From: a virus
DNA: 48,475 nt
IMG/VR virus record: IMGVR_UViG_3300035118_000155
Span: 1 to 48,475 of that record
Direction: 5' to 3' (one strand)
Shown here: positions 1 to 48,475 of the stretch, piece after piece
How positions within the stretch are numbered: the stretch's first letter is position 1
How the letters are laid out: each line of letters opens with the position of its first letter
The notes under the pieces: model-generated
What the model saw: only the letters and a program-made list of their open reading frames with translations
Database searches by the model: none
What the model was told of the DNA's origin: nothing
Made by a program: the position numbers and the translations under genes

Positions 1-127
1 CCCCGACTTCCACAAGTGGCCGAAGCTCCTCCAGGAGGACGACGTCCGCTTCCGCAAGGCTGCTGCCGACCTCGCCATGTCACCCTTCGCCGGGGGCCTC
101 TACATGGAGGCCCTGGGCGACGTGCGG
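1..127. repeat. Left copy of 127-bp terminal direct repeat (assembly overlap)
   Basis: This stretch is identical to the last 127 bases of the window. It lies inside a coding sequence and the reading frame continues through it, so it is not a separate genetic element. A repeat of exactly 127 nt is what a de Bruijn assembler using k = 127 leaves at the ends of a circular contig. A true physical terminal repeat of this length is less likely but not excluded. Confidence 0.95.
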
Positions 128-1795
128 CACAACTGGCGGCCGGGGCAGTTCAGCAAGCTCGGGGTGAAGATCGCGTCGATGCACGGCACCATCCCGGAGC
201 CCGAGACGCTGACAGGCCACGAGCGCCCGGTGATGGACCGGATGCCGGGCGTCGGCCGCACGCCGTTCGTGTTCTTCAACTGGGCCGCGCGCAACATGGA
301 GGCGCAGACCTACCTGATGAAGCACGTCGCTGGCCAGCTCAACAGCAAGCCGGAGGCTCAGGTCCGGGAGGAGGCCGAGCGGTTCACGATGGCCGAGCAC
401 AACTTCCAGAACCGGGCGATGAACAGCGAGCTGGCCAACAACCCGTTCGTGCGGATCTTCGGAACGATGGCGGGCTGGATGACGCGCCGCTCGATCGCCA
501 ACTGGCGGTACTACGTCACGCACGGGGCCTACACCGGCCAGCGGATGGGTGGCGCCAACCCACTGACAGCCCTTGGCGCGCACGGCCTGGAGACCCTGAC
601 GAGGGCGGCCAAGACCGGCTTCTACATGGTGATGATGCAGCAGATCGGCCAGTCGCTGCCGAAGCTGTTCGGCTCGGAAGGCGTCGACCCGACCCGCTCG
701 ATCGGTGCCAGCGTGGAGTCGATCCCGCTCGTCGGCAAGGACATCAGCTACGAGCTCCGCAAGCTGTTCGCCAGGGTCGGCATCGACCAGGACGTCAGCA
801 CGCCCGGCATGCCGCAGGCAGCGTGGCGCCAGGACTGGGGCCAGCGGATCCGCGAAGCCGAGTGGCTGCCGACGGTGTTGAAGAACGTGCTGACCGACGA
901 GCGCGGCCACTTCCAGCTCGGCACCTTCGAGGGCGGCATCCCGCTCGACATCTTCTTCGGCAACTGGACGCCCTACAGCTACGAGACATTCAAGGACGCC
1001 TTCGACTGGATGTCGCAGGCGTGGTCCGAGAACTCGAAGGCAGCCGAGTCGGCGCGCGGCCGGTTCGTCATGTCGATCCTGGGCGGTAGCTGGCAGCGGG
1101 CGCTCAGCAACCTGTTCGCTGATCCGGACCCGGACGACCCGACCCGCGTCCTCAAGCGAGACCCGTTCACCGGCGTGGTGCTGGAGCACGCGAAGAGCAT
1201 GGGTGCCGGCGGCCCGATGGCGGCCATCTCCCGCTACATCTTCTCGTGGTTCGGCCCCAGCATCGAGAGCGGCTACCAGTGGCAGAACCGGTCAGTCGCC
1301 GACGCCAAGCGCGTCGAGTTCGAGAAGGGCCAGCGCGGCTCCGCTGCGTGGAACGCGACCCAGGCGCTGATGGAGTACCTGAAGTACCCGGGCACTGAGC
1401 GCAGCCAGGAGGCCATGCAGCGCGCCAGCTCCACCTTGCAGGACTACGTCAAGGAGACCGGCCGGCACTGGAGCGGCGGGCAGGTCAAGGCGCAGTTCAA
1501 GGAGTGGTACGACGCGGCCAAGGCCAACCTCTCCCTGTCGTCGTCAGAGCGTGACGTGCTGCACGCCGACACCGGCACCGAGAAGATCGGCCACCTGATC
1601 GAGGTCTTGGACAACCCCACGGTGCAGATCTCCGAGAAGCAGTTCGGCCGCATCCTGGAGAACATGAACCTCAAGCAGGCGGCGATGGGCGCCGACGCCA
1701 AGACGCTGCAGCGGTTCGCGGAGAGCTACAAAGCCGCCAAGGAGCGCTGGGCGGCGCAGGCTAGCCGGTCGGTGCCGTCGGGGCAGGGGCGCTGA
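2..1795 (+). CDS. Giant internal virion protein, C-terminal part (residues 2130-2726)
   Basis: This is the 3' end of the gene that starts at 41963. When the circle is closed at the 127-bp repeat, the frame is continuous and gives 2727 codons including TGA. The segment is largely alpha-helical and amphipathic, with a hydrophobic stretch near window position 620-680 (FYMVMMQQIG). No catalytic motif was recognised. Long polyvalent proteins at the end of a podovirus structural operon are usually internal-core proteins ejected with the DNA; that role is inferred from size, position and composition. The 3' end overlaps the convergent minus-strand gene by 35 bp. Confidence 0.85.
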   Translation, partial: PDFHKWPKLLQEDDVRFRKAAADLAMSPFAGGLYMEALGDVRHNWRPGQFSKLGVKIASMHGTIPEPETLTGHERPVMDRMPGVGRTPFVFFNWAARNMEAQTYLMKHVAGQLNSKPEAQVREEAERFTMAEHNFQNRAMNSELANNPFVRIFGTMAGWMTRRSIANWRYYVTHGAYTGQRMGGANPLTALGAHGLETLTRAAKTGFYMVMMQQIGQSLPKLFGSEGVDPTRSIGASVESIPLVGKDISYELRKLFARVGIDQDVSTPGMPQAAWRQDWGQRIREAEWLPTVLKNVLTDERGHFQLGTFEGGIPLDIFFGNWTPYSYETFKDAFDWMSQAWSENSKAAESARGRFVMSILGGSWQRALSNLFADPDPDDPTRVLKRDPFTGVVLEHAKSMGAGGPMAAISRYIFSWFGPSIESGYQWQNRSVADAKRVEFEKGQRGSAAWNATQALMEYLKYPGTERSQEAMQRASSTLQDYVKETGRHWSGGQVKAQFKEWYDAAKANLSLSSSERDVLHADTGTEKIGHLIEVLDNPTVQISEKQFGRILENMNLKQAAMGADAKTLQRFAESYKAAKERWAAQASRSVPSGQGR

Positions 1796-3725
1796 CCACG
1801 GTGCCGCCCAACTGCGGCGGCGCGAACCAGTCGGCCGGGAAGTTGCCCAGCAGGTCGTGGCTGTTGAAGCCCGAGCGGTAGACGTTCAGCAGGTAGTCGA
1901 AGTAGTCCCTCGCCTTGGACACCTCGCCGACGCCGCTCTCCATCACGACGGTGAGAGACAGCGGCATCCACGCCGTGCGGAACCAGCCAGTGCGGTGCCC
2001 GCTGACGCCCTCGACCAGACCGCCGGGCTGCATCTCCATCCAGTTGGCGAAGGTGCCGTCGTCGTTCTTGCCGATCATCTCCCACTCCAGGGGAGTCGGC
2101 GGGATGCTCTGGTAGCCGTAGCTGACGACGAAGCTGGCCATGTCCGCAGCGAGCTTCTTGCTCGGCTCGTGGTTGAGCAGCTTGCCGACCTGCCAGATGC
2201 CGAAGGCGCCGACCGCGATCTGGTAGACGAAGACCCGGCTGTCATACCCTCGCAGCTCGAAGTTCTTGGGGAACACCGCGCCGTCCCAGATCCCGTTGCG
2301 GTCCACGCTGGCTTGGTAGATCGCCACGCGCTCGGTCCAGCGCTCGGCCACCTGCAGCCGCAGCGGGTCGCTCTTCGGCAGCAGGTGGAGCAGGTGCGCC
2401 ACCTGCATGCCGCGCCAGCCGCGAGCGCGCGTCGCCCACGGATCGCTGGTGGACTTCTTCGGGTCCGAGGTCTCCTCCCACAGGTAGTTGCGGGCGCTGT
2501 GCCGCAGCTCCTCCAGCAGCGCCTCGTCGCCCGACAGCTCGTAGCCGGCGGCCGTGTCGTGGATCAGGACGTGCTCGTTGTCCGGCCCGAACCAGCCCTG
2601 CACGTCGCCGTTGATGTCGATCGCCCTGGGCTTGCCCAGCAGCAGCCAGCTCGGCGAGGCGATCTGGTTGCCGTTGGCGTCCAGGCTCTCCCACAGCGGC
2701 CGGCCCTGCCACATGAGGACCTGTGGACGCTGCTCGGGCAGCATCATCGAGCCGTCAGCGTTCAGGTAGTGGCACGGCTGGCGACCGTGCCCGAGGCCGC
2801 TCAGGATGCGCGGAACCTCGCCGCCGAGGCCGCCAGGGTAGAGGCTCTCCTTGCCCTGCTCGCAGCCCTGCTCTTCCTCGTCGCCCGTGCTCGTGGTGTT
2901 CTTGGCCGGGCCGATCGGCGGCAGGTCGTAGCCCTCCAGGTTGGTCCACATGCGGTCGGTCATCACCTTGGTCCACAGCGCCGGGTCGAACCGCGCCTGA
3001 TCGTAGAGCCCGCAGATGCCGACCTTCCGGAGCCCGTGGCCCTTGATGACAAGGCGTGATGCCATGTCCGCGGAGTAGTAGGGGATGCTCTGCGACCCCC
3101 AGTCGCCGAACGCCACGGCGGCCGGCGTCCGGCGGACCTGCCCGTCGCCGATGTAGCCCTTTTCACCGAAGCGGGACACGCCAAACTGCACCTGATGCTG
3201 CCCCATCGTCAGCTTGACGTTGGAGAAGTCGGCCGTCAGGTCCGGAATGTTCGGGTTGCTGCAGTAGACGCTCCAGGTCCCCGCCGCCCACTGCTGGCCG
3301 GGGTAGTAGCGCAGGATCAGCTCGCCCACCAGCATCCACGCGAAGCGGCCCTTGAACGTGGCCACCCAGCAGCCGTTGTCCGGCTCGAAGCTCATCAGCG
3401 GCAGCGTCACGCCGTTCGCAGTCGGCACGCCGAAGAACGTCAGGATGTCCTTCGGCAGCGGCGCGTCCTGCCACAGGTTGGCGATGAAGTCCTGGTCCGT
3501 GTCGAAGGCCACCGACTGCTGCGGCACCAGCTTGCACTCCAGGTGCAGGATGCGGCTGTTGTCGGAGACGAGGCGGCCCAGCGACCAGCGGCGGCCCTCC
3601 CGCGTGACCCCTCGACTGTGCTTCGGGCACAGCGCCGGGTCGATCACCGTGCGGTGGAAGCCGGTGAAGACCTCGTTGTTCGAGGCGAACTCGGCGGAGT
3701 CGTTGTTCTTGATGGTGAAGATCAC
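1761..3725 (-). CDS. Carbohydrate-active-enzyme-like protein, 654 aa
   Basis: The start is taken as GTG at 3725, which overlaps the recT stop as GTGA and has GGGAG 8 nt upstream. An ATG 15 nt earlier has no properly spaced ribosome site. The N-terminal third looks beta-rich. The C-terminal half is a series of helical hairpins with motifs common in alpha/alpha-barrel glycoside hydrolases and polysaccharide lyases, such as D-N-E-H-V-L-I-H-D followed by A-x-Y-x-L-S-G-D and R-G-W-R-G-M. The overall plan recalls exo-rhamnogalacturonan lyase-type enzymes (beta domain plus toroid), but this is a fold-level impression. No signal peptide is evident. It is the last gene of an operon whose first two genes are recombination functions, an odd place for a depolymerase. 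It could instead be an uncharacterised structural protein. Confidence 0.6.
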   Translation of the reverse strand: MIFTIKNNDSAEFASNNEVFTGFHRTVIDPALCPKHSRGVTREGRRWSLGRLVSDNSRILHLECKLVPQQSVAFDTDQDFIANLWQDAPLPKDILTFFGVPTANGVTLPLMSFEPDNGCWVATFKGRFAWMLVGELILRYYPGQQWAAGTWSVYCSNPNIPDLTADFSNVKLTMGQHQVQFGVSRFGEKGYIGDGQVRRTPAAVAFGDWGSQSIPYYSADMASRLVIKGHGLRKVGICGLYDQARFDPALWTKVMTDRMWTNLEGYDLPPIGPAKNTTSTGDEEEQGCEQGKESLYPGGLGGEVPRILSGLGHGRQPCHYLNADGSMMLPEQRPQVLMWQGRPLWESLDANGNQIASPSWLLLGKPRAIDINGDVQGWFGPDNEHVLIHDTAAGYELSGDEALLEELRHSARNYLWEETSDPKKSTSDPWATRARGWRGMQVAHLLHLLPKSDPLRLQVAERWTERVAIYQASVDRNGIWDGAVFPKNFELRGYDSRVFVYQIAVGAFGIWQVGKLLNHEPSKKLAADMASFVVSYGYQSIPPTPLEWEMIGKNDDGTFANWMEMQPGGLVEGVSGHRTGWFRTAWMPLSLTVVMESGVGEVSKARDYFDYLLNVYRSGFNSHDLLGNFPADWFAPPQLGGTVVSAPAPTAPTG

Positions 3726-4741
3726 TGCTTGGGCTCCCATTCCTTGCGCAGGTAGTCGGCCGTCTTGGCGGCCTGTTCCTTGGTCATGTCATCCACTGCC
3801 ACCACCTTCTTGAACAGGTGCTTGGTCACCAGTTCGAGATCCTGGGGCGTGGCGTCCTTCTGGTCGATCAGCGCCCGCAGCGCTCCGAGCGCCATCTCGG
3901 TCGCGTCCTCGTCGGTCGGCATCGGGTCCTTGTTCAGGGACTCGAACTGCTCCTTCTGGCCAGCGTCCCAGTAGGCCGGGTGCATCCGCTGGACGGGCTG
4001 CGGCGCAGCCTGAATCACGGTCGGCGCGGCCGGCATTTCCTCGTCGTCCTCGTCCGCGGCCACGATGCGGGCCACCGGCGACAGCGGGATCAGCCCGCTC
4101 CGCGCCAGCGCCTTCAGCACCTTGACGACGCACATCCGGTGGTAGTGCTCGCGCCACGCCGGCGTCTCACCCTGGCCCATCTTGCGCCGCTTCTCGATCT
4201 CCTTGATCGAGAGGAAGGCCGCGACGTAGCGCTCCTGACCCTTGAGCTTGGCGTGCGCGTACGCACCCACGATCTGGTCGTCTGTGAAGTCGTCGCGGTT
4301 GAGCCAGTCTGGCTCGTGGTTCACAGCGCCGTTCGGCAGCCGCATCGGCGAGCGCACTTCAGGTTGGAAGATCAAGTCGGCGTCGAGGAAGTCGAGCCGG
4401 CCGCTCTGGTGCATCAGGTGCAGCCAGCCGCGAACCATCACCTGCCCCTGCACGCTGGGGTTCTTGCCCGCGTACGGAATCAGCGCGAAATGCTCGTCCG
4501 CCGGGTTGAGCGAGAGGCCCAGCCGGGCGCACTTCACCACCGACAGCAGCGCGGAGTCGGGCGCGTTGGCGATGCCTTCCTTCAGCTTCGGGTTCGCCAG
4601 CAGAGCCGACCGGAGCGCCACCTCGAACGCCGGCCAGCCCTTCTCGCCCTCGGGCATCAGGGCGCAGACCTGAACCTGCACTCGGTCGTGCGCCCAGCGG
4701 GCCAGCTCGAAGCCACCGGTCTTGGCGGGTAGGTTGCTCAT
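3722..4741 (-). CDS. recT: RecT-family single-strand annealing protein, 339 aa
   Basis: RecT proteins coat single-stranded DNA and anneal complementary strands during phage recombination. Hallmarks seen here are ALLSVVKCARLGLSLNPA, an ALIPYAGK-like segment, VQGQVMVRGWLHLMHQSGR, GAYAHAKLKG, LSIKEIEKRRK and PAWREHYHRM, in the order typical of the family. The C-terminal third (after about residue 225) is acidic and helical and probably interacts with partners. The start is the ATG at 4741, which overlaps the stop of the exonuclease gene as ATGA; in-frame sequence upstream has no family character. Coupling to the exonuclease fits the usual exonuclease-annealase pair, here with a DEDD exonuclease instead of RecE or YqaJ. 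Confidence 0.93.
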   Translation of the reverse strand: MSNLPAKTGGFELARWAHDRVQVQVCALMPEGEKGWPAFEVALRSALLANPKLKEGIANAPDSALLSVVKCARLGLSLNPADEHFALIPYAGKNPSVQGQVMVRGWLHLMHQSGRLDFLDADLIFQPEVRSPMRLPNGAVNHEPDWLNRDDFTDDQIVGAYAHAKLKGQERYVAAFLSIKEIEKRRKMGQGETPAWREHYHRMCVVKVLKALARSGLIPLSPVARIVAADEDDEEMPAAPTVIQAAPQPVQRMHPAYWDAGQKEQFESLNKDPMPTDEDATEMALGALRALIDQKDATPQDLELVTKHLFKKVVAVDDMTKEQAAKTADYLRKEWEPKQ

Positions 4742-5400
4742 CGTGCACGGCTCCAGGCCCACTGCGTGCGGTGGGCGATCTCGGCCGTCGCCACGATGTC
4801 GTCGTGGCAGTGCTTCGCAAGGGCCGGCAGCGGGATCTTCAGCACGTCCGCGCCGGTCACCTCCTTGGCCGGGAACCCGAACGCCTGCTGCCACTCATCC
4901 AGGTGGCCCTCGCCGCCGATGGCCAGGATCTCCTTCAGGTCGATCACGCGGTCCCAGGCGCGCGGCAGCGGGATCACCCCGGAGCTCGGCTGCAGGGCGT
5001 CCCGGTGGACGCCGACGCGGCCGATCAGGAACGGGATGTCGAAGCCTCGGATGTTCCAGCCCACGAAGCCGGTCGGCCGCTCGTTCTCCATCCGCCGCAA
5101 GAAGTTGTTGAGCACAGTGGCTTCCGCCGTCAGGCTCTCCTCCGAGGCGCACAGAACCACGGGCTCCGCGTCCGGCTCCAGGTCCTGGAAGCCGATGCAG
5201 ACCACGATGCCCGCGTGCCCACGCAGGGCCATCTGGTCGCGCTGCTTGGTCACCTCCCGCAGCCGCCACTCCTCGATCTTCCTCTCGTCCTTGTAGTTGC
5301 CGGGCGGCTCCAGGTTCTCCGCCACTCCCGCCCAGTAGTCCGCGTCCGCCTGGATCACGGGGTTCGGCCGGGTCTCGATGTCCAGTACGTAGTAGCTCAT
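4738..5400 (-). CDS. DEDD-type 3'-5' exonuclease (PolB-exonuclease-like), 220 aa
   Basis: This is an RNase H-fold exonuclease of the family related to the proofreading domain of B-family DNA polymerases. Exo I is the N-terminal YYVLDIETRP (D and E bind metal), Exo II is WNIRGFDIPFL, and Exo III is CHDDIVATAE near the C terminus. The start at 5400 has AAGGAGG 3 nt upstream, and the protein begins immediately with the Exo I strand. No polymerase domain is attached and no separate polymerase was found in the genome, so it likely works with RecT by resecting ends or trimming recombination intermediates. It is the first gene of the minus-strand operon. Confidence 0.85.
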   Translation of the reverse strand: MSYYVLDIETRPNPVIQADADYWAGVAENLEPPGNYKDERKIEEWRLREVTKQRDQMALRGHAGIVVCIGFQDLEPDAEPVVLCASEESLTAEATVLNNFLRRMENERPTGFVGWNIRGFDIPFLIGRVGVHRDALQPSSGVIPLPRAWDRVIDLKEILAIGGEGHLDEWQQAFGFPAKEVTGADVLKIPLPALAKHCHDDIVATAEIAHRTQWAWSRAR

Positions 5401-5446
5401 CTGCCTCCTTGAATCGGTGGCCGGACTCTGCCAGAATCCGACACCC
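5401..5446. promoter_or_regulatory. Divergent intergenic control region of recombination operon and XRE gene
   Basis: Only 46 bp separate the divergent exonuclease and XRE-regulator genes, so both promoters must lie here or reach into the coding ends. The minus-strand ribosome site AAGGAGG occupies the first bases. GACACCC just before the XRE start matches one arm of the palindrome at 18006-18022, but no second arm is present. No convincing -35/-10 pair could be assigned. Confidence 0.4.
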
Positions 5447-5710
5447 ATGTCAAGCAAAGACAAGCAGCAGGACTTCTCGAAGCTCCACCTCCGCATCCGT
5501 CACGTACGAAAGAAGCTGGGGCTGACCTACATCGGGCTCGCGCGCAAGATGCACGTCCGCCCGCGCACCTGTTACCGGTGGACGGCTGGCGACACCGTCC
5601 CCACCAACAACCAGTTGGTGCGTCTCGCCCGCTGGGCTGATGTCGACCCGCTCTGGATGTTGATGGGGCCGAAGCCGGCCTCTGAGCGCGGGAAACGGCA
5701 AACGGCGTGA
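5447..5710 (+). CDS. XRE-family helix-turn-helix regulator, 87 aa
   Basis: This is a single-domain Cro/CI-type DNA-binding protein. Residues about 10-65 carry the five-helix pattern: IRHVRKKLGLTYIGLARKM (helices 1-2), RPRTCYRWTAGDTVPTNN (recognition helix and turn), LVRLARWADVDPLWMLMG (helices 4-5). The tail is short and basic. The ATG at 5447 directly precedes this domain; ribosome-site evidence is weak. It lies divergent to the recombination operon and first in the early plus-strand block, the classic position for a phage early regulator. No partner repressor or integrase was found, so there is no direct evidence of lysogeny. Confidence 0.85.
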   Translation: MSSKDKQQDFSKLHLRIRHVRKKLGLTYIGLARKMHVRPRTCYRWTAGDTVPTNNQLVRLARWADVDPLWMLMGPKPASERGKRQTA

Positions 5711-5789
5711 TGCCGGCGGTCGGCGACAATGGCCGACCGTCGCGCAGCACTTCGCTGCTCGACTCTTCAACACGAGTAGGTTCCACCTC
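5692..5789 (+). promoter_or_regulatory. Tandem-hairpin leader element, copy A
   Basis: It begins with GAAACGGCAAACGG (5692-5705), identical to copy C at 12497-12510. Hairpin 1 pairs 5717-5724 with 5732-5739 (8 bp, loop GACAATG). Hairpin 2 pairs 5739-5748 with 5754-5763 (nine pairs, one C-T mismatch, loop ACTTC). The element ends with CACGAGTAGGTTCCAC just before the start codon. Copies B and C keep this architecture with different stem sequences. It overlaps the end of the XRE gene. Whether it is a promoter, an attenuator or a translation-control leader cannot be told from sequence alone. Confidence 0.6.
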
Positions 5790-6242
5790 ATGTCAGAGCA
5801 AGACAATGTGGCGCAACAGGATGCGCCCGTCAACCGTCCCGCGATCGACCATCGGAAGATCGCCGGCATCATCGCCGCCAGTGGCCTCGGCGGCCCCACC
5901 AATCAGGTCATCACCCAGCTCTTGGGTGAGTTCGGCTACGTCCCTCCCGGCACCGTTCCGGGGTACGCCGAGGTCGCTCCTCCCCAGACCGGCGAGGTCT
6001 GGATCGACACTGTGGAGATGACCACCGCTGCCCGTCGCAACGCCTACATGGCGGCGAGCAAGCTGATCGAGATCCGCAGTCCGAACGAGGCCGTTTACGT
6101 CACGAACGGCGAGGCGGTCGCCGGCATCTGGATGGCGCAGTACCGCGGTCGCTACTGCAAGTACGCCGACAGCATGGCGGCGGCGAAGACCAAGCTCGTG
6201 AGCGGCAATCCGCTCCACGGCGTCGTCTTCTACCGGGCCTGA
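5790..6242 (+). CDS. Unknown early protein, 150 aa, paralogue of next gene
   Basis: No known family recognised. The N-terminal 30 residues are polar. The middle has GEVWIDTVEMTTAARRNAYMAASKLI, and the C terminus has GRYCKYADSMAAAKTKLVSGNPLHGVVFYRA in two parts. The same landmarks (GEVW, then CKYADS-A-A-KLVS-PL-GV) recur in the gene at 6298, so the two are tandem paralogues. The start is the ATG following the CACGAG-AGGTTCCAC leader motif. No signal peptide or membrane segment. A small cytosolic early protein acting on the host is plausible from position only. Confidence 0.75.
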   Translation: MSEQDNVAQQDAPVNRPAIDHRKIAGIIAASGLGGPTNQVITQLLGEFGYVPPGTVPGYAEVAPPQTGEVWIDTVEMTTAARRNAYMAASKLIEIRSPNEAVYVTNGEAVAGIWMAQYRGRYCKYADSMAAAKTKLVSGNPLHGVVFYRA

Positions 6243-6251
6243 TCTGAGTCC

Positions 6252-6277
6252 GGGGCCTGTGGGCGACTGCAGGCTCC
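6252..6277 (+). promoter_or_regulatory. Hairpin in the leader of the 6298 gene
   Basis: GGGGCCTG (6252-6259) pairs with CAGGCTCC (6270-6277), 8 bp with one G-U, enclosing a 10-nt loop. It lies between the two paralogous genes and is followed by AAGGAG before the ATG. There is no T-run, so it is not an ordinary intrinsic terminator. Confidence 0.5.
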
Positions 6278-6297
6278 ACATTCAAGGAGAACGTGAC

Positions 6298-6744
6298 ATG
6301 ACAACTGCTTTCATTCCACCTGTACTGGCAGACCGCGACCTGTTCGCAGAGCGCGTTGCCAGGATCATCCGGGACGCTGCGGCCCAAGGTCTCTGTGGCA
6401 CCGGACAGGCCGTCGCCAAGAAGCTGATCGGCGCTCTGACGTCCGGGGCGGTCGGCAGCACCGTAGAGTTCAAGACCGGCGAGGTCTGGCTGCGCACCTA
6501 CGGCATGGACGCCAAGCGCCGCAACACGGCCTGGATCGCCCGCTGGCTCGTCCTGATCGACGACGCCGAATACCCGATCGGTCACTACCTGCGGGACATG
6601 GCGGACGCCGCCGCCGACGTCTTCGACGAGGCTTCACGCGCCTCTGGTCTGTGGTGCAAGTACGCCGACTCCGAGGCGGAAGCGCTCCAGAAGCTGGTGA
6701 GCGCCGATCCGTTGGCCGGCGTCCAGATTCCATCCCGAGCATGA
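6298..6744 (+). CDS. Unknown early protein, 148 aa, paralogue of previous gene
   Basis: No known family recognised. It shares with the 150-aa neighbour a GEVW strand in the middle and a C-terminal block (WCKYADSEAEALQKLVSADPLAGV), in the same order and at similar spacing. The N-terminal half is helical (RVARIIRDAAAQGL). Sequence outside the shared blocks has diverged strongly, which suggests an old duplication rather than a recent one. The ATG at 6298 is preceded by AAGGAG at 8-nt spacing; an upstream in-frame GTG lacks a ribosome site. Confidence 0.75.
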   Translation: MTTAFIPPVLADRDLFAERVARIIRDAAAQGLCGTGQAVAKKLIGALTSGAVGSTVEFKTGEVWLRTYGMDAKRRNTAWIARWLVLIDDAEYPIGHYLRDMADAAADVFDEASRASGLWCKYADSEAEALQKLVSADPLAGVQIPSRA

Positions 6745-6749
6745 CACCC

Positions 6750-6769
6750 GCTGGCCCTACGGGGCCAGC
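6750..6769 (+). promoter_or_regulatory. Perfect 8-bp hairpin with TACG tetraloop before DUF932 gene
   Basis: GCTGGCCC and GGGCCAGC pair perfectly around a TACG loop closed by C-G, the very stable UNCG-type tetraloop in RNA. It sits just after the 6298 gene and before CACGAGG and the ATG at 6787. No T-run follows. It may protect a processed mRNA end or tune translation. Confidence 0.55.
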
Positions 6770-6786
6770 ACTTCACGAGGACTGAT

Positions 6787-7890
6787 ATGGCAGACATGGT
6801 AGAGACAGGCGCTGTCACCGGCGAGGCTGCGTGGCACCGCAAGTCGGTTGTGATCCCCAGAGGGGATGCGGCAACCCAGAACGTGCGCCAGTACATGGCG
6901 ATCGGTGGGATGGATTGGACCGCTCTGGAGCGCCCGCTCTACACCACCCGACCTGCGGAAGATCCTGCTGGGGAGGATCTGGTGATCGAAGCATCCGAGC
7001 ACAAGGCTCTGGTCCGCGACTTCGACGGCAAGGTGCTCTCCGTGATGAGCGAGGACTACGCGATGGGGCGCCACGGGGAGATCTTCGATCTGCTCCAGCC
7101 GCTCCTGGATCAAGGGGTCCTGTCCGAGCTGGTCAGCATCGGCTCACTCCGAGGTGGCAAGACGTTCTACCTCCAGGCCCGCTATGGAGCGCCTGCGGAA
7201 GTGGCTCCGGGTGACGTGATCGAGCCGTTCCTGACACTGGCTGGCAGCTACGATGGCACTCTGAGCCAGCGGATCATGGACGGCAAGATCCGGGTGGTCT
7301 GCATGAACACCCTCCGGGCTGCAGGAGCCTGGAAGTACCTGATTGTCGACGGCGACACCAAGACCGAGGACGGTTGGTCGATCCCGCACCGTGGGGATCT
7401 GATGGCCAAGGTGGCCGCAGCGGTCGCCGAGATCGCGATGCTCCGAGAGCAGTTCGGTCTGTCGGTGCGGTTCTTCCGCCGGCTCTCCACGATGCCGATG
7501 ACCGAGCCGGTGCTCCGAGGGATCGCTGAGGTTCTGTTCGGTGACGAGCAGGACAAGCTCCGAAGGCAGTTGGCCAAGCTGCGTCAGGCCCAGGAGATGG
7601 CTCCCCAGAAGGTGCGGCCCGAGACCGAGGCGCTGATCGCTCAGATCGAGGCCGAGCTCCAGAAGCCCAATCAGGCGGTGGAAGGCGTGGTCGCGAGCTT
7701 CCACAACGGTCCTGGTCACAAGATGGCAGGCGAGACTGCCTGGGGCGGTTTGAACGCGATCACTCACTACATCGACCATGGCAAGCGGGGCAACGCCGAC
7801 TCCCGCCTGCACTCCGCGTGGTTTGGCGAGGGAGCCAACCAGCGCAAGAAGGCGATGGCCCTGTTCGGCGAGATGGCAGGAGCACTCTGA
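6787..7890 (+). CDS. DUF932 phage/plasmid-like protein, 367 aa
   Basis: It matches the plan of the DUF932 / phage-plasmid-like family: N-terminal A-W-H-R-K, then VLSVMSEDYAMGRHGEIFDLL, a central YLQARYG...PFLTLAGSYDGT segment, VRVVCMNTL-like (IRVVCMNTLRAA), and a C-terminal NAITHYIDHG...SAWFGEGANQRKKAMALF. Length and domain order are normal. The biochemical function of the family is unknown; members are frequent next to recombination and early genes of phages and plasmids. The ATG at 6787 follows CACGAGG. The stop overlaps the next start by one base (TGATG), so the two are probably co-translated. Confidence 0.85.
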   Translation: MADMVETGAVTGEAAWHRKSVVIPRGDAATQNVRQYMAIGGMDWTALERPLYTTRPAEDPAGEDLVIEASEHKALVRDFDGKVLSVMSEDYAMGRHGEIFDLLQPLLDQGVLSELVSIGSLRGGKTFYLQARYGAPAEVAPGDVIEPFLTLAGSYDGTLSQRIMDGKIRVVCMNTLRAAGAWKYLIVDGDTKTEDGWSIPHRGDLMAKVAAAVAEIAMLREQFGLSVRFFRRLSTMPMTEPVLRGIAEVLFGDEQDKLRRQLAKLRQAQEMAPQKVRPETEALIAQIEAELQKPNQAVEGVVASFHNGPGHKMAGETAWGGLNAITHYIDHGKRGNADSRLHSAWFGEGANQRKKAMALFGEMAGAL

Positions 7891-8525
7891 TGACGACGCT
7901 ACGTGACAAGATCGAGCAGGACATCCGCGTCCTGGGTGAGGGACTCACCAACGCGATCCACAAGATCGCCGAACTCCGGGACCGCATCGCGGTCCTGGAG
8001 AAGCGGTCGCAGGACGCGACCTTCGAGGACGAGCTGGCCGCTCCGGTTCCGGTGCGGAAGCTGGTCCAGTTGAATGGCCATCCGGTTGGGGAGCCCTTGA
8101 ACCCCGAGGAGTTCAAACAGATCCCCAACGCCACGACGAGCAACAGCAAGGCCAAGAAGGAGAGTGATCGCCTCGCCGTTCTGGGGTTGTGGCAGAGCCT
8201 GTCCAAGCAGATCCCGGACGAGGAGCACTTCGACCGGGTGCTGCGGATCCAGCAGATTGGAGCCTACGGATCCATCACCAGGGTCCGCGATCTGGTGCAG
8301 CGGTCCGGCATCGTGCTCAAGAACAAGTCGCCGGCCGTCATCAACGACGAGGTGAAGGTGAAGGTGCACGACACCTACAAGAAGCTGGCTGCTCAGTTCC
8401 CCAACGAGACGCTCGGCGAGCTCGGCTCTCGGATCGCAGCGTCCAAGCTGGTGTCCCGGACGGCGGCGACCAAGATCCTGGCGGAGTTCGGCGTCACGAC
8501 CGCGAGCCACAAGGCTCGGAAGTGA
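7890..8525 (+). CDS. Unknown early protein with N-terminal coiled coil, 211 aa
   Basis: No family recognised. Residues about 5-45 form heptad-rich helix (LRDKIEQDIRVLGEGL..IHKIAELRDRIAVLEKR). A polar linker follows, then a helical C-terminal domain with LGLWQSLSKQI and SITRVRDLVQRSGIV. The C-terminal part (SKLVSRTAATKILAEFGV) could be a helix-turn-helix, which would make this a DNA-binding protein. The ATG overlaps the DUF932 stop by one base, indicating translational coupling. Confidence 0.75.
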   Translation: MTTLRDKIEQDIRVLGEGLTNAIHKIAELRDRIAVLEKRSQDATFEDELAAPVPVRKLVQLNGHPVGEPLNPEEFKQIPNATTSNSKAKKESDRLAVLGLWQSLSKQIPDEEHFDRVLRIQQIGAYGSITRVRDLVQRSGIVLKNKSPAVINDEVKVKVHDTYKKLAAQFPNETLGELGSRIAASKLVSRTAATKILAEFGVTTASHKARK

Positions 8526-8629
8526 CGCACGAACAGATAGTGCGGCGGCGGATCGTGGCCGCTTTGGTGTCCCTCGTGGCCGGTGCGCTGACTCTCCTGG
8601 GCGTAGCGGTCGCGAGGGGCCTCGTGTGA
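8522..8629 (+). CDS. Small single-span membrane protein, 35 aa
   Basis: The GTG at 8522 overlaps the preceding stop as GTGA. The peptide has a basic N terminus (TEHQIVRRR-type charge cluster; actual residues THEQIVRRR) followed by one hydrophobic segment, IVAALVSLVAGALTLLGVAV, and a short positive tail. This is the pattern of a small inner-membrane peptide with the N terminus inside. Small early membrane peptides in phages often act on host membrane functions or superinfection, but nothing here shows which. Confidence 0.55.
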   Translation: MTHEQIVRRRIVAALVSLVAGALTLLGVAVARGLV

Positions 8630-8636
8630 GAAGGGA

Positions 8637-8700
8637 CTCAGCACCTTAGTTGCTGAGCGCATCTGGGACCGCGGCGAAACAGCGGTCCCGAGGTTACCAA
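8637..8700 (+). promoter_or_regulatory. Tandem-hairpin leader element, divergent copy D
   Basis: Hairpin 1: CTCAGCA (8637-8643) with TGCTGAG (8651-8657), perfect 7 bp. Hairpin 2: GGGACCGC (8665-8672) with GCGGTCCC (8682-8689), perfect 8 bp, loop GGCGAAACA. It is followed by CGAGGTTACCAA and the ATG. The two-hairpin plan and the CGAGGTT motif agree with copies A-C; the 5' GAAACGGC block is not in the same place. Confidence 0.55.
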
Positions 8701-9033
8701 ATGGACATCAAGACGAAGAACGCACTCAGAGTGGCAGCGGCTGACCAGATGGTGCTGATGCACCGGCGCTTGGTCGAGACCGTCCGGATGCTCTACCCGA
8801 CCGGCACCAAGCTGATGATCGAGGCGGGCCTCATGCCCAAGGAAGCCGGGATCCACGCGATCGAGGTAGACGGCCGGCAGATGCGGATGCTGGTCCAGCA
8901 ACTGCTCCACGCGGAGCGCGAAGGGTGTCTGGCCGTCATCCTGATGGCCTGGATGTTCACCGCAAGTGTCGATTCAACCCAGAGTCTGGGGCCTCCGGAA
9001 GAGGACCCGGATCAGAACCCGAGGAGTAACTGA
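8701..9033 (+). CDS. Unknown early protein, 110 aa
   Basis: No family recognised. The protein is helical, with a methionine-rich N-terminal half (DQMVLMHRRLVETVRMLYP), a central LMIEAGLMPKEAGI turn and a hydrophobic helix (EGCLAVILMAWMFTA), then an acidic, Pro/Asn-rich tail. The hydrophobic helix is short and could be buried rather than membrane-spanning. The ATG follows the CGAGGTT motif and two strong hairpins. Confidence 0.7.
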   Translation: MDIKTKNALRVAAADQMVLMHRRLVETVRMLYPTGTKLMIEAGLMPKEAGIHAIEVDGRQMRMLVQQLLHAEREGCLAVILMAWMFTASVDSTQSLGPPEEDPDQNPRSN

Positions 9034-9045
9034 CAGACTGGCCGA

Positions 9046-9131
9046 GAAACGGCGCGGCGGCTGAGGCCGGCGGTTTGGCACGATGCGACCGCCGCAGCGC
9101 ATCTGCTGCGGCATCTACCACGAGGTTCCAC
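9046..9131 (+). promoter_or_regulatory. Tandem-hairpin leader element, copy B
   Basis: GAAACGGC starts the element (9046-9053). Hairpin 1 pairs 9068-9075 with 9087-9094 (one G-U). Hairpin 2 is a perfect GCCGCAGC/GCTGCGGC stem (9091-9098 with 9105-9112). The arms share 9091-9094, so the two hairpins exclude each other, as in an attenuator or switch. ACCACGAGGTTCCAC directly precedes the ATG. Confidence 0.6.
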
Positions 9132-10166
9132 ATGACTCTCTCTGTCAGAACGCAAGTCGGCGATCCCTACGGGGACGCGATCCGTCAGTTCGTGATCCGC
9201 ACCTTCCCTCAGATCACCACCAAGCAGCCCGAGGAGCTGATCGACGCTCTGACGGAGGCGATCGTCGCCACTGGGTCGGTGCGGTTCGGTCCTCGCCCTG
9301 GCCCGGAGGATCTGGTGGCGATCCGTGACATCATCCGGGATGTCGTCTCTCGCAATGGAACGATCCCGTTCCAGGTCCCGTGGGGCTCAGAGAAGCCCGA
9401 TGGCAGCAGCATCGACCTTGCGGAGGTCGCAGCGCTCAAGACGATGGCAGCCACCAACGAGCGCATCGAGAAGCTCTACGCTCCGGGTGCCGAGTTCGTG
9501 GTGCATCTGGAGGATGCGAGCGCACCGTTCCTGTTCCACTGGAAGGCTGAGCAAGCGGCTGCTGAGGCTGCTCAGTACGTCGGCGACTTCACCAAGCTGG
9601 TGCGGCTGCTCCAGATCCCTCGGATCGTGCTGCGGCCCGAGAGCTCGCAGACCACCATCGGGCAGTTCACCTACCAAGCGGCGGCAATCTTGGACGCGGT
9701 GGAAGGCATGATCCGAGGCCCCGGCGATCTGAGTGGCCTGCCCAAGACCTGGGTGCAGCCGACGCCACACGCCATCGAGAACATCCTGCAGCGTCAGGAG
9801 AAGCTCTACCCCGAGATGACGCTCGACCAGCACATCGACATGACTGCCCGCTACTTCGCCTCAGCCTGGGCTCGCCGCGCTCTGAATCTGCGCAACCCCA
9901 CGGGTCGGATCGGCTTCTCGTTCACCGAGCCCAACGGGCAGGGCGGCGCTCGGATCCACATGCGGACCCTTCCGAGCTCGATGACCCAGAACCACATCGC
10001 CCCGTGGCGGGCCAAGGGCTACTTCAAGATGTCGGAAGCCGACGGTCTGGCGAAGCCCAAGCTGGCCTCGTGGCGAGACCCGCTCCCGCTCAACAAGTGC
10101 AGCATGACACTGACCGACGGCACCGTCAGTGTGCAGGTGCAGACCGACTACGTGGTGCCGACGTGA
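9132..10166 (+). CDS. Unknown early protein, 344 aa; remote isocyanide-synthase (DIT1/PvcA)-like pattern
   Basis: The start is the ATG after CACGAGGTTCCAC. Residues about 70-130 read IPFQVPWGSEKPDG, then IDLAEVAALKTMAATNERIEKL with YAPGAEFVVHLEDASAPFLF. This ordered pattern (beta strand ending in P-x-x-x-K-P, D-L-A-E-x-x-A-L helix, Y-x-P-G-A, then an acidic strand) resembles the core of DIT1/PvcA isocyanide synthases. Diagnostic catalytic residues could not be verified, so this is only a hint. The C-terminal part has RIGFSFTEPNGQGGARIHMRTLPSS and ends in beta strands. No signal peptide. It is otherwise an uncharacterised phage protein. Confidence 0.7.
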   Translation: MTLSVRTQVGDPYGDAIRQFVIRTFPQITTKQPEELIDALTEAIVATGSVRFGPRPGPEDLVAIRDIIRDVVSRNGTIPFQVPWGSEKPDGSSIDLAEVAALKTMAATNERIEKLYAPGAEFVVHLEDASAPFLFHWKAEQAAAEAAQYVGDFTKLVRLLQIPRIVLRPESSQTTIGQFTYQAAAILDAVEGMIRGPGDLSGLPKTWVQPTPHAIENILQRQEKLYPEMTLDQHIDMTARYFASAWARRALNLRNPTGRIGFSFTEPNGQGGARIHMRTLPSSMTQNHIAPWRAKGYFKMSEADGLAKPKLASWRDPLPLNKCSMTLTDGTVSVQVQTDYVVPT

Positions 10167-10216
10167 CGCTGGCTTTCACCCATCTCCCCGTTCTGCTGTT
10201 CCACACGGAGGTTTCC

Positions 10217-10486
10217 ATGGACATCGGTACTGACGAAGAGTTCTACAGCTACGAGTACGAGGTTGCGACCGAGACCGAGCCCGCTCTGGGCCACGGCGAT
10301 CCTGAGATCTGGGTCGGCGCTGCCACCCGCCGGATGTCGCCGCTCGTCCCGGTCGTCTGCAAGAACAGGCTGACCATCAAGAGCCGCGCCGCCAACTGGG
10401 AGTGGTGGATCGTGGCTGGCGTCGGCTCGCTCTGGTTGGTGGCGATGGTCTGGGGCTTCTTGGCGATGCGCTGGGGGCTCCGGTGA
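10217..10486 (+). CDS. Small C-terminally anchored membrane protein, 89 aa
   Basis: The N-terminal half is acidic and tyrosine-rich (DEEFYSYEYEVATETE). One transmembrane segment near the C terminus (WWIVAGVGSLWLVAMVWGFLAM) is followed by a short basic end. The ATG at 10217 has CACGGAGGTTTCC upstream, a variant of the local initiation motif. A GTG at 10163, overlapping the previous stop as GTGA, is an in-frame alternative that adds 18 mostly hydrophobic residues. No family recognised. Confidence 0.7.
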   Translation: MDIGTDEEFYSYEYEVATETEPALGHGDPEIWVGAATRRMSPLVPVVCKNRLTIKSRAANWEWWIVAGVGSLWLVAMVWGFLAMRWGLR

Positions 10487-10797
10487 GGCGGTTGCTCAAG
10501 CGCAAGTTCACCCAGCTTGTCGGGGAGGAGATCCCCGGCAAGCCGGGGTGGTACCGGATGGCACCCGGTGCGTGCTACATCATGTCGATGGTCGTCGCCG
10601 CGTGCTTCGGATGGGCCTGCGCCAACGGATGGTTCGTCGCGGCGGCCATCAACGCGGCGGTCGTGCTGTTCGACTTCCACTCCACGATGAGCTGGCTTCA
10701 GAAGCGCGACCATCAGACGTTCCTGCACGGAGCGAACCAAGCGTTCAACTTCATGAAACACAAGGATCTGCAAGACAACAACGAGGTTCCACGATGA
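10483..10797 (+). CDS. Small membrane protein, 104 aa
   Basis: The GTG at 10483 overlaps the preceding stop as GTGA. The N terminus is very basic (RRLLKRKF). Two closely spaced hydrophobic segments follow (YIMSMVVAACFGWACA and WFVAAAINAAVVLFDF), consistent with a helical hairpin in the inner membrane. The C-terminal 35 residues are polar and helical. With the preceding anchored protein it forms a coupled pair of membrane proteins. A holin-like role is possible, but the early location argues against it. Confidence 0.7.
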   Translation: MRRLLKRKFTQLVGEEIPGKPGWYRMAPGACYIMSMVVAACFGWACANGWFVAAAINAAVVLFDFHSTMSWLQKRDHQTFLHGANQAFNFMKHKDLQDNNEVPR

Positions 10798-11054
10798 GAC
10801 TGACAGAAGCAATCATGTCCGAGATCGAGCTCAACCGTCCGAACAGCTACGTGATCCGGAAGGGTCCGATCGTGCTGGCCGCGTGGTCTGAGCCCAACGA
10901 GCCGCCGGCTTCCCGGTGGAAGGCCCAGGTGCTGGCCCGCACCACGGTTGGTACGGATGGCAGGCCGTGTCTGTGGTGGGCGCCTCAGATCGCCGAGCGC
11001 ACCAAGACGGCTGCGGTGGCGGCTGCTGTTGCTGCTGAGGGAGGTGACTCGTGA
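10794..11054 (+). CDS. Unknown early protein, 86 aa
   Basis: The ATG overlaps the preceding stop as ATGA and is preceded by AACGAGGTTCCACG, the local initiation motif. The protein has a helical start (MRLTEAIMSEIEL), beta-strand-like YVIRKGPIVLAAWSE, then an Ala-rich helical end (TAAVAAAVAAEGG). No family recognised. The use of both coupling and a complete motif suggests translation independent of the upstream gene. Confidence 0.7.
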   Translation: MRLTEAIMSEIELNRPNSYVIRKGPIVLAAWSEPNEPPASRWKAQVLARTTVGTDGRPCLWWAPQIAERTKTAAVAAAVAAEGGDS

Positions 11055-11401
11055 GATACCGCCTCGCTGGTCAGATCGACAGCACGGACCACTTCGCAGA
11101 CGCGGTGGACTGGGCGATCGGCACCTTCGCGGGCTACGATCCGACGCCGTCCACGGTGACGCTGAGGTTCGGATGCGAGACCTACGCGCTTCAGGAGTGG
11201 CGGCGCCCTGGTTTCGCGTTGCAGACGGTGGCCAACCACATCGACACTCCGGAGGGCCAACGGTTCTACGTGGCGATCATCGAGGGGCTGCTCGACATCG
11301 CCGAGAAGATCTACCCGGAGCTGCCGCCTCGGAAGCCGGCTCTGAAGCCGGCCGTCAAGAGGTTGGCGAAGCGGCGCGCTCAGAAGCGGAGGAGCTCATG
11401 A
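11051..11401 (+). CDS. Unknown early protein, 116 aa
   Basis: GTG start in a GTGA overlap with the previous gene. The N-terminal domain is mixed alpha/beta (DHFADAVDWAIGTF...VTLRFGCETYAL) and the C-terminal 25 residues are strongly basic and proline-rich (PRKPALKPAVKRLAKRRAQKRR), which suggests nucleic-acid binding. No family recognised. Confidence 0.7.
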   Translation: MRYRLAGQIDSTDHFADAVDWAIGTFAGYDPTPSTVTLRFGCETYALQEWRRPGFALQTVANHIDTPEGQRFYVAIIEGLLDIAEKIYPELPPRKPALKPAVKRLAKRRAQKRRSS

Positions 11402-11541
11402 CACCGATCGACCTGTTGAAGAACGTCTTCGTTGCGCTCCCGACCGAGAACTGGCGCAAGCTGCTCTTCCACTACCGGGAGGGCACTCGGATCCTCTGTG
11501 GCAAGTACGCCGGCCGGTTCACCGCCAAAGGGGCTGGTTGA
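11398..11541 (+). CDS. Small unknown protein, 47 aa
   Basis: The ATG overlaps the previous stop as ATGA and has GGAGGAGC upstream, a strong ribosome site. The peptide (MTPIDLLKNVFVALP start, TENWRKLLFHYREG middle) is amphipathic and basic. No family recognised. It belongs to the coupled chain starting at 10483. Confidence 0.6.
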   Translation: MTPIDLLKNVFVALPTENWRKLLFHYREGTRILCGKYAGRFTAKGAG

Positions 11542-11568
11542 CCGGCGTGGCTCGCTGCGCACCGGTCG

Positions 11569-11790
11569 GTGCCCACGCTCCAGTACGACATCCAGGACGA
11601 CAACGATGCGAACGCCGTTCTGAGTCTCCTCTGCAAGGCCGATTGGGCCATGCGCGCCAACTCTGGCGATCTCGACGTCCCGAACTACCTGACTGCCCTT
11701 GCCAGTTGCGAGCTGCGCGACGTCCGGGAGGCGATCCGCCGCGCTCAGGAGATGCGGCGGTCGGCTCGCCGCGCTCAGAGGAGGAAGTGA
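11569..11790 (+). CDS. Small unknown helical protein, 73 aa
   Basis: The only start in frame after the upstream stop is the GTG at 11569, without a clear ribosome site. The protein has an acidic N terminus (YDIQDDNDANAVLSLL) and a very basic helical C terminus (REAIRRAQEMRRSARRAQRRK). A charge-segregated small helical protein could bind nucleic acid, but no family is recognised. Confidence 0.55.
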   Translation: MPTLQYDIQDDNDANAVLSLLCKADWAMRANSGDLDVPNYLTALASCELRDVREAIRRAQEMRRSARRAQRRK

Positions 11791-11792
11791 CC

Positions 11793-12005
11793 ATGGATCC
11801 GAACGCCAACCTCGCCGAGATCGCCACGCTCTTGGATACCAAGGGCGCTCTGGATCGAGCCCGCCGCACTGAGCTCTGCCGTGCCCTGCACGGTTGGGTC
11901 TCAGGAGGTGGCCTCGAGCCGAACTGGGTGGCCTTCCCGGCCGCCTCCAAGTTCTTCAAGGGCTGGGTCCGCCGTCGCCAGTGGGCGGCAGACTCCAATC
12001 GGTGA
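11793..12005 (+). CDS. Small unknown protein, 70 aa
   Basis: ATG 2 nt after the previous stop, with GAGGAAG at good spacing. The N-terminal half is helical (NLAEIATLLDTKGALDRARRTELCRAL); the rest is aromatic and basic (PNWVAFPAASKFFKGWVRRRQWA). No family recognised. It is the last gene before the gene-free stretch. Confidence 0.65.
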   Translation: MDPNANLAEIATLLDTKGALDRARRTELCRALHGWVSGGGLEPNWVAFPAASKFFKGWVRRRQWAADSNR

Positions 12006-12496
12006 GCCCAGATCGGTAGCTCCCGCCGTGCTCCCTCAGATGCGTCTTCGCTCTGGCCGAGCACCTGGGGACAGGTAGATTCGCCCGGTTTCTGCCCACT
12101 CGGGCATGATGCCCAGTCAGGGAGGAAATACCTGTCCCCACCCCACCCGATTCGGACAACGCGCCTCTGCCACCACCCCTCGCGCGCGCCCCCGCTCAGA
12201 GTCCAGAGTGGCCACAGCACACCAGGGCCGGACAGCGCGTCCGCCCCGCCAGTGAGTCCGGTGACGTTGGCTTGATCCGAGGAGCCGCCCAGTCCGTCCA
12301 GAGCCGCAGATCGAGCCCTGAGAGGTTGAGCAGAGAGCGGCGCGCATGCAGGATAGTGCATGCTGCAGTCTGGAGAGACCGCGCTCGCCCTGATCCGCGC
12401 GTCCGCCCAACGATCGTCCCTGGGTCAGAGCCGGGCCGCTCCGGAAGGGTGGAATCGGCCATGCTTTACGTACTGCACCTTATCGGAAGTCGCCGA
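12006..12496. other. Gene-free region with inverted repeats; origin or non-coding RNA candidate
   Basis: No convincing coding sequence on either strand over about 490 bp, the longest such gap in the genome. It holds a perfect 12-bp inverted repeat (12066-12077 and 12129-12140) enclosing smaller palindromes, and GCATGCA/TGCATGC separated by 6 nt (12344-12350 and 12357-12363). The sequence is less purine/pyrimidine-structured than the coding flanks. No DnaA boxes, iterons or AT-rich tract could be identified, so an origin is only one possibility. Confidence 0.5.
12066..12140. ncRNA. Candidate structured RNA: 12-bp closing stem with internal hairpin options
   Basis: TGGGGACAGGTA pairs perfectly with TACCTGTCCCCA across a 51-nt interior. 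Inside, GCCCG (12083-12087) can pair with CGGGC (12101-12105), or GGGCAT with ATGCCC (12102-12107 and 12109-12114), so alternative structures exist. A long closing stem with switchable interior is typical of structured RNA, but a DNA-level role such as a protein-binding site or origin element fits as well. Confidence 0.35.
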
Positions 12497-12587
12497 GAAA
12501 CGGCAAACGGGGCGAGGACGCCGATCGGCGATGATGCTGGCCGTCGCCGACCGACTTCCGGCCGGCTCTACTCACGAAGGTTCCACA
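12497..12587 (+). promoter_or_regulatory. Tandem-hairpin leader element, copy C
   Basis: Starts with GAAACGGCAAACGG, identical to copy A. Hairpin 1 pairs 12525-12531 with 12544-12550. Hairpin 2 pairs 12546-12553 with 12559-12566, with one A-C mismatch and loop ACTTC, the same loop as copy A. The arms overlap at 12546-12550, so the hairpins are mutually exclusive. CACGAAGGTTCCACA precedes the ATG. Confidence 0.6.
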
Positions 12588-13232
12588 ATGGTCAAGATCC
12601 CCGACAGCATCCTGCGCAAGATCGCCGACAAGGCGAAGGCCCCCGTCGCCCCCGTCTCCCCCGTCTCCGTGGCGAAGGCCGCCATGCGCCCCTTGGTGGT
12701 CAAGGCTAACGCCGATTCCACCCCCGCTACCGTCGCCAACGCCCTCCGGAAGGCCGCCGCTCCCGCCGCCGCTCCCGTCGTTTTCGTCGCCTTCGAGACC
12801 TTCAACTACAAGGGCGACGACATCGACAAGTGGCACCTGATCGGGAACGGCATCCTGCCGACCGATCTGCGCCAGAAGGCGTACGCCGGTCTCGGGTTCG
12901 ACAAGTTCCGCAAGAGCTACAAGTCCAGCGATGCTCCCATGATCGACCGGGCCATCGCCGCTCTTGAGGCCGCCGGAGTCGAGGTGCGCGGCGCGGACGC
13001 CCCCTTGACGGTCGAGGACGCGACGGCCGCCGCTCGCGCCCTGCCGCAGATCCCGGTCCCCGAGGACGTCAAGGCCGCCCGGGACGCCCGGAAGGCCGCC
13101 AATCCTCGGTCGGGTCGGTCGGCGCCGGCAGCCGCCGCCCCGTCGATCGTCACCCTCGAGGACGGTCGGCGCGCCGTGATCGTGGACGGCCGGGCGCTGA
13201 TCCTGGCAGACCAGGGGGAGGAGGCCCGGTAG
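12588..13232 (+). CDS. Unknown protein with Ala/Pro-rich linkers, 214 aa
   Basis: No family recognised. A basic, low-complexity N-terminal arm (IPDSILRKIADKAKAPVAP, then repeated A/P/V) leads to a compact central domain around residues 65-150 (VFVAFETFNYKGDDIDKWHLIGNGILP, FDKFRKSYKSSD). A second Ala/Pro linker and a short C-terminal beta hairpin (IVTLEDGRRAVIVDGRALIL) follow. The start is set by the leader motif; in-frame sequence upstream belongs to the leader and gene-free region. It is the last gene of the early plus-strand block. Confidence 0.75.
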   Translation: MVKIPDSILRKIADKAKAPVAPVSPVSVAKAAMRPLVVKANADSTPATVANALRKAAAPAAAPVVFVAFETFNYKGDDIDKWHLIGNGILPTDLRQKAYAGLGFDKFRKSYKSSDAPMIDRAIAALEAAGVEVRGADAPLTVEDATAAARALPQIPVPEDVKAARDARKAANPRSGRSAPAAAAPSIVTLEDGRRAVIVDGRALILADQGEEAR

Positions 13233-13249
13233 CGGGTCTCTCTGAGCGT

Positions 13250-13275
13250 CGGGTCCCCAGAAAAATCGGGACCCG
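13250..13275. terminator. Bidirectional hairpin between convergent genes
   Basis: CGGGTCCC (13250-13257) and GGGACCCG (13268-13275) form a perfect 8-bp stem around CAGAAAAATC. It lies 18 bp after the stop of the plus-strand gene and in the path of the convergent minus-strand operon. There is no long T-run on either side, so termination strength is uncertain. Confidence 0.6.
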
Positions 13276-13335
13276 GTCTTCGCGCCACAACGTGGCCCCC
13301 AAACCAAACCAATCCTGTCGCTCTATGTCACTCTA

Positions 13336-13542
13336 TCACAGCTTGTTGCCTTTGTTGTCGGTGTCGGGGCCGAAGCAATGCTCGACGATGGCGATGCAGT
13401 CGAGAATGGCGAGCTGGTAGGTGTCGAGGTGCTCGGGCTGCTTGAGCTTCTCGATGTTGCCGAAGCCCTTCTGGGCGTTGCTGCCGAGGCTGTGCAGGCA
13501 GGTGGTGATGCGGCGCAGCATCAGCTTGTCCTTCTTGGTCAC
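13336..13542 (-). CDS. Small unknown helical protein, 68 aa
   Basis: GTG start overlapping the upstream stop as GTGA. The peptide is helical with three cysteines or so spread singly (TTCLHSLG, ILDCIAIVEHCFG). No family recognised. It is the last gene of the minus-strand small-gene operon. Confidence 0.65.
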   Translation of the reverse strand: MTKKDKLMLRRITTCLHSLGSNAQKGFGNIEKLKQPEHLDTYQLAILDCIAIVEHCFGPDTDNKGNKL

Positions 13543-13925
13543 GGCTCCCCCGAAATGCTCAAGCGCTCTGGCGCTCGGATCTCCGCTTCCCCGCCGTTCG
13601 TGCCTTGCGGCCGATGTAGGGAGACCAGCCCGAGACCAGAGCGCTCGATGGGTGAAGGTGTAGCAGCAGGCGCTGGCTTCGTCAACTTCGCCGGCGGGGT
13701 GGGCACGGGCAGCTCCTTGTCGGGGTTGGAGTGGTTCTCGTAGCGGACCTCGATGCCGGGGTTGTCGCTGGCCTTGGGCATGTGCCAGCCGTGGCGATCG
13801 AAGAAGCCGGTGACGTCGAGGTCTGTCATGGCGTCGGTTCGATGCCACGAGCCGCCGAGCTCCTTGCACAGGAAGTGGGTGGCGCCGCAGTCGGGGCAGT
13901 AGAGGTAGGCGCGGTTGTTGGCCAC
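13539..13925 (-). CDS. Unknown protein with N-terminal Cys pair, 128 aa
   Basis: The N terminus (YLYCPDCGATHFLCK) looks like half of a zinc ribbon, with a third cysteine nearby. The remainder is polar, with a long Pro/Thr/Lys-rich segment (PVPTPPAKLTKPAPAATPSP) and an unstructured end. No known family. It is coupled to the downstream gene by a GTGA overlap. Confidence 0.65.
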   Translation of the reverse strand: MANNRAYLYCPDCGATHFLCKELGGSWHRTDAMTDLDVTGFFDRHGWHMPKASDNPGIEVRYENHSNPDKELPVPTPPAKLTKPAPAATPSPIERSGLGLVSLHRPQGTNGGEAEIRAPERLSISGEP

Positions 13926-13927
13926 GG

Positions 13928-14194
13928 TCAGACCTTGTGGGTGCCCGAGATCGCCTGCACGAACTTGAAGAGCTCCTCGATCTCATGGACCGTGAGTTCG
14001 AGTGTGGGCCTGCCGCCGGGGCACAGGTCCTCGCCGGAGGCCGGTCGCAGCCGCAGCTCCACGCCGTCGATCTGGCCGGGGATGCCGTCGTGGCTGGTGC
14101 CGCAGGACGCCTTCAAGCTCAGCCTGCGCTGGCCGCGGTCGCCGCTCTCGATCTTGGTGGTGTAGACCCGCCAGCTATCCGTCTTGATGTCCAT
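13928..14194 (-). CDS. Unknown protein, 88 aa
   Basis: Predominantly beta-strand-like sequence (WRVYTTKIESGD, RRLSLKASCG, VELRLRP, TLELTVHEIEELFKFV), ending in a short helix. Two bases separate it from the next gene. No family recognised; possibly a small OB- or SH3-like fold, which cannot be confirmed by eye. Confidence 0.65.
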   Translation of the reverse strand: MDIKTDSWRVYTTKIESGDRGQRRLSLKASCGTSHDGIPGQIDGVELRLRPASGEDLCPGGRPTLELTVHEIEELFKFVQAISGTHKV

Positions 14195-14197
14195 CGG

Positions 14198-14422
14198 TCA
14201 CCCCGTGCCCTTCGTCGCACCGGCGGAGCAAGAGCCGGTTGGCACCTGCTTCTCGTCGAGCTTGTGGTCCCCACACCAGTCAGTAGGGTAGACGACGGGG
14301 TAGCCGCTCATGGTGGGAGCGTGGCGGCGGCAGCGGCCGAGCACGCCCTTAGGGACGAACCACATGCAGGTGAGGCAGCGCATGCCGCTGCTACGGTGGA
14401 TCCAGTTGTCAGGCTCGGTCAT
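14198..14422 (-). CDS. Cysteine-rich small protein, 74 aa
   Basis: Cysteines are arranged as C-L-T-C-M-W-F near residue 16, G-R-C-R-R-H-A-P near residue 30, and D-W-C-G-D-H-K near residue 50. This pattern (C-x2-C, C-x3-H-x-P, T-D-x-C-G) is seen in many small phage proteins and implies zinc or iron-sulfur binding. The C-terminal 20 residues are low complexity. Function unknown; the metal-binding reading is an inference from residue spacing. Confidence 0.7.
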   Translation of the reverse strand: MTEPDNWIHRSSGMRCLTCMWFVPKGVLGRCRRHAPTMSGYPVVYPTDWCGDHKLDEKQVPTGSCSAGATKGTG

Positions 14423-14425
14423 GGG

Positions 14426-14638
14426 TCACTCCTTGGGTTCTGAGTCGTCGAGGAAGAGTTGGTCGTCCACGCAGCCGACGGCGTGCTCGAAGCACTTGAT
14501 GCAGATCGTGCCGGGCACGAGCCGGTGCGGCGGCTCCATGAAGACCACCCCGCAGGCGGCGCAGCGCTGGAGCAGCGGCATGCCCGGCGCCGGACGACGC
14601 GGCGGGTCAGGCTCTTGGATCAGATCGGAGAGCGGCAC
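14426..14638 (-). CDS. Zinc-ribbon-like small protein, 70 aa
   Basis: R-C-A-A-C-G-V and I-C-I-K-C-F-E form two C-x2-C knuckles about 20 residues apart, the layout of a treble-clef or ribbon zinc finger. The start is uncertain: the GTG at 14638 overlaps the upstream gene by 33 bp, and an ATG at 14581 directly precedes the first knuckle; neither has a good ribosome site. Likely a small protein- or nucleic-acid-binding module. Confidence 0.6.
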   Translation of the reverse strand: MPLSDLIQEPDPPRRPAPGMPLLQRCAACGVVFMEPPHRLVPGTICIKCFEHAVGCVDDQLFLDDSEPKE

Positions 14639-14903
14639 GGTGGAGGTCCAGGTGTTCTTGGTGGTCGAGGTCGACGACGAGGATCGGGGTGGTGGCCAGC
14701 TCGCGGTGCTTGTCGAAGTGACGGACCAGGACAGCCCTGGCGTTCAGTTGCTCCACCATCGCCGGCAAGTAGTACTTCTTCAGGATCTCGTTCAGCGTCG
14801 CCGGTGCAGCCACCAGCTTCGGGGCTGCAGGCAGAGGCAGCCAGCGGATGGACGAGGCGACGGCGGCGCCGAGCAGGGAGCTGAGGAAGGAGCGGCGGTT
14901 CAC
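14607..14903 (-). CDS. Tat-signal protein carrying a copy of the capsid-protein N-terminal arm, 98 aa
   Basis: GTG start overlapping the previous stop as GTGA. Residues 1-30 look like a twin-arginine export signal (N-R-R-S-F-L-S-S, hydrophobic LLGAAVASSI, then LPLPAAP). Residues 38-79 (N-E-I-L-K-K-Y-Y-L-P-A-M-V-E-Q-L-N through V-V-D-L) align without gaps to residues 21-62 of this phage's major capsid protein (N-A-I-L-K-E-Y-Y-R-P-A-V-V-D-Q-L-N through V-L-D-L), 19 of 42 positions identical by hand count. The rest of the capsid fold is missing. It is therefore a capsid-arm mimic, apparently directed to the membrane or periplasm. The role is unknown: a decoy in superinfection exclusion or an assembly regulator are possibilities. 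Export by Tat is inferred only. Confidence 0.7.
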   Translation of the reverse strand: MNRRSFLSSLLGAAVASSIRWLPLPAAPKLVAAPATLNEILKKYYLPAMVEQLNARAVLVRHFDKHRELATTPILVVDLDHQEHLDLHRAALRSDPRA

Positions 14904-15148
14904 GCTGGCTTCTCCTGTCGCTCGAGGAAGGCGCGCATCTCGATGCAAGCGTTGGCTTCTTCGTGTCCGCAGACATCGCTGTGAATCCGCTCCTGTCCGC
15001 GCTTGACGAAGTAGATGGCTTCGCGCAACTCCGCGCGCAGGCGGTCGATGGTCGAGTTGGCGATGCCCAACTTGTGCACGAGCACCTGTCGCACGCCTTC
15101 GCTCTGCGCCAATCTCTCGCGCACCAGCTCCGGCGTGAGGTCGGTCAT
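14900..15148 (-). CDS. Unknown small helical protein, 82 aa
   Basis: ATG in an ATGA overlap with the upstream gene. Continuous helix-forming sequence (LTPELVRERLAQSEGVRQVLVHKL, IDRLRAELREAIYFVKRG) suggests a coiled coil. Two cysteines with a histidine between (SDVCGHEEANACIE) near the C terminus might bind metal. No family recognised. Confidence 0.65.
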   Translation of the reverse strand: MTDLTPELVRERLAQSEGVRQVLVHKLGIANSTIDRLRAELREAIYFVKRGQERIHSDVCGHEEANACIEMRAFLERQEKPA

Positions 15149-15552
15149 GGCTTGTTCTCCACGATGATCTGCTCTGCGACCCATTGCCGCATGAGGCGCC
15201 AGCGTTCCTCCGGCGTCGCGTTCCAGTTCCACTCGTCGTTGACGTGCTCGATCTCGGCCACCAACACCCGCGACACGTCGAGCGCAGCGCCGACCTGCTC
15301 ATGGGCTGTCGGGTCCAGGTCGTCCATGACGAGGCCGCGAGCGCGCCCGACGCAACCGAGTGCACAGACTTCGCCGGTCGGTGTCACGAACTCCTTGGCG
15401 ACCAGCCGTTTGTTCGGCATCGCATCGAGCGCGACGGCAAGGTCACGCAGAAGCCGCTGACCGCGCTTGCCGCGAATCGCGCTGGCTACCATTCCTCGCC
15501 AGTGGCCAAGTTCCAAAGGGGTGAGGTCATCACCGTAGTTGCTGCGGCTCAC
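15145..15552 (-). CDS. Conserved phage protein of unknown function, 135 aa
   Basis: GTG in a GTGA overlap. It has the pattern of a conserved small protein known from many phages of Gram-negative hosts: W-R-G-M-V-A-S-A-I-R-G-K-R-G-Q-R-L-L-R near residue 20, ALDAMPNKRLVAKE, G-E-V-C-A-L-G-x-V-G-R-A-R-G, then NDEWNW...TPEERWRLMRQWV at the C terminus. The family is common in early or accessory gene clusters, and its biochemical role is not known to me. It is weak evidence for a proteobacterial-type host range. Confidence 0.75.
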   Translation of the reverse strand: MSRSNYGDDLTPLELGHWRGMVASAIRGKRGQRLLRDLAVALDAMPNKRLVAKEFVTPTGEVCALGCVGRARGLVMDDLDPTAHEQVGAALDVSRVLVAEIEHVNDEWNWNATPEERWRLMRQWVAEQIIVENKP

Positions 15553-16010
15553 GTCGCCTCCTTTGCCTGCGGCACGTCGGTGGCGCCGCTGCGCGCCTCG
15601 GTGATTGCGTTGCGCATGGCGAACAGCAGGTCCTCGTTGGACTTGCCCATGGGTCCGAAGCCGGTGTCGATTGCCTGCACGTAGAGCGCAGTCGCCGCCG
15701 CTTCCGCCTCAGCTTTCTCCGCCCGCTGCTCCGCGGCGGTGATGAGCGCGACGGCTTCGTCGAGCGCGGCGAGGAACTTGTGCCCATGCACCCCGACCTC
15801 ATTGTGGGCTCGTAGCACGCGCTCCCGCCACGCCTTCGCCGCGTCGCTCGGCGGCGCTGTGAGGGGCGCAGGCCCGGCCAGCGTCTCGATCGCTTCGCGG
15901 ATCACCGCGCCGGTGTAGCCGCAGCCCGCGTTGCCGTGCGTGATGGCGACGCTGAGGATCAGCACCGCGTCGGCTCGCGTCATCGGCCGCTGCGTGTAGA
16001 CTGGTTCCAT
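15549..16010 (-). CDS. Unknown helical protein, 153 aa
   Basis: Start taken as the ATG at 16010, with AGGAG 10 nt upstream; an ATG at 15983 is possible. The C-terminal half contains a long Ala/Glu-rich helix (LDEAVALITAAEQRAEKAEAEAAATAL) likely to form a coiled coil, followed by MGKSNEDLLFAMRNAITEAR. No family recognised. Its start codon shares the palindrome CATG (16008-16011) with the divergent lipoprotein gene. Confidence 0.65.
   Translation of the reverse strand: MEPVYTQRPMTRADAVLILSVAITHGNAGCGYTGAVIREAIETLAGPAPLTAPPSDAAKAWRERVLRAHNEVGVHGHKFLAALDEAVALITAAEQRAEKAEAEAAATALYVQAIDTGFGPMGKSNEDLLFAMRNAITEARSGATDVPQAKEAT
15997..16002 (+). promoter_or_regulatory. TAGACT -10-like box 6 nt before lipoprotein start
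   Basis: TAGACT ends 6 nt before the ATG at 16009, the geometry of a leaderless promoter. There is no good -35 box at 16-19 nt upstream. No Shine-Dalgarno sequence precedes the ATG, which supports leaderless initiation. Confidence 0.4.
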
Positions 16011-16293
16011 GCTCAAGAAGCTCCTAGTCCTCGCGATGTTTGTCGTAGCCGTTGTCGCGGGCTGCAGCACGCCGCTTCCAGTCTCCGAGCAGCAACAGCT
16101 TGTCAACGGGCTGGTCGCCCTGCAGATGCTTGCCCCGCTTCTGACGCAGGGGCACCCCCACTTCGAGGCCCGGCTTCCGCTCTACGAGGCGGTCCTGGTC
16201 CAGCTCGCCCAGGGCGCCATCACCGACGCCGCGGCCCGCGCCCAGCTCTTCAAGATCTTCAGCGGCCCGGCGCCCCCGGCGCCCACGAAGTAG
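16009..16293 (+). CDS. Small lipoprotein, 94 aa
   Basis: Classic lipoprotein signal: MLKKL, hydrophobic LVLAMFVVAVVA, then lipobox V-A-G-C-S with Cys19 as the lipidated residue. The mature part is about 75 residues, helical (EQQQLVNGLVALQMLAPLLT, LYEAVLVQLAQGAITDAAARAQLFKIF), with a short Pro-rich tail. It is the only plus-strand gene inside the 13.3-17.8 kb minus-strand operon and appears to have its own promoter, so it may be expressed at a different time. Phage lipoproteins of this size act in superinfection exclusion or as outer spanins; the length and lack of a Pro-rich body make the former somewhat more likely. Confidence 0.8.
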   Translation: MLKKLLVLAMFVVAVVAGCSTPLPVSEQQQLVNGLVALQMLAPLLTQGHPHFEARLPLYEAVLVQLAQGAITDAAARAQLFKIFSGPAPPAPTK

Positions 16294-16345
16294 CACCGGC
16301 GGGTGGTTCCACTGGGCGCGCAGCGCGTTGCCGTAGAAGCCCACC

Positions 16346-16462
16346 CTAGAAGTCGGGTCCGTCATCGTCGGGGAAGGGGGAGAAGACGACGAAGACGACT
16401 CCGGCAACGCAGCCGAGCACGATGAGCCCGGCGACGACCCAGGTGCCGATGTGCTGTTCCAT
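16346..16462 (-). CDS. Small single-span membrane protein, 38 aa
   Basis: ATG at 16462 with TGGAG 5 nt upstream and a TATGCT box just before that. The sequence is EQHIG, then the membrane segment TWVVAGLIVLGCVAGVVFVV, then an acidic tail SPFPDDDGPDF. Too short for most gene callers but with all the signs of a real small membrane peptide. Function unknown. Confidence 0.6.
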   Translation of the reverse strand: MEQHIGTWVVAGLIVLGCVAGVVFVVFSPFPDDDGPDF

Positions 16463-16535
16463 GGTGCTCCAGCATACGGCTGGTCCGGGCGGCGGTAGCC
16501 GTTCAAAAGGTCAAGTTCTGTCAGGGCGGGGAACA

Positions 16536-16832
16536 TCAGTTGTGGTCCTGGTGGTTGATGCAGTACTCGGTGCAGTCGAGACATGACACCTCCTTCCAGG
16601 TCTTGGTCGTGAACTTCCGGTCGGAGACGGCGTAGCCGCAGGCGACCACGTCCATCACGATCGGCCTGTCGATGGTGGCGCCGTCGACCGGCTCGGACCG
16701 CAGGTAGTGGACAGCCCGGTTGACCGCGATCCTGCTGACGCCCTTGCGGCCGGAGCGCTCGTAGCACTGCAGCCGCATCTCGCGGGCCATCTCCTTGCTG
16801 AGGTACGGGACGGAGAGATCACTCGCTGGCAT
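16536..16832 (-). CDS. Unknown protein with C-terminal Cys cluster, 98 aa
   Basis: ATG at 16832 preceded by GAGGAGG at 6-nt spacing, overlapping the upstream gene by 14 bp. N-terminal helix (SKEMAREMRLQCYERSG), a strand-rich middle, and a C-terminal C-L-D-C-T-E-Y-C-I-N-H cluster that could bind zinc. No family recognised. Confidence 0.65.
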   Translation of the reverse strand: MPASDLSVPYLSKEMAREMRLQCYERSGRKGVSRIAVNRAVHYLRSEPVDGATIDRPIVMDVVACGYAVSDRKFTTKTWKEVSCLDCTEYCINHQDHN

Positions 16833-17082
16833 CGCTGTCCTCCTCGGCCTTGTAGGCGTAGAGCGTCACGAACAGGCCCTCGATGTAGTTCTGGTAGCAG
16901 GTGCGGTGCAGGAACGCAGCGACGGTGCCGAGCGGCTGCGACGGGTTGTGGAAGACCGACTGGTTGCCCGGCTCGCCTTCGCGGAACAGAGCCCACCGCT
17001 CGATCACGATGAAATCCTTGCCGACGCACTCTTCGTTGCAGAAGTTGCAGCGGCGCGGAACCTCAGTGTCAACGTCAGCCAT
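16819..17082 (-). CDS. Zinc-knuckle-like small protein, 87 aa
   Basis: C-N-F-C-N-E-E-C-V near residue 12 and H-R-T-C-Y about 45 residues later give four potential metal ligands. The middle (IVIERWALFREGEPGNQSVFHNP) appears beta-rich. ATG at 17082. No family recognised; the overall layout resembles small phage zinc proteins of unknown role. Confidence 0.65.
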   Translation of the reverse strand: MADVDTEVPRRCNFCNEECVGKDFIVIERWALFREGEPGNQSVFHNPSQPLGTVAAFLHRTCYQNYIEGLFVTLYAYKAEEDSDASE

Positions 17083-17100
17083 GCGGCGCAGTGTAGCGTC

Positions 17101-17292
17101 TCAGCCGCCCGCCGCTTGTTGCTGTTCCCACGCCGCCAGCCGCCGCAGGAACGACAGCCGCAGGTCGTAGTGCACGTCACAGGTCGTTGGGCTCCAGCCC
17201 GCGCGCTGGCGGCGCAAGATGCGCCGTAGTTGTCGTGCCAAGAGCTGGTCCCCCAGCTCGCGACGGATCCGCTTCGCCAACTTCGACCGCAT
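17101..17292 (-). CDS. Small basic protein overlapping rusA, 63 aa
   Basis: ATG at 17292 with GGAGG at 8-nt spacing, located inside the rusA reading frame; the two genes overlap by 116 bp in different frames. The protein is very basic (RSKLAKRIRREL, ARQLRRILRRQRAG) with a cysteine and a YDLRLSFLRRL helix. It could bind DNA. The strong ribosome site makes it credible despite the overlap. Confidence 0.55.
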   Translation of the reverse strand: MRSKLAKRIRRELGDQLLARQLRRILRRQRAGWSPTTCDVHYDLRLSFLRRLAAWEQQQAAGG

Positions 17293-17794
17293 GGTTGTCC
17301 CTCCAGGTGAGCTCGATCATCGCGCCGGGCTTGCCGGTCTTCGCGTGGTACTGCTTGCTGCTCTGCTTGGCGACGACGAGGCAGTCGTCGGTCCACCAGC
17401 CAGCGTCTGTCATGGCGTCCATCACCGCCTTCTCCAGGTTGTCGAGGTCGGGGCGGACGGGATGCTCCAGCGGGTAGTCGGGGTCCGACTTCCGCATCAG
17501 CCGCTTCGGCCGCGGCATGAAGAAGGCGATCTTCAGGCCGACCGGGGTGGCGATGGCGTGCTCGGGCCGGTGCGGGTGGCCGTCGACCTGCACCGCCTGC
17601 TTCCAGGCGTCGGCGCTGTCGGGGGTGTACTGGCGCAGCACCGGCCGCCCGGTCGAATCCACGATCGGCTTGCCGTGCCGGTCCATCAGCGCTGTCGTCT
17701 GATGTCGAGGCTGGGCCTTGGGTTCCCCCTGCACGAAGAACCGGACAATGTGCTCCCAGGCGCCGACGGCGATCTCGCTGCGTGGAGCGGTCAT
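17177..17794 (-). CDS. rusA: RusA-family Holliday junction resolvase, 205 aa
   Basis: RusA cuts four-way junctions symmetrically. Seen here: an N-terminal strand (HIVRFFVQGEPKAQPRHQ), Y-T-P-D-S-A-D-A-W-K-Q-A-V, LKIAFFMPRPKRL, the signature R-P-D-L-D-N-L-E-K-A-V-M-D-A with conserved aspartates, then WWTDDCLVVAKQSSKQYH and GAMIELTW. About 35 extra C-terminal residues are low complexity and lie over the 63-aa overlapping gene. ATG at 17794 chosen because it directly precedes the domain; no clear ribosome site. It is the first gene of the minus-strand operon and would resolve recombination intermediates made by RecT before packaging. Confidence 0.88.
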   Translation of the reverse strand: MTAPRSEIAVGAWEHIVRFFVQGEPKAQPRHQTTALMDRHGKPIVDSTGRPVLRQYTPDSADAWKQAVQVDGHPHRPEHAIATPVGLKIAFFMPRPKRLMRKSDPDYPLEHPVRPDLDNLEKAVMDAMTDAGWWTDDCLVVAKQSSKQYHAKTGKPGAMIELTWRDNHAVEVGEADPSRAGGPALGTTTTAHLAPPARGLEPNDL

Positions 17795-17839
17795 CGGTGT
17801 CACAGGGTGACGACCTGGGGGCCGGCGCGCAAGGGGTCC

Positions 17840-17867
17840 TTGCAAAATCCGTAGCTGGCGCTACCTT
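17840..17867 (+). promoter_or_regulatory. Candidate promoter TTGCAA-N16-TACCTT
   Basis: TTGCAA (17840-17845), 16-nt spacer, TACCTT (17862-17867). The segment CTGGCGCTACC around the -10 recurs before the small-terminase gene (19851-19861). No open reading frame starts downstream; a terminator follows about 100 nt later. Confidence 0.4.
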
Positions 17868-17873
17868 GCCGCC

Positions 17874-18002
17874 GTCAAGATCCGTCTCCGGCCGCTGCGT
17901 GGAACCGGATGCCGGTGGCGGGTCTCGACATCCAGTCCTCCCAATCGGAGCTCCTGCGACCGCCCGAACCCCAGCCGGCCTGACCGCCTGCTGGGGTTTT
18001 TT
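17874..18002 (+). ncRNA. Candidate small RNA between promoter and terminator
   Basis: A plus-strand transcript from the TACCTT box would run about 125-130 nt to the T-run at 17997-18002. No coding sequence of note lies in it, and it is not a tRNA (no matching T-arm or acceptor stem). A promoter plus strong terminator around a non-coding stretch suggests a small RNA, or simply a terminator insulating the late promoter from upstream transcription. Confidence 0.3.
17967..18002 (+). terminator. Intrinsic terminator with T6 tract
   Basis: AACCCCAGC (17967-17975) pairs with GCTGGGGTT (17990-17998), 9 bp with a 14-nt loop, followed by TTTTTT through 18002. It acts on the plus strand; the minus-strand side lacks a T-run. 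Confidence 0.85.
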
Positions 18003-18003
18003 C

Positions 18004-18033
18004 TTGACACCCGTCGGGTGTCGTCAGTACGTA
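18004..18033 (+). promoter_or_regulatory. Late promoter with perfect TTGACA and overlapping 17-bp palindrome operator
   Basis: TTGACA (18004-18009) is a consensus -35. A perfect palindrome, GACACCCGTCGGGTGTC (18006-18022), overlaps it and fills most of the spacer, so a bound protein would block RNA polymerase. The best -10 is TACGTA (18028-18033, 18-nt spacer), a poor match. Further palindromes GTACGTAC and CGGTACCG (18027-18041) follow. The region precedes the first virion-module gene. Confidence 0.6.
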
Positions 18034-18073
18034 CGGTACCGCTCATCTGGTTCTGGTACAGTACAAGAACCTC

Positions 18074-18092
18074 CTCACTCACTCACTCACTC
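18074..18092 (+). repeat. CTCA tetranucleotide tandem repeat in 5' leader
   Basis: Four CTCA units plus CTC, in the untranslated leader 37 nt before the ATG at 18129. Pyrimidine-rich, unstructured sequence like this may keep the leader open or allow length variation by slippage. Confidence 0.7.
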
Positions 18093-18128
18093 TTGAAGTC
18101 CTCTGGGACTGGAAGCGGAGAGGGAGCA

Positions 18129-18557
18129 ATGGTACCTGTGGATCAAGTCGTACTCAGAGACCTCGGCGTCCTCACGCTGGATCGGCCGCGACGGATCGAG
18201 CTGGCCGCCGCGCTCGACGCCCTCAAGATCACGGCCGAGGACCTCAGCATGCTGCGGGACTACATCCGCGACATGGCCGACGACCCGCGCCGGGCGCAGC
18301 GGATGTTCGCGGCCCTGGTGATCGAGCCCGAGCGGTTGGTCTGGCGGCTGGAGGACGTGCGGGACTACCGCAAGGCCAACCCGCCGCCGGCCGATAGGGT
18401 GGCGCCGCTGCCTGCACCCGGCACGGCCGACCGGCAGAAGGGCATCGCCTCGATGCGGGCCTTCGATGCCGCCTACGACGAGGCGGCCAAGAAGGGCGGC
18501 GTGACGCCGCGTGACCCAGCCAAGGACCCCTTCCCCTGGGAGCGCGGGTCCTCGTAG
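18129..18557 (+). CDS. Unknown protein at head of virion module, 142 aa
   Basis: ATG preceded by GGAGAGGGAG. The N-terminal half is helical and acidic/basic mixed (DRPRRIELAAALDALKITAEDLSML, MADDPRRAQRMFAALVIEPERLVWRLEDV); the rest is a Pro-rich linker and a polar end. No family recognised. A small packaging or head-assembly factor is possible from its position. Its last 85 bp overlap the end of the convergent minus-strand SLOG-like gene. Confidence 0.65.
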   Translation: MVPVDQVVLRDLGVLTLDRPRRIELAAALDALKITAEDLSMLRDYIRDMADDPRRAQRMFAALVIEPERLVWRLEDVRDYRKANPPPADRVAPLPAPGTADRQKGIASMRAFDAAYDEAAKKGGVTPRDPAKDPFPWERGSS

Positions 18558-18940
18558 CGCCACTCCACTTGGTGGCCGACGACGCGGCGCATCGACGGGA
18601 AGTTGGCGATCATCGCGGGCACGCCGGCGCGGGCGCAGATGTCGAGCAGCCGCTGGCCGCCGATCGTCACGCAGACGGCGAGCACGAGGTCGGGCCGGAA
18701 CTGGGTGACAGAGTTGAGCAGGGCCTCCTCGTAGAGGTCCTTGCCACGTCCCCGGACGAACCCGAAGCGGACCAGCGGCACGTTGTGGTCCTTGGCCCAG
18801 TTGACGGCGCCCATCACGCCGACGACCCGCTCGATGATCGCGATCGACTCGACCTTCGACATGCTGTCGAACTTCGACAGCGCGGCCCGCAGGTGGTGCG
18901 CGATGAAGGTCTTCCGGCTCGGTGCGACGAGGATTCTCAT
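18473..18940 (-). CDS. SLOG-superfamily (YspA/DUF2493-like) protein, 155 aa
   Basis: SLOG proteins are Rossmann-like folds that bind nucleotides or nucleotide-derived ligands. N-terminal strand MRILVAPSR, then GAVNWAKDHNVPLVRF, G-R-G-K-D-L-Y-E-E-A-L-L-N, R-P-D-L-V-L-A-V, and ICARAGVPAMIANF follow the YspA order (strand, A-x-x-W-A, R-N-x-x-M-like helix, P-D-L-V, A-G-V-P). The typical glycine-rich loops are degenerate, so ligand binding may be altered. ATG overlaps the upstream stop as ATGA. SLOG domains occur in nucleotide-signal sensing including anti-phage systems; a role against host signalling is conjecture. Confidence 0.55.
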   Translation of the reverse strand: MRILVAPSRKTFIAHHLRAALSKFDSMSKVESIAIIERVVGVMGAVNWAKDHNVPLVRFGFVRGRGKDLYEEALLNSVTQFRPDLVLAVCVTIGGQRLLDICARAGVPAMIANFPSMRRVVGHQVEWRYEDPRSQGKGSLAGSRGVTPPFLAASS

Positions 18941-19782
18941 GCGGCGATGAACGGCGGGATCTGGCCCTGCAGCGAGCCGGTGCGGATCTCGTAGCCACTG
19001 GTGGCGTCTGGCTGCGTCGTCCACGCTGGGACGGTGAGGACGTTCTGGGTGTTGCTGGTGATCGTGCGGGTCTGGCCGGCGCCGGTGCCCTTGGTGATGA
19101 GCACCTCGGTGGGATTGGGCGTGCTGTTGGCGAACTGGTTCACCGCCCAGTTGGCGACAGCATCGGTCAAGGTCGCGGCACCACCGGCCGTGGCCTGCCC
19201 GCGGACCGCTCCCCGCATCTTCTTGCGGTAGGCGCCGGAGACGTGCGGCACGAAGTCGGCCTCGGCCTGGACGCGGCCCGTGATCGACGCGATCGACGCG
19301 GTGATGATGAGCCCGGTCGGGACGCTGATGCCGCCCATCGGGAAGCGGAGCTGGCCGTTGGCCGGGATGCCGATGACCTCCGTCGCCCGGATCTTCCGCA
19401 GGGCGGTGACCTGCGGGCTGATGAGCAGCGTGCCGGCACCGACGACGGATCCGGCCGCGAACGGGTCCACGAGACCGCCGAGGGTGCCGAACATCGTCGA
19501 GGGTCCGTCCGTCGCCAGCGACACGCGGAAGCGCTCGGTGAAGGCGCTGGTGCCACCGGTCACGATCAAGCCCGAGCTGTCGTTGATGCCGCAGTAGAAG
19601 TTGAGGGTGACGACCGCAGCCACTGACGCGCTGAGTCGCAGCTCGTTCAGCAGGCAGGCCCCGAGCCAGACGTCCCACTCCGTCAGGGCGCCTGTGCTTT
19701 GGGAGTGTCGGATGCCGTTGGGCACCAGGATCAGCAGGCCGGCTGTCGCCGTCAGGCTCACGTCTGCAGCCATCGTTCGCAT
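18937..19782 (-). CDS. Beta-rich, possibly virion-associated protein, 281 aa
   Basis: ATG at 19782 with AGAGGA 6 nt upstream. Almost entirely strand-forming, small-residue-rich sequence (SLTATAGLLILVPNG, VVTLNFYCGIND, GGISVPTGLIITASIA). The C-terminal part (EVLITKGTGAGQTRTITSNT, then VPAWTTQPDATSGYEI) resembles a beta module found in phage head-decoration and fibre proteins. It is coupled to the SLOG-like gene. Both lie against the direction of all surrounding virion genes, so they may be a later insertion expressed separately. Confidence 0.6.
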   Translation of the reverse strand: MRTMAADVSLTATAGLLILVPNGIRHSQSTGALTEWDVWLGACLLNELRLSASVAAVVTLNFYCGINDSSGLIVTGGTSAFTERFRVSLATDGPSTMFGTLGGLVDPFAAGSVVGAGTLLISPQVTALRKIRATEVIGIPANGQLRFPMGGISVPTGLIITASIASITGRVQAEADFVPHVSGAYRKKMRGAVRGQATAGGAATLTDAVANWAVNQFANSTPNPTEVLITKGTGAGQTRTITSNTQNVLTVPAWTTQPDATSGYEIRTGSLQGQIPPFIAA

Positions 19783-19872
19783 CGTCGTCCTCTTGGGTTG
19801 GCGGTTGCTCGGGATGGTAACCCATGTCCGCCTCTGGCCGGGTGCTGTTGCTGGCGCTACCGTCCCTGCCGC
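19783..19872. promoter_or_regulatory. Divergent intergenic region before terminase genes
   Basis: The 90-bp gap between divergent genes. TACCGT (19858-19863) lies 9 nt before the ATG at 19873 and is embedded in CTGGCGCTACC, the same 11-mer as at 17855-17865. No Shine-Dalgarno sequence precedes that ATG. Confidence 0.4.
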
Positions 19873-20304
19873 ATGAGGCTCATCGGCGCCCGCGACCTGC
19901 CAGAGGATTCCCGCGAGATGCTGGTCCTCACCAGGGCCATCCTCGGCGTCGCGACCGACCCCGGCGTCCCGCTGACGACCAAGGCGATGGCCGAGGCCCT
20001 GGGGATGACGCCCGACGCGCTCCGAGCGGTGCTCGTGAGCCCGCTCTACCGGACGCTGGTGTTCGAGGAGTTCAAGGTCCGGATCGAGGGCGCCCTCTCC
20101 CGCGGCGTGCAGGTCATGGACGACATCGTCTGCGACGAGCGCCGCAAGACCGCTGACCGCATCCAGGCCCACAAGGCCAACGTCGCCACCTACGCCGCCC
20201 TGGCTGGCAAGGTCGCGCCCGCCGAGGACGACGATGCGGTCAAGAAGTTCGAGATCATGCTGAAGAAACTGGCTGACGGAACCAAACCCAAGGAGGCGTC
20301 TTGA
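19873..20304 (+). CDS. Putative terminase small subunit, 143 aa
   Basis: Small terminases recognise phage DNA and load the large subunit. Residues about 35-65 (VPLTTKAMAEALGMTPDALRAVLVSPLYRTLVFEEF) form a helix-turn-helix, followed by a long helix (DERRKTADRIQAHKANVATYAALAG) and an acidic-basic C-terminal helix, the usual layout. It lies two genes upstream of the large subunit, separated only by the GroES-like gene. The identification rests on layout and position. The start is ATG at 19873, possibly on a leaderless transcript. Confidence 0.65.
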   Translation: MRLIGARDLPEDSREMLVLTRAILGVATDPGVPLTTKAMAEALGMTPDALRAVLVSPLYRTLVFEEFKVRIEGALSRGVQVMDDIVCDERRKTADRIQAHKANVATYAALAGKVAPAEDDDAVKKFEIMLKKLADGTKPKEAS

Positions 20305-20618
20305 ACGCCAAGGCATACGGCAAGCACTTGCTCATCCGCATCCCCAGCAAGAAGAAGACAGAGACTGACGGTGGGATCCAGCTACCTGACAACTTCGGAC
20401 AGAAGTTCGCCTACGGACGGATCGTCAGCATGGGCGACGACGTCCATGGCCACGGGCTGATGAACGGCGACTGCGTCCTGTTCGACCACCTGGGCGCCCG
20501 CAAGCTGGAGCTCGACCCGGTCAAGGACGAGGGGATCTTCGTCGTGCATGAGAGCGGCATCTTCGGGGTGATCCCGGAGACGGAGCTGGTCGAACGCAAG
20601 GTGCCGGTCCCGGCGTGA
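20301..20618 (+). CDS. GroES/Cpn10-like co-chaperonin, 105 aa
   Basis: TTG start overlapping the previous stop (TTGA) with AAGGAGG at 5-nt spacing. The Cpn10 barrel pattern is clear: LLIRIPSKKKTETDGGIQLP, then FAYGRIVSMGDD, GDCVLFDHLGARKLEL, IFVVHESGIFGVI. Length is near the usual 95-110 residues. Phage GroES homologues (T4 gp31 and others) cap host GroEL to help the coat protein fold; no GroEL gene is present here, so host GroEL would be the partner. Position between the terminase subunits is unusual. Confidence 0.82.
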   Translation: MNAKAYGKHLLIRIPSKKKTETDGGIQLPDNFGQKFAYGRIVSMGDDVHGHGLMNGDCVLFDHLGARKLELDPVKDEGIFVVHESGIFGVIPETELVERKVPVPA

Positions 20619-21703
20619 TCCCGCTCCGGGAGGAGCTGGAGCGGATCTACACCCGCAAGGAAGCCGAGCTCCTCGACGGCTTCCGGTCCGCCATCGAGAC
20701 CGCGCCCGTCCCGAAGCGCGGCGCCATGGGCCGGAAGCTGCTGCGAACTCTCTGGCCCGACGAACTAGAGCTCATCAGCAAGACGCACTGGATCCAGACC
20801 AAGGAGCCCGGTGTCGTGAAGCTCCTGGTCCCCAACTTCGCCCAGCGGCGGTTCTACAAGGAGGTGATCGAGTTCTGCCGCGCGGAGGGGCTGCCCATCC
20901 GCGCGGTTGTCTTGAAGGCCCGCCAGCTCGGCTTCTCGACGTTCATCCAGGCGTGGCAGTACGAGCAGTGCGACCGGGAGTCCCACCGACGTTCCATGAC
21001 GGTGTCATACGACGATACCTCGACCGAGGAGATGTTCCAGAAGACCTCCTTCATCCGCAAGAACCAGTGGTTCCCCAGGATCGCCGGCCGCGACCGCGCG
21101 AACACCCTGGAGTTCTCCGACAATGGCTCGACCTTCTACACCAAGACCGCCGGCAACTTCTCCGCCGGCCGAAGCCTCACGGTCCACAACCTGCACTGCA
21201 GCGAACTACCAATGTGGGAGGACGCTACCGAGACTCTCACGGGCCTTCTGCAGGCGGTCCCCGCCCGTCCAGACACCAGCATCTTCTACGAGAGCACTGC
21301 CAAGGGTCGACGCGGCGAGTTCTACGATGCGTGGAAGGCTGCTGCCGATGGCCGGTCCAATGCGGTGGCTTTCTTTGCTCCTTGGTTTTGGGATCCAGAG
21401 TACGTCCTTCCGTTCCCGTCCAACGACCACCGAAATGCTTTCGGACGATCTCTCGATCTCCTCGAACGACGCCTCGGTGAACGACACAAACTGTCACTCG
21501 AACAGCTCCACTGGCGGCGCTACAAGATCCAGAACGATCTGCAGGGATCCGCTCGGAAGTTCCAGCAGGAGTACCCTTCCGAGGCCGAAGAAGCCTTCCT
21601 GACCAGTGGCTCGCCAGTCTTCAACCAGGAGCGCATTGCCGAGCTGGAGCACAACGCCACGGCGCCCCTGTTCACCGGCAACATCTTCCTGGGGGTGGCG
21701 TGA
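20615..21703 (+). CDS. Terminase large subunit, ATPase domain, 362 aa
   Basis: Packaging motor ATPase. After a helical N terminus come NFAQRRFYKEVIEFC, the Walker-A-like VVLKARQLGFSTFIQ (K-A-R-Q-x-G-x-S), TVSYDD, a TFYTKTAGNFSAGRSLTVHNLH strand pair, the Walker-B position LHCSELPMW with a glutamate, then SIFYESTAKGRRGEFYDAW (coupling motif S-T) and FQQEYPSEAEEAFLTSGSPVF. The sequence stops just where the nuclease domain should begin. GTG start in a GTGA overlap. The nuclease is encoded by the next gene in the -1 frame. Confidence 0.9.
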   Translation: MIPLREELERIYTRKEAELLDGFRSAIETAPVPKRGAMGRKLLRTLWPDELELISKTHWIQTKEPGVVKLLVPNFAQRRFYKEVIEFCRAEGLPIRAVVLKARQLGFSTFIQAWQYEQCDRESHRRSMTVSYDDTSTEEMFQKTSFIRKNQWFPRIAGRDRANTLEFSDNGSTFYTKTAGNFSAGRSLTVHNLHCSELPMWEDATETLTGLLQAVPARPDTSIFYESTAKGRRGEFYDAWKAAADGRSNAVAFFAPWFWDPEYVLPFPSNDHRNAFGRSLDLLERRLGERHKLSLEQLHWRRYKIQNDLQGSARKFQQEYPSEAEEAFLTSGSPVFNQERIAELEHNATAPLFTGNIFLGVA

Positions 21704-22503
21704 AGCCCGAGCTGGTTGCTGACCGGGCCGGGAACTTCCAGATCTGGGACTACCCGATCGAGGGCCGCGAGTACGTCTGCGGAATCGACGTCGCCGAGGG
21801 CCGCAAGAAGGACCGCACGGCGATGGACAGGAAGCGACAGCACAGCTACGCCGACGGCAGGCCCGACTACTCGTGCTGCGTGGTGATCGAGCGCGACAAC
21901 GGCATGCACGTCGCAACGTGGCACGGCTACCTGACGCCCGACGAGTTCACGACCTGCTGCGTGGCGGTCGGCCTCTACTACAACACCGCGCTCCTGGTGC
22001 CCGAGATCAACGGCCCCGGCATCGTGGTCGTCACCCGGCTGTCGGAGACGTTCCGCTACCCGAACATCTACCGCACGCGGTTGTTCAACGTGATGGGGCG
22101 CGACCCCTTCGCGGCGCAGCTCGGCTGGCGCACGGACAACCACACCCGCAAGATGCTGGTCAGCAACGTGCACGACGCGCTGAACACCAGCCTCGCGTTC
22201 ACGCGCGACAAGCGGCTGCTCAGCGAGCTGCGGACGATGGAGTTCGACGACCAGGGCACGGAGCGCGCCCGCGGCAACGACAAGGACGACTTGGTCATGG
22301 CGTACGGCTTGGCGCTGCAGGGTCGCAACGACTCGCTGAGCCAACTGGTGGACGAGAAGAAGACGTCGAGCGGGCGCAGCTACGACGACTTCGTGTGGAA
22401 CAAGGTGCGCGAAAAGCTGGAGTCTCGTGATGCCCGAAGGAGTGCTGATCGCCGCGTTTTTCTTGGTCGCAGTGGCAGTGTGCTCCCTCGTGGTAGTGGT
22501 TAG
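21700..22503 (+). CDS. Terminase large subunit, nuclease domain, 267 aa
   Basis: RNase H-like nuclease that cuts concatemers. It begins in what is normally the interdomain linker (NFQIWDYPIEGREYVCGIDVAEG), with the first metal aspartate in G-I-D-V-A-E-G, a central LLVPEINGPGIVVV (glutamate), and the C-terminal D-K-D-D-L-V-M-A-Y-G motif. The GTG start overlaps the ATPase stop as GTGA. Either the two halves are separately translated and reassemble, or a -1 slip on the G5 run just upstream (21691-21695) makes a fused protein. The last 74 bp overlap the next gene. Confidence 0.88.
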   Translation: MKPELVADRAGNFQIWDYPIEGREYVCGIDVAEGRKKDRTAMDRKRQHSYADGRPDYSCCVVIERDNGMHVATWHGYLTPDEFTTCCVAVGLYYNTALLVPEINGPGIVVVTRLSETFRYPNIYRTRLFNVMGRDPFAAQLGWRTDNHTRKMLVSNVHDALNTSLAFTRDKRLLSELRTMEFDDQGTERARGNDKDDLVMAYGLALQGRNDSLSQLVDEKKTSSGRSYDDFVWNKVREKLESRDARRSADRRVFLGRSGSVLPRGSG

Positions 22504-22834
22504 CGTCCTGCTGCGGCGCTGCAACGACGCCTACCGCAGCACGGTCAAGGACAAGGAGCACGTCATCCAGCTCACCGCGAAGCTCTGCGAGCTGGCGCAG
22601 GTCGACTACGTTGCCCAGAACTTGCGGACCTACGGAGTTGGTGGTTACCTTGTGACCGCCAACGAGCGCATCGCCGAGGACGTCTCGGACATCATGCGCT
22701 TCCTGGGACTGACAAAAGACGAGGCCATCGAGTACCTGAAGAGCGGAATCCGAAGTGGTATCCAACCCCGAAAGCCGGTCAGCCACCGATCCTCTGAGTC
22801 TGATAACGCACCAGACGGGCGGCCCGGTTCGTGA
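22430..22834 (+). CDS. Small N-anchored membrane protein, 134 aa
   Basis: ATG at 22430 with TGGAG 7 nt upstream. One N-terminal membrane segment (GVLIAAFFLVAVAVCSLVVVVSVLL) with a basic stop (RRC), then a soluble helical domain (TAKLCELAQVDYVAQNL, NERIAEDVSDIMRFLGLTKDEAIEYL) and a polar tail. It overlaps the terminase gene by 74 bp and the portal gene by 80 bp. It could be a holin or spanin-like protein or an assembly factor at the membrane; nothing decides between them. Confidence 0.7.
   Translation: MPEGVLIAAFFLVAVAVCSLVVVVSVLLRRCNDAYRSTVKDKEHVIQLTAKLCELAQVDYVAQNLRTYGVGGYLVTANERIAEDVSDIMRFLGLTKDEAIEYLKSGIRSGIQPRKPVSHRSSESDNAPDGRPGS
22622..22651 (+). promoter_or_regulatory. Internal promoter candidate TTGCGG-N18-TACCTT
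   Basis: TTGCGG (22622-22627), 18-nt spacer, TACCTT (22646-22651), inside the membrane-protein gene and about 100 nt before the portal start. The -10 is identical to the one at 17862. It could boost the portal-to-tail genes. Confidence 0.3.
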
Positions 22835-24893
22835 ACAGGACCTGTCGGACAACGACATCAACTCGATGATGGAGGCGGTCAGGCCCTACGGGGGCCGCCG
22901 CCGCGACAGCTACATGATGGCCCTGCAGCGGGGCTGGTTCGTCGAGATCCTCTACTACGCTGGCATCCAGGCCCTCGACATTCCCGAGGTGCTGGAGAAC
23001 GTGGACCCGGGGCTGCTGCTGGAGAACGGCAGCTACGTCGCCAACCACATCATGCGGATGGTGTCGGCCAACGTCGCCCGGCTCTCGCAGGCAAAGGCCG
23101 ACTGGAGCGTGGTCCCGAACACGCCCGACCAGGAGGACCAGAACGGCGCCCAGTACGCCCAGCACCTGCTGGACTACCTCTACGACTACCTCGACATCGA
23201 GCGGTTGCGGACCATGCGCAACCTCTGGCTGGAGGTGACAGGGACCTGCTTCACGTACCACAACTGGAGCGATCAGAAGGGCGAGGCGCACAAGGTCTAC
23301 TTCGACCCGATGACGCAGCAGCCGATGGACGCCAACCAGCTCCAGCCGGACCATCGGACGTTCCTCGACAGCCTGGGCGCCAGCACCGAGATCCAGGACG
23401 GAGACTTCGAGTACGAGATCCTGTCGCCGTTCCAGGTGTACTTCCCGCCGAGGTTCACCGAGGTGAAGAAGATGCCGTGGATGCTGATCCGCCGCATCAT
23501 GTCGCTCGACGAGGTCTGGGACCGGTGGCCCGACGTGGCGCCGGAGATCACGCCGGACGACACCAACATGCTGCTGACCGGCCACTTCTGGGGCCGGCTG
23601 CCGACGCTGGCGCACCGCCCCGGTCTCGGTCTGTCAGGCCACTCCGACAACGACGACGCGGTGGTGGTCGATGAGCTCTGGGTGCCGCCGAGCAAGCGCA
23701 TGCCGGGCGGGCTCACCACCTTCATGGTGAAGCGCCACATGCTGGAGCGCGGGCCGCACAAGCTGGCCGCCGCCGGCCTGACGCGCCGATTCCCTGTCAC
23801 GGATTGGCGAAACATTCTGGTGCCCGGGCGCTTCCACGGCATGGGCACGGTCGAGCACCTGATCGGCCCGCAGCGGGACTACAACCGCGGCCGGCAGCAG
23901 ATCATCCAGCAGCGCGACGTGCTGGCGACGCCGCAGTGGCTGGTGCCCAAGGGCTCGCTGGTCAAGAAGATCGTCCGCAACGAGTACGGCGACTGGATCG
24001 AGTACAACCCGATTGCCGGCACGCCGACTCTGCAGAACCCGCCGGCGCTCAGCGAGCTCCACATGGCCTCGATCAATCAGGCCAAGGAGGACATGCAGAC
24101 GATCGCCTCCCAGAGCGAGGCTAGCCTCGGGATGAACCCGACCGGCGTGCGCTCTGGCAACGCGGTGATGATGCTGCAGGAGAAGGACCAGCTCGGCGTC
24201 GGCCCCACCGTGAGCGGGCTGGAGCGCAGCACGGAGATCGAGGGCGAGGCGCTGCTCGAACTGGGCTGGAAGTTCATGTCAGTGCCGCGCGCCATCAAGG
24301 TCTACGGCCAGTCGCGGCAGTCGGACGTGAAGTACTTCAAGGGCCAGGACATCCGCGGCAACACCAGCGTGCGCGTGCGGGCCGGCTCGATGATGCCGAA
24401 GAGCAAGTCGCAGACGTTCGAGCTAGTCAGCAAGCTGATCGAGCTCGGGGCGCTCAACGTCATGGACCCGCGCGAGAAGCGGTTGATCCTGGAGACGCTG
24501 GACGTCGGCGGCACCGATCGCCTGTTCTTCCTCGAAGACGCCGCGCGCCGCCGCGCCCGCATCGAGAACATGATGTTCGCGCGCCCCGACCCGCGCCCGG
24601 ACTTCGCCTTCCCCGACGTCTCGGTCTTCGACGACCATCAGGCCCACTGGGAAGAGCACCTGGAGTTCACCTACACGGACGAGTACGAGCTTCTTCCGCC
24701 GCTGCGGAAGCTCGCGTTGCAGGCGCACATGCAGAAGCATGCCGCTGCAGTCGGGCAGGCCATGCAGGCCGCCCAGATGGTCGCAGGGGCAGGCGGCGCC
24801 GGCGGCCCGTCGCAGAGCAAGCAGCCGGGGCAGGCCAGTCAACCGCGTGACCGGCAGCCCACACCAGGAAGCGCGGCAGCGAGCAACCTCTGA
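22755..24893 (+). CDS. Portal protein, 712 aa
   Basis: The portal forms the dodecameric DNA gate. Length and plan fit the large P22-type portals of podoviruses: N-terminal helical region, NHIMRMVSANVARLSQAKADW, a beta-rich wing with FEYEILSPFQVYFPP and PWMLIRRIMSLDEVWDRWPD, a central HGMGTVEHLIGPQRDYNRGRQQIIQQRD, then SQSEASLGMNPTGVRSGNAVMMLQEKDQ, and a long helical stem. The C-terminal 50 residues are Gln/Ala/Gly/Pro-rich. GTG 22755 is used although it overlaps the upstream gene; the next in-frame ATG pair at 22867 lacks a ribosome site. Confidence 0.9.
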   Translation: MVSNPESRSATDPLSLITHQTGGPVREQDLSDNDINSMMEAVRPYGGRRRDSYMMALQRGWFVEILYYAGIQALDIPEVLENVDPGLLLENGSYVANHIMRMVSANVARLSQAKADWSVVPNTPDQEDQNGAQYAQHLLDYLYDYLDIERLRTMRNLWLEVTGTCFTYHNWSDQKGEAHKVYFDPMTQQPMDANQLQPDHRTFLDSLGASTEIQDGDFEYEILSPFQVYFPPRFTEVKKMPWMLIRRIMSLDEVWDRWPDVAPEITPDDTNMLLTGHFWGRLPTLAHRPGLGLSGHSDNDDAVVVDELWVPPSKRMPGGLTTFMVKRHMLERGPHKLAAAGLTRRFPVTDWRNILVPGRFHGMGTVEHLIGPQRDYNRGRQQIIQQRDVLATPQWLVPKGSLVKKIVRNEYGDWIEYNPIAGTPTLQNPPALSELHMASINQAKEDMQTIASQSEASLGMNPTGVRSGNAVMMLQEKDQLGVGPTVSGLERSTEIEGEALLELGWKFMSVPRAIKVYGQSRQSDVKYFKGQDIRGNTSVRVRAGSMMPKSKSQTFELVSKLIELGALNVMDPREKRLILETLDVGGTDRLFFLEDAARRRARIENMMFARPDPRPDFAFPDVSVFDDHQAHWEEHLEFTYTDEYELLPPLRKLALQAHMQKHAAAVGQAMQAAQMVAGAGGAGGPSQSKQPGQASQPRDRQPTPGSAAASNL

Positions 24894-25705
24894 TGACCGA
24901 CGAACCGAACGAGCCGGCCCCGGCCGAGCCGGACCTCCCCTTCCCCTCGCCGGCGCCGAAGAAGCGTCGAGCCATCCACATCTCGGCGACCGGCGGCGTG
25001 GTCGATCCCGCCCCTGAGCCGGGCACCGCCCCGCCACCTGCCGCCACCCCGCCACCGCGGAAGCTGACCGACGAGGACAAGAAGGACCTCGACACCCTGC
25101 AGCAGCTCCAGGAGCTGGCCGACAGCCTGACCCCGGAGCAGCGCGAGCGGTTCCTGGGCCTCGGCATGAACGTGCCGCAGGGCGACATGACCAACGCGCT
25201 GCTCGGCCGCTTCAAGTTCGGCGTGCGGTGCACCTTCTGCAACCAGATCGCCCTCTACTTCGTCGGCGACGAGTGGGTGATGGAGGATGGCACGGTGCTG
25301 GACCTGCCGCCGCCGATGCCGCACACCGCCATCGCCTGGACCCAGAACCTGCCGCCGAACAAGATCAACCGGCACGCCCCGCAGTGCCAGCACTGCGCCA
25401 ACCCCGTGCCGCTCGACGGCGGCGGCACCTTCCGCCGGGACCGGGGGCGCATCGTCGAGGTGGGCCTGTTCGAACAGTCGCGCGACAAGGCGTACGAGCG
25501 CAAGCGCTTGCGGGACTTCAAGAAGGAGGTCGACTCCGGGGGAGGCGGCATCATCGACCTGCCGACCAGCTACGACGAGGCCCGGCGGCCGGTCTCTACG
25601 GTCATCGCCGCGCAGCGTGGCGAGGGCGCCCTGAAGGAGATCGAGTTCCTGGCCGAGGCCACCGGGGTGAAGGAGCTCTTGCAGGGCAAGGGCGAGCAGG
25701 AGTAA
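24893..25705 (+). CDS. Unknown virion-module protein with zinc-ribbon-like centre, 270 aa
   Basis: ATG overlaps the portal stop by one base (TGATG). Residues 1-55 are a Pro/Ala-rich disordered arm, followed by a coiled coil (LTDEDKKDLDTLQQLQELADSLTPEQRERFL). The middle has C-T-F-C-N-Q and, about 55 residues later, C-Q-H-C-A-N, two C-x2-C knuckles. The C-terminal third is helical and charged. No family recognised. Its place between portal and scaffold suggests an assembly accessory protein. Confidence 0.7.
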   Translation: MTDEPNEPAPAEPDLPFPSPAPKKRRAIHISATGGVVDPAPEPGTAPPPAATPPPRKLTDEDKKDLDTLQQLQELADSLTPEQRERFLGLGMNVPQGDMTNALLGRFKFGVRCTFCNQIALYFVGDEWVMEDGTVLDLPPPMPHTAIAWTQNLPPNKINRHAPQCQHCANPVPLDGGGTFRRDRGRIVEVGLFEQSRDKAYERKRLRDFKKEVDSGGGGIIDLPTSYDEARRPVSTVIAAQRGEGALKEIEFLAEATGVKELLQGKGEQE

Positions 25706-25708
25706 GGT
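25679..25708 (+). promoter_or_regulatory. Candidate leaderless promoter TTGCAG-N18-TAAGGT
   Basis: TTGCAG (25679-25684), 18-nt spacer, TAAGGT (25703-25708), ending 6 nt before the ATG at 25715. The -10 box covers the stop codon of the preceding gene. Confidence 0.45.
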
Positions 25709-25714
25709 TCCGCC

Positions 25715-25882
25715 ATGGCCAAGAACAGCGGCGGCAAGCGCAAGAGCTTCAAGCGGGCCGGTGGCGCACCCAGCGTCAACAAGAGCAACCCGACAGGCGG
25801 AGTGATGAAGAACTCCGGCGGGTTCACGGGACGCGCCACCAACCCGACCGAGAAGCCGTACACCAAGAAGGGCAATCCGTGA
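25715..25882 (+). CDS. Small basic Gly/Lys/Asn-rich protein, 55 aa
   Basis: ATG directly behind the TAAGGT box with no Shine-Dalgarno sequence. The sequence is low complexity and strongly basic (KNSGGKRKSFKRAGGA, MKNSGGFTGRATNPTEKPY), with N-x-G-G repeated. Small basic proteins between portal and capsid genes may be packaged in the head and bind DNA; no family recognised. Confidence 0.6.
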   Translation: MAKNSGGKRKSFKRAGGAPSVNKSNPTGGVMKNSGGFTGRATNPTEKPYTKKGNP

Positions 25883-25885
25883 TCT

Positions 25886-25903
25886 GATCGGGGCGACCCG
25901 ATC
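25886..25903 (+). promoter_or_regulatory. 7-bp hairpin with GNRA-type tetraloop
   Basis: GATCGGG and CCCGATC pair perfectly around GCGA, a stable GNRA tetraloop in RNA, in the 59-bp gap before the scaffold gene. No T-run, so more likely an mRNA stabiliser or processing site than a terminator. Confidence 0.5.
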
Positions 25904-25941
25904 CACGTGACATCTTCTGACGTAGCCAGAGACACGAAGCC

Positions 25942-26799
25942 ATGACCGAATCGAAGGCGGCACCCACACCTGTTCCCGAGAATCTGTCGCCCGCAGCGCG
26001 GGCGATCCTGGAACAGCAAGGGGTGCGACTGGAACCTCCGGCCGGAAGCAACGGGTCTAGTGCTGCGGAACCCAGCAAGCAGATACCGAAGGAAGTCTCC
26101 ATCGACATCGACGGGGTGACCCGTGTGGTGTCGGTCGACGACCTCGCCGATGCCTACCGCAGGCGCAGCGAGACGGTGAGTGCAGCGAAGGCCCTGGAGC
26201 AGCGGCTGGCATCAGTCGGCCAGACCCAGGCCCTGCAGGCACTACAGCAGGCCATCGACGGCCTGCCGCCGCGCGAGCGTGCGCAGGTGTTCTCGATCCT
26301 CCAGGGTCAGGGCGACGAGCCCGAGCCCGAGGTCGAGGACGGCATCGACGGGGCAACGCCCGAGCCGGCACGCCGGCAGGTGCGTCCTCAGTCGGATCCG
26401 CGAATCGACCGTCTGGAGCAGGGTCTCCAGGCGCTCGCCGCGGAAGCCAACGAGCGGATCGCCGCGAGGAAGGAAGAGACGCGCAAGGAGAAGGTCCAGC
26501 GCCTGATGCAGTCGGTTCCCCTCTTCGAGGAGAACAAGACGGCCTCCGGGCTCGCTGAGAAGCTGATCCTGACGCAGCTCGCCCTCCACCCGAACCGGTC
26601 CGAAGAGGATGTCGTGCAGGAGGCAGCCAAGACGTTGACGCAGCTCGAACAGCGCGCCCGAGATGGTGCGGTGGCCGAGCGCCGGGTTCCTCAGCCAGGA
26701 TTCAACCTCCCCGAACAGAAGCGGGGAGTGCTCACCGGCAAGGGACTCCGTGCAGGAGACGTTCGCAGGGCCGCGCTGCGAGCGCTCAACGGCATGTAG
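25942..26799 (+). CDS. Putative capsid scaffolding protein, 285 aa
   Basis: Located immediately before the major capsid gene, the standard place for a scaffold. Composition fits: hydrophilic, Gln/Glu/Arg-rich, helical, with a Pro-rich N terminus, a coiled coil (YRRRSETVSAAKALEQRLASVG, IDRLEQGLQALAAEANERI), an acidic segment (DEPEPEVEDGIDG) and a basic C-terminal end (KRGVLTGKGLRAGDVRRAALRAL) of the kind that docks on coat protein. No protease motif. Sequence identity to known scaffolds was not recognised, so the call rests on position and composition. Confidence 0.75.
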   Translation: MTESKAAPTPVPENLSPAARAILEQQGVRLEPPAGSNGSSAAEPSKQIPKEVSIDIDGVTRVVSVDDLADAYRRRSETVSAAKALEQRLASVGQTQALQALQQAIDGLPPRERAQVFSILQGQGDEPEPEVEDGIDGATPEPARRQVRPQSDPRIDRLEQGLQALAAEANERIAARKEETRKEKVQRLMQSVPLFEENKTASGLAEKLILTQLALHPNRSEEDVVQEAAKTLTQLEQRARDGAVAERRVPQPGFNLPEQKRGVLTGKGLRAGDVRRAALRALNGM

Positions 26800-26801
26800 A
26801 C

Positions 26802-26819
26802 CCTCGCCTCCTAGCGAGG
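26802..26819 (+). promoter_or_regulatory. Hairpin sequestering the capsid-gene ribosome site
   Basis: CCTCGC (26802-26807) pairs with GCGAGG (26814-26819), loop CTCCTA. The right arm contains the GAGG that lies 6 nt before the capsid ATG, so in the folded mRNA the ribosome site is covered. This could delay coat synthesis or couple it to translation through the scaffold gene. Confidence 0.5.
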
Positions 26820-26825
26820 TAACTC

Positions 26826-28208
26826 ATGGCAATCTTCACGGCCCAGGGCGCGACCCGGGGCTCCAACCTTGGCGGTGGCGCGTTCAACGCCATCCTCAAG
26901 GAGTACTACCGCCCCGCGGTGGTCGACCAGCTCAACAGCAAGACGGTGCTCAGCCGTCTGTTGGGCCGACGCAGCGAAGGTGTCGAGGGCAAGTACTACG
27001 TCCTCGATCTGAACACCAACCGCAACTTCGGCTACGGCGCGATCGACGAGGCAGGCCGCCTCCCCGACCCGCTGATGCAGGAGGCCCGGCAGGCCCGCTA
27101 CTCGATGCGCTACACCTACGGGCGCATCAAGTTCACCGGTCCGGCAGCCTCTGGAAGCCGCAGCGACAAGGGCTCCTTCATCCGGATGATGGACTTCGAG
27201 GTCCAGGGCATGACCCGCGACATCCAGGTGAACGACAACCGGATCCTGTACGGCGACGGCTCTGGCCGGCTCTGTCAGATCTCAGGCGGCAGCGGCACCC
27301 CAGGTGTCGCCTACACGGTGACCAACCCTGGCGGCATCAGCAGCACCGCGCTCGGCACCCAGTACCTAGCCCCCGGCATGCGCGTTGGTTTCGCCTCCCT
27401 CGGCACCGCCGACGGCGCCGGCTCCGGCCTGCTCACCACGACGCCGGGAACTCTCTGGGGCGGCAATCGCGCTGCCTATATCGCCACCGTCGATCCGACG
27501 ACTGGCACCGTGACGTTCAGCTCGACGTGGCCGACGATCACGCTGACCGCTGGAGGCGCCATCACGGTCGGCCCCCAGTATCTGTACCAGGTCTCGGACG
27601 TTTCGGTCGACACCCCGGCCAACTCGTGGGGCCGTGGTCGCGAGCCGAACGGTCTGGCGGCGATCGTGCTGGACGCCGACCCGACGTTCCAGGACGGCCT
27701 GACCGGCAACTGGCCGCAGGGCCTGGGTGAGGTCCCCGCGACGGTGCAGACGTGGCGCGGCAACGTCATCGACAACGGTGGCACGCCGATCCCGTTCGCG
27801 CCCGACATGCTGCAGCAGGGCATGGACCTCGTCGACACGGCCGGTGACGGCACGATCGCGATGTGGGTGACAACCCATGGCATCCGCCGGCAGTACCTGA
27901 ACGGCCTCGTGGCCGCGAAGCGGTACCCCAACGCGATGGAGATGGACGGCGGCTTCAAGGCGCTGAGCTACGACGGCCGCCCGATCGTGGTCGACAAGGA
28001 CTGCACGCGCGGTCGCATCTACGGCCTCGACCTGGAGTCCCTGTTCCTCGCGTACGAGACCGACTACGACTGGATCGACCAGGACGGCTCGGTGCTGCAC
28101 CGCATGCCGGACGCCGACGCCTTCCAGGCGTGCATGTATCGGTACTGGAACTTCTGCACGGAAGCCCGCAACCGGAACGTAGCACTCATCGACATCATGG
28201 ACGTCTAG
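26826..28208 (+). CDS. Major capsid protein, 460 aa
   Basis: Follows the scaffold gene and has the composition of an HK97-fold coat. The N-terminal arm (residues 20-62) reads F-N-A-I-L-K-E-Y-Y-R-P-A-V-V-D-Q-L-N then T-V-L-S-R-L-L and ends Y-V-L-D-L. The E-loop/P-domain region has YSMRYTYGRIKFTGPAASGSR and IQVNDNRILYGDGSGRL; the middle is beta-rich with GTVTFSSTWPTITLTAGG; the C-terminal A-domain-like part includes MWVTTHGIRRQYLNGL, GRPIVVDKDCTRGRIYGLDL. No protease cleavage site is obvious. The N-terminal arm is reproduced in the early Tat-signal protein at 14607-14903. Confidence 0.88.
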   Translation: MAIFTAQGATRGSNLGGGAFNAILKEYYRPAVVDQLNSKTVLSRLLGRRSEGVEGKYYVLDLNTNRNFGYGAIDEAGRLPDPLMQEARQARYSMRYTYGRIKFTGPAASGSRSDKGSFIRMMDFEVQGMTRDIQVNDNRILYGDGSGRLCQISGGSGTPGVAYTVTNPGGISSTALGTQYLAPGMRVGFASLGTADGAGSGLLTTTPGTLWGGNRAAYIATVDPTTGTVTFSSTWPTITLTAGGAITVGPQYLYQVSDVSVDTPANSWGRGREPNGLAAIVLDADPTFQDGLTGNWPQGLGEVPATVQTWRGNVIDNGGTPIPFAPDMLQQGMDLVDTAGDGTIAMWVTTHGIRRQYLNGLVAAKRYPNAMEMDGGFKALSYDGRPIVVDKDCTRGRIYGLDLESLFLAYETDYDWIDQDGSVLHRMPDADAFQACMYRYWNFCTEARNRNVALIDIMDV

Positions 28209-28226
28209 TCCGAGCGACAGGAATAA

Positions 28227-28255
28227 GCCGGCGGTGGCGCCTCAGCGCCGCCGGC
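28227..28255 (+). terminator. Strong hairpin after the capsid gene
   Basis: A 10-bp stem (28227-28236 with 28246-28255, including one G-U) of almost pure G-C lies 18 nt after the capsid stop. It lacks a T-run. Hairpins at this position in phages raise coat mRNA levels over downstream genes by partial termination or by blocking 3' decay. Confidence 0.5.
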
Positions 28256-28339
28256 GCCTCCTTACGGCAGGCAACGCTGGGGCGCCTTCCCTTCGTGCCA
28301 TCCGGAGGCCGGCAACCAAGAGGTGGCAGGAACTGACAC

Positions 28340-29392
28340 ATGGTCCGGTATCAGGCAGACTTCATCCCGCCCGGCAACGGCATCCGCGAAGAGCAGCTCC
28401 ACCAGGGCACCGGGCTTCGCAACGCGGTGATCCCGGCGATCATCGCCGTGCGGCCGGCGGTCTCGCTCATCAGCGGCGCTGCGGTCACCCTGCTCACTGA
28501 GCAGGCGGCATTCACCAGCATCAAGACCTCGGCGTGGCGCGGCCACCTGCCGGTGCCGATGACCCCGACGCTGTTCATCGGCGTCAACTGCGCCGGCGCT
28601 TGCCAGCTCCAGTTCCGCGTCACCGGCTTCGACCAGTTCGACAACCACATTGTCGAGACGACGCCGATCATCACGGTGCCGGCGAACGCCAACAACCAGT
28701 GCTTCCTGCACCTGAGCAAGGTGTTCCGGTTCGTCGAGAACGTCGAGTACAAGAGCAACGGCCTGACCGCGCTCGCGGTCAGCGTGACGATCTCTGGCAT
28801 CATCGACCCGACCGGTGTCGAGGGCGCCGGCGCCGGCATCGACATCGGCTTCGGCGTGGCCGGCCCGATCCGCCTGATCGGTACCTGGGCCAACTGGGGC
28901 CTCGGCACGCCGATGCGGATGGCGCCCTACAGCACCGCGTTGCCGGCGAGCACGCAGCCGAACTTCCCGCCGACCCGTCTGCAGCACCAGTGGGAGGTCA
29001 CGGGCGCCACGGCGACGCGCCTGAAGAACAACGGCGCCACGGCGGCGATCCTGAACTCCGTCGTCAACAGCGGCTACCTGCCGATCTTCGGCGACTCCAG
29101 CAGCGGCAACACCACGCTGCGCATCGGCCAGTCGGGCGCGGCCTTCAGCAGCGGTGGCTACATCACGGACCGGGCCTGGGCGGGCACGCCGCACAAGATC
29201 GGGTTCGTGAGCTCCGATGCCTGGGCCACCGGGTTCTCCAAGGCGTTCACGGGCAGCTCCACGCGCGCGAGCGGCGTCCCGACGGCGGCCGATCAGGTCG
29301 GCGAGGACGACCTGGAGTTCATCATCGCCCTGCGCAGCTCGCTCGGCACGCGGCGCGCGACCAATCCCGAGTCGTCCTACATCCGAGGCTGA
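28340..29392 (+). CDS. Putative head-decoration or virion protein, 350 aa, paralogue of next gene
   Basis: Beta-rich, Gly/Ala/Thr-rich virion-type protein. Residues about 85-155 (LQFRVTGFDQFDNHIVETTP, then FLHLSKVFRFVENVEYKSNGL) match the next gene's IALRVRGFDQFGERCFEQTP and YLSKVFSLVESVQFVSTGL, so the two share a domain. The C-terminal part (LGTPMRMAPYSTALP...IGFVSSDAWATGFSKAF) differs. No transmembrane or signal segment. Its place directly after the coat gene suggests head decoration; a tail-component role is possible. Confidence 0.7.
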   Translation: MVRYQADFIPPGNGIREEQLHQGTGLRNAVIPAIIAVRPAVSLISGAAVTLLTEQAAFTSIKTSAWRGHLPVPMTPTLFIGVNCAGACQLQFRVTGFDQFDNHIVETTPIITVPANANNQCFLHLSKVFRFVENVEYKSNGLTALAVSVTISGIIDPTGVEGAGAGIDIGFGVAGPIRLIGTWANWGLGTPMRMAPYSTALPASTQPNFPPTRLQHQWEVTGATATRLKNNGATAAILNSVVNSGYLPIFGDSSSGNTTLRIGQSGAAFSSGGYITDRAWAGTPHKIGFVSSDAWATGFSKAFTGSSTRASGVPTAADQVGEDDLEFIIALRSSLGTRRATNPESSYIRG

Positions 29393-29396
29393 GCCC

Positions 29397-30593
29397 ATGG
29401 GAACCAACCTCGCACGCTCCTCGGGCTACACCGAGGGCTCGGTCAACCGCGGCAGCGGCGTGGGCAACCGCGCCCACCGGCTGCTCCTGGTCTCGAAGGC
29501 GACCCAGATCGTCAACGGGCAGGCTGTTGGCGGCCCCAGCGGCGCCGCCGTGACGACCTACACCGAGCTGACCAAGGCCAGCAACCGGGTGCCCTTCGCC
29601 GGCACCCTGGTGGCGACCATCACCCCGGGCGTGGTCGGGACGATCGCGCTTCGGGTGCGCGGCTTCGACCAGTTCGGCGAGCGCTGCTTCGAGCAGACGC
29701 CGGTCGTTGCGCTGACGGTGGCGACCACCAACTACGTCTACCTGTCGAAGGTCTTCTCCCTGGTCGAGTCGGTGCAGTTCGTCAGCACCGGCCTCGACTC
29801 GCTGGCCAGCACGATCTCGGTCGGCACCCGCTGGGACTGGACCCGCACCGAAGACGGCAACAACCACCATATCGCCGGGCGCAACCTCGGCATCCCTCTG
29901 CCGCTGATGATGCGCTACCGGCCGGAAGGCACCGACCTGTCACGCCGCCACCTGAACAACCGCATCATGGGGCTCTACCCCACAGCGGCGGCCGCGTTCA
30001 CCACGGGCACGTTCACCGGCGTGCCGACGGCGGCGCAGACGACGACGGTCGACGGCATCGCCTACACCTGGAGAGCCAGCGTCAGCACGACAGCCAACGA
30101 GATCCTGATCGGCGCCAATGCCACGGAGTGCGCGCAGAACCTCTTCGCTGCCATCAACCACGATCCGCTCCTGGCTGGCGTGAAGTACGGCAGCCTGACG
30201 GTGGCGCACCCGACGGTCTTCGCCAGCTTCCAGAACGGCGGCATCATCGTGCTCACGGCTCGACAGGCTGGGTCGTTCGGCAACACGATCACGCTGGCTA
30301 ACGGCGCCTCCAACTTCTCGTTTAGCGCGCCAACGACCAGTCTGGAGGCTGGCGTCAGCCCGCTCTGCGAGGCGATGGCGGTGCAGATCTCGGAGATCAC
30401 CACAACCGCGGCCAATGCGATCACGATCACGCTGTCGCCGCGCCAGTTCGAGGTGGGCCTTGCGGCGGCCGGCGGCTGGACTGCCTCGCTGGAGAAGCTC
30501 CACATCCTGCGCGGCACCGACGTCTCGACCTGGGCGGTCGCCGACTTCCAGAAGATCACGATGGCCATGCGGTCTCTCGACGGTGCCTTCTGA
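29397..30593 (+). CDS. Putative head-decoration or virion protein with inserted domain, 398 aa
   Basis: ATG 5 nt after the previous stop. Residues about 60-140 are the shared GFDQF...LSKVF domain. After LGIPLPLMMRYRPEGTDLSRR, residues about 195-320 carry an extra module (TVDGIAYTWRASVSTTANEILIGANATECAQNLFAAIN, then GGIIVLTARQAGSFGNTITLA) of a type common in phage tail-surface proteins. The C terminus (ITLSPRQFEVGLAAAGGW) is beta-rich. The pair with the upstream gene reflects duplication followed by domain gain. Confidence 0.7.
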   Translation: MGTNLARSSGYTEGSVNRGSGVGNRAHRLLLVSKATQIVNGQAVGGPSGAAVTTYTELTKASNRVPFAGTLVATITPGVVGTIALRVRGFDQFGERCFEQTPVVALTVATTNYVYLSKVFSLVESVQFVSTGLDSLASTISVGTRWDWTRTEDGNNHHIAGRNLGIPLPLMMRYRPEGTDLSRRHLNNRIMGLYPTAAAAFTTGTFTGVPTAAQTTTVDGIAYTWRASVSTTANEILIGANATECAQNLFAAINHDPLLAGVKYGSLTVAHPTVFASFQNGGIIVLTARQAGSFGNTITLANGASNFSFSAPTTSLEAGVSPLCEAMAVQISEITTTAANAITITLSPRQFEVGLAAAGGWTASLEKLHILRGTDVSTWAVADFQKITMAMRSLDGAF

Positions 30594-32084
30594 GTGGCCC
30601 CTCTCCCGTCGAGCCTCACGGACCACTGGGGTCTCACCCAGATCCTCTGGGGCGTCAAGCAGTCGACCGGCAAGTACTGGCTGACGCCCGACTTCACCGG
30701 AGAGTTCACGGCGCAGGGGACAAACCGCCGCCCGCCGATGAAGTACCTGTTCCTGCCGAGCAGCAGCAAGGCGCTGTGGCGCCCGAACGACGACATCGTC
30801 GCCGTAAGGTCTAGGCGGACGCACCCGCTCGACGCGCTGCTGGGCTACGGGGCCTCGATCCCGAAGCCCGGGATGGGCAACCTGATCTCCGAGCAGCGCG
30901 CGCTCGTCGGCGCGCTTGCGCACGACTCGACATCCCGTGACAGCGCTATCGTGCACGGGTGGAGCTCGGGCTGCGGCGAGGACAGCTTCCAGGAGATCCC
31001 CTACACCTTCGCCACCCCGAACCAGACCAGCAAGATCTACCAGTGCCAGACTGCTGGCGGCTACATCGGGCGCTGGGAGCTGACAGTCCCGAGCATCGGC
31101 GTCACCTCGCTGAACTTCCTCAGCCGGGTCGACATGGGCGTCGGCGTCAACGGCTACGCCGACGCCTTCCAGGAGGCCAACGGCTTGCTGCACAACCCGA
31201 CCTTCGCCGGCAGCGGGCAAGGGAACATCGGGCTGGCGCCGGCGACAGCTCCTGACCCGTGGCGGCCGACACCTTCGCCGACGGTGGTGGTCGGCAGGAA
31301 CGGCAACCTGCTCTACGGGATGACGGTGCCGCTCGACTTCTCGGCCGGCAACGAGTTCGGCCAGGACCACGGCGGCGACATCAGCCACTCAGCGATCTGG
31401 CACGACCTCCTGCACGGCTTCGAAGTGGAGGTGAACTGCTACGGAGAAGGCATGCACCGCATGCGGTCCTTCACGTACTACCCGTGGCAGTACAACTCGG
31501 TGACCTCCGGCAACGACTTCCAGAGCAGCAACGGCTGCTTCATGGCCGACCGCGTGTTCGACAGCCTTATCTGGTACGACGCCGTGAACGACACCGAGTT
31601 CGACGTCGGCTTCAGCGTCGGGGCCACCAACGGGTGGCAGTGGACCTGCACGCAGAACATCTTCCTGACGCAGGACGCAGCCCACACCCCGGTGTCATTG
31701 GTTGGCAGCAAGATCCCGAGCGGCATCGGCGGGGCGATCTACCGGCAGAACGGCCTCAACGTCCCGAACACCCAGCTCGCAGTCGGCTTCTTCACCAACC
31801 TGTCCCCCGGCGCGGTGGTGGGGCCGGGCGTCATCTTCAACATGAGCTGCAATCTCTCGTTCGGGAACTGGCCGGTCCCGGCGAACAACTACGACACCGT
31901 GATGGGGGCAGCGACCTGGAATCAGGCGGCCAAGCGCCGACAGCCGGGGTGGCTCGGCTGTGACTACATCATGTGCACTGGCACCTACACCCAGGTGAAG
32001 GCCATGATGAGGTCGCTGGCCCAGCGACGGATCGGCAACAACGTCCTCTTCGGCCCGGGCGCTGCCCCGGCTTGGTTCTCCTGA
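30594..32084 (+). CDS. Unknown virion-module protein, 496 aa
   Basis: GTG immediately after the previous stop. Aromatic- and Gly-rich beta-type sequence without recognised family: TDHWGLTQILWGVKQSTGKYW at the N terminus, SGCGEDSFQEIPYTF and YIGRWELTVPSIGVTSLNFLSRVDMGVG in the middle, MHRMRSFTYYPWQYNSVTSGNDFQ later. Its size, composition and place between decoration-like proteins and the adaptor candidate suggest a surface or receptor-binding component, an inference only. About seven cysteines, unusual for a virion protein. Confidence 0.65.
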   Translation: MAPLPSSLTDHWGLTQILWGVKQSTGKYWLTPDFTGEFTAQGTNRRPPMKYLFLPSSSKALWRPNDDIVAVRSRRTHPLDALLGYGASIPKPGMGNLISEQRALVGALAHDSTSRDSAIVHGWSSGCGEDSFQEIPYTFATPNQTSKIYQCQTAGGYIGRWELTVPSIGVTSLNFLSRVDMGVGVNGYADAFQEANGLLHNPTFAGSGQGNIGLAPATAPDPWRPTPSPTVVVGRNGNLLYGMTVPLDFSAGNEFGQDHGGDISHSAIWHDLLHGFEVEVNCYGEGMHRMRSFTYYPWQYNSVTSGNDFQSSNGCFMADRVFDSLIWYDAVNDTEFDVGFSVGATNGWQWTCTQNIFLTQDAAHTPVSLVGSKIPSGIGGAIYRQNGLNVPNTQLAVGFFTNLSPGAVVGPGVIFNMSCNLSFGNWPVPANNYDTVMGAATWNQAAKRRQPGWLGCDYIMCTGTYTQVKAMMRSLAQRRIGNNVLFGPGAAPAWFS

Positions 32085-32515
32085 TGATCGACCTCCGCAC
32101 CGACACCATCGTCTCCAAGGCCGGCTGCCAGCCAGACGCGCTCGTGGTCACCGAGATGCGCCGCAAGCACCCCAATGCCCGACTGGGCTGGGCCGAGGAG
32201 CACGGCTGCTGGTCGCTGATCGACGTGACCCCTGGGTTGCCGCCGATCCTCATCACGCTGCTGCGCTCGCCCGACGGCGACTTCGTGCGGCCGACGCTGC
32301 AGAACACGGTCTACTACCTCGACGCGATCCACCCGGACAACCTGAACAACGAGTGGGCGATGCAGCGCTTCATCCGCGAGCTCGACGAGGACCCGAGGGC
32401 GCGCGATCTGGAACGGAAGGCCAAGGACGCCCGCGAGGAAGGCCACCGCGAGTTGTGGAACGCCTTCAAGCGCAAGATCATGGTCCCCAGGCACCTCGTC
32501 TACCCTGACCGATGA
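32084..32515 (+). CDS. Unknown protein, 143 aa
   Basis: ATG overlaps the previous stop by one base. Alpha/beta N-terminal half (TEMRRKHPNARLGWAEEHGCWSLIDVTPG) and a charged helical C-terminal half (IRELDEDPRARDLERKAKDAREEGHRELWNAFKRKI). No family recognised; possibly a small head-tail or chaperone-like factor. Confidence 0.65.
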   Translation: MIDLRTDTIVSKAGCQPDALVVTEMRRKHPNARLGWAEEHGCWSLIDVTPGLPPILITLLRSPDGDFVRPTLQNTVYYLDAIHPDNLNNEWAMQRFIRELDEDPRARDLERKAKDAREEGHRELWNAFKRKIMVPRHLVYPDR

Positions 32516-33414
32516 GCAACTCGATCAACGTGCTGGAGCTCCTCGATGGCGTGCGCCTGCGCTCGCACGACGTCAGCGACCGCGTCTGGCCGGTCCCCGA
32601 GAAGCTGAAGGCTGCGGATGACATGCTACGTCAGATCTACCGGAGGATCCGGCAGACGGGCGAGCACCACGGCCTCGACCGGATCGACATCGCACCCAGT
32701 GCCTTCACCGCCCTGGAGACCGACGTCCTGGAGTACGACCTGCCGGAGTACATCGGCAACGTCGAGCTCGTGCAGGCGATCCAGGGGCCTGGAGTTCCGC
32801 CGATCCCGATCAAGCAGGCGACGTTCGAGGACATGGACAGCAGCCGCGGGGTGTTCAGCAGCGACACCCGCCGCTGGCTCTTCAGCCGCTACGGCAATGC
32901 CGGCTCGATCCAGCTCCGTGGCCGGGTCGGCGCGCTGACCAACATCCGCATCTGGTACACCCACTCGTGGGGGCCGCTGCACTACGGCACCGCGGCCAGC
33001 GGGACGACCACCTCGATCACCGCCGGCACCACCTTCGGCAACTTCAAGAACCGGCCGGAGCTCTACACCGGCTACCAGTTGGAAGTGACGGCCGATGTCA
33101 CGCAGCCGACCAACGTCGGCTCGATCCGCCGCATCATCACCTTCACCGGCGGCGTCTACACGCTGCAGACTGCGCTGCCGGCCACGGCCAACAGCACGAC
33201 GCAGTACGCGATGCTGATCCCGCTGCCGCCCGACACGCACACCTACTTCGTCGAGAAGGTGGTCGACGAGCTGCTCTCGCGCGACGGCAACCAGGAGGAG
33301 CGCGCGCTCCGGGCCGACCGCATGCAGGAGCTGGAGATGGACTTCGCGAAGTCGATCGCGGACCGGGCCGCCGGCGAGCCGCCTCGGATGGTGAACAGCA
33401 GGATGTTCCGGTGA
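32512..33414 (+). CDS. Candidate head-tail adaptor protein, 300 aa
   Basis: ATG in an ATGA overlap; TACCCT lies 5 nt upstream. Helical N terminus (NVLELLDGVRLRSHDVSDRVW, LKAADDMLRQIYRRIRQTG), mixed middle (YIGNVELVQAIQGPGVPPIPI, IQLRGRVGALTNIRIWYTH), an inserted beta domain (ITAGTTFGNFKNRPELYTGYQLEVTAD), and a long C-terminal helix ending in a basic tail. Connectors of short-tailed phages combine helical bundles with such tails and lie just upstream of the nozzle gene, as here. Sequence homology was not recognised. Confidence 0.55.
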   Translation: MSNSINVLELLDGVRLRSHDVSDRVWPVPEKLKAADDMLRQIYRRIRQTGEHHGLDRIDIAPSAFTALETDVLEYDLPEYIGNVELVQAIQGPGVPPIPIKQATFEDMDSSRGVFSSDTRRWLFSRYGNAGSIQLRGRVGALTNIRIWYTHSWGPLHYGTAASGTTTSITAGTTFGNFKNRPELYTGYQLEVTADVTQPTNVGSIRRIITFTGGVYTLQTALPATANSTTQYAMLIPLPPDTHTYFVEKVVDELLSRDGNQEERALRADRMQELEMDFAKSIADRAAGEPPRMVNSRMFR

Positions 33415-36400
33415 AGCCCGACACCGTCATCGAGTCGGTTGTCGAGGGCCTGCTGACGAAGGATCCACCGACGCGGCTCAAGCTCGGGGCCAGCCCCGAC
33501 CTGCTCAACGTCTTCCTGACCAACGGGGCCGCCGAGAAGCGCGGGGGCTTTGTGCCGCGCACCAAGGACCGGATGCTCGGCAACACGGTCGGCAACACCG
33601 GCTACCGCGCCACGGCCCGCCTCACCACGGCGAACGCCAGCGCGGACGGCGACTTCCTGATCGTGCCGGGCTGCCTCACTGGCGGTCACCGTCCGATCTA
33701 CGAGGCGCTGCCGGCACTGACGGTCGAGTGCTTCTTCCAGGTCGGAAAGCTCACTGGCCAGCACGGCGGCTCGGCCAACCCGGCGGCCTCGCCCTACACG
33801 ATCAGCCTGATCCCGATCCTGAGCAAGGGGCCGATCAAGCGCACCGAAGAGACGGCGGGCAGCCTCTTCAACAACGGCGCCATCACCTGGAACACCACGG
33901 CGGCGACAGTCTGGGGCAACCACTCCAACTCCGGGATGCCGTTCGCCGTCTACATCTGGAACAACGGCACGGGCACCGCGCCCGTCTGGCAGTTCCGCCT
34001 GTCAGCCCATGTCTTCATCGCCGGGGTTGGGAACCTGAAGACGGTGACGTCTGGCGAGGTCCCCGTGGAGGGCGGCCTCTACCACATCATCGCGGTGGTG
34101 AGCGGCACCAGGATCTCGCTGCGGATCGCCAGGATCCGTGGGCGCGAGACCCCGTCCTACACGACGAACAGCGACAGCTCCTTCAGCGGCACGCTGGCGT
34201 GGAACCGGTGCCCGATCCAGGTGTTTGACTGCCCGCAGCAGTTCATCCAGGCCGGCACCGGCGCCAGCAGGCCCGGCCTCAACCTGAATGCCGGCGGCTA
34301 CTGGTACCAGACCAAGCGGGCCGAGGGCAAGATCGAGGACATCGCCATCTGGAACAGCGACAAGACGCTGTCGGTGGCGACGACCTGCGACCGCCTGAGC
34401 AAGCTCAACCCGTCGCGGATGAGCGGGCTCATCAACTACTGGAACATGCTAGGGGACGGCACCGACTTCGTCCTTGAGGTGACAGGTCGTGGCAACCATC
34501 TGTTCTTCGTGCCGCGGGGTCCGGTGTCGGACACTGCGAGCGGGGGGAAGGACGGTGGAAGCTGGTTCTTCAACGGTCAGACCAGCTACGCGATGCTGGA
34601 CCTCAACGGCGACGCGGTGCCGTCCCACATCAACTGGCGGCTGCAGAACAACCAGACGGTCGCCGCCGCCATGAACACGATGGTCCGGAAGGCCGAGCCG
34701 CACGGTCTGGCGGTGGACTTCTGGGTCGACTCGATCGAGCCGCAGTTCGAGCAGGTGATCGCGGAGATCCACTCCGTGCTGCGGATCGCGATCAACACCG
34801 ACGGCAAGATCGTCGGCTACTGCCGCGACGGCGACACCGGCGCCGCCTCGGCCAACCACATCGGCCTGAACTACCAGGGGCCGCTGGTCAGCAACGTCAC
34901 GGTGAAGGCCGGCGAGCGCTACAGCGTGGTCCTCTTCCGCCGCGACGGCAGCACGACGCTGGACCTGTTCGTGGGCGGCGTCCTCGACGCAACCGTGGCG
35001 GTCAACGCGGTCGGCTCGACGGCCTCGTTCTTCGACTCCTACACGCCCGGTGGCTGCACGATCGGCATGGGCTCCTACGAGCACATGATCCGCGGTCCGA
35101 GCATGGACCACGCCAGCATCGCGCTGCCGAACCAGCTCAACACGGACGCCCGCAGCGGCTTCGTCGGGCGCGTCGAATCCCTCAAGATCGTCACCACCCA
35201 GGCTGGCGCTACCCTGTCACCGCTCGTCAAGCCGGAGACGGTGGACGACTGGCGGTTCAGCGAAGCTCGCACCTTCCAGAACCCACTGGCGGGCGGCGGC
35301 GGCCGGAACACCTGGACGCCGAGCGACAGCAGCGACACCACACGCCACGATGCCGACGGGGCAGCCCTGGCGGCGGCGGGCCAGCATGAGGATGGTTCCC
35401 CGGTCCGGCACACTGTGCAGGATCCAGCCTCCCTGTCGCAGGCTTACATCACTTGGCAGGACTCGCTCGACGGCACCGGTGCGGCGGCCGGGCGGTTCGG
35501 CAGCGACGACGTCGCCGGCCTCGGCGCACGGCTCTACCACGTCCTGGCCTACTACCGCTTCAACCAGGACGACCGCGACCTGCGCTACGGGGGCGCCTAC
35601 ACGAAGGGGCTGGAGTGGCGCTACAACGCCGGCACCTTCAACACCGCCACGCAGGTGCGTGACCCGGTCCGGCACACGCACGTCCAGTGGTCGGACGTCG
35701 CCGACGCAACGGGGGCGCTCAGCATCGTCCAGCGGCGATGCCACGAGAGTGACATCATCAGCCAGACCGACAGCGACATCTTCACGGCGCCGCAGAACGT
35801 CACCAACCGGCAGCGCCCGTACGCCTTTCGCTCCCCGCGCGAGGTCGGTCCGCAGTGGCGGGCCGGCATCGTGCGCCCGCTGGCGGGACAGGTGCCGGTC
35901 AGCCTGATCGCCGACTGGTCGGTGCAGACCGCCGACCGCCGCTTCCTCATCGCCGCCACGGGCCGCCAGCTCTACTGGGTGAAGCCGCTGTGGGAGGAAG
36001 ACTCGCCATTCAACGAGGAACCCAACTTCGCCGTCTGGATGCAGGGGTGGCCGTCGAGCCACCTCTTCGTGAAGGCCAGCGCGAGCCAGCTCAACCTGAC
36101 CGGCACCGCCAGCAAGAGCACGATCGTGTTCGAGGGCTGGCTGAAGCCGCTCCGACTCGACGGCGTCCGCATGATCGCCGCCAAGGTGACGCCGGCGACC
36201 AGCCAGACCCAGGTGAGCTGGTGCGTCTACAGCAACCAGGGGGCGATCCACGTCTTCGGCACCGAGAGCTCGGGCACGCGGACGTGGCTCTACAGCGAGT
36301 CGACGATCCCCGGCGGCGCGACCGCCCCGCGCCTGCAGCATTCGCTGCGCTCGAACGTCTGGAACCACCTGCATGTCACCATTGCCACGGCTGGCGTGCA

Positions 36401-38657
36401 GGTCCGGGTGAACGGCAACCTCGTCGACATGACGAGCCACAACGGGCTGACAGGGACTGGCAAGGCCGACGCGATCGGCGGCGGAGCCAGCGACGCGCCC
36501 TCTGGGGAGCTCTACCTGGGCGGCCTGCCGGAAGGGCGCGAGACCCTGACCCAGACCTTCACGGCCGGGGCCAGCACCAACGTGGTCAGCTTCACGCCGT
36601 GGGCCGGCTACCTAACGGAGGTCCGCATCCTGAACGCGGAAGACACCGCGCAGTGGCCGACCGGGCAGAGCGGGCAGCCGCCGGGCACGCGCTTCGTCGA
36701 CACCGGCACCACCTACCTGCTGCTGCACCTGAACGAGGGGGCCGGCTGGTTCTTCCGGAACAGCGCCGCCAACACCACCGGCAGCGACGCACACAGTCAG
36801 GTCCGCGAGTGCTGGCCGGTCATGGAGGGCCTGGAGGAGAGCAGCGGCCACCGCTACTCCTGGCTCATCTACCGCGACAGACTGCTCGTGAGCAACGGCG
36901 AGAGTCGCATCCAGCAGCTCCGGTTCGGCGCTCTGCAGGACACCAACCCGATCACCTGCACCCAGCTCGGCATGCTGCCGCCGGAGCCGATCGACACCAC
37001 GGTCGAGGGCCATACCACGGTTGGCACTGGCGTTCCTCCTGGCACGTATCTGGTGGCGATGACGTTCACGAACGCGGACGGCACCGAGAGCGAGCCGATC
37101 CAGCTCGGCAGCTTCGTGCAGGCCGTCGCGGTCTCAGTGCTCCGACTCAACCTGCGGCGCCTCCCGCGCAGCCCCGACCCTCAGGTCACGGGCCGGCGGC
37201 TCTACGCAAGTTCTCCCGGCGGTGGGGCGCCGCTTTTCAACCGGCAGATCGACGACAACGATGGCTTCGAGCACGACGTCATCATCTACAACGGAACAGA
37301 GGCTGTCACCTCGGGTGACAAGGTTGTGCCGCCGCGTGGGCGCCACCTCGCCGTGGCCAACGCTTCGCTGCTCGTCGCCGACCTGACCGAGGAGCCGGCT
37401 GGCCAGAACGCCTTCGCCTTCGGCCGCAGCGACGAGGTGAGCTACTTCACGGTGGGGAGCGAGGTGATCCTCGACAGCTTCGATGGCGACGCGATCATCG
37501 GCGCCCGGACCAACCTCGGGCAGGTCTTCATCAGCAAGGCCCGCTCGGTGTTCCAGGTCTCGATGGGCGCCATCGCCAACGCCAACGACGTCAGCGGCTC
37601 CGTCCGGCTGGTGAACAACAGCGACGGCTTCGGCGGCGGCCACTGCAGCTCGCAGAACCTGATCTACGGCTGCGGCGACCGCGGCGTGTTCGTGTTCGAC
37701 AACGCGAACATGGTCTACCTGAGCCAGATGATCGACCGGACGTGGCGGCAGTTAGCTGCCACCACGACGATCGGCCTGCGCAACACCTACGGGCTCTACA
37801 ACCGCAACCGCTCCGAGGTCTGGATCTCGCCGCGCTCCGAGACGACGGAGGCCAACAACTCGATCCTGGTGCTGCGGCTGACCGGCGAGAATGCGTGGTC
37901 CCTGCTCGACGTCCCCGAGCACAGCTTCATGGTGGTGGCGCAGGATGACGTGCGGCAGCAGCAGGTGCCGCTGCTCGGCACCACGCTCGGCGCCCTGCTC
38001 GGCTACGACGACGGGACCTTCATCGACCACAGCGACGGCGGGGCGATGGCGAACGGCGCCACGACGCTGGTGGGATCGGCCGGCCTGAGCGGGAGCTCCA
38101 CCTCGCTGACGATGTCGGGCGCGAACTTCGACACCATCCTGGGCGGCCTCAGCGGCGCCGAGGTCGAGATCGTCTACAACGCCGGCACGCTGGTGCGGAC
38201 GATTGTGCGGAACACCGGCGACACGCTGTTCTGGGACGAGCCGCTGCCGGGCTGGGTCTCGTTCACGAGCTTCACGGTTGGTGGCTACGAGGGCTACTGG
38301 TCGAGCTCCTGGCTGTCGCTGGCGCGGCCGAGCAGCGAGAACGACATCGAGCGCATCGACCTGGAGATGGTCCCGAACGCCGGCGTCTCGGGCACGCTGT
38401 CGATCACCTCGATCCGCCAGGGTGAGGCGACGGACCGGGCCTTCCCGACCGACCCGGCCAAGTTCGAGCAGTTCGTCTTCGACATGAGCAACGGCTGGCT
38501 CAACACCCCGGAGAAGCCGCGCAGCTTCGCGCACGGGCACTACCACCGCGTGAAGTTCGGCACGCGCGGCATCCGAGCGCCGTTCGGCCTGATCTCCGTG
38601 CACTTCGTGGGCCACAAGGCGATGGCGGCCATCGGCCACGCCGGAAAGGCATCGTGA
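33411..38657 (+). CDS. Large tail protein: nozzle/propeller-like with three LamG-like domains, 1748 aa
   Basis: GTG in a GTGA overlap. The N terminus (DPPTRLKLGASPDLLNVFLTNGAAEKRGGF) matches the pattern of phage tail-nozzle or propeller proteins. Three concanavalin-like (LamG) segments follow: about residues 100-325, 380-595 (GSWFFNGQTSYAMLDL ... GFVGRVESLKI) and 900-1080 (STIVFEGWLKPLRLDG ... GYLTEVRILNAED). Residues about 1140-1530 look like a beta propeller (HRYSWLIYRDRLLVSNG, RHLAVANASLLVAD, DAIIGARTNLGQVFIS, NRSEVWISPRSE). The end is beta-rich (FHGHYHRVKFGTRG-type, actual SFAHGHYHRVKFG). LamG domains bind glycans, so it probably joins the tail tube to host-surface sugar recognition. Confidence 0.75.
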   Translation: MKPDTVIESVVEGLLTKDPPTRLKLGASPDLLNVFLTNGAAEKRGGFVPRTKDRMLGNTVGNTGYRATARLTTANASADGDFLIVPGCLTGGHRPIYEALPALTVECFFQVGKLTGQHGGSANPAASPYTISLIPILSKGPIKRTEETAGSLFNNGAITWNTTAATVWGNHSNSGMPFAVYIWNNGTGTAPVWQFRLSAHVFIAGVGNLKTVTSGEVPVEGGLYHIIAVVSGTRISLRIARIRGRETPSYTTNSDSSFSGTLAWNRCPIQVFDCPQQFIQAGTGASRPGLNLNAGGYWYQTKRAEGKIEDIAIWNSDKTLSVATTCDRLSKLNPSRMSGLINYWNMLGDGTDFVLEVTGRGNHLFFVPRGPVSDTASGGKDGGSWFFNGQTSYAMLDLNGDAVPSHINWRLQNNQTVAAAMNTMVRKAEPHGLAVDFWVDSIEPQFEQVIAEIHSVLRIAINTDGKIVGYCRDGDTGAASANHIGLNYQGPLVSNVTVKAGERYSVVLFRRDGSTTLDLFVGGVLDATVAVNAVGSTASFFDSYTPGGCTIGMGSYEHMIRGPSMDHASIALPNQLNTDARSGFVGRVESLKIVTTQAGATLSPLVKPETVDDWRFSEARTFQNPLAGGGGRNTWTPSDSSDTTRHDADGAALAAAGQHEDGSPVRHTVQDPASLSQAYITWQDSLDGTGAAAGRFGSDDVAGLGARLYHVLAYYRFNQDDRDLRYGGAYTKGLEWRYNAGTFNTATQVRDPVRHTHVQWSDVADATGALSIVQRRCHESDIISQTDSDIFTAPQNVTNRQRPYAFRSPREVGPQWRAGIVRPLAGQVPVSLIADWSVQTADRRFLIAATGRQLYWVKPLWEEDSPFNEEPNFAVWMQGWPSSHLFVKASASQLNLTGTASKSTIVFEGWLKPLRLDGVRMIAAKVTPATSQTQVSWCVYSNQGAIHVFGTESSGTRTWLYSESTIPGGATAPRLQHSLRSNVWNHLHVTIATAGVQVRVNGNLVDMTSHNGLTGTGKADAIGGGASDAPSGELYLGGLPEGRETLTQTFTAGASTNVVSFTPWAGYLTEVRILNAEDTAQWPTGQSGQPPGTRFVDTGTTYLLLHLNEGAGWFFRNSAANTTGSDAHSQVRECWPVMEGLEESSGHRYSWLIYRDRLLVSNGESRIQQLRFGALQDTNPITCTQLGMLPPEPIDTTVEGHTTVGTGVPPGTYLVAMTFTNADGTESEPIQLGSFVQAVAVSVLRLNLRRLPRSPDPQVTGRRLYASSPGGGAPLFNRQIDDNDGFEHDVIIYNGTEAVTSGDKVVPPRGRHLAVANASLLVADLTEEPAGQNAFAFGRSDEVSYFTVGSEVILDSFDGDAIIGARTNLGQVFISKARSVFQVSMGAIANANDVSGSVRLVNNSDGFGGGHCSSQNLIYGCGDRGVFVFDNANMVYLSQMIDRTWRQLAATTTIGLRNTYGLYNRNRSEVWISPRSETTEANNSILVLRLTGENAWSLLDVPEHSFMVVAQDDVRQQQVPLLGTTLGALLGYDDGTFIDHSDGGAMANGATTLVGSAGLSGSSTSLTMSGANFDTILGGLSGAEVEIVYNAGTLVRTIVRNTGDTLFWDEPLPGWVSFTSFTVGGYEGYWSSSWLSLARPSSENDIERIDLEMVPNAGVSGTLSITSIRQGEATDRAFPTDPAKFEQFVFDMSNGWLNTPEKPRSFAHGHYHRVKFGTRGIRAPFGLISVHFVGHKAMAAIGHAGKAS

Positions 38658-38797
38658 AGCAGCAACCCGATCTCGACCTCATCACGCACTTGCAGGACCC
38701 GGCGATGCAGGAGAACCTGCGCCGCATCCTGGAGTGGGTGCGCGACAAGCGCCGCGCCGACCGGGTGACTTGGTTCCGCGCGATCCTGGACTGGTGA
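38654..38797 (+). CDS. Small helical protein, 47 aa
   Basis: GTG overlaps the stop of the tail gene as GTGA. Helical, charged peptide (LDLITHLQDPAMQENLRRILEWV, then RDKRRADRVTWFRAIL). No family recognised; small coupled genes here often serve assembly. Confidence 0.6.
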   Translation: MKQQPDLDLITHLQDPAMQENLRRILEWVRDKRRADRVTWFRAILDW

Positions 38798-38800
38798 CAG

Positions 38801-39124
38801 ATGGCGACAACCGGAGTGCTCGGACGAGGCGCCCCATCGACGGCTGGGGCGGTGCTCTACCGCGTCCCGGCCGCCATCGAGGTGGCCGTCATCGTCAACA
38901 TCGCGAACCGGACACCTGGGGCTTCCAAGGCGGCCTCCATCGCGCTGCTCCCTCCGGACGCGCAGACCCCCGGAGCGGACAACTACTGGGTGTTCGGTAA
39001 GGTCGTGCCCCAGGCCGACGCCGTGCAGTACAAGTTCCCGCTCGGCCCCGGCTGGGGCATCTGGTGCGCAGGTGCCGACGAACTCGTGACGTTCACGATC
39101 GCCGGAGAAGAGCGAGATCAGTGA
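38801..39124 (+). CDS. Unknown small beta-rich virion-module protein, 107 aa
   Basis: ATG 3 nt after the previous stop. Single beta-sandwich-like sequence (GAVLYRVPAAIEVAVIVNIANR, DNYWVFGKVVPQADAVQYKF, WGIWCAGADELVTFTIAG). Resembles small tail- or head-associated beta proteins in size and composition, without a recognised family. Confidence 0.65.
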   Translation: MATTGVLGRGAPSTAGAVLYRVPAAIEVAVIVNIANRTPGASKAASIALLPPDAQTPGADNYWVFGKVVPQADAVQYKFPLGPGWGIWCAGADELVTFTIAGEERDQ

Positions 39125-39151
39125 CAACCCGATGACGACGAGGTGAAGACG

Positions 39152-39298
39152 ATGCCAGCGAAGACGCAGAAACAGGCGCGGTTTATGAGGATGTGCGAGC
39201 ACTTCCCCGGAGCGGCCAAGGGCAAGTGCCCGAGCAAGAAGGTGGCCAAGGAGTTCAACCACGTCGCGGGCTCGAAGAAGAAGCGACGCAAGGGCTGA
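39152..39298 (+). CDS. Small basic protein of the PAK(S/T)xxQxRFM type, 48 aa
   Basis: Begins MPAKTQKQARFMRMCEH and continues KGKCPSKKVAKEFNHV with a Lys/Arg-rich end. Short phage proteins with this start (P-A-K-S/T-x-x-Q-x-R-F-M) and a K-V-A-K-E-F core are common in tailed-phage virion modules; their function is unknown. ATG preceded by GAGGTGAAGACG. Confidence 0.65.
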   Translation: MPAKTQKQARFMRMCEHFPGAAKGKCPSKKVAKEFNHVAGSKKKRRKG

Positions 39299-39342
39299 CA
39301 GGTAAAGACCCGACTGACGGTGCGAACGGGAGGGCCTACAAG

Positions 39343-39609
39343 TTGGACGCTACATCTCTGGCTCTGATCTGCTCAGCAGGAGGAACGGCTGTGGGCTCCT
39401 TTCTGACCTACCGGCTCAGCTCGAAGCGCGACAAGACGGCGCGTGAGACCCAACGCGACGACCTGCTCTCCGATCGCCTGAAGCAACTCGACATCCGCAT
39501 CGACGAGTGCGAGGACCGGCACCGCAAGTGCCTCGAAGATCAGGCTGAGCTGCGCGAGCATCTCGGCCGTCTGGAGGTGCAGGTAGCGACGCTGGAGAAG
39601 AAGCAGTAG
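39343..39609 (+). CDS. Membrane-anchored coiled-coil protein, 88 aa; possible inner spanin or holin
   Basis: TTG start with GGGAGG 9 nt upstream. One N-terminal membrane segment (SLALICSAGGTAVGSFLTYRL) followed by a charged coiled coil (ETQRDDLLSDRLKQLDIRI, ECEDRHRKCLEDQAELREHL, VQVATLEKK). This topology fits an inner-membrane spanin or a small holin-associated protein. No overlapping outer-spanin gene is seen. The start codon is the weakest part of the call. Confidence 0.55.
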   Translation: MDATSLALICSAGGTAVGSFLTYRLSSKRDKTARETQRDDLLSDRLKQLDIRIDECEDRHRKCLEDQAELREHLGRLEVQVATLEKKQ

Positions 39610-39612
39610 CCT
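39607..39612 (+). promoter_or_regulatory. TAGCCT -10-like box 6 nt before start
   Basis: TAGCCT covers the stop codon of the preceding gene and ends 6 nt before the GTG at 39619. No Shine-Dalgarno sequence is present before that GTG. No clear -35 box. Confidence 0.35.
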
Positions 39613-39618
39613 TCCGGC

Positions 39619-40494
39619 GTGGGCTTCAAACTCAAGAAACTGACCAAGCCGAGCAGCCTCCGCCGGATCGGCATGGCAATCGGCACTGGTGGGGCCAGCG
39701 AGGCCGGGCGAGCCATCGCCGGCCCCGGCAACCAGAACCTCGGCATGTTCGGGATGCCGCAGACCGGCGGCCCACTCGGAGCGTTCGCCGGAAGCCGCGT
39801 GGACCAGAGCACCGCGCGCGACGCGGCCAACGCGCCCCAGACCGGCGTCGTCCCAAAGGCGCGCCCCGGCGGGATGACCAGCTACTACAACGACTCCTGG
39901 AAGCAGCTCCAGGACACCATGTCAGGTGGTGGCGGGTACGAGGACGCGATCTCGAAGATCCTCGCCAACTTCCAGGGGAAGCCGAGCGACCTGGAGAACT
40001 TCATGCGGCAGGCCCAGCCCTTCATGGGGGCGATCGAGGCCGGCAACATGCGCAACAGCGCGGCCTACAAGCAGATCAACGACCCCAACAACTGGGACAT
40101 GGGGGCTGAGGGCGCCTACGGCCCGGCCGCTGGGCAGATGGCGCGCAGTAGCCAGCGTGGCGTGCAGACGGCTCGCGCGGGGCTGGCGGCGCAGGGCCTC
40201 GGCCGCGGCGCAGGAGGCGCAGCGATTGCCAGCGGCGCAGCGAACCAGCTCGGCGAGCAGCAGTCGAACCTGTGGGCGACGCTGCACCAGCAGGCTCAGC
40301 AGAACCGCATGCAGTCGGCCGGCAACGCGCTCGACGCCCACCGGATGATCGCGCAGATGGCGCTGGGCCAGCAGATCACGCCGCGGGTGGAGCAGGGCAA
40401 CAGCACGCTGCAGCAGGCGATGATGCTGGCGCAGGGTGTCGGTGGCATCGCCGGCGGCGTCGGCTCGCTCGCGTCGCTGGGCGGGAAGGCGTAG
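39619..40494 (+). CDS. Putative internal/ejection protein, 291 aa
   Basis: Basic N terminus (GFKLKKLTKPSSLRRIG), then Ala/Gly/Gln-rich, low-hydrophobicity helices (QMARSSQRGVQTARAGLAAQGLG, ANQLGEQQSNLWATLHQQAQQNRM), ending in a Gly-rich hydrophobic tail (QGVGGIAGGVGSLASLGGKA). This composition is typical of podovirus ejection proteins (P22 gp7/gp20 or T7 gp14 type) that form a conduit through the cell envelope. GTG start behind TAGCCT. It is the first of the candidate ejection-protein genes. Confidence 0.7.
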   Translation: MGFKLKKLTKPSSLRRIGMAIGTGGASEAGRAIAGPGNQNLGMFGMPQTGGPLGAFAGSRVDQSTARDAANAPQTGVVPKARPGGMTSYYNDSWKQLQDTMSGGGGYEDAISKILANFQGKPSDLENFMRQAQPFMGAIEAGNMRNSAAYKQINDPNNWDMGAEGAYGPAAGQMARSSQRGVQTARAGLAAQGLGRGAGGAAIASGAANQLGEQQSNLWATLHQQAQQNRMQSAGNALDAHRMIAQMALGQQITPRVEQGNSTLQQAMMLAQGVGGIAGGVGSLASLGGKA

Positions 40495-40497
40495 CCC

Positions 40498-40746
40498 GTG
40501 GGCGTGCAACTGCCGATCGGGCCGCACCTCATGGCGCACGCGGCGATGGCCAGCATCCAGAACAACCCGCAGCATGCGGCGCTCACGCGGTGGTGGAACT
40601 TCCGCACGGGCGGGCCGCGGATCTACCGCGAAGCTGGCCACAAGGCGTTCGTAGATCCTGACGAGGACAGCTACCGCCTGTATCCTCGCCAGCCATGGGA
40701 CGCTACACCCGACGGCACGGTCGCAAGCTCGAAAACGCCGCCCTGA
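40498..40746 (+). CDS. Small unknown protein, 82 aa
   Basis: GTG 3 nt after the previous stop; 52 bp overlap with the next gene. Helical N terminus (PHLMAHAAMASIQNNPQHAALTRWW), then an aromatic, polar segment (RIYREAGHKAFVDPDEDSYRLYP). No family recognised. Confidence 0.6.
   Translation: MGVQLPIGPHLMAHAAMASIQNNPQHAALTRWWNFRTGGPRIYREAGHKAFVDPDEDSYRLYPRQPWDATPDGTVASSKTPP
40658..40686 (+). promoter_or_regulatory. Candidate promoter CTGACG-N17-TATCCT
   Basis: CTGACG (40658-40663), 17-nt spacer, TATCCT (40681-40686), ending 8 nt before the ATG at 40695, inside the small upstream gene. It is the best -35/-10 pair among the leaderless-type starts. Confidence 0.45.
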
Positions 40747-41966
40747 TCGCGCAGGCGCTGGGGGCGCTTGGCCAGATCCCGGCGACGATCCTGCGGAACA
40801 AGCAGCACGACGAGGCCACGAAGTCGCTCGAAGGCTACCGCCGAGCGACTCTCGACCTGAAGGCGAACGAGCAGCGGGACACCGCGAAGTTCCATCAGGG
40901 GCAGCTCGACCGACAGGCGTCCGGCGACCTGCTGCGGGCGAGCCAGCACGAGTCCGACGTGCAGTCGCGCGAGAAGCTCGCCGGACAGACCCAGAAGACC
41001 CAGATCGACGTCGCCAAGATCAAGGCCGGGGATGCGGCTGCAGCCGAGCAGGGACGCAACGAACGGAACGCCGCCAGCATCGCGTCGCGCAACCAGATCG
41101 CCGCGGACAAGCTGGCGAAGGGTGGCGCTGGTGGTCAGGGCAACGCGCGCCTGTTCGGGGCCGAGGGCATGGCCTCCTACATGAACCCTGACACCTCGAC
41201 TGACACCGAGGAGCAGAAGAAGATCAAGGCGGCGATGAAGGTCCACGACGACTTCATCAAGGCCGGGCAGCAGAACCAGGTCGACTTCAACTACCCGGCG
41301 CTGGCGAAGGAGCACGGCAGCGAGCTCGCGCGCCTGTCGGAGGCGCTCGGCGCCAGCAAGCGGAAGCAGGCAGCGGACATGAAGAACGCGCCGCGCCCGG
41401 CCGCTGGAACCGACGACGGCGGCGCAGCGATGCCCGGCCCCTCGCTCCACGATGCGACCCCGGAGGAGGAGGCGCGGCTTCGCGCTTCCGTGCAGGGCCA
41501 CACTCCGGATGGGCCGCCAGCTCCTGACACGGGCCTTCCGACCGAGGGGCAGATGACGCCCCCTGTCGGGTCTCCGGAGCACGACCAGCGGCAGGGGCAG
41601 CAGCTCCATGACGACTACCACGCGATGATGACCGCGGGCCATCCGGACCGGATGAATGCGTGGCTGCGGACGTGGCAGAAGTTCCCCGGCATCGGCCGCC
41701 CGCCGCGCGACGTGCTCGCTGCCGCCGGCATGGGTGAGTCGGGCCAGATGGCGTTCAACGTCGCCGGCATGGGCGCCTCGGTGCTGCCCGGCCCGCTGCA
41801 GGGTCCCGCCCAGATGCTCGGCACCTCCGCGCTCACACCGCACATCGCTGAGATCATGGCGCAGCTCGGGCTCGGGTTCCCGGGCGCCGCCGCGAGCCAG
41901 AACCCGGAGCCCGGCCCTGCGTACGGGCGGCTGCAGTTCCCGTACGCAGGAGCTGGCGGCCAGTGA
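40695..41966 (+). CDS. Putative internal/ejection protein, 423 aa
   Basis: Basic N terminus (GRYTRRHGRKLENAALIAQAL), a long Gln/Lys/Ala-rich coiled coil (residues about 30-140, e.g. YRRATLDLKANEQRDTAKFHQ, EKLAGQTQKTQIDVAKIKAGD), an acidic Pro-rich middle and a Gly/Met/Pro-rich C terminus with mild hydrophobicity (MAFNVAGMGASVLPGPLQGPA). Composition and place between the 291-aa and 2726-aa proteins indicate a component of the internal core. No enzymatic motif seen. Confidence 0.7.
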   Translation: MGRYTRRHGRKLENAALIAQALGALGQIPATILRNKQHDEATKSLEGYRRATLDLKANEQRDTAKFHQGQLDRQASGDLLRASQHESDVQSREKLAGQTQKTQIDVAKIKAGDAAAAEQGRNERNAASIASRNQIAADKLAKGGAGGQGNARLFGAEGMASYMNPDTSTDTEEQKKIKAAMKVHDDFIKAGQQNQVDFNYPALAKEHGSELARLSEALGASKRKQAADMKNAPRPAAGTDDGGAAMPGPSLHDATPEEEARLRASVQGHTPDGPPAPDTGLPTEGQMTPPVGSPEHDQRQGQQLHDDYHAMMTAGHPDRMNAWLRTWQKFPGIGRPPRDVLAAAGMGESGQMAFNVAGMGASVLPGPLQGPAQMLGTSALTPHIAEIMAQLGLGFPGAAASQNPEPGPAYGRLQFPYAGAGGQ

Positions 41967-44900
41967 CGACGCTCCAGGACCCGCAGGGTCCCGCCTTCCC
42001 GCCCGGCACGCCCGGGATCATGCGTGGCCAGCCCCAGGGCCCGACGCAGCCCGGCGCGGATCGCCCGCCCCCCTCGACACCGCTGCTTGACGTCCCACGC
42101 GACTGGCCCAAGGACCCGGTCGAGCAGGAGCGCGCGATCAAGCACATCGAGGCGAACCTTTCGACCCTGCGGGACCAGCAGGACTTCGCGCTCGACCAGC
42201 AGATCCTCCCCCAGATCCAGGCGCACGCGCACCAGAGCGCGATGGAGATGCAGGCGCAGATGATGGTCGCGCCGCCGCGCACGCCCGAGATGTTCATGGG
42301 CTACCAGCAGCAGCTCTCGAACATGAAGCCCTATCTGCGTCCCGAGGTGGCGCAGTCTGTCGGTGACACCCTGAGTCGCAACTGGGATCTGCGCCAGCAG
42401 CGGTCGCAGTTCGACCAGCAGATCGACCAGCACATCAACCAGAACTACTGGCAGTACCTGCCGGAGACCAAGCGGCGCATGCAGCAGCCGCCGCAGGATC
42501 CGTACAGCGGCGGCATCCCGTTCGAGACGCCGACGCCGCAGATCCAGAACCCCAACACGGGCGAGTGGGGGCCGGCCACCGGCAACATGGGCAGCGCGCT
42601 GGTGAGCGGGGTCAACCCGTTCGGCGAGCCGACGTTCCGCGGCCGGCTGGTGAGCGACCTGCAGTCGCTGGCCGACAAGAACGCCGAGGAGCGCTACGGC
42701 CCGTCGGACGAGGCCCGCGGCGCCGGCGCCGCTGCGCCGAACACGCAGCAGATGTTCGAGAAGGCGAACAAGGCGCGCATCGAGGGCGACAAGTCGGTCT
42801 CGCGGGACACCTACAAGGCGATGCAGTCGGACGCGATCGAGGGCGCCATCCAGCGCCGGCTGGGCTCGAAGAAGGGCGACATCGAGAGCTCCGAGGACTT
42901 CGCCGGCAACATGGCGAACGTCGCCTCGTTCATGGTGCCGTTCGGTGCGGCTGAGAAGCTCAGCGTCGCCGCGGTCCGCTCCATGCCAGGATTGATCGGG
43001 GCTGCCGGCGACCTGACAAAGGCTGGCAAGATCCTCGGGCACGTCGTTGGGCCGAGCGCGGCGATGGCAGCCTACGGCGCCGGCCGCCCGCTCGGGGCCA
43101 GGGAGCAGCTTGAGGTCGACAGTGAAGAACAGCCGGAACGGAAGCGCGATAAGGAGATCGCGTTCCGATTCATGCGGGCCACGCAGGAAGGGCTGCTGAC
43201 GCCGCTCTACTCGCTGGTCGGCAAGATCGGCGGGAGCGAGGGCTCCAGCATGATCCGGAAGCTGTTCGGCTCGACGGGGGCCGCCGCTGCGGCGCCGCTA
43301 ATCAGCGAGCTCGGCAGCGCCGCCGACGACAAGATCGCGCAGATCCTGAGCAACGGCACGCAGACGCCGGCGCAGGAGATCCGCGACGTCTTCGCGCAGC
43401 AGGGCAGCTACGGCAACCTCAGCAAGGCGCTGAAGGCGACCACCAGCAAGGAGAGGTTCGCGGCGCTGAAGGACTACGTCTCGGACGTGATCCCGGGCTC
43501 CCTGGTGTTCGGTGCGCTGACCATGTACCACCACCTGGGGCAGACCTTCGACTCCCGGGTGGAGGGCGTGCGAGCGATGGAGGACTCGGTCGCCGAGCTG
43601 GCCGCCAACCCGCACATCCCGCGCGGCGCCCGCGAGCAGGTCGTCGCGCGGCTGCGTGACATGGTCAGCCAGATGATGCCGGACCGGAAGGAGGACGAGC
43701 GCCGCACCGCCGAGCAGCGGATGCAGGATGCACTCGGCCCCGGTACCTCAGCTCGGGCCACGTTGGACGCCCAGTCGATGGTCGAGCGCCACCTTGGCGA
43801 CATCGACGGCACGACGGTGGCGGAGAAGCTGGCGACGGTTCGTCAGAAGCTGACAGCGCTGCGCGACAAGCCCGAGGACGACCCCGAGGTGATCGCGCTG
43901 GGCCACGAGGCGACGGCGCTGACGTACCTGCGCGACGCGCCCGGGGACCGCAACCCGGCCCGCGGCTTCCGCAAGGCCATGGAGTACATGGACCGGGCCA
44001 CGGCGGCGCGCGGCGGGACGCCCGAGTCGACCACCTCGATCGCCCCGGAGCAGGCCGGCGCCGAGGCGGTTGCCACCAGCCAGCACGTCGGCGACAACGC
44101 AGGCCGCCTGGGCGACGCGGCGATGGGGGCTCAGCTCGATCCGGCTGCGCGCGTGGTCGGGGTCGACGAGCACAGCGGCACGCGGCTGGTGCGGACCGAG
44201 AGCGGCAAGCTGCGGTCGGAGCCGGTCGAGGCCGACGAGCTGCACCGGTTCGAGGGCGAGGGCGGGCCGCCGGCGCGGGAAGCCGAGCCGGCCCCCGGCA
44301 CCATCGCCGTCGGCGATCAGGTCGACACCAAGAAGGGGCCGGCCGAGGTCGTCGCCACACACCCTGAACGCGGTGCCGTGACAGTGAAGGCCGAGGACGG
44401 GGCGACGCGCGAGGTCCCGGTCCCGGCCGCGAAGATCGAGCAGGAGCTGCCGGCGGCCCAGGCCAAGCCGAAGCGGCGGGCTCGGCCTGCTCAGGTATCT
44501 ATACCTGAGCAGCCGGCCCGAGGAACGGCCGGCGACGAAGGGCGGCGGGCCGAGGCCGACAAGCAGGCGCACGACCTGTGGAGCGCGATCCAGCACGACC
44601 CCGAGCACCCGGAGGCGCACTCGTGGCTGAGGGCCATGTCCCCGCTGATCGCGGACGTCGCCGACGCCCGCGCGGCCATGCGGATGCGCGAGGCGGTCAG
44701 CCGCGTCGAGAACGAGGGGCTGTCGATCACCGACGCCATCAGGGACGAGGCCAGGGCGCCGTCTCCATCGGTGGACCCGGAGGTCGAGCGCCGCTCCGAC
44801 GCGGCCATGCACGAGCCGCTGTCCCAGAGGTCCGGCACCGGGGTGCCGATCCGCAAGCCTCATCCGGATGAGGAGCAGATCGCCGCCGCCGCAGTCCGGT

Positions 44901-47900
44901 ACGGGGGCAAGACCTACGAGGGCAAGCTCCACTACTACGCATGGCTGAAGGCGGCCGAGGAGCACGGCTTCAAGTCGGTCGAAGAGATGGTGGCGGACAA
45001 GGGCGGGCCGAGCGAGGGGTATATGACCACCTTCGGCCGCTTCCTGACCAGGGACGAGGCGGACGAGCTGCTGGGCGGCGAAGGGCGTCAACTGGATGCT
45101 TGGGACGACCGCCTCCGAGAGCACCCCATCGAGCAGATCGAGCCGGATCCGGCGGCCATAGAGGCAAAGGAGGGCGCGGCCGAAAAGGGGCAGTACATGC
45201 GCCCGATGGGCGAGGAGCTCGCTCGAAGGCCCGAGCCGGCGCTGGGACCCCCGCCCGTCTCCGTCCTGAACGATCCCCTCATGGCCCGCGCCCGCGAGCT
45301 GGTCCAGACCTCCGGCAAGGCCGGAGTCCGCATGCTGCAGCGGGAGCTGAACGTCGGGAACCGGCGGGCGAAGGCCATGCTGGAGCAGCTCAAGGCCGAG
45401 GGGCTCGTGGGCGAGGGCGGCACGAACCAGTACCGCATGGCCCCGGCAGGCGAGCAGGCTGTCGCCCAGCAGCGCGACCAGCAGCGCCAGGAGGCCAACG
45501 CTGCCACGCAGCGCCGCCAGCTCATCGAAGAGGCGCAGGCGCCCGTCGACCGCTTCCTGCGGGCAGCCAAGGCGGTCCAGGAGGCAGGGCCGGGTCGACC
45601 CGATGACGATCCCAATCTGCGCGAGCGGACCGCCGCTTGGCACAACCTGCAGGATCAGATGGGCACGGCCGACCCGAAGGCCAACGAGCGCATGGCCCTG
45701 TCGAGCCTCGCCGCCGCGCTCGTGGACGAGCCGGGGAAACCATCCGGAGACGATCTGGCATTCCGGTTCAATCTGACGAGGGGGCAGGGCGAGCGGCTCG
45801 CAGGGCTGGTCACGGTGCAGCGCGAGCTGCGGGCCGAGATGCTCAGCGACACCGGTGAGCTCCCGACCCTGGAGGACAAGGGCGACTACGAGGACTACGT
45901 GGCCCGCCAGAAGGAGCAGGGCCGCCCGGCACAGACCAGGGAGCAGTACTTCAACTCCGAGCGCAAGCGGGTCCGCCAGCAGGCCCTGCATGCCATCGAG
46001 CTGCCCGAGGACGAGCTCTCCCCCGAGGTGCGAGACCTCGCTGAGTCCGGCAAGGTCGATGAGGCGATCCGCAACAACTACGTCGAGACGCTGCACGACC
46101 CGGCGGTCACGCAGGAGCAGGCGCAGCACCTGATGGACCTGCACGTCGGCATGGCGGACGGCGCCGCTGACGCGCTGCTGGAGCACCTCGACGAGGAGGG
46201 CAAGGAGCCGCTCACCCACCAGGAGTTCTACGAGGAGGTCACCTCGCTCTACGACTTCCTGAACAGCAAGGAGGCCAAGCTCGCGCGCTACACCGAGGCC
46301 GGCAAGGCGACGCTGCAGAAGGTGCGGCGCGTCGAGGCGATCCTGCGGCGCGGCGTGGTCGGCTACTTCCCCGGCGGCATGAGCTTCATGGGTGGCTCGG
46401 GCGCCGGCATCGCCATGCTCGCCAGGGCAACGGCGAACGGCTTCAGGTTCGGCTACCGCCAGATCCGCCGCTTCGTGCAGTGGTCGATCGGCCAGCGGGG
46501 GTGGTGGGACAAGGTGGTCAAGGAGGTGGCGCGACGCGACGCTTCCCTGAAGAAGGCGGACGCCTGGATGTCAGCGTTTGCCAGCACGATGGACCCGCGC
46601 GAGGCACCCAAGGGGATGCTCGCGTTCATCAACAAGTGGAACGCCTTCGGCGAACCCGGCCTCGTGATGGCCTACGGGCACAGCTCGCTGCACACCGCCG
46701 AGGGGCTGCGGATCGTGTCGATGATCGACCGCGGCGCGCTGCCGGAGACGGCCGACCCCGCCGACCAGGAGGCGTTCATCCGCGCGATGGAGAACTGGCA
46801 CCGCATCGGCAAGGGCGGCACGACGCCCGAGGAGATCGCGGCCGACGAGGCGTGGAAGAAGGTCGAGGCGATGGGACCGAAGGTGGTCGAGCTGCACCAC
46901 GCGCTGCGCGACTTCCTGGGCAAGTTCAACACGATGGCCTTCGAGTACCAGCCCGAGATGCTGCACGCGAAGGACGACATCAAGCTGATGGAGCGGCTGC
47001 GGGGCCAGCTCTATGGTGAGCGTGACGCTCTCGTGGACGAGAAGTTGAGCCTGGAGGCGCAGCGGGCCGGCACTAAGGGGGCCGTCCGTCAGGCCCTGAC
47101 GAAGCAGATCACCAAGGTCACTGACCGCATCCGCAACCGCACCAAGAACATCAGCAAGGCCGAGGCGCGGATGGATCGCTGGAGCGACTACATGCAGCAG
47201 CGCCGGCTCGACAACGCTCAGCGGCTGGAGAAGGGCTTCTTTCCGTCGATCCCGAACGTCGACCTGCTGAGTCAGGTCGAGCGCGACGCCGCGCAGAAGC
47301 GCAGCAACGCGAACGACAACGCCTACGACATCGACTTCTACCGCGTCGCCGGCCACTGGCTGAAGCGGCGCGGCGCGCTCGAAGAGGCCGGCATCCGCGA
47401 CTTCAACGTGGTGCGTTCGACCTTCCACTACATCCGCGAGGTGATGTCGGTGGTGGAGATGAACAAGTGGTGGCACGAGAACCGCGACCGGATCGCCGGC
47501 ACCGAGCGCGCTGTCGACCGCAGCAAGATCTCGATGCCGCACGAGAACCGGTTCCTGTGGTCGCCGACGCTCCAGTACAACGCCCGAGACATGCAGCGGG
47601 TGCGCGTGCTCGGCCGGGTCTGGGCCGTCAACATGAGGCTGCCGAGCGGCACTGAGCACCGCGTGCTGGTGCGCTCGCGCGACGACCTGAAGGGCTTTGA
47701 GAAGTTCATGGTCGACAAGCCGGCGCCGATGACGGCCCTGGCCCCGCACCGCAGCCAGTACCGGCTCAACAAGAACGAGCCCGCCCCTGGGTTCGGCCGC
47801 GACGAGATCGCCTTCGGCCTGCCCGAGACGCTGAAGACCGTGACGCTGCCGCCCGAGATCTCGTCACGGACTGGCACCGTCATGCCGGGCGGCTCGGTGC

Positions 47901-48475
47901 ACTTCGACGGCGCGCTCAAGGGCAAGCTCCTGGAGCACCTCCCCGGCAAGTACGACCGGCTGCGCGAGGCCAAGCCGGAGCGCGCCGCGGCCTTCAAGGC
48001 GTATGTCGACAAGGCGATGACCCGCGCGATGGGCGACGAGGTCTCGGCCGCGTGGGAAGCCGTCGCCAACGGGTGGAACCGCTTCCTCGCCAACCAGCAG
48101 CTCGGCAACTACAACCCCGCGCCGGCTGCCCGCAACTACATCCAGGGGATGATCTCGCTGATGACGCACGGCAACCTGCGTGCGACGGTCAGCACGATGC
48201 ACTGGGGCCAGCGCTTCACGATGGCCGTCAACGACGTCATCAACAGCCGCGAGATCCGCGACGCGATGGAGTCGGTGCAGTTCAACCTGGACAAGGGCGG
48301 CCCGGCGATCTTCAACGAGAGGATCCGTGACGCTGTCAGCAAGGAGCACCCCGACTTCCACAAGTGGCCGAAGCTCCTCCAGGAGGACGACGTCCGCTTC
48401 CGCAAGGCTGCTGCCGACCTCGCCATGTCACCCTTCGCCGGGGGCCTCTACATGGAGGCCCTGGGCGACGTGCGG
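41963..48475 (+). CDS. Giant internal virion protein, N-terminal and middle parts (residues 1-2171 of 2726)
   Basis: GTG overlaps the previous stop as GTGA. The frame stays open to the window end and closes at 1795 across the circular junction. Visible parts: Gln-rich coiled coil (60-160); hydrophobic helices (about 330-370); a KOW/SH3-like segment near 779-830 (VGDQVDTKKGPAEVVATHPE); a segment near 979-1038 (GKTYEGKLHYYAWLKAAEEHG ... F-G-R-F-L-T-R-D-E-A) like modules in large polyvalent phage proteins; and near 1104-1160 a winged helix resembling FtsK gamma (ARELVQTSGKAGVRMLQREL, NRRAKAMLEQLKAEGLVGEG). The remainder is helical with a hydrophobic segment near 1464-1490. Likely ejected with the DNA. 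No RNA polymerase, protease or lysozyme motif was recognised. Confidence 0.82.
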   Translation, partial: MTTLQDPQGPAFPPGTPGIMRGQPQGPTQPGADRPPPSTPLLDVPRDWPKDPVEQERAIKHIEANLSTLRDQQDFALDQQILPQIQAHAHQSAMEMQAQMMVAPPRTPEMFMGYQQQLSNMKPYLRPEVAQSVGDTLSRNWDLRQQRSQFDQQIDQHINQNYWQYLPETKRRMQQPPQDPYSGGIPFETPTPQIQNPNTGEWGPATGNMGSALVSGVNPFGEPTFRGRLVSDLQSLADKNAEERYGPSDEARGAGAAAPNTQQMFEKANKARIEGDKSVSRDTYKAMQSDAIEGAIQRRLGSKKGDIESSEDFAGNMANVASFMVPFGAAEKLSVAAVRSMPGLIGAAGDLTKAGKILGHVVGPSAAMAAYGAGRPLGAREQLEVDSEEQPERKRDKEIAFRFMRATQEGLLTPLYSLVGKIGGSEGSSMIRKLFGSTGAAAAAPLISELGSAADDKIAQILSNGTQTPAQEIRDVFAQQGSYGNLSKALKATTSKERFAALKDYVSDVIPGSLVFGALTMYHHLGQTFDSRVEGVRAMEDSVAELAANPHIPRGAREQVVARLRDMVSQMMPDRKEDERRTAEQRMQDALGPGTSARATLDAQSMVERHLGDIDGTTVAEKLATVRQKLTALRDKPEDDPEVIALGHEATALTYLRDAPGDRNPARGFRKAMEYMDRATAARGGTPESTTSIAPEQAGAEAVATSQHVGDNAGRLGDAAMGAQLDPAARVVGVDEHSGTRLVRTESGKLRSEPVEADELHRFEGEGGPPAREAEPAPGTIAVGDQVDTKKGPAEVVATHPERGAVTVKAEDGATREVPVPAAKIEQELPAAQAKPKRRARPAQVSIPEQPARGTAGDEGRRAEADKQAHDLWSAIQHDPEHPEAHSWLRAMSPLIADVADARAAMRMREAVSRVENEGLSITDAIRDEARAPSPSVDPEVERRSDAAMHEPLSQRSGTGVPIRKPHPDEEQIAAAAVRYGGKTYEGKLHYYAWLKAAEEHGFKSVEEMVADKGGPSEGYMTTFGRFLTRDEADELLGGEGRQLDAWDDRLREHPIEQIEPDPAAIEAKEGAAEKGQYMRPMGEELARRPEPALGPPPVSVLNDPLMARARELVQTSGKAGVRMLQRELNVGNRRAKAMLEQLKAEGLVGEGGTNQYRMAPAGEQAVAQQRDQQRQEANAATQRRQLIEEAQAPVDRFLRAAKAVQEAGPGRPDDDPNLRERTAAWHNLQDQMGTADPKANERMALSSLAAALVDEPGKPSGDDLAFRFNLTRGQGERLAGLVTVQRELRAEMLSDTGELPTLEDKGDYEDYVARQKEQGRPAQTREQYFNSERKRVRQQALHAIELPEDELSPEVRDLAESGKVDEAIRNNYVETLHDPAVTQEQAQHLMDLHVGMADGAADALLEHLDEEGKEPLTHQEFYEEVTSLYDFLNSKEAKLARYTEAGKATLQKVRRVEAILRRGVVGYFPGGMSFMGGSGAGIAMLARATANGFRFGYRQIRRFVQWSIGQRGWWDKVVKEVARRDASLKKADAWMSAFASTMDPREAPKGMLAFINKWNAFGEPGLVMAYGHSSLHTAEGLRIVSMIDRGALPETADPADQEAFIRAMENWHRIGKGGTTPEEIAADEAWKKVEAMGPKVVELHHALRDFLGKFNTMAFEYQPEMLHAKDDIKLMERLRGQLYGERDALVDEKLSLEAQRAGTKGAVRQALTKQITKVTDRIRNRTKNISKAEARMDRWSDYMQQRRLDNAQRLEKGFFPSIPNVDLLSQVERDAAQKRSNANDNAYDIDFYRVAGHWLKRRGALEEAGIRDFNVVRSTFHYIREVMSVVEMNKWWHENRDRIAGTERAVDRSKISMPHENRFLWSPTLQYNARDMQRVRVLGRVWAVNMRLPSGTEHRVLVRSRDDLKGFEKFMVDKPAPMTALAPHRSQYRLNKNEPAPGFGRDEIAFGLPETLKTVTLPPEISSRTGTVMPGGSVHFDGALKGKLLEHLPGKYDRLREAKPERAAAFKAYVDKAMTRAMGDEVSAAWEAVANGWNRFLANQQLGNYNPAPAARNYIQGMISLMTHGNLRATVSTMHWGQRFTMAVNDVINSREIRDAMESVQFNLDKGGPAIFNERIRDAVSKEHPDFHKWPKLLQEDDVRFRKAAADLAMSPFAGGLYMEALGDVR
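48349..48475. repeat. Right copy of 127-bp terminal direct repeat (assembly overlap)
   Basis: Identical to positions 1-127. Merging the two copies gives a 48,348-bp circle in which the giant gene is uninterrupted. Confidence 0.95.

Follow-up and report, generated by a model that had tools for sequence, protein, structure and literature searches.

A small gene in a phage early operon appears to join a Tat-like leader to a segment of the major capsid protein N-arm

In phage P22, the C-terminal helices of the scaffold bind acidic residues of the coat protein N-arm (PMC9965877), and in SPP1 all coat subunits bind the scaffold via their N-terminal helix; this helix subsequently unfolds to form an arm by which the capsomers are tied together (PMC6813328). 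Accessory proteins can intervene in virion assembly. Ccm, a capsid-protein homologue carried by the satellite SaPIbov5, is built into capsomers and redirects the assembly of the helper capsid (PMC8569155), and Tab, encoded by a prophage, acts on the tape measure protein to block tail assembly (PMC10884400). Here we describe a 98-residue protein, encoded in a 48,475-nucleotide stretch of viral DNA that was analysed whole (the window), which very probably consists of a Tat-like leader followed by a coat-arm segment. Like Ccm, it is apparently an accessory protein of capsid-protein origin; unlike Ccm, it comprises the arm only, carries a leader and is encoded by the phage itself. It resembles Tab as a phage protein interfering with virion assembly, an activity shown for Tab and proposed here for the fusion protein, and differs from it in that Tab acts on tail assembly by way of the tape measure protein. 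With the N-arm of the podovirus HK97-fold coats of the NF033394/PHROG 14242 family, the fusion protein aligns ungapped over residues 36-68 and shares K-x-Y and Q-L-N, whereas it has no E-loop, P-domain or A-domain, is encoded at another gene position and has a leader in front. The leader itself is like Tat signal peptides (PF10518) in its N-R-R-S-F-L, its short and moderately hydrophobic run and the A-x-A before the mature part, and unlike them in scoring under the curated cut-off and in having a short h-region broken by R20. Among the titles and abstracts of the literature searched, we found no precedent for exported coat fragments, coat decoys or Tat-exported phage proteins.

The fusion gene is a real-looking small gene of the early operon that overlaps its upstream neighbour (Table 1). 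A sequence-only reading of this DNA had given its reading frame, coordinates and strand correctly, and had also rightly assigned it to an early operon on the minus strand, well away from the gene for the coat: the group of tightly packed small genes to which it belongs extends from 13336 to 16010, and 12 kb separate it from the latter. The GTG start codon at 14903 shares a GTGA with the stop codon of the upstream gene, and an AGGAG lies a few bases 5' of it. GC content by codon position (0.71/0.43/0.82) is like that of the neighbouring genes, GC3 within the arm part is 0.91, and the gene was accepted, with a score of 24.7, by a codon model built on the long genes of the window. The PHROG 25637 gene of the operon is common in other phages, with 92 relatives in IMG/VR and others in the Pseudomonas phages YA3 and PAE2, and this distribution suggests a Gram-negative host. 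The structural genes of the window look like those of actinobacteriophages, for example Jasmine and Shocker. Elsewhere in the window, a small lipoprotein-like gene (MLKKLLVLAMFVVAVVAGCSTP; 16009-16293, plus strand), which matched small lipoprotein families weakly, lies within the early region on the other strand, and two adjacent plus-strand genes (5790-6242 and 6298-6744) look like paralogues by eye, with GEVW and CKYADS motifs in common.

Table 1. Positions of the fusion gene, its parts, its operon neighbours and the structural genes discussed in the text (window coordinates).
Feature	Position	Strand	Basis
Fusion gene, 98 aa: Tat-like leader and coat N-arm segment	14607..14903	minus	GTG start, AGGAG, GTGA overlap, codon statistics
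Leader, residues 1-35 (MNRRSFLSSLLGAAVASSIRWLPLPAAPKLVAAPA): N-RR-S-FL, short hydrophobic run, possible cleavage site A33-P34-A35	14799..14903	minus	Sequence; Pfam, shuffles
Homologous core of coat N-arm, residues 36-68 (TLNEILKKYYLPAMVEQLNARAVLVRHFDKHRE)	14700..14798	minus	Coat-only profile; 27/30 aligned positions carry a residue used by other coats at the same column
Tail, residues 69-98, weakly or not coat-like	14610..14699	minus	Outside profile match
Upstream operon neighbour, 82 aa	14900..15148	minus	Stop overlaps fusion-gene start; without family match
Downstream neighbour, zinc-ribbon-like, 51-70 aa by choice of start	14426..14638	minus	Weak Pfam zinc-ribbon match, E 0.003
Operon neighbour, PHROG 25637 (DUF6197-like)	15145..15552	minus	E 7e-34
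Probable scaffold gene, directly 5' of coat gene	25942..26799	plus	Position and basic C-terminus only
Major capsid protein, HK97 fold	26826..28208	plus	NCBIfam NF033394, E 5e-54; PHROG 14242 major head protein; Foldseek to HK97-fold capsids (coat model of mean pLDDT 61.5)
N-arm of major capsid protein, part matching fusion gene	26880..27020	plus	tblastn of the small protein within its own genome, E 1.2e-6

The likeness to the coat had been put at 19 identical residues out of 42, counted by hand between residues 38-79 of the small protein and residues 21-62 of the major capsid protein, and this ungapped count is exact. The pairwise BLOSUM62 score was 86 (Gumbel p 1.5e-9), whereas 3,000 shuffles averaged 26.8 and never exceeded 49; the runner-up among the 780 stop-to-stop frames of the window scored 43. 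Profile comparison, to which the sequence-only reading had deferred the question of significance, gave a significant match: a profile of 15 coat arms, from which the fusion protein was left out to guard against circularity, found it at 31.5 bits (E 5e-9), and 20,000 shuffles peaked at 10.4. By these sequence measures the segment is homologous to the coat arm. The secure part of the match covers only about 33 residues, which would favour a chance or convergent likeness of a short helix to the arm, yet the shuffle and profile values above, together with a summed column frequency of 10.9 against a permutation maximum of 6.9, make such a coincidence extremely improbable, and we excluded it on these shuffle, profile and permutation statistics.

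The homology does not extend evenly along the 42 residues first proposed. The coat-only profile matched residues 30-68 of the fusion protein; the core at residues 36-68 is solid, while residues 69-98 are weak and fall outside the profile match. The coat match is degenerate in its second half, where the conserved G, P, R and N have been lost; a predicted strand at tail residues 74-78 aligns with coat strand 57-63 in models of low confidence. In the low-confidence coat model, the matched piece corresponds to the N-terminal helix and the turn ahead of the E-loop strands. The predicted fold of the fusion protein had a mean pLDDT of 59 and was unusable. As the sequence-only reading had observed, the rest of the coat fold is missing from the small protein, which, at 98 residues and with no whole-protein match to NF033394, has none of the E-loop, P- and A-domains that a major capsid protein with the whole HK97 fold would need.

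The pattern of conservation within the arm follows that of the coat family. Among the coat's relatives in viral contigs and GenBank phages, the densest clustering of conserved residues falls in this arm segment, as L-K-E-x-Y and Q-L-N, and the fusion protein retains the L, K, Y, Q, L and N of these motifs, with lysine in place of the glutamate. Identities favour conserved columns and changes favour variable ones (permutation p from 0.003 to 0.06 according to the coat used). The arm glutamate was present in 118 of 120 arm sequences, a count biased by search patterns that required K-E or K-K for many of the loci, and both exceptions, the fusion protein and a full-length coat of another contig (L244:2456-3853, minus strand), carry a lysine. 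We considered the glutamate as absolutely invariant, and its charge reversal as diagnostic of the fusion protein, and rejected both ideas because the coat of L244 is genuine and also has the lysine.

The earlier reading had described the segment as a copy of the phage's own coat arm. The comparison with other coats did not bear this out: the arm is 15/30 identical to the resident coat (score 76) and 15/30 identical to that of a second phage, L011 (score 78), and codon alignment of the fusion gene with the coat gene revealed no long identical DNA. A recent duplicate of the resident coat gene was ruled out by this equidistance and by the lack of DNA similarity. Furthermore, the coats of L003, L290 and L282 are nearer to the window coat than the fusion protein is. 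Because the resident coat is no closer than another and shares no long DNA identity, the arm probably came from this coat family long ago or from another of its members.

Preceding the arm is a leader in which a motif scan found an R-R-x-F-L motif near the start, an h-region and an A-x-A, and its A-P-A ends exactly where the arm starts, marking a clean modular boundary. Only 256 of 200,000 shuffles (about 1e-3) and 2 of 3,585 other SD-preceded small ORFs passed the same Tat-like filter. The Tat-like signal seen by the sequence-only reading is therefore above chance by shuffling, although its match to the Pfam TAT_signal family (12.1 bits, E 0.21) lies under the cut-off of 22.7 and an NCBIfam search of the fusion protein returned no Tat match. 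From its sequence, the leader is Tat-like and export is plausible. A Tat-like leader (MDRRGFLGGAISGAAAFAGA) also precedes an apparent phage protein (PHROG 29525, weak) in the 126-residue gene product at L198:9905 on the plus strand, and Tat-like leaders may thus get joined to other phage proteins too.

If the leader is functional, the fusion could be an exported envelope protein, with Tat or Sec delivering a 63-residue arm peptide to the periplasm for action on the host envelope or for superinfection exclusion. The twin-arginine-like leader, the A-x-A before the mature part and the Gram-negative host suggested by the operon neighbour are all in keeping with this role, which we nevertheless consider unlikely. 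The Tat score is below the Pfam cut-off and NCBIfam gave no Tat match, the PADLOC defence families gave no match up to E 1, and the capsid of an incoming phage remains outside the cell, so that a periplasmic arm would have no obvious partner. A second suggestion, that the protein is a decoy blunting a host immune sensor of the phage coat, seems very unlikely; we know of no coat sensor for this phage or its host. Coat-sensing host systems do exist, CapRel-SJ46 being an example, but in the published model CapRel touches the P-domain of the coat and not the N-arm (PMC9712102). Moreover, coat sensors work in the cytoplasm, which conflicts with an export leader. Superinfection exclusion and sensor decoy had both been put forward by the earlier reading; neither gained positive evidence, and export would separate the arm from cytoplasmic coat, scaffold and coat sensors alike.

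We searched widely for other fusions of this kind. Peptide-pattern scans of IMG/VR and of about 85,000 prokaryote (bacterial and archaeal) genomes recovered none, and two DNA patterns spanning leader and arm returned only coats and chance matches over IMG/VR, such pattern scans being narrow. The tblastn searches of GenBank phages and plasmids likewise found no leader-arm fusion, in a method insensitive to the short arm: a consensus arm found nothing despite the real coats in that collection. No second coat arm was present in 68 other phage records (24 + 44, many of them fragments) searched whole with the arm profile, and 46 records, mostly carrying the operon neighbour, held no relative of the small protein, the two matches being the coats themselves. 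Recurring leader-arm fusions were accordingly dropped as a candidate, as DNA patterns, peptide patterns, tblastn and whole-record searches gave coats only. Among the 37,040 distinct frames of the fetched loci, the fusion gene was the sole short and complete frame to match the arm significantly, apart from one in L259. The latter (1505-2290, minus strand) is a coat frame of 262 residues, where at least 400 are usual, and is not cut by the contig end; we take it as a truncated or frameshifted coat. In the collections, the contigs most closely related to the phage are short (L003 and L010, 6.3 kb; L016, 7.1 kb) and end before the fusion locus. The portal protein of L016, from another metagenome, is 100% identical to that of the window, so that this phage or a near twin of it has been sampled twice. 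The pairing of a Tat signal with the local coat arm, which the sequence-only reading had proposed to check in relatives, was found in no other record searched. We read the fusion gene, on its sequence, as an apparently genuine, unusual and lineage-specific domain fusion that is so far a singleton.

A non-functional chimera is a serious rival, one that we consider possible though not probable. In this scenario, illegitimate recombination joined part of a coat gene to the end of a sequence coding for a leader, yielding a non-functional or barely functional protein that serves no selected role. The singleton status against 68 whole-searched phage records, the absence from all collections searched, the degenerate second half of the coat match with its lost conserved residues and the RecT-type recombinase encoded in the same genome all speak for it. 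The frame, on the other hand, is intact, with an SD sequence, a coupled GTGA start and a GC3 of 0.91 in the arm. The arm also retains most of the conserved residues of the family although it differs from all known coats by 50%, which sets it apart from a decaying remnant of a sampled coat.

Taken as a whole, the best explanation, to which we give a probability of about 0.4, is a captured coat arm acting as an arm mimic. The arm would have been taken from a coat gene of the NF033394 family by recombination, long ago or from a distant donor, with the RecT-type recombinase as a plausible agent of the capture. Because the N-arm binds the scaffold in P22 and SPP1, a free arm could compete for the scaffold or for the arm-binding surface of a neighbouring coat subunit. 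Such competition might damp or delay capsid assembly, either in the phage's own infection at an early stage or in a co-infecting relative; if the leader works, the protein would be removed or sequestered at or beyond the inner membrane. The retained residues being the most conserved ones of the arm is in favour of mimicry. As to the partner within the window, family searches with the product of the scaffold candidate gave no significant match, and its role is deduced from gene order.

We regard the mechanism itself as doubtful, and several observations weigh against it. Were the leader functional, the arm would end up beyond the cytoplasm and out of reach of scaffold and coat. This contradiction would be resolved if the leader fails to export, if it serves to dispose of the arm or to anchor it, or if the arm has acquired a new use. 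The change from glutamate to lysine reverses the charge where the scaffold could bind, although the coat of L244 has the same lysine. The conserved residues could also have been inherited from the donor coat and not kept by selection, and the pairing of leader and arm may not be maintained, as the collections searched yielded no fusion related to it. An arm mimic that touches scaffold or coat assembly is still the most likely role, if the protein has any. The more specific proposal of a separate, early, membrane-directed regulator of assembly, which tunes capsid formation or hampers competing relatives and is not described in the literature searched, appears quite unlikely.

Provided that the gene is expressed and under selection, it would exemplify the reuse of a coat family's most conserved peptide, detached from the coat and placed under early control with an export-type leader. 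It would also offer a natural peptide for probing how scaffold and coat recognize each other, and possibly a new form of interference with capsid assembly. If the fusion arose by chance, it would be an example of the birth of an orphan gene by phage recombination.
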